From Nitrospirota bacterium (lineage in GTDB: Bacteria > Nitrospirota > JACRHL01), in NCBI GenBank assembly GCA_016212085.1, contig JACRHL010000019.1:248001-312000 (forward strand): 64,000 nt of DNA, written 5' to 3'. The position numbers and the translations under genes are program-made. Below, piece after piece: positions 1 to 64,000 of the stretch. Numbering within the stretch: position 1 is the first letter of the stretch; the number at the start of each line of letters is the position of its first letter. A model generated the notes under the pieces. It had not been told where the DNA came from. It was given only the letters and a program-made list of their open reading frames with translations, and searched no databases.

Positions 1-354
1 TAAAGCCATTATCCAGGAAGACGTTCCCCTTCACCTCCACACAATCGGCACAGAGGGCGTCGCCTCCCGCGTTGTTGAAGGCGCCCCCCCGGCAGCTGAG
101 GTCCCCCCCCACCGAGGCACCCAGCAGGCGCACCCCCCCGGTGGCGGTAAAGCCATTATCCAGGAAGACATCCCCCTTCACCCCCAAACCATCGGCATTG
201 AGGGCGTCGCCTTCCGCGTTGTTGAAGGTGCCCCCCCGGCAGCTGAGGTCCCCCCCCACCGAGGCACCCCGCAGGCGCACCGCCCCGGTGGCGGTAAAGC
301 CCTCATTCAGGGAGACATCCCCCTTCACCTCCAAACCGTCGGCGTCGATGGGGC
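1..354 (-). repeat. 147-bp coding tandem repeat
   Basis: The motif beginning taaagcc recurs at 1, 148 and 295, giving an exact 147-bp period (49 codons). The first two units are nearly identical at DNA level; the third has drifted somewhat more. This suggests recent unit duplication or gene conversion in the beta-helix part of the gene. Confidence 0.85.
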
Positions 355-754
355 CGGTGTGGCTGCCATCCAGGTGAAGGCCGGGGAGGGTGGCGTCCTG
401 CAGCACGAGCCCGTCGGCCAGGGCGCAGTGCATGAGGGCAAGCGGGAACGGCACCCGGGCGTGCCGGAGGTCAACCCTCTCCGTCACCTTCGCCGCCCAC
501 AGCATGAGGCCGTGCGGGTCGACCCATTGCGCCGCATCGCGGTCGGTGCACAGCCAGCGGATCACCGCCGCGCGGATGGTGCGCTCCGGGCCCCATTGGG
601 CCGCGTTGGCCGGGTCGCCGCCGCCGGGGGGGAGGCCTTCAAAATTGGCGGCCTCCCCTATCGCCGCCGCCCGCAGCATCACTTCCTCGGGCGCGGTGAG
701 GTCCGCAAAGCGCGCCCTGCCGAGCGCCGCCAGTTCGTCCGCCGGGTTTGCCAT
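1..754 (-). CDS. Repeat protein of the pentapeptide/'membrane-associated oxidoreductase'-annotated type, 3' end outside the window
   Basis: Reading leftward from the ATG at 754, the frame stays open to base 1 (251 codons) and runs off the window. Residues 1 to about 125 form a non-repetitive, acidic N-terminal domain. From about residue 133 the protein becomes a 49-residue repeat: a GFTATG turn, VRLLGASVGGDLSC, a GG(T/A)FNNA segment, and VKG(D/N)VFLDN. Regular spacing of small and hydrophobic residues suggests a right-handed beta-helix. Database proteins of this look are often labelled membrane-associated oxidoreductase, a name without biochemical support that I know of. No signal peptide or membrane segment is visible. 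A GGGGTGGTG stretch directly before the ATG may be the ribosome site, and a TATAAT at 793-798 (minus strand) lies 39 bases upstream. Function unknown. Confidence 0.75.
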   Translation of the reverse strand, partial: MANPADELAALGRARFADLTAPEEVMLRAAAIGEAANFEGLPPGGGDPANAAQWGPERTIRAAVIRWLCTDRDAAQWVDPHGLMLWAAKVTERVDLRHARVPFPLALMHCALADGLVLQDATLPGLHLDGSHTGPIDADGLEVKGDVSLNEGFTATGAVRLRGASVGGDLSCRGGTFNNAEGDALNADGLGVKGDVFLDNGFTATGGVRLLGASVGGDLSCRGGAFNNAGGDALCADCVEVKGNVFLDNGF

Positions 755-1054
755 CACCACCCCATGTTGCAGAATGCCCAAGTGGAAGCCGGATTATATG
801 CCGGTTTCAGCAAGGGCTCGCTTACCCCGTTACGCATCAAAACGGTATTCGGCCACAACCCCTGCCCCGTTGATGGCCTCGGTGGGCGGGGATCGCGCCC
901 GCAACGCGCCTTGGCGCCATCCGGCGATCCGCGCGCGGGCATGGGGGAGGGGGGCAAACCCATGGGTCGTGCGCGCCACACGCGCCGCCACCCATGCGGC
1001 TCACCGACACACGGCGGACACCCCCAAGGCGCCGCCGGTGCAACCTGTCGAAAT
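755..1054. other. Intergenic region with no gene seen
   Basis: Three hundred bases between the repeat-protein gene and tRNA-Glu. On the minus strand it holds a perfect TATAAT at 793-798 with only a weak -35 partner, a candidate promoter for the gene starting at 754. Nothing else recognisable: open frames here have no ribosome site or family resemblance. Confidence 0.5.
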
Positions 1055-1132
1055 TGGCGTCCCCAAGGGGATTCGAACCCCTGTCGCCGCCGTGAAAGGG
1101 CGGTGTCCTAGGCCAGGCTAGACGATGGGGAC
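1055..1132 (-). tRNA. tRNA-Glu (anticodon TTC)
   Basis: Full cloverleaf on the minus strand. The acceptor stem is GTCCCCA paired with TGGGGAC, the discriminator is G, the anticodon loop CTTTCAC sits in a CCGCC/GGCGG stem, and the T-loop is GGTTCGAATCC. The 3' CCA is encoded (1057-1055). The sequence is very close to E. coli tRNA-Glu. It lies 129 bases downstream of tRNA-Lys on the same strand with no terminator between, so the two are probably co-transcribed. Confidence 0.95.
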
Positions 1133-1261
1133 GCAAGCGGGATGCGTCGGGGGGGAGGCGGTTGGGCGCCTCCGTGAAAAAACCGTGCGGGCCGCCCACG
1201 ACCGGGCCCGCTGGCCGTGCCGGGAAAGCCCGATCGCGATGCGGGCCGCGTCGAGCGAGGA

Positions 1262-1337
1262 TGGTGAGCCGCGTTGGACTCGAACCAACGACCCGCGCCT
1301 TAAAAGGGCGCTGCTCTACCAACTGAGCTAGCGGCCC
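1262..1337 (-). tRNA. tRNA-Lys (anticodon TTT)
   Basis: Cloverleaf on the minus strand, 76 nt including the encoded CCA. The acceptor stem GGGCCGC pairs with GCGGCTC (one G-U), the D-arm reads AGCTCAGTTGGTAGAGC, the anticodon loop is CTTTTAA in a GCGCC/GGCGC stem, and the T-arm is GTTGGTTCGAGTCCAAC. It is first in the tRNA-Lys/tRNA-Glu unit. Confidence 0.95.
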
Positions 1338-1360
1338 ATGTGCCGTCTCGCGCGGTGCGG

Positions 1361-1390
1361 ACTATACCAACGGGGCGGGGCCCCGGTCAA
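1361..1390 (-). promoter_or_regulatory. Sigma70 promoter for tRNA-Lys/tRNA-Glu
   Basis: On the minus strand, TTGACC (1390-1385) and TATAGT (1366-1361) are separated by 18 bases. The predicted start is about 18 bases before the tRNA 5' end, a normal distance for tRNA units. Confidence 0.7.
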
Positions 1391-1405
1391 GGGCGCCGGA
1401 CCCGC

Positions 1406-2845
1406 CTACACGCCGTCCGCCAGCAGCGCCCGCAACACCTCCCCGGCCGCCGCCGCCACCGCCGGGTCCGGCCCGCCCTTCAGCTCCTCGAGCAGGGTGG
1501 CGGCCTGGCCGGGCTGCAAGGTCAGGCGCAGGTAGCGCGCCAGCTCCAGCCGGGCCTCGGCCCCCTTGCCCGCCGCGTCCAGCAGTTCCGACAGGCGGAA
1601 GTGGCTCATGGGGTGCTGGGCATCCGCCTGGATGGCGCGCCGGTAAGCGGCCTCGGCGGCGGCGCCGTCGCCCGCGTCGCGCGCCACCTCGCCCGCCAGG
1701 AACTGGGCCGCCGCGTCGCCGGGGGCGGCCTCCGCCAGGGCGCCGGCCACCGTCCGGGCCTCGTCCCGCCGCCCCAGGCGCAGCAGGGCCGTTCCCAGCG
1801 CCGTGCGCACCGGCGCCGAGGCGGGCCGCTCCGCCGCCGCCCGCTCCAGGTACGGCAGCGCCTCGCCAAAGCGTGACGCGGCGAGCAACGCCACCCCTTG
1901 CGGAAAATCGCCCCCCGGCGCAGGCCGGCGCGCCAGGGCGTCCACCGCCAGCACCCCCTGCAAACGGGCCCAGGCGGTGCCGTCACGGCGCGGCGGCACC
2001 CCCTTGTCCGAGCGCTCGATGAAGCGCCCCACCCGCAGGTGGCGCTCGTCCAGGCCGGGGTGGGTGGACAGGTAGGGGTACTGCCCGGAGGGCACCACCA
2101 GGCGCTGCTGGCGGGCCAGGGTGTCGAAGAACGCCACCAGGCCGTGCGGATCGATGCCGGCCCGGTCCAGGTAGCCCAGCGCCGCCTGGTCCGCCTCGCG
2201 CTCGTGCTCGCGCGAGAACGCCAGTTGCACCGAGGCGGAGCCGGCCAGCGAGAACGCCGTCACCGCCTCGTTCACCTGGCCCAGCAGGATGGCGGCGATG
2301 GCGGCCAGATCGGCGGCGGCGATCTTCTTCTGGTCCTTGAAGAAGTGCTCCAGCTTCACGTGGCCCACCTCGTGGGCCAGCACGCCGGCCAGCTCCTCCT
2401 CGTCGTGCAGGCGCGTGAGCAGGCCATCGAACACGAAGATGTAGCCGCCGGGGATGGCGAAGGCGTTGGCCTGGGGGTTCTCCACCACAAAAAAATGGTA
2501 GCGCTCCGGGTCGTCCCCGGCGGCGCGCACGATGTCGCCGCCGATGCGGCGCACCGGCTCGGTGACCGCGTAATCGGTGACAAAGCGGTATTCGCGCAGC
2601 GCCACCGCCACGAACTCCCGCCCCATCTCCTTGCCCTTCAGCTCCGGTCCCGCGGGCGCGGGCGGCAACTTGGCCGTGTCAGGCGCGGGGGCGTCCGCCG
2701 CGGGGCCCGGCGGCGGGCCGCCGCCGGCGCAGGCGGCGGCAAGGATCAGGGCGAGCGCGGCGCCGGCGGCGAACGCCCGGTGGTGGAAACGGCGAATCCA
2801 GGCGTTGCCCAGGGCGCGGAACCGGATATAGAATGATTGTTTCAT
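1406..2845 (-). CDS. M48-family metalloprotease with TPR repeats, probable lipoprotein (BepA-like)
   Basis: A 479-residue protein with a hydrophobic N-terminal segment ending in LAAAC (Cys39), a plausible lipobox, so probably attached to the inner face of the outer membrane. The zinc site HEVGH is at residues 158-162 and the downstream HEREAD segment supplies the third-ligand Glu. Both are M48 hallmarks. After about residue 330 the chain is alanine-rich helical repeats resembling TPRs (for example ALPYLERAAAERP and AEAAYRRAIQADA). This architecture matches BepA (YfgC), which degrades or assists stalled outer-membrane proteins such as LptD. It is divergent from the sigma54-type regulator starting 23 bases away. 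An M48-TPR assignment is firm; the BepA role is inferred from architecture. Confidence 0.88.
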   Translation of the reverse strand: MKQSFYIRFRALGNAWIRRFHHRAFAAGAALALILAAACAGGGPPPGPAADAPAPDTAKLPPAPAGPELKGKEMGREFVAVALREYRFVTDYAVTEPVRRIGGDIVRAAGDDPERYHFFVVENPQANAFAIPGGYIFVFDGLLTRLHDEEELAGVLAHEVGHVKLEHFFKDQKKIAAADLAAIAAILLGQVNEAVTAFSLAGSASVQLAFSREHEREADQAALGYLDRAGIDPHGLVAFFDTLARQQRLVVPSGQYPYLSTHPGLDERHLRVGRFIERSDKGVPPRRDGTAWARLQGVLAVDALARRPAPGGDFPQGVALLAASRFGEALPYLERAAAERPASAPVRTALGTALLRLGRRDEARTVAGALAEAAPGDAAAQFLAGEVARDAGDGAAAEAAYRRAIQADAQHPMSHFRLSELLDAAGKGAEARLELARYLRLTLQPGQAATLLEELKGGPDPAVAAAAGEVLRALLADGV

Positions 2846-2868
2846 AAGTGAAAAACTCCGGAACGCCC

Positions 2869-4266
2869 ATGCGCCAGCTCACGGAAGAAAAGATCGACCC
2901 CGAGGTCATCCTCAACGCCATCAACGACGGCGTGGTGACCATCGGGCTGGACCGGCGGGTCCATTATATTAACGAAGCGGCCCTGCGCATCCTCGGCTAC
3001 GACCGCGACGAGGCCATGGGGGCGGAGTGCGCCAGGATCATCCGCTGCGCCGCCTGCGGCACGCAGGACTGCCTGCTCGACAGGACCCTCAAGACGCGCA
3101 CCGACATCCGCTCCTACGACACCTACCTCATCAACAAGGTGGGCGCGGAGATCCCGGTCACCGTCAACGCCTCCCTGCTGTTCGACGAGGACGGCCAGGC
3201 GATCGGCGAGGTGGAGGTGTTCCGCGACGTGTCCGAGCAGCGCAAGCTCACCGAGGAGCTGCACGGCAAGTTCTCGTTCGGGCAGATCATCGGCAAGAAC
3301 CACCGCATGCAGGCCCTTTACGACGTGCTGCCGTCGGTGGCCGCCACCAAGACCACCATTCTCATCGAGGGCGAGACCGGCACCGGCAAGGAGCTCATCG
3401 CCCACGCCATCCACGAGCATAGCCCGCGCGCGGGCAAGCCGTTCATCAAATTCAACTGCGCGGCCCTGGCCGAGGGGGTGCTGGAGAGCGAGCTGTTCGG
3501 CCACGTCAAGGGCTCCTTCACCGGCGCCGTGGCCGACAAGAAGGGGCGTTTCCTGCTGGCGGACGGCGGCACCATCTTTTTGGACGAGATCGGCGACATC
3601 TCCCCCGCCACCCAGATCCGCCTGCTCCGGGTGCTCCAGGAGGAGGCCTTCGAGCCGGTGGGCGGCAACGACACGGTGCAGGTGGACGTGCGCGTGATCG
3701 CCGCCACCCACCGCGACCTGAAGGCCATGGTGCGCGCCGGCACCTTCCGCGAGGACCTGTACTACCGGCTGCGGGTCATGCCGCTGCGCGTGCCGGCCCT
3801 GCGCGAGCGCCACGACGACATCCCGCTGCTCACCAACCACTTCCTCATCCAGTTCAACCAGGACATGGGCAAGGACGTGCAGGGGCTGTCGCCGGAGGCC
3901 CTCGAACACCTGATGAACTACGCCTATCCCGGCAACGTGCGCGAGCTGGAAAACATTCTGGAGCACGCCATGGTGCTGTGCCGGGGCCCGATCATCACCG
4001 TGCACCACCTGCCCCGGGAGGTGGTGCAGACCAACAGCGGCCTGGTGCAGATCGCCCCCACCCCCGCCAGCGGCGCCGACGATACCCGGCTGCACGTCGA
4101 CATGGACAGCGCCGACCCCCTCTCCGACGTGGCCCGCGAGGCCATCATGCGGGTGCTGGACCAGTGCGGCTGGCACCTGGGCACGGCGGCCAGGCGCCTC
4201 AACCTGAGCCGCACCACCCTGTGGCGCCGCATGAAGCGCTTCGGCATCGAGAAGCGCTCCCGGTAG
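2869..4266 (+). CDS. Sigma54-dependent transcriptional regulator, PAS-AAA+-Fis
   Basis: The order is an N-terminal PAS domain (about 1-115), an AAA+ domain and a C-terminal Fis-type helix-turn-helix (about 420-462, ending TLWRRMKRFG). Walker A GETGTGKE is near residue 168 and the sigma54-contact loop reads GSFTGA near 214, so it should activate sigma54 polymerase. The PAS domain carries a cysteine cluster (CARIIRCAACGTQDC, residues about 47-61), which could bind metal or sense redox. There is no receiver domain, so it does not look like a classical two-component regulator. I chose ATG 2869. A GTG at 2848 would add seven residues but has no ribosome site. The pterin genes follow after 4 bases and are the obvious co-transcribed neighbours; targets are unknown. 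Confidence 0.9.
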   Translation: MRQLTEEKIDPEVILNAINDGVVTIGLDRRVHYINEAALRILGYDRDEAMGAECARIIRCAACGTQDCLLDRTLKTRTDIRSYDTYLINKVGAEIPVTVNASLLFDEDGQAIGEVEVFRDVSEQRKLTEELHGKFSFGQIIGKNHRMQALYDVLPSVAATKTTILIEGETGTGKELIAHAIHEHSPRAGKPFIKFNCAALAEGVLESELFGHVKGSFTGAVADKKGRFLLADGGTIFLDEIGDISPATQIRLLRVLQEEAFEPVGGNDTVQVDVRVIAATHRDLKAMVRAGTFREDLYYRLRVMPLRVPALRERHDDIPLLTNHFLIQFNQDMGKDVQGLSPEALEHLMNYAYPGNVRELENILEHAMVLCRGPIITVHHLPREVVQTNSGLVQIAPTPASGADDTRLHVDMDSADPLSDVAREAIMRVLDQCGWHLGTAARRLNLSRTTLWRRMKRFGIEKRSR

Positions 4267-4270
4267 GACC

Positions 4271-5137
4271 GTGAACGGCAACTTACAGCGGGGGCGCGGC
4301 GACGGCCGCGTGCACATCACCAAGCGCGCCGAGGTGGCCACCTCGCACCGCCTGGCCCACCCCGCCTGGGACGACGCCAGGAACCAGGCCGTGTACGGCC
4401 TGGAGGCGCGCCCCCACGGCCACAACCTCCTGGTGGAGGCCACCGTGTCGGGCCCGGTGGATCCGCGCACCGGCATGGTGCTCAACATCAAGGACGTGAA
4501 ACGGGCCCTCACCGACATGCTGGCCCGCTACGACCACCAGGACCTGAACGGCGACCACCCGGCCTTTGCCGCCACCGCCCCCACCCTGGAGCGGGTGGCC
4601 GAGACCATGTGGGCGGAGCTGGCCCCCGCCATCCCCGAGGGGCGGCTGGAGCGCCTGCGCCTGTTCGAGAACGACGACGCCCGTTACGAAATCACCCGCG
4701 CGGGCTCGCCCCCGCGCCGGCCGCAGGGGGGAACCATGCTCATCACCCGCCGCTACACCTTTTCCGCCGCCCACCGGCTGCACTCGCCGCACCTGTCGGA
4801 CACGGACAACGCGCGCCTGTTCCAGGGCTGCAACAACCCCAACGGCCACGGCCACAACTACACCCTGGAGGTGACCGTGGCGGGCGGCGTCGACCCGCAA
4901 ACGGGCCTCGCCGCCGACCACGCCGCCCTCGACAAGGCGGTGCGCGAGGCGGTGGTGGACCGCTACCACTACCGCAACCTGAACGACGACCTGCCGGAAT
5001 TCGCCGGCCAGGTGACCACCAGCGAGAACATCGTGCGCATCGTCTGGGATCTCCTGGCGAAAAAGCTCGGCACGGGCACCCTGCACCGGGTGATGCTCGG
5101 CGAGACCCGCGACAACTACTTCGAATACTATGGATGA
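4271..5137 (+). CDS. Tandem two-domain 6-pyruvoyl-tetrahydropterin synthase / QueD-like protein
   Basis: Two PTPS/QueD domains lie in one frame: residues 1 to about 140 and about 156-288. Each has the zinc-binding SHR or AHR histidine and a GHN motif (PHGHN, GHGHN). The second domain retains the catalytic cysteine (Cys187 in FQGCNNP) and the C-terminal ETRDNYFEY segment. In the first domain the equivalent position reads YGLEARP, with no cysteine, so it is probably catalytically altered. The family converts 7,8-dihydroneopterin triphosphate to 6-pyruvoyl- or 6-carboxy-tetrahydropterin (biopterin or queuosine routes). The start is GTG 4271, with TAGGA overlapping the stop of the regulator. An ATG at 4736 could give domain 2 alone. 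The 3' end overlaps folE by 8 bases, so substrate supply is coupled. Confidence 0.88.
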
Positions 5138-5750
5138 CGCTATGGACACCGTGGACGCCCACATGGAAACCGCCACCCGGTTGGAAACCGCCACCCACAT
5201 CGAGATGGCCGACACGGTCACGCGCCTGCTCGCCCTGCTGGGCGAGGACACGGACCGCGAGGGGCTGCTGCGCACCCCCATGCGGGTGGCCAAGGCCCTG
5301 GACTTCCTCACCTCCGGACACCGCATGACCCTGGCGGACGCGGTGGGCGACGCCCTGTTCGACGTGGACTACTCGGAGATGGTGATCGTCAAGGACATCG
5401 ACTTCTACAGCCTGTGCGAGCACCACATGCTGCCGTTCTACGGCAAGGCCCACGTGGCCTACCTGCCCAAGGGCAAGGTGGTGGGCCTGTCCAAGCTGCC
5501 GCGCATCGTCGACATGTTCGCGCGCCGCCTCCAGGTGCAGGAACGCATGACCCAGGACATCGCCCGTGCCGTGCGGGAGGCGGTGGACCCCCACGGCGTG
5601 GGGGTGGTGATCGAGGCCTCCCACCTGTGCATGATGATGCGCGGGGTCGAAAAGCAGAACAGCCGCACCACCAGCAGCGCCATGCTGGGAACCTTCAAGG
5701 ACGACCCGAAGACCCGCACCGAGTTCCTCACCCTGCTCGGCCGCGCCTGA
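5130..5750 (+). CDS. folE: GTP cyclohydrolase I
   Basis: A 206-residue protein of the FolE family, which converts GTP to 7,8-dihydroneopterin triphosphate. The zinc ligands are visible: Cys96 and His99 in LCEHHMLPF, and Cys167 in HLCMMMRG. The spacing of 71 between the cysteines equals that of E. coli FolE (110 and 181). The conserved KVVGLSK and RVQVQERMT-like segments are also present. The first 30 residues are variable and rich in repeated ET(A)T motifs, so the true start could be a later Met. It overlaps the tandem PTPS gene by 8 bases and feeds it. folB lies 2.4 kb downstream, so folate, biopterin or queuosine precursor supply are all possible uses. Confidence 0.95.
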
Positions 5751-5822
5751 GGGCGCACGGCGCCCGGACGCGCCATAATTGAGAAACGGGCGCGAACCAA
5801 GGCCGCGCCCGGCAGGAACCGC

Positions 5823-7193
5823 ATGCAACACCCCATCCCCATGCCGCTGGCGGCGGTCCGGCAGGAAATGAGCGCGTGCATCAAGTGCGCCGCGTGCATG
5901 CCGGTCTGCCCCACCTACCGGGAGGCGCGCCGGGAGTCCATGGGGCCGCGCGGCCGGCTGGCCCTGGCGGTGGCCATGCTGGAGGGCGGGCTAAACCCGG
6001 CGGACGGCGTCATGGGCCCCATCGGCTCGTGCATCGACTGCCGCGCCTGCGTGCCCGCCTGCCCGCGCCACATCCCCCTGGCCGACGTGTTCTACGCCGC
6101 CAAGGCGACCCTCGCCCAGGCCCGGGCCGGCGGCCTCGCCGCCACCCTGCTCAAGGCGGTGAGCCACTGGGTGATCGTGGGCAACCGCTTCCGGCCGCTG
6201 CTGGCCCCCGGCCGGCTGGCCATGACCCTCTACCACGGCGTGGCCGACACCAGCCCCCTGGCCCGCCTGTTCCCGTTCTTCCGCGCTGGCAGAAAGCGCG
6301 CCCTGCCCGATGTGGTGGCGCGGCCCCTCACCGACCGCTACCCGGAGGTGATCACCGTGCCCGATCCCAGGGGGCGGGTGGCGTTCTTCCCCGGCTGCGT
6401 CATCAACTTCACCGGCACCGACATCGGCCGCGCCACCCTCAGCGCCCTCACCAAGCTGGGGGTGGAGGTGGTCCTGCCCAGGGACGCGCCGTGCTGCGGC
6501 ATCCCCCTCCTGTCCCTGGGCGACCGGGAGGGGGCGCGCCAGGTGGCGCGCGACGTGGTGGCCCGCTACGGCGCCATCCAGGCCGACTGGGTGATCACCG
6601 CCTGCGCCTCCTGCGGCACCACCCTGCGCGACACCTATCCGCAGTTGCTCAAGGGCGACGCGGCGGCCCAGGCCCTGGCGGCCAAGGTGCTGGACGTGAC
6701 GGAGTACATCACCCGCCACACGGACTACCCGGCGCGGGCGGGCATGCTCACCCAGACCATCACCTACCACGACCCGTGCCACATGGCGCGCGGCATGAAC
6801 GTCACCGCCGAGCCGCGCCGGATCCTGCGCGACATCGCCGGCGACGGGTTCAAGGAGATGGAGGCGCCGGACACCTGCTGCGGCTTTGGCGGCCTGTTCT
6901 CCGCCCTGCACTACGACCTGGCCCTGGAGGTGGGGGCGCGCAAGGTGGAACGGGTGAGGCAGAGCGGCGCCCGGGTGGTGGCCACCGGCTGCCCCGGCTG
7001 CCAGATGCAAATGACCGACACCCTGGCGCGGGGCGGCGTGCCCGCCCGGGTGCTGCACACGGTGGAACTGCTCGACATGGCCCTGGACGCCCCGCCGGCG
7101 GCGCCGGTTGTTGCAGGGAATGTTTCACGAAACGTTTCATTTTGGAACATGCGCCGCACAGGCCCCAAAAAAACACAACAACAGCGTGATTAA
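5823..7193 (+). CDS. (Fe-S)-binding oxidoreductase subunit with two CCG domains (GlcF/LutA-like)
   Basis: The N-terminus holds two 4Fe-4S motifs: Cys19-x2-Cys22-x2-Cys25-x3-Cys29 (CIKCAACMPVC) and a second CIDCRACVPAC. Two cysteine-rich CCG domains follow, each with its CCG signature (CCGIPLL and CCGFGGL). This is the architecture of the iron-sulfur subunit of glycolate oxidase, lactate oxidase LutA and heterodisulfide-reductase-like enzymes, which pass electrons from a flavin partner to quinone or another carrier. No FAD subunit gene is next to it, so the substrate cannot be named. The last 35 residues (after LLDMALDAPP) are atypical, encoded by AT-richer DNA, and may be a readthrough-like extension. 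Start ATG 5823 follows GCAGGAACC. Confidence 0.85.
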   Translation: MQHPIPMPLAAVRQEMSACIKCAACMPVCPTYREARRESMGPRGRLALAVAMLEGGLNPADGVMGPIGSCIDCRACVPACPRHIPLADVFYAAKATLAQARAGGLAATLLKAVSHWVIVGNRFRPLLAPGRLAMTLYHGVADTSPLARLFPFFRAGRKRALPDVVARPLTDRYPEVITVPDPRGRVAFFPGCVINFTGTDIGRATLSALTKLGVEVVLPRDAPCCGIPLLSLGDREGARQVARDVVARYGAIQADWVITACASCGTTLRDTYPQLLKGDAAAQALAAKVLDVTEYITRHTDYPARAGMLTQTITYHDPCHMARGMNVTAEPRRILRDIAGDGFKEMEAPDTCCGFGGLFSALHYDLALEVGARKVERVRQSGARVVATGCPGCQMQMTDTLARGGVPARVLHTVELLDMALDAPPAAPVVAGNVSRNVSFWNMRRTGPKKTQQQRD

Positions 7194-7275
7194 TAACGAT
7201 TATACAGCGCGCGTTTCTGGCATGAAACCGGAAAATGATTCGCATATGAAACATAAATTGTTTCACGCCGGAGAC
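7121..7275. promoter_or_regulatory. AT-rich stretch with repeated GAAAC/GTTTC motifs
   Basis: The local base composition drops sharply compared with all neighbours. GTTTCA or TGAAAC occurs at 7122, 7134, 7222, 7247 and 7259, including the inverted pairs GTTTCACGAAAC and GAAACATAAATTGTTTC. The spaced inverted repeats suggest a regulator-binding region ahead of the small zinc-ribbon gene, but no known consensus fits. Confidence 0.3.
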
Positions 7276-7329
7276 GCGTCTTTTTCGGTTTATCCATACA
7301 AAGCAACCACTTAGCCCTGTTTTTGCGGG

Positions 7330-7345
7330 TGGCATGGAACTTGTA
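7330..7345 (+). promoter_or_regulatory. Possible sigma54 promoter
   Basis: The sequence TGGCATG, four bases, TTGTA matches the sigma54 consensus TGGCACG-N4-TTGCA in spacing, with T for C in the -12 GC. It lies 48 bases before the ATG at 7393. The weak -12 element makes this only a candidate. A sigma54 activator is encoded at 2869-4266. Confidence 0.3.
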
Positions 7346-7392
7346 TTCTTACGGGGTGAGCGTTTGTTTCGGTTCCCTTCCTGTAAGGAGAC

Positions 7393-7593
7393 ATGACCGT
7401 GGATTGCCCCCGTTGCCGTGCATCGATGATTGCAGACTCCTATACGGACCTGTTGGACGATACGGGCCAGATCGGCATCACCGCCTGGCGCTGCCTGAAC
7501 TGCGGCGAGGTGGTGGACCCGGTGATCCTGGCCAACCGCGCCTCGCGGCCGGAGCCGTTCGTCAGCAAGTCCCGCAAGAACTGGGGAGCCTAG
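7393..7593 (+). CDS. Small zinc-ribbon protein, 66 aa
   Basis: The protein opens CPRC and later has CLNCGE, two CxxC pairs 33 residues apart, the pattern of a small zinc ribbon. A strong ribosome site (TAAGGAGAC) precedes ATG 7393 closely. The C-terminus is basic (SKSRKNWG). It has no catalytic motif. Small ribbons of this size often bind nucleic acid or polymerase, but that is inference. It stands alone between an unusual AT-rich upstream region and the erpA promoter. Confidence 0.75.
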   Translation: MTVDCPRCRASMIADSYTDLLDDTGQIGITAWRCLNCGEVVDPVILANRASRPEPFVSKSRKNWGA

Positions 7594-7614
7594 CGCCCCC
7601 AGGGGGTGGACGCC

Positions 7615-7643
7615 TTGCCCCATGGGCCGATGGCGTCTAAAAT
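7615..7643 (+). promoter_or_regulatory. Sigma70 promoter for erpA
   Basis: TTGCCC (7615-7620), a 17-base spacer and TAAAAT (7638-7643). The ATG of the A-type carrier is at 7735, preceded by CAAGGAGACC. Confidence 0.6.
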
Positions 7644-7734
7644 ATAAGGATGATTTCCGCGAGCCCGGGCGGTTTGCGGGCGGCATCGGCCCAGACGCGG
7701 CCGGCGCCCATAAGAACATTTCAAGGAGACCGTC

Positions 7735-8076
7735 ATGAGTGCAGAGACCCAGGTGATCAACGTGACCGAGGCCGCCACCGCCAAGATCAAGGAACTGCTG
7801 ATGAGCGAGAACAAGGACGGCCACGGGATCCGTCTGTCGGTGGCCGGTGGCGGTTGCCACGGCTACCAGTACGGCATGCAGTTCGAGAGCGCCCCCACCG
7901 ACATGGATCAGGTGATCGAGGTGGAAGGCGTGAGGTTCTACATCGACCCCATGAGCATCCCCATGCTGTCGGGCGCCCAGGTCGACTATGTGGAGACCGT
8001 GCAGGGTTCCGGCTTCGCCATCAACAACCCGAACGCCCAGTCCACCTGCGGCTGCGGCAGCTCGTTCTCCGCCTGA
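7735..8076 (+). CDS. erpA: A-type iron-sulfur cluster carrier/insertion protein (ErpA/IscA family)
   Basis: A 113-residue HesB-like protein with the three conserved cluster ligands, Cys41 (GGGCHGY) and Cys105/Cys107 (TCGCGSSF). The family receives 4Fe-4S clusters from the scaffold and delivers them to apo-proteins in the cytosol. The wording VxVEGVxFYIDP and SGAQVDYVE is typical. ErpA versus IscA or SufA cannot be settled from sequence alone; the solitary position outside an isc or suf operon favours ErpA. It is monocistronic: own promoter at 7615-7643 and a strong terminator at 8109-8134. The many Fe-S proteins in the window (Fe-S oxidoreductase, ETF-QO) are plausible clients. Confidence 0.88.
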   Translation: MSAETQVINVTEAATAKIKELLMSENKDGHGIRLSVAGGGCHGYQYGMQFESAPTDMDQVIEVEGVRFYIDPMSIPMLSGAQVDYVETVQGSGFAINNPNAQSTCGCGSSFSA

Positions 8077-8108
8077 TCGCCCCCGATCGGGTGGACCGGC
8101 CACAAGAA

Positions 8109-8134
8109 GGGCCCGGGAGACCGGGCCCTTTTTT
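8109..8134 (+). terminator. Intrinsic terminator after erpA
   Basis: A perfect 8-bp stem GGGCCCGG/CCGGGCCC with loop GAGA, followed by six T residues. Confidence 0.92.
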
Positions 8135-8186
8135 GTGCCCGGCCGCCCCCGCCACGCGCCGCCCCGTTCGCGTATCATAGTCGGCC

Positions 8187-8552
8187 ATGACCGACCGGCT
8201 TGCCATCCACCGCATCGCCTTCCGCGCCCCCTGCGGCGTGTTCCCCGAGGAGCGCGCCCTGCTGGTGGATTTCTCGGCGGACATCACCCTGGAGCTGGAC
8301 CTGGCGCCCGCCGCCCGCACCGACGACCTGGCGCACACCGTGGACTACGGCGGCGCCGCCGCCCTGGTGGTGGACACCGCCAAGAAGATGGAACGGCTGC
8401 TGGTGGAACGCCTGGCGGAGGACATCGCCCAGGCCCTGCTTGCCGCCTATCCCGCCGTGGGCCGGGCCACCGTGGCCCTCACCAAGCCGCGCCCCCCGGC
8501 GGAGCACATCGGCGGCGGCATCACCGTCACCCTGTCCCGCGAGCGGGCATGA
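8187..8552 (+). CDS. folB: Dihydroneopterin aldolase
   Basis: A 121-residue FolB-family protein that cleaves 7,8-dihydroneopterin to 6-hydroxymethyl-7,8-dihydropterin and glycolaldehyde in folate synthesis. Family features are GVFPEE near the start, DDLAHTVDYG, VERLAEDIA (the catalytic region) and VALTKPRPP. The length is normal. There is no obvious ribosome site before ATG 8187. A TATCAT lies at 8173-8178, so the transcript could be leaderless or nearly so. It is not in an operon with folE (5130) but supplies the same pathway. It converges on the OMP gene and shares its intergenic hairpin. Confidence 0.88.
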   Translation: MTDRLAIHRIAFRAPCGVFPEERALLVDFSADITLELDLAPAARTDDLAHTVDYGGAAALVVDTAKKMERLLVERLAEDIAQALLAAYPAVGRATVALTKPRPPAEHIGGGITVTLSRERA

Positions 8553-8585
8553 AAAAGGCCGGGACGCCCCATGGGCATCCCGGCC
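8552..8585 (-). terminator. Intrinsic terminator for the outer-membrane protein gene
   Basis: The stem GGCCGGGA/TCCCGGCC (8557-8564 with 8578-8585) is followed on the minus strand by five T residues. It lies at the 3' end of the leftward gene and may also act weakly on folB. Confidence 0.75.
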
Positions 8586-8612
8586 TAGTCTCGTTCTCAG
8601 CTCCGGCGGAGG

Positions 8613-9710
8613 CTAGAAGAAATCCACCCGCGCGATGTAGCGCCGGTCCTCGCGCTGGCCGCCGAAGGCGCCCAGCTCCTCGCCGTAGGTGGCCACGTCC
8701 ACCTTCACCAGCCACAGGTCCAGGGTGGCGCCGGCGGTAAAGTAGCCGGCGTGGCTGCCCGCGCGGGCGGACAGGAACTTCCACAGGCGCACCTCGGCGC
8801 CCAGGTTCACCCGGCGCGGGCCGTCCGTGTCGTCGGTGGCGTTGTGGGTCACGTCCACCATGTCCGCCGCCAGGGTCACGGTCACCGGCCCCAGCTTGGG
8901 CTGCACCGAGGCGCCCACGTTGATGGTGGAGGGGATGGCCCCCAGGGGGCCGAAGTCCAGGTCGCTCAGGTTCATGGCGGTCACCGCCAGGGTGGGCGAG
9001 AGCGGCGCCTCGAACCGGTACTGGGCGCCCAGGTCCACGGCGAAGTCGCTCTCCCAGCCCTCCAGGTCGGCCAGGGGGTCGAACTTGCTGCCGGCGATGT
9101 CGAGGGCCGTGTAGGTGCGTTGCAGGCCCTTGCGGCGCACGTGCTTGCCGGTCACGCCCAGGGACAGGTCGTTGCCCATCACGGCGAACGACTTGGCGCC
9201 GGACAGGCCCAGCCCCGCGTCCACCTTGGCGTCGGCCACCACGGTGGGGTTCACCTGGTTGCGGAAGTCTGCGTCCAGCACCGCCTGGCCGATGACGTGC
9301 ACGCCCCACCCCCTGCCCGCCACCATCGGCGTGGTGGCCAGGCGGGTGTGGATGTGGTCGCCGATGTGGGCGCGGATCAGGTCCGCCGCCTGCTGCTCGG
9401 TGCCGCCCTGGGCGTTTTGCAGGTCGTCCACCAGGTCCATGGCGTTGTCGGACACCGCCGCCTCGACGTTGGCCAGGTCCAGCTCCACCCCGTCCAGCCG
9501 GGTGAGGCCGGCCGGGTTGTAGAACTGGGCCGAGGCGTCGTCGGCCACCGCCGCGAACGCCCCGCCCATGCCCAGGGCGCGGGTGCCCTGGTACAGGGAG
9601 GGCATCTCCGCCGCCTGCGCCGGCGCCGCCAGCGCCACGGCCGCCAGCAGCGCGAGGGCCATGCCGCCCGCCAGTCGATTGCGGTTGTAGGAGGTACCCG
9701 TGCTTGCCAT
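8613..9710 (-). CDS. TraF-like/UPF0164-type outer-membrane beta-barrel protein
   Basis: The signal peptide (MALALLAAVALAAPAQAA) is followed by RALGMGGAFAAVADDASAQFYNPAGL, the motif that opens PorV/FadL-like and TraF-type barrels. The body alternates strand-like segments, and the last residues are RVDFF, with a terminal Phe as expected for a barrel recognised by BAM. Similar proteins are annotated as conjugal transfer protein TraF, but no conjugation genes are near. I start it at ATG 9710 because AAGGGACGG sits just upstream; a GTG at 9743 overlaps the stop of the upstream lipoprotein gene. It is the second gene of a two-gene unit with that lipoprotein. Cargo or ligand unknown. Confidence 0.78.
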   Translation of the reverse strand: MASTGTSYNRNRLAGGMALALLAAVALAAPAQAAEMPSLYQGTRALGMGGAFAAVADDASAQFYNPAGLTRLDGVELDLANVEAAVSDNAMDLVDDLQNAQGGTEQQAADLIRAHIGDHIHTRLATTPMVAGRGWGVHVIGQAVLDADFRNQVNPTVVADAKVDAGLGLSGAKSFAVMGNDLSLGVTGKHVRRKGLQRTYTALDIAGSKFDPLADLEGWESDFAVDLGAQYRFEAPLSPTLAVTAMNLSDLDFGPLGAIPSTINVGASVQPKLGPVTVTLAADMVDVTHNATDDTDGPRRVNLGAEVRLWKFLSARAGSHAGYFTAGATLDLWLVKVDVATYGEELGAFGGQREDRRYIARVDFF

Positions 9711-9739
9711 TGCCGTCCCTTTGCGTTGGGTGTTCATGG

Positions 9740-10450
9740 TCACAGCAGCCCCACGAAGGCCTGCAACTCGGCCACGTCGATGACGCCGTTGCCTCCGGGA
9801 CCCTCGATATCGGCGATCAGGCCGTTCAGGTCCTGGGTCAGGCTCGAGTTCGAGCCTGCGCCCAGGGCTGTATCCACCGCCGCCGCGCTGTCGACGACTA
9901 CGGTCAGGTCGCTCATGACCGCGTCCACCAGCGGCTGGTCCACGGCCCCCGCGTTGTAAACGCCGTCACCGTCCGGATCCGCCGCCACGGCCACCGAGGC
10001 CACCAGGTGCGCCGCCGCGGCCACGGCGGTCTGCAACTGGGTCGAGGTGGTGGGGGTGGCGACCGCCTGGAGGGTTGCCAGGGAATCCGCCAGGTTGGTC
10101 ACGTCCGTCGCGTCGATAGCGCCGGCGCCGAACAGGGCGATGATGGAGTTGAAGGCCGCCGAGTTGCCCGCCGCCGCGGCGTTCAGATTGGCGATCAGGT
10201 TCACCAGTTCCACGCCGGCCAGGCCCATCTGCGCGTCGGCGACGAGGCTCAGTATCTCGTCGGCGCAGCCGGTGCGGGGCGGCGGACAGAGGGTGTCGAG
10301 GTAGGTGATGGCCAGGGCATATTGGCCGCTGTCCATGGCCATCATGGCCTTTTCCAGCTGGGCGCTGGCGCTGTCCTTGTCGGCACCGCAGCCCAGGGTG
10401 AACAGCGCCAGGCTGGCGGCCAGGAGCCCGGTCAAAAAGCCCCGTTTCAT
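9740..10450 (-). CDS. Lipoprotein of unknown function with EF-hand-like loops
   Basis: ATG 10450 follows GGAGGA and opens a lipoprotein signal (LFTLGC, Cys21). The mature 216 residues are alanine-rich and predicted helical, starting like a TPR-type helix (QLEKAMMAMDSGQYALAITYL). Two acidic loops resemble calcium sites: DPDGDGVYN near residue 155, and GGNGVIDVAEL near the C-terminus, close to an EF-hand loop with N in place of D. No enzyme motif is present. It lies 29 bases upstream of the barrel-protein gene on the same strand, so the two are likely partners in the outer membrane. I do not recognise the family. Confidence 0.65.
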   Translation of the reverse strand: MKRGFLTGLLAASLALFTLGCGADKDSASAQLEKAMMAMDSGQYALAITYLDTLCPPPRTGCADEILSLVADAQMGLAGVELVNLIANLNAAAAGNSAAFNSIIALFGAGAIDATDVTNLADSLATLQAVATPTTSTQLQTAVAAAAHLVASVAVAADPDGDGVYNAGAVDQPLVDAVMSDLTVVVDSAAAVDTALGAGSNSSLTQDLNGLIADIEGPGGNGVIDVAELQAFVGLL

Positions 10451-10593
10451 GGATTTTCCTCCGTGATATGTCCGGTAGGGCGGAGCGTCTTCCGTGATGC
10501 GTCCCCGTCCCTGCCCCGTGAGCAGTGGCAAAATACCGGTTCTTATCGGCGCTTGCAATGACCGGCTCAAGGGAGCGGGCGGCGGGATGGCGC

Positions 10594-10634
10594 AAAAAAG
10601 GGGCGCGCCGGACCCAACCGGCCCAACGCGCCCC
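10594..10634 (-). terminator. Intrinsic terminator of the F1 ATPase operon
   Basis: The stem GGGGCGCG (10600-10607) pairs with CGCGCCCC (10627-10634), followed on the minus strand by six T residues (10599-10594). It lies 23 bases beyond the atpC stop. Confidence 0.85.
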
Positions 10635-10656
10635 TTCGGCATCGGCTCTCCGGGGG

Positions 10657-11073
10657 TTACGCCCTGGCCACCGCCTCGATGCGGGCCTCGGCCAGCGCCA
10701 CCCGGTCGTGCAGCGCCTGCTCCTCGTCCGGGGAGACGGCGGTGCCCAGGGCGGCCTTGGCATCGGCAAGCTGGGCCTGCGCCGCGTGGGCGTCGATCTC
10801 CTCAGGCAGCTCGGCGGTTTCGGCGAGCACGGTCACCACGTCGTCCCTGACGATGGCGAAGCCGCCGGCCACCACCATGCGGCCGCGCACGTCCTTGTCC
10901 GGGTCGATCATGTATTCGACGATGCCCGGCCCCAGCGTGGCCATGAGCGGCGCGTGGGCGGGCAGCACGCCGAACATGCCGTCGCGGCCCGGCAGCTGCA
11001 CTACCTCGGCCGTTGCCACGTCCAGCACCGCGCGGGCGGGGGTGACCACCTCCAGTTTGACGGTCTCGGCCAT
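10657..11073 (-). CDS. atpC: ATP synthase F1 subunit epsilon
   Basis: 138 residues. The N-terminal beta-sandwich has the family sequence LPGRDGMFGVLPAHAPLM, followed by the helical hairpin (EEIDAHAAQAQLADAKAAL). It belongs to the central stalk, coupling gamma rotation and limiting ATP hydrolysis. Last gene of atpHAGDC, 5 bases after atpD. Confidence 0.95.
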   Translation of the reverse strand: MAETVKLEVVTPARAVLDVATAEVVQLPGRDGMFGVLPAHAPLMATLGPGIVEYMIDPDKDVRGRMVVAGGFAIVRDDVVTVLAETAELPEEIDAHAAQAQLADAKAALGTAVSPDEEQALHDRVALAEARIEAVARA

Positions 11074-11078
11074 GGGGG

Positions 11079-13454
<2,376 letters not shown>

Positions 13455-13468
13455 CTAAGGTTCCGCCC

Positions 13469-14980
<1,512 letters not shown>

Positions 14981-14995
14981 CTAACCACGCTCTCC

Positions 14996-15526
14996 TTACA
15001 GTGCCTGGCGCAGCTGGGCCAGGTGATGGCGAATGCTGTTGTCGAAAACCTTGGACCCGATCTGGACCACCAGTCCGCCGAGGATGGCGGGGTCCACCCG
15101 GTGCCGGATGTCGGCCTTGCCACCCAGGATCGCGGTGACGCGGGCGTCCACCCGGGTCTTGGCGGCGCCCTCCAGGGGGGTGGCGGAGGTGACGGTGACG
15201 GCCACCCGCCCCTGGGCCTCGTCCGCCAGCCTGGCGAAGGCGATGGCCACCCGGCCCAGCAGCGCCACGCGGCCATTGGCCAGCAGCAGGCGCAGCAGGT
15301 TCATGACCTTGACCGAGGCCCCCAGGCGCTCGCCCACGGCGGTGAGCACCTGGGCCTTGTCGGCGGCGGGCACCCGCGGGTTGGCCACCAGCCGGGACAG
15401 GCTGTCGTCGGCGACGGCCCCGGCCAGCGAGGACAGTTCGGCGCGCACGCGGTCCGCCGCGTCCGCCCCGCCCACGGCCTCGAACAGGGCGGCCGCGTAA
15501 CGATTGGCAATGATGGTGTCGCTCAA
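14996..15526 (-). CDS. atpH: ATP synthase F1 subunit delta
   Basis: Started at TTG 15526 it gives 176 residues, the usual length (S)DTIIANRYAAALFEAV. GGGTGA lies four bases upstream. A start further upstream at 15583 would fall almost at the predicted transcription start and adds residues unlike the family. Conserved C-terminal parts include VDPAILGGLVVQIGSKVFD. Delta joins F1 to the peripheral stalk b subunits. It is the first gene of the operon, with no atpB, atpE or atpF alongside; F0 must be encoded elsewhere. Confidence 0.92.
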   Translation of the reverse strand: MSDTIIANRYAAALFEAVGGADAADRVRAELSSLAGAVADDSLSRLVANPRVPAADKAQVLTAVGERLGASVKVMNLLRLLLANGRVALLGRVAIAFARLADEAQGRVAVTVTSATPLEGAAKTRVDARVTAILGGKADIRHRVDPAILGGLVVQIGSKVFDNSIRHHLAQLRQAL

Positions 15527-15597
15527 CGTGTCACCCGGCGAAGGTCCAGATCCGGCGCGGAAACAGCCCGCGCCCGCATCCAAAAAAAGAGGTGGGA

Positions 15598-15626
15598 AAG
15601 TAGCACACCGGGCATCCCAGGGTCAA
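15598..15626 (-). promoter_or_regulatory. Sigma70 promoter of atpHAGDC
   Basis: On the minus strand TTGACC (15626-15621), 17 bases, CTACTT (15603-15598). Predicted leader of about 65 nt before the TTG start, passing a run of seven T residues. Confidence 0.65.
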
Positions 15627-15676
15627 CGCATTCCCACACAAGATTCGCGCCCCGCCGGGACATGCGGGAAACCCCT

Positions 15677-15704
15677 TCAAGTCCGCCGCGCGGGCCGCCG
15701 ATAT
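15677..15704 (+). promoter_or_regulatory. Possible sigma28 (FliA) promoter of motAB
   Basis: TCAAGTCC, 12 bases, GCCGATAT resembles the flagellar sigma28 consensus TAAAGTTT-N11-GCCGATAA, one base long in the spacer. It lies 56 bases before motA, which is a typical class 3 flagellar gene. Confidence 0.4.
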
Positions 15705-15759
15705 ACATAACAGGAAGCGCTCCCCCGTTCACGGAAGGACCCGGCGGCCCATATACCTT

Positions 15760-16518
15760 ATGGATATCGCAACCCTAATCGGCATCGTTGGCGCCCTGGC
15801 CATGATCGGCGGAGCGATCCTGATGGGTGGCTCGCTGACCGCGTTCGTCGACGTCCCGTCGGTGGTGATCGTGTTCGGCGGCACCATCATGTGCACCCTC
15901 ACCATGCAGCGCCTGAGCGTGGTGCTGGGGGCCTTCAAGGTGGCGGTGAACGCCTTCCGCTACAACCTGCAAAGCCCGTCGGAGCTGATCGACACCATCG
16001 TCCACCTGGCCGCCAAGGCCCGCAAGGAGGGCATGCTGGCGCTGGAGAGCGAGCCGATCACCTACCCGTTCCTGGCCAAGGGCATCCGCATGGCCATCGA
16101 CGGCAGCACCCCGGAGAACATCCAGGCGGTGCTCACCACCGAGATGGCCTCGCTGAAGAGCCGCCACGTGGTGGGCCAGGACGTGTTCAAGTTCATGGAG
16201 GCCACCGCCCCGGCCATGGGGCTCATCGGCACCCTCGTCGGCCTGGTGCAGATGCTCCAGAACATGGCGGACCCGTCGTCCATCGGCCCGGCCATGGCGG
16301 TGGCGTTGCTCACCACCTTCTACGGCGCCATCTGTGCCTTCGTGATCATGGGCCCCATCGCCCGGAAGCTGGAGAACCGCACCACGGAGGAGAGCGTGCT
16401 GATGACCATCACCCTGAGCGGCGTGATGTCGATGGTGTCCGGCGAGAACCCGCGCAACATCCAGGAGCAGCTGCTCTCCTACCTGGCGCCCGGCGCCCGC
16501 CCGCAGGAGGAGGAATAG
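15760..16518 (+). CDS. motA: Flagellar motor stator protein MotA/PomA
   Basis: 252 residues with membrane helices at about 1-20, 32-50, 145-170 and 178-200, and the large cytoplasmic loop that touches FliG. The third and fourth helices have ATAPAMGLIGTLVGLVQML and AMAVALLTTFYGAICAFVI, the conserved proline-containing stator region. The short first loop and overall length resemble PomA or the MotA of sodium/proton stators in the MotP/PomA branch rather than the longer E. coli MotA. Coupled ion cannot be told from sequence. The acidic tail RPQEEE ends three bases before the motB GTG. Confidence 0.92.
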   Translation: MDIATLIGIVGALAMIGGAILMGGSLTAFVDVPSVVIVFGGTIMCTLTMQRLSVVLGAFKVAVNAFRYNLQSPSELIDTIVHLAAKARKEGMLALESEPITYPFLAKGIRMAIDGSTPENIQAVLTTEMASLKSRHVVGQDVFKFMEATAPAMGLIGTLVGLVQMLQNMADPSSIGPAMAVALLTTFYGAICAFVIMGPIARKLENRTTEESVLMTITLSGVMSMVSGENPRNIQEQLLSYLAPGARPQEEE

Positions 16519-16521
16519 CCG

Positions 16522-17292
16522 GTGGCGGGGGCAGACGGCGACCCGAAACGCCCGCCCGTGACCGTGCCCGCGTGGATGGCGACGATGGCCGACCTGGTCA
16601 CCCTGCTGCTGACCTTCTTCATCCTGCTGCTGTCGTACTCCACCATGGACGTCGTGAAGTTCCGGGCCCTGGCCGTGTCGCTGCACGACGCCCTGGGGAA
16701 CGGTTCGCACAGCACCAACGGCGTCTTCATGAACAGCCCGAACCCCATCGACTTCGAGAGCCCGGAGCGCACCATCTCCGTGAGCCCGGAGGAGTCGGGC
16801 GCCGACCAGCCCAAGGTGAAGGAGGTCAACCAGAACGACAAGCTGGCGGAGGACATCTCCAAGGTGGTGGCCGAGGCCGGCCTGCAGGACACGGTGACCG
16901 TGAAGTCCAGCTCGCGCGGGGTGCTCATGCAGGTGCAGGGCCAGGTGTTCTTCGGCTCCGGCAGCGCGTCCATGAAGCCGGAGTCGCACGCCTTCCTGGA
17001 CGAGGTGGCGCGCCTCATCGCCACGTCCGAGTACAACGTGTCCATCGAGGGCCACACGGACGACACCCCCATCAACACGCCGGGGTTCCCCTCCAACTGG
17101 GAGCTGTCGACGGCGCGCGCCATCTCCACCCTGCGCTACATGGTGGAGAACGCCCGCATCGACCCCGCCCGTCTGTCGTCGGCGGGCTTCGCCGACACCC
17201 ACCCCATCGTGCCCAACGACACGGAGGAGCACCAGCGCCAGAACCGCCGCGTGGAGTTCGTCATGTACAAGGACGATCGCCACGCCCTGTGA
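16522..17292 (+). CDS. motB: Flagellar motor stator protein MotB/PomB
   Basis: 256 residues, GTG start 3 bases after motA. One N-terminal membrane helix (PAWMATMADLVTLLLTFFILLLSYS) contains the ion-binding aspartate in MADLV. The C-terminal OmpA-like peptidoglycan-binding domain has the NVSIEGHTDDTPI and LSTARAISTLRYMV motifs and ends with NRRVEFV. Anchors the stator to the wall and, with MotA, forms the ion channel. The two genes are a complete stator unit. No other flagellar genes are in the window. Confidence 0.93.
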   Translation: MAGADGDPKRPPVTVPAWMATMADLVTLLLTFFILLLSYSTMDVVKFRALAVSLHDALGNGSHSTNGVFMNSPNPIDFESPERTISVSPEESGADQPKVKEVNQNDKLAEDISKVVAEAGLQDTVTVKSSSRGVLMQVQGQVFFGSGSASMKPESHAFLDEVARLIATSEYNVSIEGHTDDTPINTPGFPSNWELSTARAISTLRYMVENARIDPARLSSAGFADTHPIVPNDTEEHQRQNRRVEFVMYKDDRHAL

Positions 17293-17355
17293 CGGGGCCC
17301 GCCGTAAAAAAGTCTGCCCGCGGGTGCCGCCGGCGTTGACAACGCCCCCCGTTTG

Positions 17356-17384
17356 CCATTATAAATAACGGCTTTTCGGAATTT
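17356..17384 (+). promoter_or_regulatory. Strong sigma70 promoter of rplU-rpmA
   Basis: TTGACA (17356-17361), 17 bases, TTATAA (17379-17384). Predicted start near 17391, giving a leader of about 48 nt. Confidence 0.82.
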
Positions 17385-17438
17385 ACGGGCGGTTTCCCGT
17401 CCCCACCGTTTTTTGTATCAGACTTAGGTGCGCGCGAC

Positions 17439-17750
17439 ATGTATGCGATTATCGAAACCGGCGGCAAGCAGCATCGGGTAACCCCCGGTGAGGTGGTCGC
17501 CCTGGAGAAGGTGCCCGGTGATGCGGGCGCACAGGTGGCGTTCGACAACGTCCTGATGGTGTCCACCGACAAGGGCCTCACCGTGGGCCAGCCCCACGTG
17601 GCCGGCGCCAAGGTGATCGCCACCATCGTGGAGCAGTTCCGCGCCAAGAAGATCCTGGTGTTCAAGAAGAAGCGCCGCAAGAAGTACCGCCGCACGCAGG
17701 GCCATCGCCAGTATCACACCCGCGTGCGCATCGATTCCATCACCGCGTAA
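17439..17750 (+). CDS. rplU: 50S ribosomal protein L21
   Basis: 103 residues beginning [14 protein letters not shown], the classic L21 start, with the [11 protein letters not shown] and [17 protein letters not shown] segments. Binds 23S rRNA domain with L20. First gene of the conserved rplU-rpmA-obgE run, 28 bases before rpmA. Confidence 0.98.
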
Positions 17751-17778
17751 GCGCGCTCAAGCTGGGAGATCAGGACAG

Positions 17779-18039
17779 ATGGCACATAAAAAGGCGGGCG
17801 GCTCGTCACGTAACGGCCGCGACAGTCATTCCAAGCGCCTGGGCGTGAAGCGCTTCGGCGGCCAGGAAGTACCCGCTGGCAGCATCCTGGTGCGTCAGCG
17901 CGGCACCAAGTTCCACCCGGGCACCAACGTGGGCAAGGGCGGCGATGACACCCTGTTCGCCAAGGTGACGGGCGTGGTGACCTTCGGCCTGAACCGCTAC
18001 GGCAAGAAGCAGGTGAGCATCCTCCCGGTGGCGGAATAG
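17779..18039 (+). CDS. rpmA: 50S ribosomal protein L27
   Basis: 86 residues beginning [16 protein letters not shown], with no cleavable N-terminal extension as seen in firmicutes. The tail reaches the peptidyl transferase centre. Co-transcribed with rplU. Confidence 0.98.
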
Positions 18040-18285
18040 CCCCGGCCGCGCCGCTTCCCGCCGCGGGAACGGACGGGCGCGCCCATTCACCGTCGCTCGC
18101 GCCCCGGGCGCAAGGCGGATGGAGCACGGAACCCGTGACGGATCACGCCGGCAGGCGATGGTTCGCGCACCGCCCGGCACCGCAATCAGGGGCTTCGGGT
18201 CCATCGAAGTGCCCAGACCTTATCGGAGGGGGTGCGGCCCGGCGGTCGCGCCCCCTTTTCGCTTCAGCCCACCGAGCACGGCGCC

Positions 18286-19353
18286 ATGTTCGTCGACCAG
18301 GTTAAAATCCACGTCCAGTCCGGCAACGGCGGCGCCGGGTGCGTGAGCTTCCGGCGCGAGAAGTACGTGCCCAGGGGCGGCCCCAACGGCGGCGACGGCG
18401 GCCGTGGCGGCGACGTGCTGTTCGTGGCCGAGGCCGGCCCCACCACCCTGGCGGAGTTCCGCTACCGGCGCCGCTACGCGGCCGAAAACGGCGTGTCCGG
18501 CGGCGCCACCCAGTGCAGCGGCGCCGATGGCGCCTCCCTGGTCGTCAAGGTGCCCGTGGGCACGCTGATCGTGGACGACGAAACCGGCGAGATCCTCTCG
18601 GACCTCACCCACGACAACCAAACCTGGGTGGCCGCCCACGGCGGCAAGGGGGGCCTCGGCAACCAGCACTTCGCCACCTCCACCCGGCAGACGCCGCGCT
18701 ACGCCCAGCCGGGCCTCCCCGGCGAGTCCCGCGAGCTGCGCCTGGAGCTTAAATTGTTGGCCGACGTGGGGCTGGTGGGGCTGCCCAACGCGGGCAAGTC
18801 CACCCTCATCTCGCGCGTGTCCGGGGCGCGCCCGAAGGTGGCCGCCTACCCGTTCACCACCCTGGTGCCCAACCTGGGGGTGGTGGAGTGGGGCGACTTC
18901 CGCTCCTTCGTCATGGCCGACATTCCGGGCCTGATCGAGGGCGCCCACCTGGGCCGGGGGCTGGGCACCCAGTTCCTGCGCCACGTGGAGCGCACCCGCT
19001 GCCTGCTGTTCATGGTCGACGTGACCGGCATGACCGAGGAGGCCCCCGCGCAGGCGCTCGACATCCTCTGGAACGAGATCGCCAGCCACGACATGGGCCT
19101 CACCGAGCGCCCCTACCTGGTGGCCGCCACCAAGATCGACGCCGCCGACCCGGACGCCCTGGAAGCGGCCCGCGCCTGGGCCGCCGCGCGCGGCGTGCCG
19201 TTCTTCGCCATCTCCAGCGTGGCCGGTGACGGGCTGGACGCCCTGGTGAGCTCCCTGGGCGAGCTGGTCAGCCGGCACAAGCCCGTACATGACGAGTCCG
19301 ACGCCGAGGCCGCCGAGAACGCCAGCTACCGGCAGATCTGGGGCGAGGAATGA
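18286..19353 (+). CDS. obgE: Obg GTPase (ribosome assembly/stress)
   Basis: 355 residues. The N-terminal glycine-rich Obg fold (FVDQVKIHVQSGNGGAGC, GGPNGGDGGRGGDV) is followed by a GTPase domain with GLPNAGKST (Walker A/G1), a DIPGLIEGAH G3 segment and the ATKID G4 motif. It binds the large ribosomal subunit during assembly and responds to ppGpp. I start at ATG 18286; upstream codons in the same frame look non-coding. The 3' end overlaps proB by ATGA. It is about 245 bases from rpmA, a gap that includes repeat-like sequence. Confidence 0.96.
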   Translation: MFVDQVKIHVQSGNGGAGCVSFRREKYVPRGGPNGGDGGRGGDVLFVAEAGPTTLAEFRYRRRYAAENGVSGGATQCSGADGASLVVKVPVGTLIVDDETGEILSDLTHDNQTWVAAHGGKGGLGNQHFATSTRQTPRYAQPGLPGESRELRLELKLLADVGLVGLPNAGKSTLISRVSGARPKVAAYPFTTLVPNLGVVEWGDFRSFVMADIPGLIEGAHLGRGLGTQFLRHVERTRCLLFMVDVTGMTEEAPAQALDILWNEIASHDMGLTERPYLVAATKIDAADPDALEAARAWAAARGVPFFAISSVAGDGLDALVSSLGELVSRHKPVHDESDAEAAENASYRQIWGEE

Positions 19354-20480
19354 TCGAGTCGGACCGCAAGCGCCTCATGAAGGGCGTCCGCCGCGTGGTG
19401 GTCAAGGTGGGCAGCGGCATCATCACGTCGCGCAGCCACGGCCTCATCAAGGAGCGCTTCGCCGCCATCGCCGCCCAGGTGGCGCGGGCGGTGGGCGACG
19501 GCCGCGAGGTGATCCTGGTGTCGTCCGGCGCGGTGGCCGCCGGCGTCGCCGCCATGAGCCTGCGCGAGCTGCACGGCATCCCCATGCGCCAGGCCGCCGC
19601 CGCCGTGGGCCAGAGCCGCCTGATCTGGAAGTACGAAAAGCACTTCCAGGAGCACCGCCTGGGGGTGGCCCAGGTGCTCCTGACCCAGGACGACGTGGCC
19701 AACCGGCGGCGCTTCCTGAACGCCAGGAACACCTTCGCCACCCTGCTGGCGCTGGGCATCATCCCCATCGTCAACGAGAACGACTCGGTGGTGGTGGAGG
19801 AGATCAAGTTCGGCGACAACGACACCCTGTCCGGCCTGGTGGCCACCCTGGTGGACGCGGACCTGCTCCTGATCCTGAGCGACGTGGACGGCCTCTACAC
19901 CGCCGACCCCAAGCGCGACCCGGACGCGCGCCTGATCGGCACCGTGCAGAGCATCGACGACACGGTGCGCGCCATGGCCACCGGCCCCACCACCCGCGAG
20001 GGCACCGGCGGCATGATCACCAAGCTCAGGACCGCCCAGCGCCTGGCGGACCTGGGCATCCCCACACTGCTCGTCAACGGCACCCTGGACGACGGCCTCA
20101 CCCGCGCCCTGGCTGGCGACAAGCTGGGCACCCTGTTCGAGGCCGCCGGCGTCCCCAAGGCCGCCAAGAAGCACTGGCTGGCCCACGTGGCCCGCGTGGA
20201 CGGGGTGCTGCACCTGGACGCGGGCGCCGTGGCCGCCCTGCGTGACGGCAAGAAGAGCCTGCTGCCCTCGGGCATCACCGCCGTGGAGGGCCACTTCGAG
20301 ATGGGCGAGGGGGTGAGCTGCGTGGGGCCCGACGGCCGCGAGGTGGCGCGCGGCCTCACCAACTACGGCGCCGCCGACGTGGCGCGCATCAAGGGCAAAA
20401 AAAGCTCCGAGATCGAGGCCATCCTGGGCCAGAAGGCCTACGACGAGGTGATCCACCGCGACAACCTCACGGTGCTGTAG
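19350..20480 (+). CDS. proB: Glutamate 5-kinase
   Basis: 376 residues: amino-acid kinase domain followed by a C-terminal PUA domain (about 285-376). Motifs include VVVKVGSGIIT, VSSGAVAAGVAAM, ENDSVVVEEIKFGDND and SDVDGLYTADP. Phosphorylates glutamate, the first step of proline synthesis, and is usually feedback-inhibited by proline. ATG 19350 overlaps the obgE stop, a common arrangement in proteobacteria. proA is not in the window. Confidence 0.96.
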   Translation: MIESDRKRLMKGVRRVVVKVGSGIITSRSHGLIKERFAAIAAQVARAVGDGREVILVSSGAVAAGVAAMSLRELHGIPMRQAAAAVGQSRLIWKYEKHFQEHRLGVAQVLLTQDDVANRRRFLNARNTFATLLALGIIPIVNENDSVVVEEIKFGDNDTLSGLVATLVDADLLLILSDVDGLYTADPKRDPDARLIGTVQSIDDTVRAMATGPTTREGTGGMITKLRTAQRLADLGIPTLLVNGTLDDGLTRALAGDKLGTLFEAAGVPKAAKKHWLAHVARVDGVLHLDAGAVAALRDGKKSLLPSGITAVEGHFEMGEGVSCVGPDGREVARGLTNYGAADVARIKGKKSSEIEAILGQKAYDEVIHRDNLTVL

Positions 20481-20496
20481 CCGCACCGCCCCCGGC

Positions 20497-20613
20497 GCGG
20501 AACGGCGCCGTCACGCCGCGCAAGACCCAAGGCAGGTCAAGCCGCCAGGTGCGGCCTCGCGCACGGCCCGACGCGGCACGCGGCACGTGCGGCGGGTTGA
20601 TGGCGGTGCCCAT
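20497..20613 (+). repeat. Dispersed intergenic element, copy related to 56710-56879
   Basis: The block CGGAACGGCGCCGTCACGCC then GCGCAAGACCC resembles CGGAGCGGCACTGTTACGCC then GCGCAGAACCC at 56771-56802. Both continue with a TCG.GCAC.GCCC segment, a CGCGGCA motif and end in GGTGCCCA. The copy here lacks an obvious left terminal repeat. Alignment is by eye. Confidence 0.4.
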
Positions 20614-20688
20614 TTCCCATAATCGGCCCACACCGCTATCCTGTAAGCCGTCGCCCTGGGACCGGGGCGGCGGAACCCGCGCGCAAGG

Positions 20689-23600
20689 ATGGCTATGGCT
20701 ATGGAACAGGTTCACTACGACGTCATCGTGGTGGGGGCGGGGCCGGGCGGGGTGACCGCCGCCGCCACCGCCGCCCGCGCCGGCGCCTCGGTGCTGCTGC
20801 TCGAGGCCGGGGCCTTCGCCGGGGCGGAAAACTGGTCCGGCTGCGTCTACTTCGCCGAGAGCCTGCTGCACCCGGACGCCTTCGGGCCCGACGCCATCCA
20901 CGCCGCCCCCTTCGAGCGCCGCCTGGTGAAGCGCGGCGTGGGCCTCACCGACGGCGAGACCCTCATCGCCGCCAGCATCCACGACGCGGACACCTTCTCC
21001 CACTGCTACACGGTGCTGCGCCCGGTGTTCGACCCCCACTGGGCGGAGCTGGCGCGCGGCCTGGGCGCCACGGTGCTGGCCGACACCACCGTCACCTCCC
21101 TGATCCGCCGCGACGGGCGCGTGGTGGGGGTGCACACCAGCCGCGGCCCCGCCTATGCGGACATCACCTTTCTGGCGGAGGGCGACGCCTCGCACCTGGT
21201 GCGCCACGAGGGGCTGGAGCGGGTGGCGGAGCCGGGCTTCAGCCAGGGCGTGAAGGCGGTCTACCGGCTGGGCCCGGACGAGATCCAGCGGCGCTTCGGG
21301 GTGGCCCCCGGCGAGGGCGCCGCCAACGAGGTGATCGTGCGCAACGCCAGCTTTGGCGGCCGCTCCCTCAAGCTCAACATGGCCGCCTTCGTCTACACCA
21401 ACCGCGACACCCTGTCCGTGGGCTACGCCATGCCCCTGGCCAACCTGGCCAGCCAGTACCGGGGCCGCCACGAGGAGCTGCTGGCCCACGTGGCGCGCAT
21501 GCCGGGCATCGCCGAATACCTGGAGGGCGCCGAGCTGTCCGCCTTCGGCGCCAAGCTCATCCGCACCGGCGGCATCACCCGCGCGCCGCGCCTGGTGGAG
21601 GACGGCCTGGCGGTGGGCGGCGCCGCCGCCGCCTTAGGGATAGACGCCCCCTACCCCAACTTCACCGGCCCCGCCGCCGCCACCGGCCTCTATTTCGGGC
21701 GCGCGGTGGCCACCCTGGCACGCACCGGCCAGGCCCCCACCCAGCGCAACCTGAGGGCCGCCTACCTGGAGCCGCTGAAGGCCTCGCGCTACTGGAAGGA
21801 CGCGGAGGCCCTGAAGGCGTGGCCCGACTTCCTGGAGCACACCGCCACCTTCTTCGGCCCGGTGGTGGACGTGGCCTGCGGCACCACCCGCTACCTGACC
21901 GACCGGGGCCCCTACTGGACCCGCGCCTGGAACACCGCCCGCCTGCTGCGCGACCACCTGGCCCCCCGGCGGCTGGGGGCGATGCTGGGCGACAAGGCGC
22001 GCATGGGCGCCGCCCTGGGCGCCACCCCGCACCTGCGCAAGGTGCTCCGCCTCAAGGGCCTGGGGCGCATGGCCGTGAGCAGCGTGAAGCGGCCGCCCAG
22101 GGCCCCCGGCGGGCTGTCCGTCACCATCCGCGTGAACGGCGAACACCGCGACCTGGGGCGCCTGCCCCTGGGCCTGCGCGGCCCGGCGCGTCGCCAGCTC
22201 GCGGGCATCGGCCAGGCGCTGGCGGCGGTGTACCGCAACGGCGCCCAGCCCTTTGCCGAGCGGGTGGCCGAGGGGGTGGACGCCGTCACCGGGCGGCTGC
22301 GCCTGCTGGACCTGCTGCTGGCGGGGGCCGCGGGGGCGGGGCTGCTGCTCACGGCGCTGCTCACGGCCCTGTACGACCTGTTCCGCTTCAAGGTGCTCAA
22401 GGTGCCGGCGGAGCAGGTGCTGGACAACCCGGTCAACCGCGACAACGCGCGCCTGAAGGCCCTGCGCGAGCTGGAGGGGCGGCCCGACACGGGCGCCATG
22501 GCGGCGCGCCTGGCCACCAACACCTACCGCCCCGGCGCCACCCCGCACATCCGCGTGCTGTGGCCCGACACCCTGCAGGCCCACTCCAGGCTGGCGGACG
22601 CCCCCTACTGGTCCGTGTGCCCCGCCGGGGTGTACGCCTTCGCGCCGTCCCTGGCCGGCCACGGGCTGGTGACGGTGAACCACGAGAACTGCGTGAAGTG
22701 CGAATCGTGCTGGCAGTCGGCGCCGGACGGGGTGCTGTGGGGCCGCCACACGGACCACCAGCTCATCTACCGGCCGCACAGCGCCGCCCTGGACGTGGCG
22801 CCGCCCGCGCCCCCCGCCCAGGCCCCCAACCGGCCGCGCCTCACCCCCCTGCCCACCCTGCCGGACGGCATCCGCCGCCAGCCCCGCTTCGTCACGGCGC
22901 TGGACGACCTGGCGCGCCTGAACGCCCGCGCCCGCGCCGCGCTGGTCGCCTTCGAGGTGGCGGTGGACAACCTGCCCCCCGCCGCCGACCGGGGCCGCAC
23001 CGCCTGGCCGGAGCGGGTGGCCCGGGCCGCCCGTCACCGCCTGCACGCCCTCGAGGCGGCCCTGAGCGACGGGCCGGCGGGCCGCATCCCCGCCGCCGCC
23101 GGCATGCCCCGGTCGCCCTTCGCGCCGCTCATCGGCGTGCTGGAGGAGGAGGCGGGGCGCCTGTCCGCCCTGCTGGCCACGCGCAACCTGTTCGAGGCGG
23201 CGGTGGCCTCCCGCCGCATCCGCGAGACGGTGCTGGACCCGCTCTCCGTCACCCTCCAGGAGCCGCTTCCGGCGCCCCGGCACCCGGCCACCCGGCCATG
23301 CCCGGACGCCACCGCCCAAAGCCCCGCCGAGGCCGCCCTGCGCGCCCGCTTCGGCGATCAGGCCGTCAAGCGCTGGGACCGGGAGGGCATCGACGCCACC
23401 GACGCCACCGCCCTGTGCGCCCTGTTCGACGCCCTGCCCGCACCCGGCGCCGCCGATCCGCTGCCCGCCGCAACCCTGGCCGCCCTGCGCGCCTGGGCCG
23501 CCCTGCACTCCGGCGTGGCCCTGCTGGCCCTGCACCGGGTGGCGGCAAACGCCCTGGGCATCGCGGGCGGCGCCCTGGCGGATGGCTCCGAGCTGACGGC

Positions 23601-26600
23601 CGGCGGCGCGGGGGCCCTGTCCGGCACCCTGGCGCTGGTGCCCGCGCGGCTGGCGGAAACGCTCATCGTGCTGCGCGGCGGCCAGCTTGCCATCCTGCCG
23701 CTGGACGGCCCCGGCGTCACCCGCCGCGCCGTGCGCGCCGGCGGCATGCACCCGGCGGGCTTTTCCACCATCACCCTCGACAACGCCCCGGCCCAGGCGC
23801 GCCCCCTGCCCGCCGAACTGGCGGCGTTCCTGCCCCACGCCTGCGGCGCCATCGCCCTGGGCGCCGGCGACTACCTGGCCCGGCGCGCGGTGGAACAGGC
23901 CCTGGGGCGCATCCAGTTCCCCGGCCAGATGCAGGATCCGGCGGGGCACGACAGCATCGCCAAGTTCGGCGCCGTCAAGGCCCTGGTGGCGCGCACCCTG
24001 GCTTGGCGCGAGCTGCTGGACGGCGTGGCGGAACGCGCCCTGTCGGACGGCGCCGGCCTGCCGCCGGACCTGCTGCCGGCCCTGGCCCGGATGGCCTTCT
24101 CGCCCAGGAACGGCCGCATGGGGTACGACGCGGGTCAGGTGTTCGGCGGCACCGGCTACTCGGAAGACGAGCAGATGAGCCGCTGCTACCGCGACAGCGC
24201 GGTGTTCCCGCACCTGCCGCCGGCGCTGGGCGCCCTGGAGCGGCTGGCCGCCTGGTGGCAGGAGTCCGACGCCCCCCTGGCCGCCCGCGTGGTGGCGGAC
24301 GACGACACCTTCGCCGATCTGTCCGGCGGCCCCCTGGCGGACCACCTTGCCCAGTGGCAGGACGCCGCCGCGCGCATCGACGCCCTGGCCATCGCCTCGG
24401 AACCGGCGCGGGAGGCGCTGGCCCTGGCCATCGCCTGCTACCACCAGATGACGCGCGTGGCCCGGCGCCTGGAGGCGGGCCTGCCGGTGGAGGGCGAGGC
24501 CGCCGCCCTGGAGACCCTGCTGGGCATCCTGGCGGACCTCATCGCCCAGGCCCAGGGGGAGCAGGGGGGGCCGGCGCCCGCCTTGGCCCACTTCCCGGAA
24601 CTGCCGGACCGGGATGCAAGGCCCCTGGCCCTGTCCTACGACGCCCTGATCCACATGGACGACCCCTACGAGTCCGGCGACTTCCTGCGCAAGCCCCCCG
24701 GCGGCCCGCCGCGCTTCATCCCCGAGATCCAATTGCACGACCCGGAACTGCGCGTCACCTGGGAACAGTGCTACCGCTGGTTCCTGGAGCACTGTTCCAA
24801 GGCGCCGGACGATGGCGGCTTCTATGAGCACTACATCGAGCGCCGCCACACCATCCCGGCGGAGATGCTGGAGGGCTTCAAGCAGAACGGCATGTTCGCC
24901 AGCGTGGTGCCCGCGCGCCTGGACGGCCTGGGGTGGAAGAAGATCGGCTACTACCTGCTGGTGTCCGGCGCCATGCGCCACGGCGACGCGTCGCTGTCGC
25001 TGCTCATCATGGCCAGCACCAGCATCGGCACCACCCCGGCGCTGATCGGCCTGGACAAGGAGATCCCGCTGGTGGAGCACGAGCTGGGCGCGTTCCGCGA
25101 CGACCCGGCCCGGCTGGGGGCCATCGCCGAGGGCCTCGCCGCCGTGGTGGCCCAGCTTGCCAGCCCCGACCCCAAGAAGCTGGAGCGCGACGTCACCGCC
25201 CTGGCGGACAAGGTGGACGCCACCATCCGCCGCACCAAGGTGGTGAAGTACCTGGCCCAGAACTTCCTGATGGCCTTCTACGGCGCCGCCCTGGCCGGCC
25301 GCCGCAAGGACTTCGGGGCGTTCTCCAGGGGGCTGCGCGAGGCCCAGGAGCGCCTGCGGCCGCTGCCGGACACCCTCCTCCAGGCACTCGCCGAGCTGCC
25401 GCGCCGGCGCCGCGCCGCCGAGCAGTTTTTGCGCGCCCTCGGCCACGGCGCCGTGGCGGGCTTCGCCCTCACCGAGCCCACCGCCGGGTCCGACTCCGGC
25501 GGCGTGACCACCACCGCGCACCTCAAGGAGGTGCCCGTCACCCTCATGGGCGACGGCCGGTACCGCTTCGAGATCGACGGCAGGGAGCGCTTTTTGCTGG
25601 ACGCGGACCGCATCGTGTTCGGCCGCGTGGGCACGGACGGCACCTTTAACCCCGGCACGGAGCGGGACGGCCTGGGGGCGCGCTTCGGCGACCCAGCCCC
25701 CGGCGCCTACGGCCACGGGGTGGCCATGGGCTACCGCCTGCAGGACGGCGCCATCGCCCCCATCTCCCACGCGGGCTACGACCACGCCACCGACCGGGGC
25801 ACCCGCACCGTGCGGGTGCGGGAGGACGACCTGCCGTTCCACGACATCGCCCAGGTGCGCGATGGCAACCGCTACGCCTTCTACGAGGTGTCCGGCGCCA
25901 AGATGTGGATCACCAACGGCCGCGTGGCCACCCAGTTCTCCATGTACGTCAAGACCGACGAGGGCATCACCGGGCTTCTGGTGGACCGCCACGCCGAGGG
26001 CCTCATCGTCGGCCGCGACGAGGAGAAGATGGGCCAGCAGGGCTCCCCCACCAACGAGCTGTCCATCGACCGCATGCGCGTCCCGCGCGAGAACGTCATC
26101 GGCTACGAGGGGCACGGCCAGGTGAACGCCCTGGAGACCCTCAACGTGGGCCGCTGCGGCCTGGCGGTGGCGGGGGTGGTGATGACCCGCCGCATACTGG
26201 TGGAGGCCAAGGCCGGCCTGCCCCCCTCGGACCGGCGCGACCGGGCGCTGGCGGAGGTGGCGGCCAGGGTGTTCGCCAACGAGTCCCTCGCCTTCCACCT
26301 GGTGGGGCGCTTCGACAACAAGGCCACCCGCTCCGTGCGGCTGGAGAGCGCCATCGCCAAGTACGCCTGTTCGGAACTGCTGCACGAGGCGCTGGACCGC
26401 ATCGAGCCCCTGTGGGGCCCCATCGGCCAGACCCGCGACATGCTGGTGGAGAAGATGCGCCGCGACGCGCGCATCCTCAACATCTACGAGGGCACCAACG
26501 AGGTGCAGCGCTTCCTCATCCTGCGCGAGCTGTGCGCCATGGCGGCGGACTGGCCGGAGCAGGACGCCGAATCCGGCCGCCTGGCCGCCCTGGCAAGCTG

Positions 26601-28719
26601 GAAGAACACCCTGCGCCGGACCGTGGCCGAGGCCGTCGCCACCCTGGGCGACGCCGTGTGGCAGGACGCGGCCATGCAGCCCGCGTTCTTCCCCCTGGCC
26701 GAGATGGCGGGGGAACTCTACCTGCTGGACACCACCCTGTACCGGCTGGAATGGATCGCCGGCCACCGCGCCGTGCTGGGGGCGGACTACGCCGATCCCA
26801 TGACCGCCACCGGCGAGCGCGCCGTCACCCAGTGCCTGGCGCGCCTGCAAGCGCTGCACGACCGCTACGACCGGGGCCGGGCCCACGCCCTGGCCAGCCG
26901 CTACCCGGCCGAGGCGGTGGCATCCGACGCGGCCATGGAGCCGCACCGCATGGCCGCGCCCCGGCCCGCGCCGCTGGCCCGCAAGGCGGCCATCACCTGC
27001 CTGCTGCGCCCGGTGGCGGTGCCCGCCCCCACCCCCCGGCTGAACGCCCACGGCCACCTGGCGGAGCGGGTGTGGCGGGCCAACCCGGCGGATGCCCACG
27101 CCCTGGCCCAGGCGCTGGCCCTGCGCGCCGGCGCCGCCGCGCCGGTGTCCGTAGCCGTGGCAAGCTGCGGCGGCCCGGTGGGTGAGCGCCTGCTGCGCGA
27201 GGCCCTGGGCGCCGGCGCCGACCGCGCCGTGCTGCTGGACCTGCCCGCCCAGGCGGCACCGGCCGCCTGGGCGGACGCCCTGGCCGGTTCGCCGGAGGCG
27301 GACGCCGCCGACCTGATCCTGTGCGGCGCCACCAGCGCCGACGCGGACGCCCCCCTGGGGCCGTTCCTGGCGGGCCGCCTGGGCCGCGCCCTGTGCCTTG
27401 GCGACAGCCTGTCCACCCGCGCCGGGGGGGCGGAACTGCTGGCGGACGGCGCCCCCCTTCCCGAGGGGGCGCTGCTCGCCCTGGCGGACGGCGGCGCCCG
27501 GCCGCTGCCCACCCTGGCCGGCATGGCCCGCGCCATGGCGGCGGCCATCGCCCCGCCCGGCGGTGCCCACGGCGCCCCCACCTTCGAGCGCGCCGCCGCG
27601 AGCGGCGACGGACAACGGACGGTCACCACCGTCGACGGCGGCGCCGAGCTGCTCAGGCACTTCGCCGAGTCCGCCCGGCGCATGGCCGCCGCCCCCTACG
27701 GCGGCGAATGGGAACAGCGCCCACACCCCGCCGACGGCGTGTGGGCGCTGGCCCAGGCCCACGAGGCCCAGGCGGTGGTGGCGTTCCGCGCCGCCCGCGA
27801 GCTGGCGGACGCCCTGGGCCTGCCCGCCTTCGCCCTGGCCAGCGGCAACGCGGCGGGCCTCCGCCGCCTGGCGGGCGCCGCCCAGGGCGCGGGCATCACC
27901 CTGTGCCTCGGCATCGACACGGCAGGGGTGGCCCTGTCCGAGTCCGGCCGCCGCGCCCTGCTGGCCTCGGTCATGAAGGGCCGGGGCGGGGCCGCCACCC
28001 GCGTGGTGGCCCCCGCGCCGTGGGCGGCCGCCCTGGGCTTCGTGGCGGGCACCCTGGGCACCGGCCCCGTGGCCCTGTCGGGGGTGACCGGGGTCAGCAT
28101 GGATGGCGGGCGCATCGCCGTGCGCCGCGCGGCCTACGGCGGCACCCTGTCCGCCGTCACCCGCCATCCGGATGGCGCCTCCCTGTGGCTGGCGGTGGAC
28201 GCCACGGCCCCCTTCACCGGCGGCGCGCCGGTGGCCGGCTTCGCCCTGGCGCGCCCCGCCGGGCCGCGCCTCGCCCCGGCCGACCTGGACCCGCATTTCG
28301 CGCTGCCCGTGGCCGACCTGCGCACGGCGGAGGTGATCGTCGACATGGGCCTGGGCGCCGGCAGCGAGGCGGGCCTGAGGCTGGCGCGGGAGCTGATGGA
28401 GGCCCTGTCCGCGCTGTCCCTCTCCCCGCACCTGGGGGCCACCCGCAAGATCACCCAGGGGCTGGGGCTGCTGCCCCAGTCGCACCAGATCGGCCAGACC
28501 GGCGTGGCGGTGAACCCCAAGGTGATCCTGGCCCTGGGCATCTCCGGCGCGCCCCAGCACACCGACTACATCGGCGGCCGCGCCCACGTGCTGGCCTTCA
28601 ACAAGGACCCGGACGCGCCGCTCATGAGGCTCACCCGCCCCGGCTGCACCGTGCACCCCATCGTGGGCGACCTGTTCGACACGGTGCCCGAGCTGATCCG
28701 CCGCCTGCGCCGGGAATGA
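20689..28719 (+). CDS. Giant fusion: ETF-quinone oxidoreductase + ferredoxin + two acyl-CoA dehydrogenase domains + ETF beta + ETF alpha
   Basis: One open frame of 2,676 codons without a break. (1) 1-520: FAD-dependent FixC/ETF-QO domain, GAGPGG at 16-21, ENWSGC at 46-51. (2) A hydrophobic helix at about 540-565. (3) 600-700: ETF-QO-type 4Fe-4S domain, cysteines 644, 668, 671, 674 in VCPAGVY and NCVKCESCW; spacing matches ETF-QO. (4) About 880-1200: degenerate acyl-CoA dehydrogenase with GGTGYSEDEQ near 1153, but YRDS where the catalytic YEGT Glu would be. (5) About 1310-2070: acyl-CoA dehydrogenase with FALTEPTAGSDSGG, SGAKMWITNG and IYEGTNEVQR (Glu1934), plus insertions. (6) About 2090-2300: ETF-beta-like. 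(7) About 2305-2676: ETF alpha, with the FAD motif GISGAPQH and FNKDPDAPL. Expected to carry electrons from an acyl-CoA to quinone in one chain. AAGGA overlaps the first ATG; ATG 20695 or 20701 may be the used start. Confidence 0.88.
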   Translation: MAMAMEQVHYDVIVVGAGPGGVTAAATAARAGASVLLLEAGAFAGAENWSGCVYFAESLLHPDAFGPDAIHAAPFERRLVKRGVGLTDGETLIAASIHDADTFSHCYTVLRPVFDPHWAELARGLGATVLADTTVTSLIRRDGRVVGVHTSRGPAYADITFLAEGDASHLVRHEGLERVAEPGFSQGVKAVYRLGPDEIQRRFGVAPGEGAANEVIVRNASFGGRSLKLNMAAFVYTNRDTLSVGYAMPLANLASQYRGRHEELLAHVARMPGIAEYLEGAELSAFGAKLIRTGGITRAPRLVEDGLAVGGAAAALGIDAPYPNFTGPAAATGLYFGRAVATLARTGQAPTQRNLRAAYLEPLKASRYWKDAEALKAWPDFLEHTATFFGPVVDVACGTTRYLTDRGPYWTRAWNTARLLRDHLAPRRLGAMLGDKARMGAALGATPHLRKVLRLKGLGRMAVSSVKRPPRAPGGLSVTIRVNGEHRDLGRLPLGLRGPARRQLAGIGQALAAVYRNGAQPFAERVAEGVDAVTGRLRLLDLLLAGAAGAGLLLTALLTALYDLFRFKVLKVPAEQVLDNPVNRDNARLKALRELEGRPDTGAMAARLATNTYRPGATPHIRVLWPDTLQAHSRLADAPYWSVCPAGVYAFAPSLAGHGLVTVNHENCVKCESCWQSAPDGVLWGRHTDHQLIYRPHSAALDVAPPAPPAQAPNRPRLTPLPTLPDGIRRQPRFVTALDDLARLNARARAALVAFEVAVDNLPPAADRGRTAWPERVARAARHRLHALEAALSDGPAGRIPAAAGMPRSPFAPLIGVLEEEAGRLSALLATRNLFEAAVASRRIRETVLDPLSVTLQEPLPAPRHPATRPCPDATAQSPAEAALRARFGDQAVKRWDREGIDATDATALCALFDALPAPGAADPLPAATLAALRAWAALHSGVALLALHRVAANALGIAGGALADGSELTAGGAGALSGTLALVPARLAETLIVLRGGQLAILPLDGPGVTRRAVRAGGMHPAGFSTITLDNAPAQARPLPAELAAFLPHACGAIALGAGDYLARRAVEQALGRIQFPGQMQDPAGHDSIAKFGAVKALVARTLAWRELLDGVAERALSDGAGLPPDLLPALARMAFSPRNGRMGYDAGQVFGGTGYSEDEQMSRCYRDSAVFPHLPPALGALERLAAWWQESDAPLAARVVADDDTFADLSGGPLADHLAQWQDAAARIDALAIASEPAREALALAIACYHQMTRVARRLEAGLPVEGEAAALETLLGILADLIAQAQGEQGGPAPALAHFPELPDRDARPLALSYDALIHMDDPYESGDFLRKPPGGPPRFIPEIQLHDPELRVTWEQCYRWFLEHCSKAPDDGGFYEHYIERRHTIPAEMLEGFKQNGMFASVVPARLDGLGWKKIGYYLLVSGAMRHGDASLSLLIMASTSIGTTPALIGLDKEIPLVEHELGAFRDDPARLGAIAEGLAAVVAQLASPDPKKLERDVTALADKVDATIRRTKVVKYLAQNFLMAFYGAALAGRRKDFGAFSRGLREAQERLRPLPDTLLQALAELPRRRRAAEQFLRALGHGAVAGFALTEPTAGSDSGGVTTTAHLKEVPVTLMGDGRYRFEIDGRERFLLDADRIVFGRVGTDGTFNPGTERDGLGARFGDPAPGAYGHGVAMGYRLQDGAIAPISHAGYDHATDRGTRTVRVREDDLPFHDIAQVRDGNRYAFYEVSGAKMWITNGRVATQFSMYVKTDEGITGLLVDRHAEGLIVGRDEEKMGQQGSPTNELSIDRMRVPRENVIGYEGHGQVNALETLNVGRCGLAVAGVVMTRRILVEAKAGLPPSDRRDRALAEVAARVFANESLAFHLVGRFDNKATRSVRLESAIAKYACSELLHEALDRIEPLWGPIGQTRDMLVEKMRRDARILNIYEGTNEVQRFLILRELCAMAADWPEQDAESGRLAALASWKNTLRRTVAEAVATLGDAVWQDAAMQPAFFPLAEMAGELYLLDTTLYRLEWIAGHRAVLGADYADPMTATGERAVTQCLARLQALHDRYDRGRAHALASRYPAEAVASDAAMEPHRMAAPRPAPLARKAAITCLLRPVAVPAPTPRLNAHGHLAERVWRANPADAHALAQALALRAGAAAPVSVAVASCGGPVGERLLREALGAGADRAVLLDLPAQAAPAAWADALAGSPEADAADLILCGATSADADAPLGPFLAGRLGRALCLGDSLSTRAGGAELLADGAPLPEGALLALADGGARPLPTLAGMARAMAAAIAPPGGAHGAPTFERAAASGDGQRTVTTVDGGAELLRHFAESARRMAAAPYGGEWEQRPHPADGVWALAQAHEAQAVVAFRAARELADALGLPAFALASGNAAGLRRLAGAAQGAGITLCLGIDTAGVALSESGRRALLASVMKGRGGAATRVVAPAPWAAALGFVAGTLGTGPVALSGVTGVSMDGGRIAVRRAAYGGTLSAVTRHPDGASLWLAVDATAPFTGGAPVAGFALARPAGPRLAPADLDPHFALPVADLRTAEVIVDMGLGAGSEAGLRLARELMEALSALSLSPHLGATRKITQGLGLLPQSHQIGQTGVAVNPKVILALGISGAPQHTDYIGGRAHVLAFNKDPDAPLMRLTRPGCTVHPIVGDLFDTVPELIRRLRRE

Positions 28720-28822
28720 CCCCCCCTTCCAGGGCCGTGTGGCGCTTGGCGAAGCGGCATCCGATCCGCTACCATGCGAGACATTCCGGTTCCGCCAAAC
28801 GCATGTCGAGGTATCACGCATC

Positions 28823-29053
28823 ATGGCCGAGCGCAAGGAGGTCGACGCCCGCGGCATGGCCTGTCCGGGCCCGCTGATCGCCCTGATCAGCGCCCTGAAG
28901 ACCGTGGAGGTGGGCGACGAAGTGGAGGTACTGTCCACCGACCGGGGTTCCAACAAGGACATCGCCACCTGGCTGAACAAGGCGGGCCACCAGTTGGTGG
29001 AGTCGGAGCAGTTGGCCGACCACATCCGCTTTCTCGTCAGGAAACTCAGGTAG
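28823..29053 (+). CDS. tusA: TusA-family sulfur carrier/sulfurtransferase
   Basis: 76 residues with the conserved CPGPL motif (Cys14), the persulfide-carrying site of TusA/SirA proteins. A GAGG lies upstream of ATG 28823. In sulfur oxidisers, TusA homologues move sulfane sulfur between SQR, rhodanese and heterodisulfide-reductase-like enzymes; in other bacteria TusA serves tRNA thiolation. The position directly before sqr, 12 bases apart, favours the dissimilatory role. It lies 103 bases downstream of the giant ETF fusion gene. Confidence 0.88.
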   Translation: MAERKEVDARGMACPGPLIALISALKTVEVGDEVEVLSTDRGSNKDIATWLNKAGHQLVESEQLADHIRFLVRKLR

Positions 29054-29065
29054 AACGGGGAGACC

Positions 29066-30205
29066 ATGACCACGCGCATTCTGATCGTGGGCGGCGGCCT
29101 GGCCGGAACCATCGTCGCCAACGGCCTGTGCCGCCAACTGGGGCGCGAGCTGGCCAAGGGCGCGGTGAACATCACCATGCTGGGGGCCGACGAGCGCCAC
29201 CTCTACCAGCCGGGGCTGCTCTACATCCCCTTCGGCCGCATGCGCGAGGCCGAGCTGTTCCGCGAGCAGCGCAAGGTGCTCAGCCACCACGTCTATTTTC
29301 ACGTGGACCCGGCCACCGCCATCGACGTGGACGGCCGCACCGTCACCACCGCCTCCGGCAAGGAATACGGTTACGACTACCTGGTGCTGGCCACCGGCTC
29401 GCGCATCACCCCCGAGGAGGTGCCCGGCATGGCCGAGGGCGCCCACTGGTTCTACGACCTGGCCGGGGCCCGCCGGCTGCGCGAGGCGCTGGGCGTCTTT
29501 ACCGGCGGCCGCATCGTGGTCAACGTCAACGTGCCCCACAAGTGCCCGGTGGCCCCGATCGAGGTCACCTTCATGCTGCACGACTTCCTCAAGGAGCGCG
29601 GCCTGTGGGACAAGACCGAGCTCACCTACACCTACCCCATCGGCCGCCTGCACGGCCTGGAGCCGGTGGCCAACTGGGCCCAGCCCGAGATGGACCGGCT
29701 GGGCATCAAGTACGAGACGTTCTTCAACGCCGAGTCGGTGGACCCCAACGCCCGCACCGTCACCTCCATGGAGGGTTCCACCCTGCCCTACGACCTGCTC
29801 ATCACCATCCCGCCCCACAAGGGGGCGCAGGTGATCGAGAACTCGGGGCTGGGCAAGGGCGGCTGGGTGGCGACCGACAAGAAGACCCTGCACCGGGTGG
29901 GATCGAACAACGTGTTCGTGGTGGGCGACACCACCGACATCCCCATCTCCAAGGCCGGCTCCACCGCCCACTTCGAGGCCGACACCCTGGTGGACAACCT
30001 GGTGTCCCTCATCCAGGAGGGGTGCATGGCCCGTGAGTATGACGGCAAGGTGTTCTGCTTCATCGAGGCGGGCCTGAACCGGGGCACCTACGTGTGGTTC
30101 AACTACCAGGTGCCGCCCAACCCGGTACCGCCGTCCAGGATGGTGCACTGGTTCAAGCTGGCCTACAACCGCATGTACTGGCTGTCCGCCCGCGGGCTGA
30201 TGTAA
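29066..30205 (+). CDS. sqr: Sulfide:quinone oxidoreductase (FAD-dependent, SQR-like)
   Basis: 379 residues of the pyridine-nucleotide-disulfide oxidoreductase fold. IVGGGLAG marks the first FAD segment, VLATGSR the second, and VFVVGDTTDIPISKAG the third. Cys160 in VPHKCPVAPIE and Cys331 in VFCFIEAG are the redox pair expected for SQR. No cysteine occurs near the first position of type I enzymes (about 128), so it fits a two-cysteine subtype (type III-like) or a related flavocytochrome. It oxidises sulfide to polysulfide or S0 and reduces quinone, peripherally bound to the membrane. It follows tusA and precedes a DUF1641 gene, a recurring trio in sulfide oxidisers. RBS GGGGAGACC. Confidence 0.9.
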   Translation: MTTRILIVGGGLAGTIVANGLCRQLGRELAKGAVNITMLGADERHLYQPGLLYIPFGRMREAELFREQRKVLSHHVYFHVDPATAIDVDGRTVTTASGKEYGYDYLVLATGSRITPEEVPGMAEGAHWFYDLAGARRLREALGVFTGGRIVVNVNVPHKCPVAPIEVTFMLHDFLKERGLWDKTELTYTYPIGRLHGLEPVANWAQPEMDRLGIKYETFFNAESVDPNARTVTSMEGSTLPYDLLITIPPHKGAQVIENSGLGKGGWVATDKKTLHRVGSNNVFVVGDTTDIPISKAGSTAHFEADTLVDNLVSLIQEGCMAREYDGKVFCFIEAGLNRGTYVWFNYQVPPNPVPPSRMVHWFKLAYNRMYWLSARGLM

Positions 30206-30216
30206 CGGAGACCGCC

Positions 30217-30711
30217 ATGGCAAACCCGACCGACGACATGGCCCACGCCGCCGGGGCCGTCGCCCACGCCCTTACCGACAGCATGGTGGAGCGGCTGGCC
30301 ACCACCCTGGGCAACGTGATGGAGGTGGCCGACCGCCTGAACGACCCCGACACCAAGGCCGCCGTGGACTGCCTGCTCGACAACCTGACCACCCTGCACC
30401 AGAGCGGCGGCATGCAGCCCCTGTTCGACCTGCTGCACATGCTGGGCGCCGCCCAGAACGCGGCGACCGACAGCATGATCGAGCGCGGCGCGGCGCTGGT
30501 GGAGCACCTGGTCTCGAACCTGGCCAACGAGGACGTGGCCGACCTGGCCCACCAGACCCAGCAGGCCATGCGCGAGGCGCGCCAGGAGCAGTCCGCCGCC
30601 CCCTCCCAGGGCGGCCTGCTGGCCACCCTGGCCCTGCTCGGCAAGCCGGAGACGCAATCGGCCATCCGCTTTCTGGTGAGCGTCACCGGCAAGCTGCGCC
30701 GGCCGGGGTAG
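30217..30711 (+). CDS. DUF1641-family protein
   Basis: 164 residues, mainly amphipathic helices with two internally similar halves (ALTDSMVERLATTL and ATDSMIERGAALVEHL). The family is found next to SQR genes in many sulfide oxidisers. Its biochemical role is not known to me; a membrane-docking or accessory partner of SQR is a guess. ATG 30217 follows AACGGAGACC, 11 bases after sqr. It is followed after 6 bases by ygiD, so the unit may continue. Confidence 0.8.
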   Translation: MANPTDDMAHAAGAVAHALTDSMVERLATTLGNVMEVADRLNDPDTKAAVDCLLDNLTTLHQSGGMQPLFDLLHMLGAAQNAATDSMIERGAALVEHLVSNLANEDVADLAHQTQQAMREARQEQSAAPSQGGLLATLALLGKPETQSAIRFLVSVTGKLRRPG

Positions 30712-30717
30712 TCTCCC

Positions 30718-31503
30718 GTGGCGGACCGCCCGCGCATGCCCGTGCTGTTCGTGGGCCACGGCTCGCCCATGAACGCCATCCAGGACAATGCCTGGAGCCG
30801 GGGCTTCGCATCCCTGTCCAAGGGCATCCCCACCCCCGCCGCCATCCTGGCCGTGTCCGCCCACTGGTACCTGGACGGCACCTTCGTCACGGCCAACGCC
30901 CGGCCGCGCACCATTCACGACTTTGGCGGCTTCCCGCCGGAGCTGTACCGGATAAGCTACCCGGCGCCGGGCAGCCCGGCCCTGGCGGAGCGGGTGACCG
31001 ACCTGCTGCCGACCGCCCGCCCGTCCGACACCTGGGGGCTGGACCACGGCACCTGGAGCGTGCTGCTGCGCATGTTCCCCCTGGCCCAGATTCCCGTGGT
31101 GCAGCTATCCATCGACCGGCGCCTGGAACCTACGGACCACGCCGCCCTGGGCCGCGCCCTGGCCCCCCTGCGCGACGAGGGCGTCCTGATCCTGGGCAGC
31201 GGCAACGCCACCCACAACCTGCCCGACGCCTTCGCGCGCATGCGCTCGGGCCAGACCGCCACGCCCGACTGGGCCCAACACTTCGACAGCGCCGTGGCCG
31301 ATCTGACCCAACGCCACGACACCAACGCCCTGGCCGCTCTGTGGCCCGACAGCCCCAACGCCAGGCACTGCCACCCCACGCCGGACCATTTTTTGCCCCT
31401 GGTCTACGCCTGCGCGGCGGCGGATGCGGACGATACGGTGAGTTTTCCCATCACCGGCTTCGACATGGGCTCCCTGTCCATGCGGGCGGTCAGGTTTGGG
31501 TAG
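30718..31503 (+). CDS. ygiD: LigB-family extradiol dioxygenase (YgiD/4,5-DOPA dioxygenase-like)
   Basis: 261 residues, GTG start. The metal ligands of the class III extradiol ring-cleaving fold are visible: GHGSPMN near residue 14, SAHWYL near 50, and the HCHPTPDHFLPL segment near the C-terminus, with GSGNATHNL between. E. coli YgiD shows extradiol activity on catechols such as L-DOPA; the natural substrate is uncertain. It is 6 bases after the DUF1641 gene, though no link to sulfur metabolism is apparent. It converges with the orphan gene at 31541. Confidence 0.88.
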   Translation: MADRPRMPVLFVGHGSPMNAIQDNAWSRGFASLSKGIPTPAAILAVSAHWYLDGTFVTANARPRTIHDFGGFPPELYRISYPAPGSPALAERVTDLLPTARPSDTWGLDHGTWSVLLRMFPLAQIPVVQLSIDRRLEPTDHAALGRALAPLRDEGVLILGSGNATHNLPDAFARMRSGQTATPDWAQHFDSAVADLTQRHDTNALAALWPDSPNARHCHPTPDHFLPLVYACAAADADDTVSFPITGFDMGSLSMRAVRFG

Positions 31504-31540
31504 GCATGTGGCTTCTTTTTCACCGCGATCGCCATTATGG

Positions 31541-33199
31541 TTACCGCGATGCTCGCGTACGCAGATGCGCGGGCATCGACCCCACCACAACCTCCCGTCG
31601 CTCCGCATCCCAGAAGAAGTAGATGCGCAGGCATCGGGCCTCGTCCCGCGCGTTCCCCCTCTTCAGGTGCATGTCCATGTACTCATTCCGCCCCTTCCAT
31701 TGGACGAAGTAGGTATCGCCGTGCTCGCCCCAGCGGTCACCGGAAAAAGAGGGCTCGCACTGAAGGCCCAGTTCCCGTAACCGGTCCTGGAACGTGTCCC
31801 ACGCGCCGTCTCCTATTCCGCGCTTCATGTCGCAGTACTCGTGGGCCAGGAGCAGCAGGGCTTTGTATGCCAGGGGCACGTCCTGGTACCTGGCGCTCTT
31901 GGCCGCTCGTGCGGCCCGTTCATGCACGGTGAGGCGTCCTGCGAGGTGCTTGTTCGTCCATGCCTGTAACTCGTCCAGGGAGTCGGGGATGTCGATCGTG
32001 GCATCCGTGGGACGATCTGCCGCGTTCAGTTGCGCCTCAAGCACCTCAAGGCGGGCGCTCAACCGGTAGGCGTAAGCGGCCTGTTCGTCCCGCTCACGCT
32101 CCAACTCCAGGCGTTTGGACTCCACCTCTTCCGCCAACTCCTCGGCGGCACCCAGGTTGGCCTTCAGGTCCTTCACCTGAGCGAGGGCGAGCGCCAACTG
32201 TTCATCGACGGCGCCGGACTGCGCGGCGTCTTTCCGCTTGCGCTCCAGGCTGAGTTGCTTGATCTTGGGAAAGGGCGGAAGCTCTCTTTCCAGGTTGGGC
32301 CGCCGGGTGTTGTGGGTGAAGACGTTGCCGATGACGAACCGTTCGAAGTCGGCAGCCCCGTTCGGGCCCCATTCCGCGATCCGACCCGGCAGGGCCAGGG
32401 GGTGGCTGAACGGTCGGTCCAAGAACGGGGCGAAGCCGGGCAGGTAGGTGCGAACGGCACCATCGAAGACGGAGTATGTCTTCCCAATCTGATCGGTGAA
32501 GGAGTAGCTGACCGGCCCGGGGAGCACCGCAACGTGCGCGATTCCAAGGCATTGCACAGCTAGCTTGTTCACATCCACCAGCGCGGAGGCGGGATCCTGT
32601 TCGGACTCGGGAAGCGAGACGACGATAACGGGACGGGTCCGGCGCGGGTTGGTGAGCAGCCGGACAAATCCGGTTACGTCATCCTCGCCCAGCAAGACCA
32701 CGGGTTGTTCGGTCAGGCCCACGCCGTAGTCCAGAAGGCCGGGGGCCTTGGCGATCTGGCGGACGATGCCTGGTATGCTGGGCTCGAACTCCAAGGCGTC
32801 CCCGGGCGCGGAAACCAGCAGGCGAAGCCCGAAGAGCGCATCCCTATCACCCCGTGCGACGGCAATCTCGATCGTCCACACCCGCCCCGGAACGTCCTTG
32901 TCGTGATCGTCGAGCCGAGCACACCAGAAGTCGCCGCTCTCATCCAGCGTGACCACCTCGGCCGGCTTCCCAGGCGTCGCCAGTTCGAAGGGTCTGCCCT
33001 CCCACGCCTCGTCGGGCAGTTTTCCGGCCCGCGGCTGCATCCACTTGAGGCAATGTGTTCGCGCCACCTGAACGGCGGCGTCCTTGTCATCACCCCCAAG
33101 CTGGGCAGTGATCTGAACCACGTGACGGACCCGGCGCTCGGGACGCCTGCTCTCGACAAAAGGGCGGAGTTGGTCGGCGAGAGTTCTTGCAGCGTTCAT
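31541..33199 (-). CDS. Orphan protein of unknown function with a central coiled coil
   Basis: 552 residues from ATG 33199, chosen because AAGGAAA precedes it; the frame opens 14 codons earlier. I do not recognise a family. The first 300 residues are globular, with a beta-rich part (VWTIEIAV, GLRLLVSA) and a segment around VIVVSLPESEQ. Residues about 320-400 are charged and heptad-like (KRLELERERDEQAAYAYRLSARLEVLE), a likely coiled coil. The C-terminal 110 residues form a compact domain ending in LRIYFFWD and VVVGSMPAHL. By eye the region is less GC-rich and its codons are more mixed than its neighbours. It is flanked upstream by an inverted repeat (33264-33408). The setting suggests horizontal acquisition; similar orphans occur in defence or mobile-gene contexts, but no defence partner is present. 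Confidence 0.6.
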   Translation of the reverse strand: MNAARTLADQLRPFVESRRPERRVRHVVQITAQLGGDDKDAAVQVARTHCLKWMQPRAGKLPDEAWEGRPFELATPGKPAEVVTLDESGDFWCARLDDHDKDVPGRVWTIEIAVARGDRDALFGLRLLVSAPGDALEFEPSIPGIVRQIAKAPGLLDYGVGLTEQPVVLLGEDDVTGFVRLLTNPRRTRPVIVVSLPESEQDPASALVDVNKLAVQCLGIAHVAVLPGPVSYSFTDQIGKTYSVFDGAVRTYLPGFAPFLDRPFSHPLALPGRIAEWGPNGAADFERFVIGNVFTHNTRRPNLERELPPFPKIKQLSLERKRKDAAQSGAVDEQLALALAQVKDLKANLGAAEELAEEVESKRLELERERDEQAAYAYRLSARLEVLEAQLNAADRPTDATIDIPDSLDELQAWTNKHLAGRLTVHERAARAAKSARYQDVPLAYKALLLLAHEYCDMKRGIGDGAWDTFQDRLRELGLQCEPSFSGDRWGEHGDTYFVQWKGRNEYMDMHLKRGNARDEARCLRIYFFWDAERREVVVGSMPAHLRTRASR

Positions 33200-33263
33200 G
33201 GCATTTCCTTCATGGAAGTTCACGATCGACTGACACGGCAACCCCTATCCCAGCTCGTAGCTC

Positions 33264-33408
33264 GTAGGTTGGGCAGAGCAACGCGAAGCCCAACACCCCC
33301 GCTCCCCGTTCAAGGCCAGTCGCCCCATTCGCACCCGCGCCACCCCAACAACTTTCGGCACGGCACCCACCCCGCCGTTGGGCTTCATTGCATTCAGCGC
33401 CAACCTAC
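33264..33408. repeat. Inverted REP/BIME-like element
   Basis: A left half GTAGGTTGGGC then AGAGCAACGCGAAGCCCAAC (33264-33294) and a right half GTTGGGCTTC then ATTGCATTCAGCGCCAACCTAC (33377-33408) are inverted copies of each other, separated by 82 bases. Each half is itself a near palindrome (GTTGGGC with GCCCAAC). The GTAGGTTGGGC core is a dispersed repeat seen in many proteobacterial genomes. No transposase is alongside. Confidence 0.75.
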
Positions 33409-33430
33409 CGCCCCCGCGCCGATGTCTGCC

Positions 33431-34822
33431 TCATGACCCCAACAAATTCTCATACCCCTCCCTTCCCATCGCCCCATACGTGAGCACCTTGCCGCGCTCC
33501 ACGCCGGGCTGGTCGAAGGGGTCGATGCCGTACAGGCCGCCGGCGAAGGCGGTCATGATCTCGAACAGCATCAGCAGTTGGCCGAAGGCGAACGGGTTCA
33601 GTTCCGGCACGTCGATGCGGTAGCTGGGGCGGCCCCCGTCCGTGAGCACCATCTCGGTGGCCGCCTGCTCCGCGTTCAACAGCGCCCCCAGGGTGGCGCC
33701 GCCCAGGTAGCCCAGGGCCGGGCTGTCCTTGTGCAGCGGGGGGATGGTGACGCCGTCCGCAAAGCGCTCCAGGCGCACGAAGGCGGTCATCTTGTCGTTC
33801 GGCCCCGCCACGAACAGTTGCACCTGTGAGTGCTGGTCGATGGCGCCCACGGCGGGCAGCGGCGTCTGCCCCGTGTGCACGGTGGCGCCGTCCAGCCCGT
33901 GCTCCTTGCCCAGGCTCTCCGCCCACAGTTGCACGAACCAGTCCGCCAGCCCCTTCAGGCCGTCCGCATAGGGCATCAGCACGGTGATGGGCTTGCCCTT
34001 GGCCGTGGCGGCCAGGTAGTGCAGGGCCGCTAGGCGGTAGGCGGGGTTATCGTCCAGGTCCGGCGCCGCACAGCGCGCCGCCATGTCCGCCGCGCCCGCC
34101 AGCAGCTCGGCCACGTCGATGCCGCACACCGCCGCCGGCAGCAGCCCCACGGCGGTCAGTTGCGAGAAGCGCCCGCCCACGTTGGGCGGCACCGGCAGCG
34201 TGCGCCACCCCTCCGCCCGCGCGATCTTGCGCAGGTCGCCCTTGTCCGGGTCCGTCGTCGCGATCAGGTGGCGGGCCGGGTCCAGCCCCGCCCGCTCCAG
34301 CCAGGCGCGGGCCACCATGTAGTTGGCCAGCGTCTCCGCCGTGCCGCCGGACTTGGTGACCACGTTCACGCAGGTTTGTTGCGGGTCCAGCATGGCGAGC
34401 AGCGCGGCGATGGTGGCCGGGTCCACATTCTCCATGAAGAACAGGCGCGGGCCGCCGCGCTCATGGGGGGGCAGCAGGTTGTGGAACGGGTGGCGCAGCG
34501 CCTGGTGGGTGGCCTTGGGCCCCAGCGACGAGCCGCCGATGCCCACCACCACGAAATTCTCGAACCCCCGCGCCCACGCCGCCGCCGCGTCGATGGGCGC
34601 CGTGTCCTGACCGGGCAGGTCATAAAAGCCCAGCTCCCCAGCCGCCCGGCGCCGGGCCAGCGCGTCGTGCGCCGCCTTCGCGCGCCCGGCCAGGGCGGCC
34701 AGTTCCGCCGGCCGGATGCCGTGGGTGGCACCCACGCGGTCGGCCATCATGCGCGTGCTGTCGATGCGGATGCGTTGCGCCCGAACCCAGGACGGGTCGT
34801 GGCACGGGTGGCTTGGGCTCAT
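33431..34822 (-). CDS. pgi: Glucose-6-phosphate isomerase
   Basis: 463 residues from ATG 34822. Family motifs are VVVGIGGSSLGPKATHQAL, VVTKSGGTAETL, GRFSQLTAVGLLP and the C-terminal FDQPGVERGK catalytic lysine region. Interconverts glucose-6-phosphate and fructose-6-phosphate. The length is that of the compact bacterial type, shorter than the E. coli enzyme. It is transcribed alone, toward the orphan gene, with the REP-like element just beyond its stop. Upstream codons in frame (to 34951) cross a terminator and are not coding. Confidence 0.95.
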   Translation of the reverse strand: MSPSHPCHDPSWVRAQRIRIDSTRMMADRVGATHGIRPAELAALAGRAKAAHDALARRRAAGELGFYDLPGQDTAPIDAAAAWARGFENFVVVGIGGSSLGPKATHQALRHPFHNLLPPHERGGPRLFFMENVDPATIAALLAMLDPQQTCVNVVTKSGGTAETLANYMVARAWLERAGLDPARHLIATTDPDKGDLRKIARAEGWRTLPVPPNVGGRFSQLTAVGLLPAAVCGIDVAELLAGAADMAARCAAPDLDDNPAYRLAALHYLAATAKGKPITVLMPYADGLKGLADWFVQLWAESLGKEHGLDGATVHTGQTPLPAVGAIDQHSQVQLFVAGPNDKMTAFVRLERFADGVTIPPLHKDSPALGYLGGATLGALLNAEQAATEMVLTDGGRPSYRIDVPELNPFAFGQLLMLFEIMTAFAGGLYGIDPFDQPGVERGKVLTYGAMGREGYENLLGS

Positions 34823-34901
34823 GGCAATCCCCAAACAAGGGTGGCGCGGGCGTCCGTGGCGGGCCCGCGTAAAGGAACGGTCGGCTGGGGTGATTGTAGC
34901 C

Positions 34902-34940
34902 AAAAAAAAAGTGGGAGGCCGGGGGCCTCCCACTTTTTTT
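34902..34940 (-). terminator. Intrinsic terminator of the oxidase cluster (bidirectional shape)
   Basis: A perfect 10-bp stem GTGGGAGGCC/GGCCTCCCAC with GGG loop, flanked by nine A on the left and seven T on the right. On the minus strand it ends the cluster 57 bases after the last gene. Confidence 0.95.
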
Positions 34941-34997
34941 GCTGATACCACGGGCCGGTTAGGAGCCGGCCTATGTCGGTTCGCTTACGGTCGGCGC

Positions 34998-35429
34998 CTA
35001 TTCGTAGTACGTGGGGCAGCTTGCGGCCACCCGGTACAGAACCGACACCACCAGCACCACCCACACCACGGTCAGCACGTAACCGCCATCGAACCAGGGG
35101 GCCTGGTTGGAGGTCAGCGCCTGGATGCAGGCGGGATCCTGCTGCTCGGTGACGCAGCTTTCCAGGGTGGTGGCGTTCACGCCCACGTACTTGCTCTCGC
35201 CGATGATCTTCGGCTCGAGGAAGAACGAGCGCTGATCGAAGTTGTACGCCGGAGTCATGCCGACATACTCCTTGCGCTCACCCCACAGCGGGAACGAGAT
35301 CAACACCGACGTAAAAATGGTCATACAGACCAGGGCGAACATGAAGACCGGCCAAGGGCGCCCACCCTCGCGAATGCCGTCATAGAGCTCCCACTTGAGC
35401 TCCTCGAAGGTCAATTTACGACCTGCCAT
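34998..35429 (-). CDS. Membrane protein of the oxidase cluster, 143 aa, unknown
   Basis: Two membrane helices, about residues 27-45 and 115-135, separated by an extracytoplasmic loop with two cysteines (ESCVTEQQDPAC) that could form a disulfide. The N-terminus is amphipathic and cytoplasmic (KLTFEELKWELYDGIREG). It has AAGGGAGAAAAAGTC before the ATG. Last gene of the cluster, after ccoO. I do not recognise it; it is not CcoP (no heme motif) or CcoH-like FixH. Confidence 0.75.
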   Translation of the reverse strand: MAGRKLTFEELKWELYDGIREGGRPWPVFMFALVCMTIFTSVLISFPLWGERKEYVGMTPAYNFDQRSFFLEPKIIGESKYVGVNATTLESCVTEQQDPACIQALTSNQAPWFDGGYVLTVVWVVLVVSVLYRVAASCPTYYE

Positions 35430-35502
35430 GACTTTTTCTCCCTTAAAAGCGAAAGCCTAACGCCGGGGGCGGGGACACCGCCCCCGGCGCAGATCAGGCC
35501 GT

Positions 35503-36063
35503 TTACTTGAGGCTCACCATGTAAGCCGCCAGCGCCTTCAACTCACCGGTATCGAGGAAGTCGAAGGACTGCATGATCGACTTGGACTGCACCGAGCGCG
35601 GGTCCTTGTGGTGCTGAAGGTGCCAGGGCACCGACGGCATGCGCGAGCCGATGTGCATCAGGTCCGGGGCCTTGCGGTCGGAACCGATCACGGTCGGGGA
35701 CTCGCCCACGAAGTCGCCAGCCAGGGGCGGGGCACCGAAGTACTCCCAGTCCATGGACTGCTCGGGCAGCAGGGTGTGGCAGTGCCAGCAGCCCTCGCGG
35801 ATGAAGATCTTCTTCCCAACGCCGATGGGGTTGGAAACCATCTCTCCGCGCTTCTCGATCTTCGGCTGGTTCCAACCCTTCATCAGGGGGTCCCGCACCG
35901 ACCAGGCCGAGCTGCCGTAGTTCACCTGCTTCTCGAGGGCCAGCTTGGTGGCCGGCACCGCGCCCAGGTACACACCACCGATGCCGATGGTCATCAACAG
36001 CGTGGTGCCGAAGACGACCAGGAACATGGTGACGCCGACTTTATATTCCTTGTAACCACCCAT
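35503..36063 (-). CDS. ccoO: cbb3-type cytochrome oxidase monoheme subunit (CcoO-like)
   Basis: 186 residues: one N-terminal membrane anchor (about 10-34) and a periplasmic cytochrome c domain. The heme motif is CWHCH at residues 92-96, and SIMQSFDFL supplies a candidate axial methionine. DRKAPDLMHIGSR and HHKDPRSV match CcoO wording (GPDLARIGGR, YDPRSV). It passes electrons to the b-type hemes in CcoN. It is 39 bases downstream of ccoN. The sequence is diverged from the typical CcoO, whose motif is usually GCYVCH. Confidence 0.88.
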   Translation of the reverse strand: MGGYKEYKVGVTMFLVVFGTTLLMTIGIGGVYLGAVPATKLALEKQVNYGSSAWSVRDPLMKGWNQPKIEKRGEMVSNPIGVGKKIFIREGCWHCHTLLPEQSMDWEYFGAPPLAGDFVGESPTVIGSDRKAPDLMHIGSRMPSVPWHLQHHKDPRSVQSKSIMQSFDFLDTGELKALAAYMVSLK

Positions 36064-36102
36064 TTCGAGTGTTCTCCTTCCTTGTTGACTGCACTACACG
36101 GT

Positions 36103-37518
36103 TTAGGTGAAGTAGGCCGTGGCGGGCGCGTTCTTCTCGGTCACGGGCTCGCCGGCGGTTGCAGTCTTGTAGAGGTTGTAGAGGAAGATCCACTGACCCA
36201 GCACGATGGTCAGGCCGAACAGGGACCGACCAACCATGTAGGGGTGGGTGGCATACACCACGTCGATGAAGGTGGTGTTATACACCTTACCGGACGCCTG
36301 GATCAGACCGGCCAGCGTCAGGGTCGTCCAGAACCCGATGAAGCCGATGGTCGTGAGCCAGTAGTGGGTGGTAGCCAGGGACTGGCTGTAGATCTTACGC
36401 TGGAACAGCTTGGCCACAGCGTAATAGGTGGCACCGATCTCGATGAAGGTCGAGAAGCCCAGCAGGGCGAAGTGCGCGTGAGCCACGATCCAGTGGGTGC
36501 CGTGGATGTACCAGTTGATGGCGCGGGTCTGCTGGAAGGCGCCCTGGAAGTTCAGGGGCACCGCCATCAGGGTACCGGTCAGGGCGAACTGGACGGACAC
36601 GTTCGAGGAGAACATGTGCCACTTGCCCTGCACGGTCAGCACCATGTTGGTGATGAACGCCAGCGCCGGGATGAGGATCATCACGCCCGACACGGAGGCA
36701 AACGACTTCATCCACTCCGGAATCGGCGCACCCATCAGGTGGTGGGCACCCGGCGTCGAGTAGAACGCCGCGATGGTCCAGAAGTGCAGATGGCCGATCT
36801 TGTGGCTGTAGAGCACGTTGCCGGTCACCTTCGGGATCACGTAGTACGCGATCGCGGCGGACACCGGGGTGATCCACAGGCCCAGCACGTTGTGCGCGTG
36901 CCACCACACCATGTAGGCCTCGTTCAGACCGGTCACCGGGAACAGATCGGGGATCGCACCGATGAAGTAGGTCATCCAGATCATCACCAGCGCGGCCAGG
37001 AAGAACCACACCGTGATGTACATGCCCTGGGTGCGACGCTGCAACACCGTCATGAAGACGTTGATGGCGGCGAAGCCCAGGATGAACACCAGCACATAGA
37101 TGTCGACCGGCCAGATCAGCTCCTGGTACTCACGACCGGAGTTGGCGCCGAGGATCAGGGTGGCGCCGGCCACCACGATGCCGACGTTCCACAGCCAGAT
37201 GTTCCACAAACCCAGCTTCTCGCTCCACAGACGGCAGTTGCAGAGCGCCGGGGTCATGTAATACATGGCCGCCACGAAGGCGATGGAGATCCAGCCGAAG
37301 ATCACGATGGTGATGTGCAGGGGGCGCACACGACCAAAGGCGAACACCGAAGCGAGCGGACCCATCACGTCCACACCGTTCAGCAGGTCCGGCCACGCGA
37401 TGCGAAGGCTGGTGAAGAACCCGAAGGAAGCACCGATGCACAACCACACAACCGCGCTAAAGAACGCGTGTTTTGCAGCGGTGCCGGGCTTGATCCCGTC
37501 ATAGGTCGCTGTACTCAT
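36103..37518 (-). CDS. ccoN: cbb3-type heme-copper oxidase catalytic subunit (CcoN-like)
   Basis: 471 residues, about 12 membrane helices. Heme ligands are His68 (RPLHITIVIF), and His347/His349 (IVAHAHFALLGF). CuB ligands are His209 (WWHAHNVLG) and His259/His260 (GAHHLMG). Tyr253, six residues before His259 and 44 after His209, occupies the position of the tyrosine that is cross-linked to a CuB histidine in cbb3 enzymes, so oxygen reduction is favoured over NO reduction. The glutamate of the usual FEGPM motif is replaced: FQGAF, Gln325. The protein is clearly a C-family oxidase but a divergent one. No ccoP, ccoG or ccoS is in the cluster. High-affinity, microaerobic respiration is the expected role. 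Confidence 0.9.
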   Translation of the reverse strand: MSTATYDGIKPGTAAKHAFFSAVVWLCIGASFGFFTSLRIAWPDLLNGVDVMGPLASVFAFGRVRPLHITIVIFGWISIAFVAAMYYMTPALCNCRLWSEKLGLWNIWLWNVGIVVAGATLILGANSGREYQELIWPVDIYVLVFILGFAAINVFMTVLQRRTQGMYITVWFFLAALVMIWMTYFIGAIPDLFPVTGLNEAYMVWWHAHNVLGLWITPVSAAIAYYVIPKVTGNVLYSHKIGHLHFWTIAAFYSTPGAHHLMGAPIPEWMKSFASVSGVMILIPALAFITNMVLTVQGKWHMFSSNVSVQFALTGTLMAVPLNFQGAFQQTRAINWYIHGTHWIVAHAHFALLGFSTFIEIGATYYAVAKLFQRKIYSQSLATTHYWLTTIGFIGFWTTLTLAGLIQASGKVYNTTFIDVVYATHPYMVGRSLFGLTIVLGQWIFLYNLYKTATAGEPVTEKNAPATAYFT

Positions 37519-37567
37519 CCTAATTTAACTCCTAAACTCGAATAACCCGCAGTGATCAGCGCGATAA

Positions 37568-37795
37568 TCAGCCGTTGGAACCGTCGTCCGGCGTCTGCTG
37601 CTTCATCAGCACGTACATCAACGCGCCAACAGCGGCCCCGATGCCGAAGGTCCAGCCGAACATGTAACCGTAGTCGCCGGTCCAGACCTCATGCCGGCCG
37701 GACCACATGCCCAGGTTGACGGCGGAACCGATCACGGTACCGAGCCCGAAACCCAGGAAGATGCCGTTGAGCACCCATGTCATGGTCTTTTCCAT
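37568..37795 (-). CDS. Small two-helix membrane protein of the oxidase cluster, 75 aa
   Basis: Two hydrophobic segments rich in glycine (GIFLGFGLGTVIGSAVNLGMW and YGYMFGWTFGIGAAVGALMYVLM), then a polar tail. It lies 49 bases upstream of ccoN. Small size and position suggest a structural or assembly subunit, but it does not match CcoQ in sequence that I can see. Confidence 0.7.
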   Translation of the reverse strand: MEKTMTWVLNGIFLGFGLGTVIGSAVNLGMWSGRHEVWTGDYGYMFGWTFGIGAAVGALMYVLMKQQTPDDGSNG

Positions 37796-37836
37796 TGCCC
37801 TCTTGCCTTTCCTTTGAGGAACGTGGACTCGGAGTC

Positions 37837-38052
37837 CTATTCCGAATACTTGCCGGCCTTGCCGCTGACCATCATGTAGATGGCCACAATGCTGAAGAAA
37901 GCCAGAACGGTGCCGCAGACGGCGGCGAAGGACGCCAGCCAGCCGGGGCCGGTGTGCGCCGGATCATGGGCCACCCTATCCAGCGCAAACGCCACGTTGT
38001 TCAACCCGAGCACCAGGGTTCCGGCAAGGGCGATGATCTTCGATTTGCTCAT
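37837..38052 (-). CDS. Small membrane protein of the oxidase cluster, 71 aa
   Basis: An N-terminal segment (IIALAGTLVLGLNNVAFALD) that may be a signal or helix, and a second helix (FAAVCGTVLAFFSIVAIYMMV). The ribosome site AAAAGGAGAAAGCGA is strong. Second of three consecutive small genes. No family recognised. Confidence 0.7.
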   Translation of the reverse strand: MSKSKIIALAGTLVLGLNNVAFALDRVAHDPAHTGPGWLASFAAVCGTVLAFFSIVAIYMMVSGKAGKYSE

Positions 38053-38086
38053 TCGCTTTCTCCTTTTTTCCTAAACCTACCGCGCC

Positions 38087-38338
38087 TTACTTGCCGTCCA
38101 GGTACGGATCCTTGCGGTCCACGTCGATGTCGTCGATCAGGTCCTTGTAGAACAAGGCCCCGCCCAGACACCAGATGGAAATGTAGGTGATGAAGATGTA
38201 CATGAACGGACCGTAGGGACCGTACCAGGCGTAGCCACCGATGTCGCTACCGAACTCCTTGGGGCGGTTGGCGAAATAGATCTCCACGATGACGCCGAGA
38301 ACAATCGCCCCGACCCAGATCAGCAATTTCCCTCCCAT
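38087..38338 (-). CDS. Small membrane protein of the oxidase cluster, 83 aa
   Basis: An N-terminal helix (LLIWVGAIVLGVIVEIYFA) and a second (FMYIFITYISIWCLGGALFY), with a C-terminal acidic tail (DLIDDIDVDRKDPYLDGK). Preceded by GGAGGAGCCCTT. First of the three small genes leading to ccoN. No family recognised. Confidence 0.7.
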   Translation of the reverse strand: MGGKLLIWVGAIVLGVIVEIYFANRPKEFGSDIGGYAWYGPYGPFMYIFITYISIWCLGGALFYKDLIDDIDVDRKDPYLDGK

Positions 38339-38386
38339 AAGGGCTCCTCCTAATTTGCAACCACGGCGGAAACCGCCAACTCAACC

Positions 38387-39028
38387 CTAGGTTCCATCCT
38401 GCGCCGCCCCGCCCGCCCGCGTCCCGCGGCGGAGGCCGAAGCCAACCGAAACCTCCTCTCGCCCGCCCACTTTACGTATCCCCCGGAGCGTCAACTCCGC
38501 CTTGTCGGGGATCTCCGGAAGGGGCTGGAAAAACACCAGGGACTTCCTTGTGTAACCGGGAAAGACCCGGCTCACCCCAAACTCCCGCGCCTGGAGCTGT
38601 TCCAGCGCCTCCTGGTAACCGCGACGCCCCGCCGCGGTTCCGTAGGCACCCGTCATCCGCTCATTGAACAACCGAAGCACCGCGTCGGTGGCCAGAGCGT
38701 TGACCTCTCGGTCCGTCACCCGCAACGTCACCCGGTCGAAGTTCACATCCACCGGAGTGTCGCCCACGTTGGCGGCCGATATCTCAAAGATCCAGAAGGT
38801 GCTCACCAGCAACGATGAGACCTCGACCGATTCCCCCCAGACCGGGGTTACCTCGACCGTCAACCCCGCAACGTCAACGCGCGGCGGCTCCACCTGGAAC
38901 GCCAGCACCTGCCGCCAGCCCTCCGGATGCCGCAAAAACCCGACATAGCGCGATGTGGCGAGTATTAAACTCAGGGCCGCCGCAGATGTCAACAGAACCG
39001 CGAAAACCAGGACGATCTTTTTCTTCAT
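38387..39028 (-). CDS. Membrane-anchored protein of unknown function, 213 aa
   Basis: ATG 39028 opens an N-terminal helix (KKKIVLVFAVLLTSAAALSLILA), followed by an extracytoplasmic beta-rich domain (VEVTPVWGESVEVSSLLVSTFWIFEISAANVG) and a helical stretch. It looks like a periplasmic domain tethered to the inner membrane. No cysteine or heme motif is present, so it does not match SCO or CcoP. It lies 48 bases before the small membrane genes and 27 after the preceding gene. Confidence 0.7.
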   Translation of the reverse strand: MKKKIVLVFAVLLTSAAALSLILATSRYVGFLRHPEGWRQVLAFQVEPPRVDVAGLTVEVTPVWGESVEVSSLLVSTFWIFEISAANVGDTPVDVNFDRVTLRVTDREVNALATDAVLRLFNERMTGAYGTAAGRRGYQEALEQLQAREFGVSRVFPGYTRKSLVFFQPLPEIPDKAELTLRGIRKVGGREEVSVGFGLRRGTRAGGAAQDGT

Positions 39029-39055
39029 GGCCCGGCGCCATTCCCGCAATGGCCA

Positions 39056-39415
39056 TCACGACGACCCCTTGCGCATCCAGGTGAACCAGAACAGGAACGC
39101 AAAGCCACCCCCAACGTACAACAACCCCGCCACCATGCCCCCATCCAGGAAGGGGCCGTCGCCGCCCCTGGAAAGGGCACCCACGACATCGCCGCCATGC
39201 CCCGTGAGGAACGGCGCGTTCAATACCACCGCCAGCAGCAGCACGACACCGACCATCACCCACAGCCACCACGGGGTGCGCCGCTGGCTCTTGTCGATCT
39301 GGCCGTACAGGTCGGCGTCGGTGAAGCGGTCGCCCTCCGCCACGGCGATCAGGTCGTGATCCACGTCGCCCCCCTGGCGCTCGGCGGGGGTGGCCTGTTG
39401 CCGCGGGTCGTTCAT
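39056..39415 (-). CDS. Two-helix membrane protein, 119 aa
   Basis: Start ATG 39415 overlaps the upstream stop in ATGA. A charged cytosolic head (about 1-48) is followed by helices PWWLWVMVGVVLLLAVVL and MVAGLLYVGGGFAFLFWFTWM, and a basic tail. The pattern resembles the anchor part of CcoP or other oxidase assembly proteins, but no heme c motif is present. Co-translated with the preceding exported protein. Confidence 0.75.
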   Translation of the reverse strand: MNDPRQQATPAERQGGDVDHDLIAVAEGDRFTDADLYGQIDKSQRRTPWWLWVMVGVVLLLAVVLNAPFLTGHGGDVVGALSRGGDGPFLDGGMVAGLLYVGGGFAFLFWFTWMRKGSS

Positions 39416-40065
39416 GTGGCGCCCTTCATCATCAGGCTGGCCGGGCGCACCTCCGGGTCGTCGAACAGGTGCGGATCGGCAAAGTCGGGGCGGTGACGCC
39501 CGTCGCCGTCGGGATAGGTGCAGTAGTCCGCCAACACCGGCGCCAGGGTGTCCTCGAAATAGGACCCCTTGAACTCGCCGCCGTCCAGCAGCGACTGGGC
39601 CTTGGTCAGATAGGCCTGAAAATTGGAAAGCAGCTCGGCGCGGACCTTGCCCCCGATCACGTCCAGGCTCACCTTGCCGGCGGCGCCGTCCGCCAGGCCG
39701 TCGTGGATGGACCACAGCCACATGCGGGCGCCCTGGAGGTTGGCGAACACCGCCGCCTCGCGGGACCAGGGGCGGTTCATCATGGGGAAGAAGACCCGCT
39801 CGTGCGGGGTGAGGAGCCGGTCGGCGGCCTTCATGGCGGCCAGCCATTCGGCGTCCAGCGGCTGCAATCCGCGCCTGGCGCGCGCCGTGGCCACGTCGCC
39901 CAGGTGCTGGTAGCCTTCCAGGGCCGCCCGGAAGTCGCCGGCGAAGCGATCGCGCACCGGGTCGCCGGGAGCGGCCGCCTGGGCGGGGGACACCCACCCG
40001 GCCACCGCCACGGCGCAGGCCCCGAGCAGGGCCAGCACTCGCTTGCGCATCAGATCGAATCGCAT
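39412..40065 (-). CDS. Exported protein of unknown function, 217 aa
   Basis: A signal peptide (LALLGACAVAVAGWVSPAQAAA, cleavage after AQA) precedes a helical, soluble domain with no cysteine pair or metal-binding cluster I can identify. The PHERVFFPMMNRPW and DYCTYPDGDGRH segments are distinctive. It is the first gene of the oxidase cluster, 33 bases after the Fur-like palindrome. Start at ATG 40065; ATG 40050 is an alternative, and neither has a good ribosome site. Confidence 0.7.
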   Translation of the reverse strand: MRFDLMRKRVLALLGACAVAVAGWVSPAQAAAPGDPVRDRFAGDFRAALEGYQHLGDVATARARRGLQPLDAEWLAAMKAADRLLTPHERVFFPMMNRPWSREAAVFANLQGARMWLWSIHDGLADGAAGKVSLDVIGGKVRAELLSNFQAYLTKAQSLLDGGEFKGSYFEDTLAPVLADYCTYPDGDGRHRPDFADPHLFDDPEVRPASLMMKGAT

Positions 40066-40097
40066 GGCTACACAACCGCCTTACAAAGGAGTGGCGC

Positions 40098-40110
40098 GAT
40101 GATAATCATC
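40098..40110. promoter_or_regulatory. Fur-box-like palindrome before the oxidase cluster
   Basis: GATGATAATCATC is a perfect 13-base palindrome. Its central ATGATAATCAT equals the core of the E. coli Fur box GATAATGATAATCATTATC. It ends 33 bases upstream of the first ATG of the cluster and overlaps a possible TATCAT -10, so a repressor there could block transcription. Iron or redox control of the oxidase is the inference. Confidence 0.4.
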
Positions 40111-40220
40111 CACCCGGACGAAAAACATGACATCGGTCATATCTCCAACCAAGTTCCGGCCCGCCAGGCAATCCGATTTTCCGCTGCGACGGGGCGATTA
40201 TACGCCCCCGCCCCACGAAA

Positions 40221-40544
40221 TCAACCCAGGGACACCCCCAGGTAGGCACAGCCGCTTTTCTCGTCCACGAACTGGATGCCGGCGGCGTACACGCCACCCA
40301 CCCGGTTCACCCAGGCCACGTTGCCCTGGTAGCGCTCCTTGACCTCCACGTTGCGCACCCCGTCCACCTGCAGGGTGATATGCACGTGGTCGCCCTTGTT
40401 CAGGGGATCGCGGACGTACAGCCCCAGCCCCTCCGGGCCGAAGTTGGCCACGTACCCCTCGATCACGTTCATCTCGGGCAGCACCTCGATGCTGGCCAGG
40501 CCCACCAACGGGTAGCGTGTGCTGCGGCGGTTTTCGATTCCCAC
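40221..40544 (-). CDS. PilZ-domain protein, 107 aa
   Basis: A single PilZ domain from GTG 40544. The c-di-GMP arginine motif reads RRSTR at residues 5-9. The second motif (usually D/N-x-S-x-x-G) reads NFGPEGLG, with Gly where Ser is normal, so affinity may be reduced. It lies 41 bases downstream of purA on the same strand, so it is probably expressed with it. Output is unknown; motility or pilus control is a reasonable guess in a genome with motAB and pilT. Confidence 0.8.
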   Translation of the reverse strand: MGIENRRSTRYPLVGLASIEVLPEMNVIEGYVANFGPEGLGLYVRDPLNKGDHVHITLQVDGVRNVEVKERYQGNVAWVNRVGGVYAAGIQFVDEKSGCAYLGVSLG

Positions 40545-40585
40545 GGTTCCAGGATCCCCTTGCTGTCCGCCGGCGGCGGGCTTGT

Positions 40586-41893
<1,308 letters not shown>

Positions 41894-41969
41894 TCAGTAT
41901 CCTAGAAGAGACGAAGGGTGCGCCCGGACCCGCATGCCGGAACCCGCGCAAAGGCCCAAAAGGGTAATT

Positions 41970-41998
41970 GGTATAGGGAAAGGGCGGCCCAATGTCAA
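41970..41998 (-). promoter_or_regulatory. Sigma70 promoter of purA
   Basis: Minus strand TTGACA (41998-41993), 17 bases, TATACC (41975-41970). Leader of roughly 75 nt to the purA ATG. Confidence 0.7.
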
Positions 41999-42142
41999 TG
42001 TAAAAGGTTTTCCCCGGCCCGCCCGCGTTTGCCAACGCGGCGCGGGACGGGATATCGTAGGCACCCGCCGGGCCGTATCACAAGCCCGTTTCCGGCGCGG
42101 GCCCCCAGGACTTTTTTTCGGCACGGCGGCGGAAGGTGGGCA

Positions 42143-42508
42143 ATGTTTGGCATCGGCATGCCGGAAATGCTGTTGATCCTGGTGGTGGCGCTGGTCGTGT
42201 TCGGCCCGCGCCGCCTGCCGGAACTGGCCGAATCCATCGGCCGCGCGGTGGCCCGGCTGCGGGCCGCCACCAGCGCCGTGCAGTCGCAGGTGGAAAAGGA
42301 GGTGCGCGCCGCGCGCGAGGCGGCGTCCGCCACCCCGCCGGAACCGGCGCCGCCGGCCCTGGAAGGTGAAAAGCCGCCCCGGAACCCGCCCCAAGCCGCG
42401 TCCGAAACCACATCGGTAGATAACCCGGCAGACACGCCGGCAGACACGTCGATCAACACGCCGGACGATCCATCCCAGCCCCCACCCCGGAACCACCCCA
42501 CACCGTGA
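42143..42508 (+). CDS. tatB: Sec-independent translocase protein TatB (TatA/B family)
   Basis: 121 residues. N-terminal helix MFGIGMPEMLLILVVALVVFGP, then the GPRRLPEL hinge and an amphipathic helix, and a long low-complexity tail rich in P, D, T and N. The pattern MFxIGxxE with a glutamate in the helix favours TatB over TatA. It binds twin-arginine signal peptides together with TatC. ATG 42143 follows GGAAGGTGGGCA. The stop overlaps the tatC GTG (GTGA). No tatA is next to it, so TatA, if distinct, is elsewhere. Confidence 0.85.
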   Translation: MFGIGMPEMLLILVVALVVFGPRRLPELAESIGRAVARLRAATSAVQSQVEKEVRAAREAASATPPEPAPPALEGEKPPRNPPQAASETTSVDNPADTPADTSINTPDDPSQPPPRNHPTP

Positions 42509-43236
42509 CCCCCGATCCATCCCAGCGGCCGGAGGGCCGCATGCCCTTCATGCAGCACCTGGACGAGCTGCGCGTGCGCCTGGTGCGCGCCGCCATCGCC
42601 ATCGGCTGCGGCATGACCGGCGCGTTCCTGTTCTCGGAACAGATCATCGCCTGGCTCATCCGCCCGGTGGACACGCCAATGGTGTTCCTCTCGCCGGGGG
42701 AGGCGTTCTGGGCCAACCTCAAGGTGGCCTTCCTGGGCGGCCTGATCCTGGCCCTGCCGGTGGTGCTGTACCAGGCCTGGAAATTCCTGGAGCCGGGCCT
42801 CTACCCCGAGGAGCGGCGCCTGGGGCTGGCGTTCATCATCAGCGCCACCCTGCTGTTCGTGGCGGGGGTGCTGTTCTGCGCCTACGTGGTGTTTCCGCTC
42901 ACCATCGGCTTCCTGCTCAGCTACAAGACCGAGGGGCTCACGCCCATGCTGGCCATCGGCACCTATGTGGACTTCAACGTCAAGTTCTTCCTGGCGTTCG
43001 GCATCATCTTCGAGCTGCCGCCGGTCATCACCCTGCTGGCCCGGCTCGGCCTGGTCACCCCGCAAAAGCTGTCCGCCAACCGCAAGTATGCGGTGCTGGG
43101 GGCGTTCGTCGTCGCCGCGGTGCTCACCCCCACGCCGGACGTGTTCAATCAGTTGCTGATGGCGGTGCCGCTGATGCTCCTGTACGAGGTGGGCATCCTG
43201 TGCGCGCGCTGGTTCGGGAAGCGCCCCGCACGGTAA
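42505..43236 (+). CDS. tatC: Sec-independent translocase protein TatC
   Basis: 243 residues, six membrane helices, with the conserved N-terminal MPFMQHLDELRVRLVRAAIA segment and the FLEPGLYPEERR loop. Receptor for twin-arginine signals and core of the translocon. GTG 42505 overlaps tatB by 4 bases. It converges on rplT and shares its terminator region. Confidence 0.96.
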   Translation: MTPDPSQRPEGRMPFMQHLDELRVRLVRAAIAIGCGMTGAFLFSEQIIAWLIRPVDTPMVFLSPGEAFWANLKVAFLGGLILALPVVLYQAWKFLEPGLYPEERRLGLAFIISATLLFVAGVLFCAYVVFPLTIGFLLSYKTEGLTPMLAIGTYVDFNVKFFLAFGIIFELPPVITLLARLGLVTPQKLSANRKYAVLGAFVVAAVLTPTPDVFNQLLMAVPLMLLYEVGILCARWFGKRPAR

Positions 43237-43254
43237 GCGGGACGCCCCCCAAAC

Positions 43255-43291
43255 AAAAAAGGCCCCCGGCGCCAGGGTGGCGCCGGGGGCC
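43255..43291 (-). terminator. Intrinsic terminator of infC-rpmI-rplT
   Basis: A 13-bp stem GGCCCCCGGCGCC paired with GGCGCCGGGGGCC, AGGGT loop, then six T on the minus strand. Lies between convergent tatC and rplT. Confidence 0.93.
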
Positions 43292-43314
43292 CGAATGCGC
43301 GGCCCGGCGGATCG

Positions 43315-43668
43315 TCAGGCGGCGGCCTTGACCTGCTCCACCAGCCGGTTGAAGGCGGCGGTGTCGTTGGCGGCCAGATCGGCCAGCACGCGGCGGTCCA
43401 GCTCGATGCCCTGCTTCTTCAGGGCGCCCATGAACTGGGAGTAGGACATGCCGACGGCGTTGGTGGCGGCGTTGATGCGCACGATCCACAGGCTGCGGAA
43501 GTCGCGCTTGCGCACGCGGCGGTCGCGGTAGGCGAACACGCCGGCGCGCTCCACCGTCTCGCGCGCGGTGCGGTACAGCTTGCTGCGCCCGCCGACGTAG
43601 CCCTTGGCCAACTTCAGGAACTTCTTGTGCCGCCGGCGCGTCTTGACGCCACCCTTAACCCTGGACAT
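43315..43668 (-). CDS. rplT: 50S ribosomal protein L20
   Basis: 117 residues, [28 protein letters not shown] start and the [21 protein letters not shown] core. Assembly protein of the 50S subunit; in E. coli it also represses its own operon. Third gene after infC and rpmI. Confidence 0.98.
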
Positions 43669-43718
43669 GTCTCACCTAACTATTTAAATACCGGATCCGT
43701 GGGCCGTTACCCCGCGCG

Positions 43719-43922
43719 TCACGCGTAGGGCATCAGCAGCTTGATGCTCTTGGCCTCACCCTCGAACACCTCGGCGCCGCGCCGGAAGTTGCGCTTGCGC
43801 TTGGCGGACTTCTTGGTGAGGATGTGGCGGGCGAACGCCTTGGAGCGCTTCACCTTGCCGCTCTTGGTGATCTTGAAGCGCTTTGCCGCGCCCCGATGGG
43901 TCTTCAGCTTCTGCCCAGCCAT
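43719..43922 (-). CDS. rpmI: 50S ribosomal protein L35
   Basis: 67 residues from ATG 43922, beginning [19 protein letters not shown]. The frame opens earlier but those codons are within the infC-rpmI gap and are not conserved. Middle gene of infC-rpmI-rplT. Confidence 0.97.
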
Positions 43923-43983
43923 GTCAAACTCTCCACAGTGATGGCCCGCATCGATCGAACAAAACCGAAAGCTGGGTATTGTA

Positions 43984-44505
43984 TTACTTGTGGGACTTCG
44001 GTGCAATCATTATCGACACCGAATTTCCCTCCGACCTGGGCAGCTGCTCGATCACCCCCGCCTCGCCGATGAGGCTGATGACCTTGGGCATGAATTCGGC
44101 GCTGTACACATCCATGCGCGAGCGCTCGCGGCCGCGGAAAAACAGGCTCACCTTCACCTTCTGGCCGTGCGCCAGGAACTTGAGGACGTTCTTGACCTTG
44201 TACTGGATGTCGTGGTCGTCGGTGCGGGGGCGGAACTTGACCTCCTTCACCTGGCCGGCGCGGTTGACCTTGCCACCCTTCTTCTGGGACTGCTTGCGGC
44301 TCTGGAACTTGAACTTGCCGAAGTCCATCACCCGGCACACGGGCGGTTCGGCCTGGGGGGCCACCTCCACCAGGTCGAGCCCGGCTTCCCGAGCCACCAC
44401 CAGCGCCTGCTCCAGGCGCATCACGCCGAGCTGCTCCCCCTCTGCGGACACCAGCCGCACCGACGGCACGGTGATCTCCTCGTTGACTCGTTGATTCAGC
44501 GCGAT
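43984..44505 (-). CDS. infC: Translation initiation factor IF-3, AUC start
   Basis: 173 residues if started at the ATC at 44505, which is placed seven bases after a perfect TAGGAGGA (44520-44513). The frame then reads [19 protein letters not shown], and RxNxEI is the conserved N-terminus of IF-3. The later GTG at 44469 would truncate this and has no ribosome site. Conserved MDFGKFKF and [15 protein letters not shown] segments follow. A non-AUG start in infC is the known autoregulatory device: IF-3 rejects such initiation codons on its own mRNA. First gene of infC-rpmI-rplT; thrS is not upstream, tRNA-Val is. Confidence 0.9.
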
Positions 44506-44512
44506 GGTCCAG

Positions 44513-44520
44513 TCCTCCTA
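44513..44520 (-). promoter_or_regulatory. Ribosome-binding site deciding the infC start
   Basis: TAGGAGGA on the minus strand, seven bases before ATC 44505. It fixes translation at a non-AUG codon. Confidence 0.8.
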
Positions 44521-44788
44521 AGCGCGTTCAAAAAAAACCGGGCGCACGCCCTCCCCGGCGGATACGGCCCGTTCCCGACCGGCCACCGCTGTGGATGATG
44601 CGCGGGCGCCGCAGCCGGCGGGGCGGTTCGTCCAAGGCGTCCAGGGACGCCGCTCGGGCAGGGGCCTCCCGGGGTCGGGACGGACCGCGAACACTTCCAG
44701 ACACCGCGCGGCCCGCATGCCAACGCCAGTCGAGACGTGAAACCCACGGCCCGCCGCAAAAAGATTCGTTCCGGCACCCCATGCGGGA

Positions 44789-44863
44789 TGGTAGGCACGG
44801 GCGGTTTCGAACCGCCGACCTCTACCGTGTCAAGGTAGCGCTCTACCCCTGAGCTACGCGCCT
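44789..44863 (-). tRNA. tRNA-Val (anticodon GAC)
   Basis: Cloverleaf on the minus strand with the acceptor stem AGGCGCG/CGTGCCT (one G-U), anticodon stem CTACC/GGTAG, loop TTGACAC, T-arm GGCGGTTCGAAACCGCC, discriminator A and encoded CCA (44791-44789). 75 nt. It precedes infC by about 270 bases on the same strand. Confidence 0.95.
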
Positions 44864-45183
44864 TTGCATTCCCAGCGCACCCCACGGAGCGGCCAGAACA
44901 AACGGGAAGTATTCTTGGCCGGCGAGCGCTTGTCAAGGTTTTCGCGCGCGGGCGGGTGCCCCGGCCGGCTGCCCCGGCGCGTTCGGCGCCGGCCGGCGCC
45001 GGGTGCCCCAAGCAACTGGACAAAAATAGCGCATTATTTCCAGCGGGTTGAGCGGCGAAGCTCCGTTACAATGCCGGGCGGCACGGCATCTCCCGTTCGA
45101 TGGCCCCTTGCGACGACCGCTGACGACCGTCCGATCCGGCTCCCCATACGCCCCACCGCAACCAAGGAACCAGGGCTTTACCC
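44864..45183. other. Intergenic region between tRNA-Val and nhaD
   Basis: Divergent control region of 320 bases. It holds the tRNA-Val promoter (44908-44936, minus). Toward nhaD there is a TACAAT at 45066-45071 without a good -35 partner. No gene or hairpin with a T-run seen. Confidence 0.5.
44908..44936 (-). promoter_or_regulatory. Sigma70 promoter of tRNA-Val
   Basis: Minus strand TTGACA (44936-44931), 17 bases, AATACT (44913-44908). Start predicted about 38 bases before the tRNA. Confidence 0.75.
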
Positions 45184-46617
45184 ATGCGACCCTTTTGGCT
45201 GACCATGACCACCATGACCGCCTTTCTCGCGCTCCCGTTCCCGGACGCTGCCCTGGCGGCGGTCGCTAGCCACGATACCATCGACCTCACCCACAGCGGC
45301 TTCGGCATCGCCGCCGTCGCGGTGTTCGTGATCGCCTACCTGCTGGTGATGGGCGAGGAATTCCTGCACCTGCGCAAGTCCAAGCCGGTGATGGTGGCGG
45401 CGGGCATCATCTGGGCGCTGGTGGGCATCGCCTACGCCATGGCCGGCGATACCCATACCGCCGAGCAGGCGGTGCGCCACAACCTCCTGGAATACGCCGA
45501 GCTGCTGCTGTTCCTGCTGGCGGCCATGACCTACATCAACACCTTGAACGAGCGCCGGGTGTTCGCGGCGCTGCGTTCCTGGCTGGTGTCCACCGGGCTG
45601 TCGCTCAGGGCGGTGTTCTGGGCCACCGGCGGCCTGGCGTTTGTCATCAGCCCCGTGGCGGACAACCTCACCACCGCCCTCATCATGGCCGCGGTGGTGA
45701 TGGCCGTGGGGGCGGGCAACAACCGCTTCATCGCCCCGTCGTGCATCAACATCGTGGTGGCCGCCAACGCGGGCGGCACCTTCAGCCCGTTCGGCGACAT
45801 CACCACGCTGATGGTGTGGCAGAAGGGCATGGTGTCGTTCTCGGAGTTCTTCCACCTGTTCCTGCCGGCGCTGGTCAACTGGCTGGTGCCGGCGCTGCTG
45901 ATGAGCTTCGCGGTGCCCAACGAGCAGCCGCAGGCGGTGTCGGAGGCGGTTCGGGTCAAGAACGGCGGTTTCGCCATCATCGGCCTGTTCGCCTTCACCA
46001 TCGTCATGGCCGTGTGCGCCCACAACTTTTTGCACCTGCCGCCGGTGCTGGGCATGATGACCGGCCTGGGCCTGCTCAAGGTGTACGGCTACTTCTTGCG
46101 CCGCGACGAGATCACCAACGCCATTCCCAAGATCCGCGGGCCCGAGACCATCGGCAACGACATCACCCGGGAGCGCCCGTTCGACGTGTTCGACAGCATC
46201 AAGGACGCCGAGTGGGACACGCTGATGTTCTTCTACGGCGTGGTGCTGTGCGTGGGGGGCCTGGGCACCATCGGCTATCTGGCGGCCCTGTCCCAGGCCA
46301 TGTACGTGGACCTGGGGCCCACCTGGGCCAACGTGGTGGTGGGCCTCCTGTCCGCCTTCATCGACAACATCCCGGTAATGTTCGCGGTGCTCACCATGAA
46401 CCCGGACATGTCGCACGGGCAGTGGCTGCTGGTGACGCTCACCGCCGGCGTGGGCGGCTCGCTGCTGTCCATCGGCTCCGCCGCCGGCGTGGCGCTGATG
46501 GGCCAGGCGCGCGGGGTGTACACCTTCTTCTCGCACCTCAGGTGGACGTGGGCCATCGCCCTGGGCTACGTGGCCAGCGTCTGGGTGCACATCTGGATCA
46601 ACGGCGCCATGATGTAG
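45184..46617 (+). CDS. nhaD: Sodium/proton antiporter NhaD
   Basis: 477 residues, 11-12 membrane helices, ion-transporter superfamily. The core has SPVADNLTTALIMA near residue 155 and a second FIDNIPVMFAVL segment near 390, the two DN(L/I) half-motifs at the transport site. An N-terminal signal-like segment (TTMTAFLALPFPDAALA) precedes the first helix, as in other NhaD. Expels Na+ or Li+ in exchange for protons, fitting a saline or alkaline habitat. Converges with relA/spoT across the tandem-repeat region. RBS uncertain: AAGGA is 18 bases before ATG 45184, and ATG 45205 is an alternative. Confidence 0.93.
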   Translation: MRPFWLTMTTMTAFLALPFPDAALAAVASHDTIDLTHSGFGIAAVAVFVIAYLLVMGEEFLHLRKSKPVMVAAGIIWALVGIAYAMAGDTHTAEQAVRHNLLEYAELLLFLLAAMTYINTLNERRVFAALRSWLVSTGLSLRAVFWATGGLAFVISPVADNLTTALIMAAVVMAVGAGNNRFIAPSCINIVVAANAGGTFSPFGDITTLMVWQKGMVSFSEFFHLFLPALVNWLVPALLMSFAVPNEQPQAVSEAVRVKNGGFAIIGLFAFTIVMAVCAHNFLHLPPVLGMMTGLGLLKVYGYFLRRDEITNAIPKIRGPETIGNDITRERPFDVFDSIKDAEWDTLMFFYGVVLCVGGLGTIGYLAALSQAMYVDLGPTWANVVVGLLSAFIDNIPVMFAVLTMNPDMSHGQWLLVTLTAGVGGSLLSIGSAAGVALMGQARGVYTFFSHLRWTWAIALGYVASVWVHIWINGAMM

Positions 46618-46666
46618 CCGGCGCCCGGCGGACCCAAGCGCTCGGGCCGCTGACAGGCTGCGGAGC

Positions 46667-47030
46667 GAAAAAACGACCGGAGGCGTGGCAGCGCCACGTC
46701 GAGGATCGGTTTTGAAGCGACAACGCCGGCTCCGGCGGAAAAGCCGTGGCCGGCGCCCATCCACCCACGTAGGCCTCGGATTTTGCGTCGGACCCAGGCG
46801 GAATGAAAAAACGACCGCAGGCGTGGCAGCGCCACGTCGAGGATCGTTTTTGAAATGACAACGCAGGCTCCGGCGGAAAAGCCGTGGCCGGTGCCCCAAC
46901 CAATGTAGGCCTCGGATTTTGCGCCGGACCCAGGCGGAGGCGAGTGGACCCCGCAGGCGTGGCGGCGCCACATCGAGGACGGCCACGAGCCGACAACGCA
47001 GGCTCCGGCGGAAAAGCCGTGGCCGGTGCC
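46667..47030. repeat. Tandem repeat of about 137 bp, 2.7 copies, between convergent genes
   Basis: Landmarks recur at 46683, 46821 and 46957 (GCGTGGC, AGC or GGC, GCCAC), with spacings of 138 and 136. Shared blocks include GACAACGC.GGCTCCGGCGG, AAAAGCCGTGGCCGG and TAGGCCTCGGATTTTGCG. The CGTGGC-AGC-GCCACG hairpin is present once per unit (altered in the third). No protein is encoded that resembles a family. It fills the 418-base gap between nhaD and relA/spoT. No spacer-like variable sequence, so it is not CRISPR. Confidence 0.85.
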
Positions 47031-47035
47031 CCTCC

Positions 47036-49171
47036 TCAAGCGCCGCTGACGCGCTTCACCTCCAGCACCTCCTTGAGGCGCTCCAGGCGGCTCACCACCC
47101 GCGCCAGGTGCTTTACGTCGTCCACCTCCAGGGTCAGGTTGAAGCGCGCCTTGCGGTCGCCCATGGTGTGGATCTGGGCCTGGCAGATGTTGGCCTTGGC
47201 ATCGGCGATGGTGGACGACACCTTGCCCAGGATGCCGGTGCGGTCCAGGGTGATCACCTGCACCGGCACCTGGTGCGGGGTGATGGGGTTGGCGTCCCAG
47301 CGCACCTCCACCATCAGGTCCGGGTCCTTGCCCAGGGCCTCCAGCTGGCCGCACTCCTTGCGGTGCACCACCAGCCCCTTGCCGCGCACCATGTGCCCCA
47401 CGATGGGGTCGCCCGGAATGGGCCGGCAGCAGTTGGACATGTGCACCATCACCCCCTCGCCGCGCACCAGCACGGCGCCGTCCTGGCGGGTCAGGCGCAT
47501 CATCACCCGCTCCTTGAAGCTGGGGCGCACGCGGGCGTCGGGCAGGAGCAGCGACACCACCTCGCCGGTGGAGCGCTTGCCATAGCCCACCTCGGCGAAC
47601 AGGGTGTCGCGGTCGCGCACGCCGAGCCTTTTCAGCACCGGCTCCAGGTTGGCCAGCACCGCGTCCGGGGCGCGGCCCTGGCGGCGGATCTCGCGGGCGA
47701 GCACCTTGCCGCCCACCTCCACGGCGCGGCGCGTCTCCTCCTGGCGCACCCAGTGCTTCACCGCCGAACGGGCGCGCGAGGTCTTGAGGATGTTGATCCA
47801 GTCCCTGGACGGCACCTGGTCGGGGCTGGTGAGCACCTCCACGGTCTGGCCGCTCTTGAGCACATACTGGGGGGCCGTCAGCTTGCCGTCCACGTTGGCG
47901 CCCACGCAGGTGGCGCCCAGCTCCGTGTGGATGGCGAAGGCGAAGTCGAGCACGGTGCTGCCGCGCGGCATCTCCAGCAGCTCGCCGCCCTTGGTGTAGA
48001 CGAACACGCTGTCGGAGAACAGGTCCACCTTGACCGCGTCCATGAACTGCTTGCCGTCGGGCACCTGCTGCTGCCACTCGAGCATCTGCCTGAGCCAGCG
48101 GAAGGTCTCGCCGCCGGAGGGGTCGATGCGGCCGCCCTCCTTGTATTTCCAGTGGGCGGCGATGCCCTCCTCCGCCACCCGGTGCATCTCGTCGGTGCGG
48201 ATCTGGAACTCCACCCGGTTGCCGCGCTCGCACAGCACCGTGGTGTGCAGCGACTGGTAGCCGTTGGACTTGGGGATGGCGATGTAATCCTTGAACTTGC
48301 CCGGAATGGGCTGCCACAGGGAGTGGATGATGCCCAGCAGGGCGTAGCAGTGCATCTTGGTGTCGGTGACGATGCGCAGCCCCTCCAGGTCGTAGAGCTG
48401 GTCCAGCTCCAGGTTCTGGCTGGTCATCTTGCGGTAGATGCTGTAGATGTGCTTGGAGCGCCCCTGGATCTCCGCCGGCACGTGCACGCGGGCGATCTCG
48501 GCGGCCACCATGGCGCGCACCTCGTCGATGTACTTCTCGCGCACCTTGCGCCCGGCGGCCACCTGCTTGACCAGGGAGAAGTAGACCTCCGGCTTCAGGT
48601 AGCGCAGACACAGGTCCTCCATCTCCAGCTTGATCCAGCCCAGCCCCAGGCGGTTGGCGATGGGGGCGTAGATCTCCAGGGTTTCCTGGGCGATGCGGCG
48701 GCGCTTCTCGTCGGGCAGGGAGGCCAGGGTGCGCATGTTGTGCAGGCGGTCCGCCAGCTTGATGAGCACCACCCGGATGTCCTTGGCCATGGACAGGAGC
48801 ATCTTGCGGAAGTTCTCCGCCTGCGCCTCCTCGCGGCTGAGCAGTTGCAGCTTGTCGATCTTGGTCACCCCGTCCACCAGGTAGGCGATCTCGTCGCCGA
48901 ACAGCTCGACGATGCGCTGGCGGGTGATGTCCGTGTCCTCCACCGTGTCGTGCAGCACGGCGGACACGATGGTGGGCACGTCCATCTTGAGGCGGGCGAG
49001 GATCTCGGCCACCTCCAGCGGGTGCTTCAGGTACGCCTCGCCGGAGGCGCGCTTCTGCCCCTTGTGGGCCTGGTACGCCAGGGTGATGGCGGTGGCGATC
49101 ATGCCCACGTCGGCGTCCGGGCGGTAGCCCTTGACCGCGTCGATGATGTGGGTGGCGGCGGCGACGGTCAT
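47036..49171 (-). CDS. Bifunctional (p)ppGpp synthetase/hydrolase, RelA/SpoT family
   Basis: 711 residues from ATG 49171, overlapping the recJ stop by ATGA. The order is HD hydrolase domain (HPLEVAEIL, LHDTVEDT intact), synthetase domain (KGLRIVTD-type core, GKFKDYIAIPKSNGYQSLHT), TGS domain (VFVYTKGGELLEMPRGSTVLDFAFAIHTELG) and C-terminal ACT domain. The intact HDxxED motif and KFKD synthetase loop indicate a bifunctional Rel/SpoT enzyme. Makes and degrades the stringent-response alarmone. The open frame upstream (to 50329) is the antisense-free extension within recJ and is not coding. Normal length. Confidence 0.94.
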   Translation of the reverse strand: MTVAAATHIIDAVKGYRPDADVGMIATAITLAYQAHKGQKRASGEAYLKHPLEVAEILARLKMDVPTIVSAVLHDTVEDTDITRQRIVELFGDEIAYLVDGVTKIDKLQLLSREEAQAENFRKMLLSMAKDIRVVLIKLADRLHNMRTLASLPDEKRRRIAQETLEIYAPIANRLGLGWIKLEMEDLCLRYLKPEVYFSLVKQVAAGRKVREKYIDEVRAMVAAEIARVHVPAEIQGRSKHIYSIYRKMTSQNLELDQLYDLEGLRIVTDTKMHCYALLGIIHSLWQPIPGKFKDYIAIPKSNGYQSLHTTVLCERGNRVEFQIRTDEMHRVAEEGIAAHWKYKEGGRIDPSGGETFRWLRQMLEWQQQVPDGKQFMDAVKVDLFSDSVFVYTKGGELLEMPRGSTVLDFAFAIHTELGATCVGANVDGKLTAPQYVLKSGQTVEVLTSPDQVPSRDWINILKTSRARSAVKHWVRQEETRRAVEVGGKVLAREIRRQGRAPDAVLANLEPVLKRLGVRDRDTLFAEVGYGKRSTGEVVSLLLPDARVRPSFKERVMMRLTRQDGAVLVRGEGVMVHMSNCCRPIPGDPIVGHMVRGKGLVVHRKECGQLEALGKDPDLMVEVRWDANPITPHQVPVQVITLDRTGILGKVSSTIADAKANICQAQIHTMGDRKARFNLTLEVDDVKHLARVVSRLERLKEVLEVKRVSGA

Positions 49172-50937
49172 GCCACCCCCCCCGCCGCCCGGGCGCGGGC
49201 GCGCAGGTCGCGCACCCGCAGTTGGATGGTGTCGCGCCCCTGCCAGCGGTTTGCCGTGACGCTGCCCGCCAGGTCCACCGGCACCCCCTCGGCGATGGCC
49301 CCGCCCAGCCAGTCGGCGGCGCCGAAGGCGATGGCCTCCAGGCGCCGGCCCGGCGCGTCCGGCTGCGCCAGGGTGAGCTTGATGTGCCCGTTGCCCACCG
49401 GGCGCACGCGCTCCGGCACCACGCCGGGCAACAGCAGCACCGGCTCCGGGTTGCCGGGGCCGAACGGCGCGATGCGCGCGAATTCGTCGAGCAGGCCTTG
49501 GTGGATCTCGTCCAGCCGCGCCGAGGCGTCGAGCCGAAGCTGGGGCCTGAAGTCGTCCGGCGCCAGGCGGCGCCCCACCTCCCCGTCGAGACGCGCCGCC
49601 AGGGCCGCCACCTGGGAGGCCTCCACCGTCACCCCCGCCGCCGCCATGTGGCCGCCGAAGCCCAGCAGCAAGTCCGCGCAAGCGCTCAAGGCGTCGAACA
49701 GGTGCAGGGCGGGGATGCTGCGCCCGGACCCCTTGCCGGTGCCGCCGCCGTCCAGGGCGATGAGGATGCACGGCCGGTGGTAGCGCTCCACCACCCGGCT
49801 GGCGATGATGCCCAGCACCCCCGCGTGCCACCCCTCGGCGGCCAGCACGATGCAGTGGCCCGGCTCGCCCCCGGCCTGGATGCGGGCCAGCACGTCCTCC
49901 AGGATGTCCGCCTCGATGGCGCGCCGCTCCTGGTTGGCCTGGTCCAGGTAGCGGGCGGCCGCCAGGGCCCGTTCCGGGTCGCGGGTGGTGAGCAGCGCCA
50001 CCCCCTGGCCGCCGTCGGCCACGCGCCCGCCGGCGTTGATGCGCGGCCCCAGGTGAAAGCCCACCTGCCCCGCCCCCACCGGCTGGCCGGCCAGGCCCGC
50101 CACCGCCTTCAGGGCGCCCACGCCCGGCCGGCGCTCCGCCGACAGCAGCTCCAGGCCGTGGCGCACCAGCACCCGGTTCTCGCCGGTGAGGGGCGCCACG
50201 TCCGCCACGGTGCCCAGCGCCACCAGGTCCAGCAGCGGCATGAGCCGGGGCGGCAGGGCGTCCGCCGTGGCCTCGCCGCGGCGGATCAGGATGGCGTGGC
50301 AGAGCTTGAAGGCCACCCCCACGCCGCACAGCCCCTTTTCGGGATAGGTGCCGTCGTGGCGGTGCGGGTTGAGCACCGCGTAGGCCGGCGGCAGGGGGCC
50401 GCTCACCTCGTGGTGGTCGGTGACGATCACGTCCACCCCCAGGGCGCCCGCCCGTTCCACCGCCTGGTGGGCGGAGGTGCCGTTGTCGGTGGTGATGATG
50501 AGGCGGGTGCCCGCCCGCGCCAGGTCCGCCACCCGCTCCGGGTTGAGGCCGTAGCCGTCGGCGAAGCGGTCGGGCACGAAGGTGCCCACCGGGTACCCGA
50601 TCATTGCAAAGAATTCGCTGAGCAGCGCCGCGCCGGAGATCCCGTCCACGTCGTAGTCGCCATACACGGTGATGGCCTCGCCGGCGGCGATGGCACGTTC
50701 CACCCGCTCCACCGCGCGGCGCATGTCGCGGAACCGGAACGGGTCGTGCAGGGCCGCGTCCCCGGCGGCCAGGAACGCGCGCGCCGCCGCCGGTTCCACC
50801 AGGCCGCGGTTGAGCAGCACCTGGGCGGCGATGCGGCTCACGCCCAGGGCCTCGCGCAGGGCGCGCCGGGCCGCCGGGTCGATGGGCGGGACGCGCCAGC
50901 GGAAGCGAATGGGCTGGGCTTGTGGTTGTGTCACCAT
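49168..50937 (-). CDS. recJ: Single-stranded-DNA-specific exonuclease RecJ
   Basis: 589 residues, DHH phosphoesterase. Motifs are VYGDYDVDGISGAALL, ITTDNGTS, VTDHHEVSG and the DHHA1-like GFGGHMAAAGVT. 5'-3' degradation of single strands in recombination and mismatch repair. Divergent from recA, with which it shares an upstream region of about 175 bases. Overlaps relA/spoT. Confidence 0.96.
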   Translation of the reverse strand: MVTQPQAQPIRFRWRVPPIDPAARRALREALGVSRIAAQVLLNRGLVEPAAARAFLAAGDAALHDPFRFRDMRRAVERVERAIAAGEAITVYGDYDVDGISGAALLSEFFAMIGYPVGTFVPDRFADGYGLNPERVADLARAGTRLIITTDNGTSAHQAVERAGALGVDVIVTDHHEVSGPLPPAYAVLNPHRHDGTYPEKGLCGVGVAFKLCHAILIRRGEATADALPPRLMPLLDLVALGTVADVAPLTGENRVLVRHGLELLSAERRPGVGALKAVAGLAGQPVGAGQVGFHLGPRINAGGRVADGGQGVALLTTRDPERALAAARYLDQANQERRAIEADILEDVLARIQAGGEPGHCIVLAAEGWHAGVLGIIASRVVERYHRPCILIALDGGGTGKGSGRSIPALHLFDALSACADLLLGFGGHMAAAGVTVEASQVAALAARLDGEVGRRLAPDDFRPQLRLDASARLDEIHQGLLDEFARIAPFGPGNPEPVLLLPGVVPERVRPVGNGHIKLTLAQPDAPGRRLEAIAFGAADWLGGAIAEGVPVDLAGSVTANRWQGRDTIQLRVRDLRARARAAGGVA

Positions 50938-50990
50938 TTTGCGATTATCGAGAGCGCCCCGGCAGCCGTCAACAAAACCGAACCAAACAC

Positions 50991-51020
50991 TTGTTTACTT
51001 TGCCGCGAACGGCATATGAT
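50991..51020 (+). promoter_or_regulatory. Sigma70 promoter of recA
   Basis: TTGTTT (50991-50996), 18 bases, TATGAT (51015-51020). I find no convincing SOS box: neither GTTC-N7-GTTC nor CTGT-N8-ACAG is complete. Confidence 0.6.
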
Positions 51021-51114
51021 GGGGCCACCCCCCGGAGCCGGCGCCCCGCGGGCACCCTGTATCGGATTTTAACCCAACCCCGCCGGGGCCGTTTTTTTTA
51101 GCGAGAGATTCACC

Positions 51115-52137
51115 ATGAGTGTCGACAGCAACCGCGAGAAGGCCCTGGAACTGGCCCTGGCCCAGATCGAACGCCAGTTCGGCAAGGGCGCCGTCATGAA
51201 GCTGGGCGCCGGTGGCGCCCTGCCGGATGTCGAGTCCGTGCCCACCGGCTCCCTGGCGCTGGACGTGGCGCTGGGCATCGGCGGCCTGCCCAAGGGTCGG
51301 GTGGTGGAGATCTTCGGCCCGGAGTCGTCCGGCAAAACCACCATCGCCCTGTCCGCCATCGCCGAATGCCAGAAAAAGGGGGGCATGGCCGCCTTCGTGG
51401 ACGCGGAGCACGCCCTTGACATGCAGTATGCCAAGCGCCTGGGCGTCAACGTGGACGAGCTGCTGGTGTCGCAGCCGGACACGGGCGAGCAGGCCCTGGA
51501 GATCACCGAGACCCTGGTGCGTTCCGGCGCGGTGGACATCGTGGTGGTGGACTCGGTGGCCGCCCTCACCCCCAGGGCCGAGCTGGAGGGCGAGATGGGC
51601 GACTCCCACGTGGGGCTCCAGGCGCGCCTCATGAGCCAGGCCCTGCGCAAGCTCACCGCCACCATCTCCAAGACCCACTGCATCGTCATCTTCATCAACC
51701 AGCTGCGCATGAAGATCGGCGTCATGTTCGGCAACCCGGAAACCACCACCGGCGGCAACGCCCTCAAGTTCTACGCCAGCGTGCGGCTGGACATCCGCCG
51801 CATCGAGGCCGTCAAGAAGGGCGAGGAGATCATGGGGGGCCTGGTGCGCGTGAAGGTGGTGAAGAACAAGGTGGCCCCGCCGTTCCGCAAGGCGGAGTTC
51901 GAGGTCATGTTCAACGAGGGCATCTCCAAGATCGGCGAGGTGGTGGACCTGGGGGTGGAGCACGGCATCATCAAGAAGAGCGGCGCGTGGTACTCCTACG
52001 GCGCCGACCGCATCGGCCAGGGGCGCGACAACGCGAAGACCCACCTGGCGGAGAACCCGGCCATGCTCGCCGAGGTGACCCACAAGGTCAAGGTTGCGCT
52101 CGGTTTGATCGATAAGGAGGAGACGGCACAGGCCTGA
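51115..52137 (+). CDS. recA: Recombinase RecA
   Basis: 340 residues. Walker [10 protein letters not shown], the FIDAEHALD-like DAEHALD segment, Walker [13 protein letters not shown] and [19 protein letters not shown]2 loop are all present. Strand exchange and LexA coactivation. Followed by pilT after about 125 bases and not in a tight operon. Confidence 0.98.
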
Positions 52138-52263
52138 CGCCCCGGCACGGCCGACGGCCCACGGATGGGCACTCCCGTACCCGGCGGCCGCGCGTGCGGG
52201 CTTAGGCCCTTCCGTCACGGAGCGGCCACGGCGGCCGCGATGACAAGCTAGGAGCGGCCTGAC

Positions 52264-53415
52264 ATGAACATCACCGACCTGCTCAAGGCCACCATCACCC
52301 ACGGCGCCTCCGACCTGCACCTGAAGGCGGGCAAGCCCCCCAAGATGCGCGTCAACGGCAGCCTGCGGCCGGTGGAGGGGGCCCCCTCCCTGTCCGCCGA
52401 GGCGGCCCAGGCCATCGCCTTCGGCATCATGAACGACCGCCAGAAGGACCAGTTCCACCAGCGCGGCGAGGTGGACCTGGCCTACTCCTACGCCGGCGTG
52501 GGGCGCTTCCGCGTGAACGCCTTCAAGCAGCGCGGCTCCATCAGCATGGTGTTCCGCGTGGTGCCCACCAAGATCGACACCCTGGAGGAGCTGGGCCTGC
52601 CCCAGGTGCTGCAACGGCTGGCCCTGGAACCGCGCGGCCTGATCCTGCTCACCGGCTCCACCGGCAGCGGCAAGTCCACCACGCTGGCGGCCATGGTCGA
52701 GCACATCAACCGCAACAAGACCGCCAACATCATCACCATCGAGGACCCCATCGAGTTCCTCTACCTGGACCGCATGGCCCTCGTCAGCCAGCGCGAGGTG
52801 GGGTACGACACCGAATCGTTCGGCGTGGCCCTGCGCGCCGCCCTGCGCCAGGACCCGGACGTGATCATGGTGGGCGAGATGCGCGACTTCGAGACCATCC
52901 AGACCGCCCTCATCGCCGCCGAGACCGGCCACCTGGTGATGAGCACCCTGCACACCACCGACGCCCCGGAAACCATCAACCGCATCATCAGCGTGTTTCC
53001 CCCGTTCCAGCAGAAGCAGATCCGCCTGCAACTGGCCGCCGTGCTCCAGTGTGTCATCTCCCAGCGCCTGATCCCCCGCGCCGACGGCGCCGGCCGCGTG
53101 GCCGCCTGCGAGATCATGATCACCACGCAAACCGTGCGCGAGGCCATCATCGACCCGGAAAAGACCCGCCGCCTGCGCGACGTCATCGCCGCCGGGGGCT
53201 CCCAGTACGGCATGCAGACCTTCGACCAGCACCTGTTCGAGCTGATGACCCGGGGCGCCATCAGCCGCGACGAGGCCCTGCGCTGGGCCTCCAACGCGGA
53301 CGACTTCACCCTGCGCCTGCGCGGCGTGCGCTCCACCTCCGACAACTGGCGCGACGATGGCGACCGGGACAGCCCCGGCAGCGGTGGCCAACCCCTCGCC
53401 GTGGACCGGTTTTGA
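52264..53415 (+). CDS. pilT: Type IV pilus retraction ATPase PilT
   Basis: 383 residues of the GspE/PilT family. Walker A is GSTGSGKST, with the Asp box (IITIEDPIEFL), the Walker B (DVIMVGEMRDFETIQTAL) and the His box (GHLVMSTLHTTDAP). The C-terminal YGMQTFDQHLFELMTRGAISRDEALRWA is PilT-like. It powers pilus retraction (twitching, DNA uptake). AGGAG precedes ATG 52264. The last 30 residues are a variable tail. It ends with TTGA overlapping the possible recX start. recA-pilT-recX is an unusual insertion between recA and recX. Confidence 0.93.
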   Translation: MNITDLLKATITHGASDLHLKAGKPPKMRVNGSLRPVEGAPSLSAEAAQAIAFGIMNDRQKDQFHQRGEVDLAYSYAGVGRFRVNAFKQRGSISMVFRVVPTKIDTLEELGLPQVLQRLALEPRGLILLTGSTGSGKSTTLAAMVEHINRNKTANIITIEDPIEFLYLDRMALVSQREVGYDTESFGVALRAALRQDPDVIMVGEMRDFETIQTALIAAETGHLVMSTLHTTDAPETINRIISVFPPFQQKQIRLQLAAVLQCVISQRLIPRADGAGRVAACEIMITTQTVREAIIDPEKTRRLRDVIAAGGSQYGMQTFDQHLFELMTRGAISRDEALRWASNADDFTLRLRGVRSTSDNWRDDGDRDSPGSGGQPLAVDRF

Positions 53416-53921
53416 CGGACGGGCCGGATGCCCCCGGCGCGCCCGGCCGGGCGGCCATGGGCGCGGCCCTGACGCTGCTCGCCCGGCGCGACCGCTCGCG
53501 CCGGGAGCTGCGCGAGCGGCTGGCCGCGCGCTTTCCCGACACCGATCTGGAACCGCTGCTCGACGAACTCACCCGCCTGGGCTACCTGGACGACCGGCGC
53601 CTGGCCCGGCGCCTGGCGGAGGAACTGGCCACCCGCCGCCACCACGGCCCCCGCCGCCTGCGCCACGAGCTGGCCCGGCGCGGGCTGGACGCGGAACGGG
53701 TGGCCGAGGCCGTCGCCCCCCACGCCGGCGCGGACCGGGTGCGGGAGCAGGCCCTGGCCGCCACCCGCGCCTACCTCAAGGGACGGAGCCCCGACGACGA
53801 CGCCACCCTGCGCCGCCTGGCGGGCTACCTGGGGCGGCGCGGATTTCCAGAAGGTGCCATTCGTGCTATGGTACACCTGATTCGTCAGGGCTCCGTGTGG
53901 GATAATCCGCAACAGGAATAG
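53412..53921 (+). CDS. recX: Regulatory protein RecX
   Basis: 169 residues if started at TTG 53412, whose TTGA overlaps the pilT stop; ATG 53457 would give 154. Neither has a clear ribosome site, so translation may be coupled. Three-helix repeats typical of RecX: LTLLARRDRSRRELRERLAAR, LLDELTRLGYLDDRRLARRLAEE and ATLRRLAGYLGRRGF. RecX binds RecA filaments and limits strand exchange. It is separated from recA by pilT. Confidence 0.88.
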   Translation: MTDGPDAPGAPGRAAMGAALTLLARRDRSRRELRERLAARFPDTDLEPLLDELTRLGYLDDRRLARRLAEELATRRHHGPRRLRHELARRGLDAERVAEAVAPHAGADRVREQALAATRAYLKGRSPDDDATLRRLAGYLGRRGFPEGAIRAMVHLIRQGSVWDNPQQE

Positions 53922-54017
53922 GCGGCATCGTTTGTTTTTTTGGCGCGGCGACCGGGCACGGGGGCGACGAACCCGAGGCCGACGCCACCCAGCCATCTCG
54001 TGGACCAGGCTCGAACC

Positions 54018-56684
54018 ATGTCACTCAGCTCCCGTGAACTGCGCCACCGGTTCGTGGCTTTTTTCGAGGCCCACGGCCACCGCCACGCCGCCAGCGCCCC
54101 CCTCGTTCCCAAGGACGACCCCTCCCTGCTGTTCACCAACGCGGGCATGGTGCCGTTCAAGACCGTGTTCACCGGCGAGGAGCCGCGCAAGTGGCCCACC
54201 GCCGCCTCGGTGCAGAAGTGCATGCGCGCCGGTGGCAAGCACAACGACCTGGAGAACGTGGGCCACACCGGCCGCCACCACACGTTCTTCGAGATGCTCG
54301 GCAATTTCTCCTTTGGCGACTACTTCAAGGAGGAGGCCATCCGCCTCGCCTGGGAGTTCCTGACCCGGGAGATCGGCCTGCCCAGGGAGCGCCTGTGGGT
54401 GTCGGTCTATCAGGACGACGACGAGGCCTTTGGCATCTGGCGCGACCAGGAGCACGTCCCCGAGCACCGCATCCTGCGCCTGGGCGAGAAGGACAACTTC
54501 TGGCGCATGGGCGACACGGGCCCGTGCGGCCCATGCACCGAGATCCACATCGACCAGGGCGCCGACGTGGGCTGCGGCCGCCCCACCTGCCAGGTGGGTT
54601 GCGATGACGACACCTGCGACCGCTTCCTGGAGGTGTGGAACCTGGTGTTCATGCAGTACGAGCGGTCCGCCAACGGCACCCTCACGCCGCTGCCCAGGCC
54701 CTCCATCGACACGGGCATGGGGCTGGAGCGCCTCACCGCCGTGGTGAACGGCGTCACCAACAACTACGACACCGACCTGTTCCAGCCCATCATCCACGCC
54801 GCCGCCACCCAGGCGGACGTGGCCTACGGCGACTCCCGCGAGGGCGACACCGCCCTGCGCGTGCTGGCGGACCACGCCCGCGCCATCACCTTCCTGCTGG
54901 CGGACGGCGTGCTGCCCGCCAACGACGGCCGCGGCTACGTGCTGCGCCGCATCATCCGCCGCGCGGCGCGCTACGGCCGTACCATCGGCATGCGCGGCCA
55001 CTTTCTGGCCGGCCTCACCGGCGAGGTGGTGGCCCTCATGGGCGACGTGTACCCCGAGCTGGTGCGCGCCCGCGACACCATCTTCCGCATCACCCAGGGG
55101 GAGGAGGAGCGCTTCGCCCACACCCTGGACCAGGGGCTGGACAAGCTCACCGCCCTGCTCGACCAGGTGGCGGCGTCCGGCGGCAAGGCCCTGCCGGGCA
55201 AGGACCTGTTCAACCTGTACGACACCTACGGCTTCCCCGTGGACCTGGCGGCCGACATCGCCCGGGAGCGCGGCCTGGCCGTGGACTTGCCCGGCTTCGA
55301 GGCGGCCATGGCCGAGCAGAAGGTGCGCGCCCGCGCCTCCTGGAAGGGGGCCGAGGGCGAGGTGAGCATGGTCTACGCCGGCATCGCCCAGCGGGTGGGC
55401 GCCGTGCCGTTCCTGGGCTACCAGCAGGTGGCCGCCGATACCACCGTGGCCGCCATCGTCGCCGCCGGCAAGCCGGTGCAGGCCGCCACGGAGGGCACCC
55501 CGGTGGAGGTGGTGCTGGCGCAGACCCCGTTCTACGCCGAGTCCGGCGGCCAGGTGGGCGACACGGGCGAGCTGATCGTGGAGCAGGGCGGCGAGCTGGC
55601 CTGCACGGTGGCCGTCACCGACACCCGGCGCCCGGTGAGCGGCCTGGTGGTGCACCACGGCACCGTCACCCGTGGCACCCTGGCGGTGGGCGCCGCCATC
55701 AACGCCCGCGTGAACGCCGTCCGCCGCAAGGACGTGGCCCGCAACCACACCGCCACCCACCTGTTGCACGCGGTGCTGCGCGACGTGCTGGGCGACCACG
55801 TGAAGCAGGCCGGCTCCCTGGTGCAGGACGACCGGCTGCGCTTCGACTTCACCCACTTTTTGCCCATGTCCATGCGCGACCTGGAGCGGGTGGAGGAGGC
55901 GGTCAACGAGAACATCCGCGGCGATTATCCCGTGGCCACCCAGGTGCAAGGCCTCGAGGCCGCCATCGCCGGCGGCGCCACCGCCCTGTTCGGCGAGAAG
56001 TACGAGGACGACGTGCGCGTGGTGCGCATCGCCGACGTGTCCGCCGAGCTGTGCGGCGGCACCCACGTGGGCGCCGTGGGCGAGATCGGCCTGCTCCGCA
56101 TCGTTTCCGAGGGCAGCGTGGGCGCCGGCGTGCGCCGCATCGAGGCGGTCACCGGCCGCCACGCCCTGGCCAGCCTGCGCGCCCGCGAGGGCTACCTGGC
56201 GCAGGCCGCCCAGGCCCTGAAGACCGCGCCGGAGACCCTGGCCGACAAGATCGCCCAGCTCATGGGCCAGCTCAAGGAGCGCGACCGCCAGATCGACAGG
56301 CTCCAGCGCAAGCTCACCGAGGGCGGCGCCGCCGACGAGGCGGTCACCGAGGTGAACGGCGTCACCGTGCTCACCCGCCGCGACGACGGGCTGGACGTGA
56401 ACGCCCTGCGCGCCCTGTCCGACCGGGTGCGCGACAAGCTGGGCAGCGGCGCGGCCCTGCTCGCCACCGTCAACGACGGCCAGGTGTCCCTGCTGTGCGT
56501 GGTCAGCAAGGATCTGACCGGCCGGGTCAAGGCCGGCGACCTGATGCGCGAGGCGGCGGCCATGGTGGGCGGCAAGGGCGGCGGCCGGCCCGACATGGCG
56601 CAGGGCGGCGGCGACGACGCCGGCGCCCTGGACGGCGCCCTCTCCGCCTTCCCCAAGCTGGTGGCGGCGCGCACCGGGGGCTGA
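54018..56684 (+). CDS. alaS: Alanyl-tRNA synthetase
   Basis: 888 residues from ATG 54018. The class II catalytic domain has NAGMVPFKTVF, RHHTFFEMLGNFSFGDYFK and GPCGPCTEIH. The editing domain has RNHTATHLLHAVL with zinc ligands ending CGGTHVG, and the C-terminal region has the coiled-coil and the glycine-rich GGRPDMAQGGG. Complete and normal. Standard recX-alaS order as in many proteobacteria. Confidence 0.97.
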   Translation: MSLSSRELRHRFVAFFEAHGHRHAASAPLVPKDDPSLLFTNAGMVPFKTVFTGEEPRKWPTAASVQKCMRAGGKHNDLENVGHTGRHHTFFEMLGNFSFGDYFKEEAIRLAWEFLTREIGLPRERLWVSVYQDDDEAFGIWRDQEHVPEHRILRLGEKDNFWRMGDTGPCGPCTEIHIDQGADVGCGRPTCQVGCDDDTCDRFLEVWNLVFMQYERSANGTLTPLPRPSIDTGMGLERLTAVVNGVTNNYDTDLFQPIIHAAATQADVAYGDSREGDTALRVLADHARAITFLLADGVLPANDGRGYVLRRIIRRAARYGRTIGMRGHFLAGLTGEVVALMGDVYPELVRARDTIFRITQGEEERFAHTLDQGLDKLTALLDQVAASGGKALPGKDLFNLYDTYGFPVDLAADIARERGLAVDLPGFEAAMAEQKVRARASWKGAEGEVSMVYAGIAQRVGAVPFLGYQQVAADTTVAAIVAAGKPVQAATEGTPVEVVLAQTPFYAESGGQVGDTGELIVEQGGELACTVAVTDTRRPVSGLVVHHGTVTRGTLAVGAAINARVNAVRRKDVARNHTATHLLHAVLRDVLGDHVKQAGSLVQDDRLRFDFTHFLPMSMRDLERVEEAVNENIRGDYPVATQVQGLEAAIAGGATALFGEKYEDDVRVVRIADVSAELCGGTHVGAVGEIGLLRIVSEGSVGAGVRRIEAVTGRHALASLRAREGYLAQAAQALKTAPETLADKIAQLMGQLKERDRQIDRLQRKLTEGGAADEAVTEVNGVTVLTRRDDGLDVNALRALSDRVRDKLGSGAALLATVNDGQVSLLCVVSKDLTGRVKAGDLMREAAAMVGGKGGGRPDMAQGGGDDAGALDGALSAFPKLVAARTGG

Positions 56685-56709
56685 CGCCGCCGGGCTGCCT
56701 TGGGGGCCC

Positions 56710-56879
56710 ATGGGCACCTCCAAAAAACCGCCGCGAGCGGTGCGAGCACAGGGCGCCCCGAGCGGAGCGGCACTGTTACGCCGCGCAGAACCCGAAACAT
56801 ATCGCCGTGACAAGCGAGGCTTCGAGCACCGCCCAACGCGGCAGTCGAACCGCGCAGCAGGTTTTTAGGGGTGCCCACA
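56710..56879. repeat. Intergenic element with terminal inverted repeats
   Basis: The left end ATGGGCACCTCCAAAAAACC (56710-56729) is the inverse of the right end GGTTTTTAGGGGTGCCCAC (56860-56878), with two or three mismatches. The interior resembles the block at 20497-20613. About 170 bases, between alaS and ruvX. It looks like a MITE or palindromic repeat. The ruvX ATG is at its right edge. Confidence 0.6.
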
Positions 56880-57331
56880 TGCCGACCGTTCCCAAGATCC
56901 TGGCCCTGGACGTGGGCGACGTGCGCATCGGCGTGGCCGTGTCCGACGCCCTGGGCATCGCCGCCCACCCGGTGCGGACCGTGCGCCGCACCCGCCCGGA
57001 ACGGGACCTGGACGCGGTGCTGCAAGCCGCCGCCGAGCAGGGGGTGGCACGCATCCTGGTCGGCCTGCCGCGCATGCTCAACAACACCCTGGGGGTGCAG
57101 GCGGAAAAGGTCCAGGCCTTCGTCGAATCCCTGCGCGAGCGAACCGCCCTGCCCGTCACCCTGTGGGACGAGCGCCTCTCCACCGTGGCGGCGGAGCGGG
57201 CGCTGATCCAGTCGGGCCTTACCCGCGAGCGGCGCCGCAAGGTGGTGGACCAGGTGGCGGCGATCTACTTTCTCCAGGGCTACCTGGACTACCTGGCCGC
57301 CGGCGGCAACCCGGACGGCCCGCCGGACTGA
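56879..57331 (+). CDS. ruvX: Putative pre-16S rRNA nuclease / Holliday-junction resolvase-like YqgF
   Basis: 150 residues, RNase H-like fold. LALDVGDVRIGVAVSD gives the first catalytic Asp, LVGLPR the second strand and WDERLSTVAAERAL the later acidic residue. Trims 16S rRNA 5' ends in E. coli. The start lies at the right edge of the intergenic repeat, and 'GGGGTGCCC' is the only nearby G-rich stretch. mltG follows after 4 bases. Confidence 0.93.
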   Translation: MPTVPKILALDVGDVRIGVAVSDALGIAAHPVRTVRRTRPERDLDAVLQAAAEQGVARILVGLPRMLNNTLGVQAEKVQAFVESLRERTALPVTLWDERLSTVAAERALIQSGLTRERRRKVVDQVAAIYFLQGYLDYLAAGGNPDGPPD

Positions 57332-57335
57332 CGCC

Positions 57336-58346
57336 GTGCGCTGGCTGGCACGAATCGCCGCGCTGGTCGCCTGCGGGGCCCTTGCCGCCACCCTCGGCGC
57401 CGCCTGGGTGTACCGGCAGTGGAACAGCCCACTGGCGGCCAACGGCGCGGGAGTGGTGGTGGATATCCCCCACGGCGCCACCCTGCGCGGCGCCGCGCGC
57501 ATCCTGGCGGGCGCGGGGGTGGTCGGCTCCGCCCGCGTGTTCGAGTGGCTGGGCCGCTGGGAGGGGGTGGCGGGCCGCATCCGCCCCGGCGAATACGCCT
57601 TGAATCCAGCCCTCACCCCGCGCCAGGCGCTGGCCCTCCTGGTGAAGGGCGAGGTGGTGCTGCACCCGGTCACCATCCCCGAGGGGTTCACGGTGTACGA
57701 AACGGTGGTCCGCCTGGTGATGGCGGGTTTCGGCACCGTGCCCGAGTACCACGCCGCGCTCAACGACCCGGCGCCCATGCGCGCCCACGGCGTGGTGACG
57801 GACGGGGTGAAGATCCCCTGCGAGGGCTACCTGTTCCCGGACACCTATCTGTTCCCCAAGGGCACCACCCCCGCCCAGGCGGTGGAGGCCATGCTCACGC
57901 GGCTCGACGCCGCCTTCACCCCGGAGCGCGTGGCGCGCATGGCCGAGCTGGGCTGGACGCGCCACCAGGTGCTCACCCTGGCCTCGCTCATCGAGAAGGA
58001 GACCGCCCTGGCGGCAGAGCGGCCGCGCGTCTCGGCGGTGTTCCACAACCGCCTGGAACAGGGCATGCGCCTGCAAACCGACCCCTCGGTGATCTACGCC
58101 ATCCCCGCCTTCGACGGCGACATCCGCGCCGCCGACCTGCGCCGCGACGACCCGTACAACACCTACCGCCACCACGGCCTGCCCCCCGGCCCCGTGGCCA
58201 GCCCCGGCGAGGCGTCCATCCACGCCGCCCTGTTCCCGGCGGACGATGCCGCCCTCTACTTCGTGAGCCGGGGCGACGGCAGCCACGCCTTCTCGCGCAC
58301 CAAGGCCGAGCACAAGCGGGCGGTGCGCCGCTACCAGTCGCGTTAG
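57336..58346 (+). CDS. mltG: Endolytic peptidoglycan transglycosylase MltG
   Basis: 336 residues, GTG start. One N-terminal membrane helix (about 4-24) and a periplasmic YceG domain with IPEGFTVYETVVRL, GYLFPDTYLFPKG and the catalytic Glu in LASLIEKETAL. LQTDPSVIYAI and YNTYRHHGLPPGPVASPG follow as in E. coli MltG. Cleaves glycan chains during wall synthesis. Coupled to ruvX (4-base gap). Confidence 0.95.
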   Translation: MRWLARIAALVACGALAATLGAAWVYRQWNSPLAANGAGVVVDIPHGATLRGAARILAGAGVVGSARVFEWLGRWEGVAGRIRPGEYALNPALTPRQALALLVKGEVVLHPVTIPEGFTVYETVVRLVMAGFGTVPEYHAALNDPAPMRAHGVVTDGVKIPCEGYLFPDTYLFPKGTTPAQAVEAMLTRLDAAFTPERVARMAELGWTRHQVLTLASLIEKETALAAERPRVSAVFHNRLEQGMRLQTDPSVIYAIPAFDGDIRAADLRRDDPYNTYRHHGLPPGPVASPGEASIHAALFPADDAALYFVSRGDGSHAFSRTKAEHKRAVRRYQSR

Positions 58347-58392
58347 GGCCCCACAGGCATCCATTTCCGGCACCGGCTGGTAGAATGGCGCC

Positions 58393-59343
58393 GTGAACCG
58401 CCTCCCCGCCATCCTGCTGTGTGCCGCGCTGGGCCTTTTGCCCGCCTGCGACCGGGGCGGCGCGCCGCCGCCGGCGCCCCCCTCCGACGCCGCCCGCGAG
58501 AGCGCGCTGAGCGAGGCCCACCGGGGGGTGGGCCCCGCCCCGCCGGAGGTCCGCGACGGGGCCGACATGGTGCCGGTGCCCGGCGGCCCTTTCGTGTTCG
58601 GCTCCGACCGGGAGGACCCGGAGAACCGCTCCCTGGAATACGGCGGCCGCCGCGTCTGGTATGCGGACGAGCACCCGCAAGCCACCCCGGCGCTGGCGCC
58701 GTTCCGCATCGACCGCACCGAGGTGACCGAGGGGGCCTACAAGCGCTTCGTGGACGCCATCGGCTACCCGCCGCCCCCCCACTGGGCGGGCAAGGAGGGG
58801 ATGCCCGAGCGGCCCGACTACCCCATCGTCAACGTGAACTGGATGGACGCCCAGAACTACTGCCACTGGCGCGGCGCCCGCCTGCCCACGGAGCGGGAGT
58901 GGGAGAAGGCGGCGCGCGGCACCGGCGGCGCCGAATACCCCTGGGGTGACGCCTTCGACCGCGACCGCGCCAACGTGGGCCAGGTGGGCGACCTGACCCC
59001 GGCGGGGCACTTTGCCGAGTCCGCCTCCCCCTACGGCGCCGTGGACATGGCGGGCAACGTGTGGGAGTGGGTGGCGGACTGGTACGCCGCCTATCCGGGC
59101 AACCCGCTGCAAAGCCCCCTGTTCGGCAAGCGATACAAGGTGGTGCGCGGCGGCTCCTCCGGCGGTCAGGGCGGCCACTACCAGCTGGAGGCCCTCACCA
59201 ACCGCGCCGCCTACCGCTTCTTCCTCGACCCGCGCATGCAGGTGCCCGACGTGGGCTTCCGCTGCGCCCAGGGCCTGGACGCGAACGGCCGCCCCGTGGA
59301 CGACCACGCCCGGCGCCTGCACGGCGCAACGGACACCCCATAA
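58393..59343 (+). CDS. Lipoprotein of the SUMF1/FGE-sulfatase-activating fold, no catalytic cysteines
   Basis: 316 residues from GTG 58393. Lipobox LLPAC, Cys19. The C-type-lectin-like SUMF1 fold is marked by VPVPGGPFVFGSD, TEVTEGAYKRFVDAIG, NVNWMDAQNYCHWRGARLPTEREWEKAARG, YPWGDAF, DMAGNVWEWVADW and VRGGSSG. The pair of cysteines that oxidise a sulfatase Cys in true formylglycine-generating enzymes (before GFRC) is replaced by AYRFFLD, so oxidase activity is unlikely. TAGAAT lies 7 bases before the start, hinting at a leaderless transcript. Possibly a structural or regulatory outer-membrane protein. Confidence 0.85.
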   Translation: MNRLPAILLCAALGLLPACDRGGAPPPAPPSDAARESALSEAHRGVGPAPPEVRDGADMVPVPGGPFVFGSDREDPENRSLEYGGRRVWYADEHPQATPALAPFRIDRTEVTEGAYKRFVDAIGYPPPPHWAGKEGMPERPDYPIVNVNWMDAQNYCHWRGARLPTEREWEKAARGTGGAEYPWGDAFDRDRANVGQVGDLTPAGHFAESASPYGAVDMAGNVWEWVADWYAAYPGNPLQSPLFGKRYKVVRGGSSGGQGGHYQLEALTNRAAYRFFLDPRMQVPDVGFRCAQGLDANGRPVDDHARRLHGATDTP

Positions 59344-59375
59344 TCCATGCAACGCCTCATGCCATGCCCCATGCA

Positions 59376-60605
59376 ATGACCCGCGCCACGCCCCTCCCCG
59401 CCCCCGTCATCTACAACCTGTTCCCCCTGCTCGCCGGGCCCTTCGACCACTGGGGCCCGCACCTGGAGCGGGCCGCCGCCATGGGCTGCGACTGGCTCTA
59501 CTTCAACCCGGTGTCGTACCCCGGCTTTTCCGGCAGCCTCTACTCGGTGAAGGACTACGACGGCTTCCACCCCCTGTTGTGGGGCGACGATCGGGACGGC
59601 GCGCGCAAGGCCTTCGCCGGGGTGCTGGCCCGCATGGGCGAGCTGGGCATGCGGCCCATGATGGACCTGGTCATCAACCACACGGCCATCGACTGCCCGC
59701 TGATCGGCGCGCATCCGGCGTGGTACCTGCACGACGCCGCGGGCCGGATCGTCCACCCCGGCGCCAAGGACGGCGAGCGGATGGTCTACTGGGGCGACCT
59801 GGCCAGCATCGACAACGCCCATTCCGCCGACCGCGACGGCCTGTGGGCCTATTGGGACGCCCTGATCGCCCGCCACCAGCGCATGGGCGTGAAGGGCTTC
59901 CGCTGCGACGCCGCCTACCACGTGCCCACGGAGCTGTGGCGCCACCTGATCGGCCGCGCCCGGCAACGCGACCCGGCGGCGGCGTTCTTCGCCGAGACCC
60001 TGGGCTGCGAGATCGACGACGTGATCGCCCTGGCGGACGCGGGCTTCGACTTCACCTTCAACAGCAGCAAGTGGTGGGACTTCCAGGCGCCGTGGTGCCT
60101 GGACCAGCACGAGGCGGCGCGCCATGTGGCGCCCAGCGTCTCCTTCGCCGAAAGCCACGACACGGAACGGCTGGGGGCCGAGTGCCACGGCGACGCCACC
60201 CGCATCCTGGCCCGCCACGCCTTCGCCTGCCTGTTTTCCACGGGGGTGATGCTGCCCATGGGGCTGGAGTTCGGCGCCACCCACCGCCTGAACGTGGTGA
60301 CCACCCGCCCGGACCACCTGGACCGGCCGCTGGACCTCACCATCCCCGTGGGCGAGCTGCACGCCCTCAAGCGCGCCCACCGGGTGTTCCAGGCCGATGG
60401 CCCCGTCCGCCGCATCGACCTGGGGCCCGGCGCCTGCGCCCTGGCCAAGGGCATGGACGGCGCCCCGGACCATGCCCTGCTCACCATCGGCGGGCGCCTG
60501 GACCGCCCGGCGCCGGAGCCGCCCCCCGGCAATGGCTGGACCGAGGCCACCCCCGCCTGCCTGGGCGATCACCCCCCCTTACGGGTGTTCCTGCCGACCG
60601 GTTAG
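59376..60605 (+). CDS. Alpha-amylase-family (GH13) glycosidase/transferase
   Basis: 409 residues from ATG 59376 (59364 also possible). GH13 barrel motifs: PMMDLVINHTA (region I), GFRCDAAYHVP with nucleophile Asp178, FFAETLG with acid/base Glu207, and ESHDTERLG with Asp262. The catalytic triad is complete. The small size and the region II GFRCDAAYHVP are closer to maltotransferase-like or GlgE-type GH13 proteins than to secreted amylases; there is no signal peptide, so it is cytosolic. It follows the lipoprotein after 32 bases. Substrate cannot be told. Confidence 0.88.
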   Translation: MTRATPLPAPVIYNLFPLLAGPFDHWGPHLERAAAMGCDWLYFNPVSYPGFSGSLYSVKDYDGFHPLLWGDDRDGARKAFAGVLARMGELGMRPMMDLVINHTAIDCPLIGAHPAWYLHDAAGRIVHPGAKDGERMVYWGDLASIDNAHSADRDGLWAYWDALIARHQRMGVKGFRCDAAYHVPTELWRHLIGRARQRDPAAAFFAETLGCEIDDVIALADAGFDFTFNSSKWWDFQAPWCLDQHEAARHVAPSVSFAESHDTERLGAECHGDATRILARHAFACLFSTGVMLPMGLEFGATHRLNVVTTRPDHLDRPLDLTIPVGELHALKRAHRVFQADGPVRRIDLGPGACALAKGMDGAPDHALLTIGGRLDRPAPEPPPGNGWTEATPACLGDHPPLRVFLPTG

Positions 60606-60641
60606 AATGCCCGCCTTGCGAACCGTAAAGGAGAGACCCCC

Positions 60642-60833
60642 ATGCCCTACATCAACGTGCGCGTCGCCGGCCCGCTGACCGGCGAGCAGAAGCGCCAGAT
60701 CGTGTCGCGCATCACCCAGGTGATGGAGGAGGTGGCCGGCAAGCCGCCCTCGGCCACCTACATCACCATCGACGAGGTGCCGCGCACCCACTGGGCCAAG
60801 GGCGGCCGGCTCCTGGAGGATCCGGACGCGTAG
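60642..60833 (+). CDS. 4-oxalocrotonate tautomerase-family protein
   Basis: 63 residues. After Met removal Pro is N-terminal (MPYINVRVAG), the catalytic base of this family; EQKRQIVSRITQVMEEVAGKPPSATYITIDEV follows the normal fold. Ribosome site AAAGGAGAGACC. Small subunits form hexamers. Substrate unknown; no catechol pathway is nearby. Confidence 0.88.
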   Translation: MPYINVRVAGPLTGEQKRQIVSRITQVMEEVAGKPPSATYITIDEVPRTHWAKGGRLLEDPDA

Positions 60834-60838
60834 GGTGT

Positions 60839-60867
60839 TTGACGGATCGGGCCCGGTGGTCTACAAT
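60839..60867 (+). promoter_or_regulatory. Sigma70 promoter of rpsU with long leader
   Basis: TTGACG (60839-60844), 17 bases, TACAAT (60862-60867). The predicted leader to the GTG at 61084 is about 210 nt and includes a GAGGAGGTGACCC with no open frame of note, so it may hold an RNA structure. Confidence 0.78.
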
Positions 60868-61083
60868 AAATGCCCTGGACTTTTCTGCCCATCCGGCCCG
60901 GCCCATCGGCCGCCCGGCGGGTGTGTTGGGGCCCGCTGCCCCGTTTGAGAGGAGGTGACCCGTCACCCGGCGCCGTCAGGCGCCACCGCAGTTCGTGCCG
61001 TCCACCGGCCAGGCCCTGGCGCCGGAGCCGTGGCGCGCACCTTCACTCAAACACCGTTTTTTGGATTTAGGAGAACGTTCCGC

Positions 61084-61290
61084 GTGAGCAATGCCAATGT
61101 GGAAATCAAGGTCCACAGCAACCAGGTCGAAAAGGCCCTCAAGATCTTCAAGCGCAAGCTGGCGCGCGATGGCGTGCTGAAGGACATCAAGCGCCTGCGC
61201 TACTTCGAGAAGCCCTCCGTGAAGAACAAGCGCAAGCTGAAGGAGGCCAAGAAGCGCCGCGACAAGCTGGACCGCCTGCTGGTCCGCTAA
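61084..61290 (+). CDS. rpsU: 30S ribosomal protein S21
   Basis: 68 residues, GTG start, AGGAG ten to eleven bases upstream. VEIKVHSNQVEKALKIFKRKLARDGVLKDIKRLRYFEKPSVKNKRK is typical, and the tail is basic. Last-joining ribosomal protein. Monocistronic here: own promoter and terminator, not with dnaG/rpoD. Confidence 0.95.
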   Translation: MSNANVEIKVHSNQVEKALKIFKRKLARDGVLKDIKRLRYFEKPSVKNKRKLKEAKKRRDKLDRLLVR

Positions 61291-61312
61291 GGCCGGGTTG
61301 GCAAAAAAACAG

Positions 61313-61346
61313 AAAGGCCGTTCCCACCCGGGAACGGCCTTTTTTT
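61313..61346. terminator. Bidirectional intrinsic terminator
   Basis: A 10-bp stem GGCCGTTCCC/GGGAACGGCC with ACCC loop and flanking AAA/TTTTTTT. Serves rpsU and possibly the leftward gene at 61360. Confidence 0.94.
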
Positions 61347-61359
61347 GTGGCGCCCGCAC

Positions 61360-62136
61360 CTACTCGGTGCAGCGCGCCCGGTGCTCGGCGATGGCCTCGT
61401 CCACCTGGGCCACCTGGGAGAGCATGTAGCGCACCCCCTCGTCATCCACCACGCTCGCCAGGCGGCCCGCCGCCGCAAGCTCCTGCACCCGTCCGCCCAG
61501 TTCCGCCAGCCGCGCCTCGCGCTTGCGGGCCAGGGCCTGGTAGTCCAGCTCGTGGTAGGCCCACCGGAACCAGTTCCCCACCCGCTCGCCGATGCCGCCC
61601 ACGGCCCCGCGCGACGGCTCGGGACCGAAGTCCCCCCGCTCGTCCGCGCCGGACTCGAAGCGCGGCGAGCGGTATGGCCCGGTGCCGGCACCCTGCGCGG
61701 CATTCGCTTCCGGCGCGGCTTCCGGCGTGGCACCCGCTTCCGGCGCGGGCCATGCCGGTCCGCCAAACGGCTCATCGGTCAGCGGGTCCAGCTCCGTATA
61801 CAGGCGCGGCGCGGGCCGGGGGGGCGGTTCCGCCTCGGCGCAGGCGGTGGACGCCTCGGCGCCCAGGGCCACGTCGTCGTCCGGCACGTCCACGTCGTCG
61901 TCCGGCAGGTCGATGGGCGGCAGCGTCCGGTGGCGGTCCATCAGGCCGCGCAGCTCCTTCTCGATGTCCTCCCGGCGCGGGTAGTCGGCGGCGGGATACT
62001 CGTCCGCCAGGGCGCACAGCCGGCCGTACAGGGCGCGCCGGGCATCGCGGGTTTCACCGTCGCAAGCGTCGCACTCGCGGGCCCAGCGGGCGCGGATCTC
62101 GGCCATCAGGTCGGTCACGCTTTGCGGTTCGTTCAC
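61360..62136 (-). CDS. Hypothetical protein with a disordered middle, 258 aa
   Basis: Start chosen at GTG 62136, since GAGGGA precedes it; ATG 62148 would add four residues. The N-terminal part is helical with a CDACDG cysteine pair. Residues about 85-175 are a low-complexity linker rich in P, D, E and A. The C-terminal 90 residues are helical (WFRWAYHELDYQALARKREARLAEL). No catalytic motif, signal or membrane segment. Function unknown. Converges with rpsU and diverges from lemA. Confidence 0.7.
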   Translation of the reverse strand: MNEPQSVTDLMAEIRARWARECDACDGETRDARRALYGRLCALADEYPAADYPRREDIEKELRGLMDRHRTLPPIDLPDDDVDVPDDDVALGAEASTACAEAEPPPRPAPRLYTELDPLTDEPFGGPAWPAPEAGATPEAAPEANAAQGAGTGPYRSPRFESGADERGDFGPEPSRGAVGGIGERVGNWFRWAYHELDYQALARKREARLAELGGRVQELAAAGRLASVVDDEGVRYMLSQVAQVDEAIAEHRARCTE

Positions 62137-62359
62137 CTGTTCCCTCATCTGGCAAGAAAATGGTCGCGGCGCACCCACGCGCCCGCCCGCCGCGCATCAT
62201 AACCCATTCCGGCACCGCCCCGCGCACCCCGCCGTCCCGCGCCCCGGCCCCTGCCCGGCAAGCGGTTTTTTGCGTTGACCCGAAGGGGCGTTCTGCTACA
62301 GTTGACCCGACCGGCACGGAACGCCGACCCGCCTGGAACCCCGTTCGGACGGAGACCTC

Positions 62360-62956
62360 ATGGACCCGATCGTCATCGGCACCCTGGTGGTGCTGGCCCT
62401 GCTGATCCTGTGGATCATCGCCATCTACAACCGCCTGGTGGCGCTGAAGAACCGCTACCGGAACGCCTTCGCCCAGATCGAGGTGCAGCTCAAGCGGCGC
62501 TACGACCTGATCCCCAACCTGGTGGAGACCGCCAAGCGCTACCTGAAGCACGAGGCGGAAACCCTGGAGGCCGTCACCCGCGCCCGCAACGCCGCCCTGG
62601 CGGGGCTGGAGGGGGCCGCCGCCGATCCGGGCCGGGCCGGCGCCATCAAGGCCCTGGGCGCCGCCGAGGGGGTGCTGGCCGGGGCGCTGGGGCGCCTGAA
62701 CGTGGTGATGGAGGCCTACCCGGACCTGAAGGCCGACCAGAACATGCGCCAACTCTCCGAGGAGATCACCAGCACCGAGAACCGGGTGGCCTTCGCGCGG
62801 CAATCCTTCAACGACCAGGTGATGGCCTACAACACCTACCGCCAGTCGTTCCCCCAGGTGGCCCTGGCCGGCTACATGGGCCACGGCGACGACGCGGCCC
62901 TGCTCGAGTTCGAGGACCGCGCCGCCATCCGGGAGGCCCCCAAGGTCTCATTCTGA
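62360..62956 (+). CDS. LemA-family protein
   Basis: 198 residues. One N-terminal membrane helix (IVIGTLVVLALLILWIIAIYNRLV) and the LemA signature NRYRNAFAQIEVQLKRRYDLIPNLVETAKRYLKHE, then helical repeats ending FARQSFNDQVMAYNTYRQSFP. Such proteins are paired with M48 membrane proteases, as here with the gene starting 63 bases on. Role in membrane protein quality control is inferred from the pairing. Confidence 0.93.
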   Translation: MDPIVIGTLVVLALLILWIIAIYNRLVALKNRYRNAFAQIEVQLKRRYDLIPNLVETAKRYLKHEAETLEAVTRARNAALAGLEGAAADPGRAGAIKALGAAEGVLAGALGRLNVVMEAYPDLKADQNMRQLSEEITSTENRVAFARQSFNDQVMAYNTYRQSFPQVALAGYMGHGDDAALLEFEDRAAIREAPKVSF

Positions 62957-63018
62957 CCCGCCAGGGCCCGTCAACACCGATGCAAGCGCGGCGTTGCCCA
63001 TGTGGTGACAGGCCCTAG

Positions 63019-64000
63019 ATGGATTTCTTCGAGGCCCAGGAGCACGCGCGCCGGAGCACGCGGCGGCTGGTGCTGTTCTTCGCGCTGGCGGTGCTGGGGC
63101 TGGTGGTTGCCGCCAACCTGCTGGTGCTGGCCGCCAACCAGGCCTTGTCGGCCTACCCGCGCGCCACCCCCCTGGCCGACGCGTTCGACTGGCGCGCGGC
63201 GCTGATGGTGTCCGGCGGCATGCTGGCGGTGATCCTGCTCGGCTCCCTCTACAAGATCAGCCTGCTCAAGGGCGGCGGGGCGGCGGTGGCCCAGTCCCTG
63301 GGCGGCCGCCCCGTCCACCCGGACACGGACGACCCGGACCTCAAGCGCCTGCTCAACGTGGTGACCGAGATGGCCATCGCCGCCGGCACCCCCGTGCCCA
63401 CCGTCTACCTGCTCCCGCGCGAGGGGGGCATCAACGCCTTCGCCGCCGGCCACACGCCGTACGACGCGGTGATCGGCGTCACCCTGGGGGCGGTACGCGA
63501 GCTGGACCGGGACCCGATGCAGGGGGTGATCGCCCACGAGTTCTCCCACATCCTGAACGGCGACATGCGCCTCAACCTGCGGCTGGTGGGGGTGGTCCAC
63601 GGCATCATGCTGCTCGGCTACATCGGCGAGAGCCTGCTGCGCGGGATGCGCTTTTCCGGCGGCCGCCGCGGGGGGGCCGGCGCCGCCGCCATGATCGGCC
63701 TGGGGCTGATGGTCGCCGGCTACGCGGGCACCTTCTTCGGCAACCTCATCAAGGCCGCCGTCAGCCGCCAGCGCGAGTTCCTGGCGGACGCCTCGGCGGT
63801 GCAGTTCACCCGCAACCCGGGCGGCATCGCCGGCGCCCTGCGGCGCATCGGCGGCCTGGCGGCGGGTTCGCGCGTCAACAGCCCGGCGGCCCCGGAGCTG
63901 AGCCACGCCTTCTTTGGCGCCGGGGTGCCGGTGTGGTTCGGCGCCCTGCTGGCCACCCACCCGCCCCTGGACGAACGCATCCGCCGCATCGACCCGGCCT
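63019..64000 (+). CDS. M48-family membrane metalloprotease (HtpX-like), 3' end outside the window
   Basis: 327 codons are visible and the frame continues past the window. Two N-terminal membrane helices (LVLFFALAVLGLVVAANLLVLA and ALMVSGGMLAVILLGSLY) are followed by the zinc motif HEFSH at residues 173-177, a further hydrophobic segment, and the downstream REFLADASAV that gives the third ligand Glu. The VPVWFGALLATHPPLDERIRRI end is typical of HtpX/LemA-associated proteases. It starts 62 bases after lemA. Probably degrades misfolded membrane proteins. The C-terminus could carry an extra domain not seen here. Confidence 0.92.
   Translation, partial: MDFFEAQEHARRSTRRLVLFFALAVLGLVVAANLLVLAANQALSAYPRATPLADAFDWRAALMVSGGMLAVILLGSLYKISLLKGGGAAVAQSLGGRPVHPDTDDPDLKRLLNVVTEMAIAAGTPVPTVYLLPREGGINAFAAGHTPYDAVIGVTLGAVRELDRDPMQGVIAHEFSHILNGDMRLNLRLVGVVHGIMLLGYIGESLLRGMRFSGGRRGGAGAAAMIGLGLMVAGYAGTFFGNLIKAAVSRQREFLADASAVQFTRNPGGIAGALRRIGGLAAGSRVNSPAAPELSHAFFGAGVPVWFGALLATHPPLDERIRRIDPA

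Follow-up and report, generated by a model that had tools for sequence, protein, structure and literature searches.

A probable single-chain acyl-CoA:quinone oxidoreductase in Nitrospirota with a candidate composite acyl-CoA dehydrogenase site

The transfer of electrons from acyl-CoA to quinone is split in other organisms among several separate proteins that dock to one another. Within this step, ETF is the textbook mobile carrier, collecting electrons from many dehydrogenases. The mitochondrial acyl-CoA dehydrogenase (ACAD), ETF and ETF-quinone oxidoreductase (ETF-QO) follow the same electron route as that proposed here for a single fused protein, but in that system the soluble and the membrane components are distinct proteins, and ETF diffuses. 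FixABCX, or EtfABCX (Thermotoga maritima, PDB 7koe), has in common with the fusion a FixC-type flavoprotein, a FixX-type ferredoxin, EtfB and EtfA homologues, and a quinone acceptor. It is however made of four separate subunits, is driven by NADH and bifurcates electrons, whereas the fusion is one chain with an inserted ACAD and a degenerate EtfB nucleotide motif. Bcd-EtfAB and CarCDE are stable ACAD-ETF complexes, which are among the best PDB matches of the EtfA and ACAD domains of the fusion; they differ in having separate subunits, in being NADH-linked and bifurcating, and in lacking a quinone module.

Two further systems bear on the ACAD part. In CasC of Rhodococcus jostii two ACAD domains are fused, of which the N-terminal serves FAD binding and the C-terminal carries the catalytic Glu (PMC8399759). 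The fusion has the same division of labour within one chain, as known from its motifs, but CasC acts on bile-acid CoA esters, and its description mentions neither ETF nor ETF-QO parts. ChsE4-ChsE5 is an α2β2 complex with one FAD per catalytic/non-catalytic pair, in which the β (non-catalytic) subunit holds the ADP-ribose of the FAD (PMC11153573). This complex consists of two polypeptides, acts on steroid side-chain substrates and has no fused electron chain. Every part of the fusion is of a known kind, and the combination is without precedent in the literature searched (most subscription journals being outside its scope), where no description of the full fusion was found. AadN was considered as a precedent and rejected, as it is an unrelated Nfn fusion.

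The fusion gene lies in the window, by which we mean the whole stretch of 64,000 nucleotides that was analysed. The preliminary description reported one open reading frame of 2,676 codons at 20689-28719 on the forward strand, with coordinates, strand and length all correct, and the frame is uninterrupted. Met5 of the window copy is the start position in relatives, and the codon at 20701 may be the real start. GC at the third codon position is 0.94–0.99 in every 200-codon block of the gene, including the two regions (22,300-23,400 and 26,900-27,600) in which continuity of the frame had been flagged for checking. A Pfam search with a 2,514-residue antisense ORF matched 0 families. As read from the sequence, the domain order is FixC-type ETF-QO, hydrophobic stretch, FixX/ETF-QO [4Fe-4S] domain, pseudo-ACAD, active ACAD, EtfB-like and EtfA. 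The features are as follows.

20689..28719, + strand: whole fusion gene, 2,676 residues (possible true start 20701, Met5)
20701..21996, + strand: FixC/ETF-quinone oxidoreductase-type FAD flavoprotein, residues 5-436 (7koe_C match, invariant GxGxxG)
22291..22383, + strand: hydrophobic stretch, residues ~535-565, candidate membrane anchor (conserved hydropathy)
22498..22776, + strand: FixX/ETF-QO-type [4Fe-4S] domain, residues ~604-696 (four Cys, profile matches)
22786..23343, + strand: poorly conserved linker, residues ~700-885 (21-39% identity to the window copy, no family match)
23341..24243, + strand: pseudo-ACAD, middle and C-terminal domain, residues ~885-1185 (hhalign, PDB, Foldseek, motifs)
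23908-23919, + strand: RIQF, in the pseudo-ACAD
24136-24150, + strand: QVFGG, in the pseudo-ACAD
24676..26658, + strand: active ACAD, residues ~1330-1990 (hhalign, Pfam, motifs)
26488-26490, + strand: predicted catalytic Glu1934, in the active ACAD
26986..27723, + strand: EtfB-like domain with degenerate nucleotide motif, residues ~2100-2345 (5ol2_B, 2e-16)
27724..28716, + strand: EtfA-like domain with intact FAD-binding motif, residues ~2346-2676 (profile matches, PF00766)

All the components claimed in the preliminary description are present in the single chain, with their cofactor residues kept. The residues that it named (G16/G18/G21, Cys644/668/671/674, YRDS at 1167-1170 and Glu1934 of IYEGT) are right, as is the EtfA FAD motif near the C-terminus (GQTG/SGAPQH, ~2602-2624), and all are invariant in nine full-length homologues. 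The HMM searches that it proposed gave Pfam matches to ACAD_C (3e-25), ETF_alpha (1e-18), ACAD_M (2e-16), ETF (2e-12) and FAD_oxidored (9e-12). Its "two ACADs" hold as two ACAD regions, which are better read as complementary halves of one enzyme than as two separate ones.

The fusion-specific central part was found in 19 of 396 sampled Nitrospirota genomes, from three families, with an open frame of 2,647-2,760 residues where contigs permit. Nine members are full-length and align over their entire span, with 42-57% identity to the window copy, and ACAD, ETF-alpha and FAD-oxidoreductase matches are found in all nine. Recurrence in relatives had been set as a test of the fusion, and the architecture is conserved there. 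A public carrier is 'Nitrospirae bacterium WY3.bin154'. The fusion query gave 0/794 matches at 1e-6 in 399 genomes of the phylum of Azospirillum and 395 of another phylum, and 25 assorted genomes contained ordinary ACADs only; no fusion was found in viral contigs, and 0 plasmid records covered 80% of the protein. These counts come from samples, and a wider occurrence is possible. Frames of 1,124-1,140 residues resembling ACAD-Etf fusions in three genomes (G016, G047 and G030) proved to be adjacent separate genes.

The conservation of the frame across separate assemblies shows that the fusion is not an assembly error. One relative (G003) does have an in-frame TAG in its FixC part (L022, ~5198-5200), at a position that is Trp in a close relative, and this could be taken to suggest that neighbouring genes were wrongly joined in assembly or annotation. 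The probability of such an artefact is negligible, as an identical single frame recurs in many independently assembled genomes and the coding signature is uniform; the TAG may be a recent nonsense change or a sequencing error. The other incomplete copies are cut by contig ends, or in one genome (G024) by an N gap. It could also be proposed that one chain is translated and then cut into ordinary FixCX, ACAD and ETF subunits, since the weakly conserved residues 401-600, 701-1000 and 2201-2500 could carry cleavage sites. This we consider unlikely: neither a protease nor a cleavage motif was found, and the segments are joined in one frame, at similar lengths, in 9/9 members.

The ACAD pair is the most informative part of the protein. 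In ordinary ACADs, the C-terminal domain has RxQ/AF about 94 residues before YEGT, plus GGxGY, and these motifs face the adenosine end of FAD across the ACAD dimer. The active ACAD (hhalign 100%, 1e-46) has the ALTEPxAGSD motif and keeps YEGT, KMWITN and TEPxAGSD in 9/9 members, and RxQF and GGxGY are absent from their place in all nine. The pseudo-ACAD matches canonical ACADs by hhalign (96%, 2.9e-9) and ACADs in the PDB (8.5e-5), and PF00441 matches the region in 9/13 carriers (best 2.5e-7). It has the reverse pattern, 9/9 members keeping RxQF and QxFGG and lacking YEGT with its catalytic Glu, KMWITN and TEPxxGSD. The canonical ACAD set was chosen by KMWITN and YEGT, which leaves the RxQF and GG counts as its only independent ones. 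By motif, then, one ACAD has the catalytic Glu and the other has the FAD adenosine contacts, as in CasC and the ChsE type.

The invariant adenosine-end motifs of the pseudo-ACAD are exactly those missing from the active ACAD. On this basis the two regions probably make up a single active site, like those of CasC and ChsE4-ChsE5, with the pseudo-ACAD as one half of it. The preliminary description had assigned the pseudo-ACAD the role of a scaffold. On that account the enzyme would be the same, with the pseudo-ACAD purely structural and the active ACAD making its own FAD site, and degenerate paralogues commonly act as scaffolds. We think it improbable that the pseudo-ACAD is a mere scaffold, given that the active ACAD is without these motifs in every full-length member and that the pseudo-ACAD keeps them though otherwise much diverged; the kept RxQF and QxFGG would hold the FAD of the partner at its adenosine end.

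AlphaFold was run on the ACAD pair (residues 760-1955) with a three-row alignment, giving a pLDDT of 39.5, and the model was discarded. The model of the pseudo-ACAD has a pLDDT of 61 (moderate confidence), and Foldseek with this model gave a top TM-score, among the 50 matches listed, of 0.59, to 4x28_C from the ChsE4-ChsE5 complex. This fold match is supportive only, since the alignment behind the model contained ACAD rows and was biased toward the ACAD fold. A direct profile comparison of pseudo-ACAD and active ACAD gave no significance, and in a quick tree the active halves form one group and the pseudo halves another. These results do not support a recent tandem duplication. The window copy has a unique insertion of ~31 residues inside the active ACAD (~25633-25725, residues ~1649-1679).

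At the N-terminus, residues 5-436 match residues 3-437 of 7koe_C, the FixC of T. maritima EtfABCX, over the full length (E = 5e-48), which identifies a predicted FixC-type flavoprotein. The hydropathy of residues ~535-565 peaks above 1.6 in 9/9 full-length members. In the [4Fe-4S] domain, Cys644, 668, 671 and 674 are invariant in 9/9 members, and there are profile matches to ETF-QO (2gmh, 7.8e-4) and to FixX (7koe_D, 0.028, weak). The domain is assigned as a ferredoxin on the Cys spacing and these two matches, despite a Fer4_ETF_QO score of 17.7 bits, which is under the Pfam cut-off of 24 bits.

At the C-terminus, the EtfA-like domain matches CarE (3e-25), human EtfA (4e-22) and PF00766 (1e-18), and has the C-terminal FAD domain with GQTG/SGA expected of an ETF alpha. 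In the EtfB-like domain the Gln of the DGDTAQVG motif is lost in 9/9 members; four Nitrospirota genomes have a separate EtfB in which the motif is intact. It is therefore unlikely that the EtfB of the fusion binds a nucleotide, or that there is a second ETF or bifurcating flavin, and electron bifurcation is argued against. The nearest solved relatives of the parts are FixABCX (7koe) and the CarCDE and Bcd-Etf complexes, which could suggest an NADH-using complex that bifurcates electrons or reduces enoyl-CoA. We regard this as very unlikely: in addition to the missing Gln, NADH would be unnecessary with a fused ACAD as electron donor, and the presence of FadB and thiolase genes implies oxidation.

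On the basis of these observations, we hypothesise, with a probability of roughly 0.78, that the fusion acts in β-oxidation as an acyl-CoA:quinone oxidoreductase made of a single chain, probably attached to the membrane, and that it has a composite ACAD FAD site. From the sequence we infer its activity, cofactor occupancy, composite FAD site, membrane attachment, direction, substrate, and tethered transfer or channelling, in the following scheme. Acyl-CoA would bind to the active ACAD, where Glu1934 would take the α proton. The hydride would pass to a FAD held by the active ACAD at the flavin end and by the pseudo-ACAD at the adenosine end, giving one active site per ACAD pair. Electrons would then move singly to the FAD bound by the EtfA domain at the C-terminus, and from there to the N-terminal FixC/FixX module, with its [4Fe-4S] cluster and third FAD, and on to quinone at the membrane. 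The fixed, channelled electron transfer suggested in the preliminary description is plausible.

The gene content of the carriers was also analysed. The EtfA of the fusion is the sole EtfA of the genome in 8 of the 12 carriers tested (G000-G003, G298, G162, G232 and G264), and all ACAD matches in G000-G003 and G264, which include the family of the window, are the fusion itself. The enoyl-CoA hydratase domain is kept in 13/13 genomes tested, and FadD-like AMP-binding genes are present in 12/12. G000 and G162 were confirmed to carry the FadB form (ECH+3HCDH), with thiolase directly upstream in both (the thiolase frame in G000 by motif evidence); in G162 the two genes are ~6.7-10 kb downstream of the fusion. 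Since no other ACAD or EtfA genes were found while FadB, FadD-like and thiolase genes are present, the gene content leaves the fusion as the one candidate identified for the initial oxidation in β-oxidation in the organism of the window. Besides the fusion, the f5 genomes tested encode ACAD and EtfA in genes of their own. In two f5 loci (L148 and L151), located elsewhere in the genome from the fusion, the separate EtfA has an N-terminal ferredoxin-like Cys motif and adjoins a separate EtfB; in L151 a separate ACAD gene is also beside them.

Several neighbouring genes may be recorded. In G162, genes that look cytochrome-like or membrane-associated, judged by eye from the starts of the sequences, lie between the fusion and thiolase/fadB (L142, 1779-7602). 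A cytochrome oxidase is also encoded in the window. Directly downstream of the fusion are genes for a TusA-like sulfurtransferase (28739-29053, +) and then a type III sulfide:quinone reductase-like protein (29066-30205, +); a functional link of these with the fusion is unlikely, because other genes follow the fusion in G002, G003 and G162. Further on are a 4,5-DOPA-extradiol-dioxygenase-family protein (30718-31503, +), above the NCBIfam cut-off, and a 565-residue protein (31541-33241, −) that matches the PADLOC candidate defence family HEC-07 (5.9e-173) and has no Pfam match.

With the fusion, the entire ACAD-ETF-ETF-QO relay can be studied structurally on a single chain, and whether ETF transfers electrons while tethered or by diffusing can be tested directly on one protein that can be purified. 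The fusion also appears to extend the split-ACAD design beyond steroid degraders. Its ETF seems to be tied to a single dehydrogenase and a single quinone reductase. With less confidence than for the general reading, we lean towards a respiratory acyl-CoA-to-quinone enzyme, complete and obligately fused in one chain, membrane-attached, with three FADs, one [4Fe-4S] cluster and a composite ACAD, which would replace the diffusing ETF and would be the only such route of its hosts.
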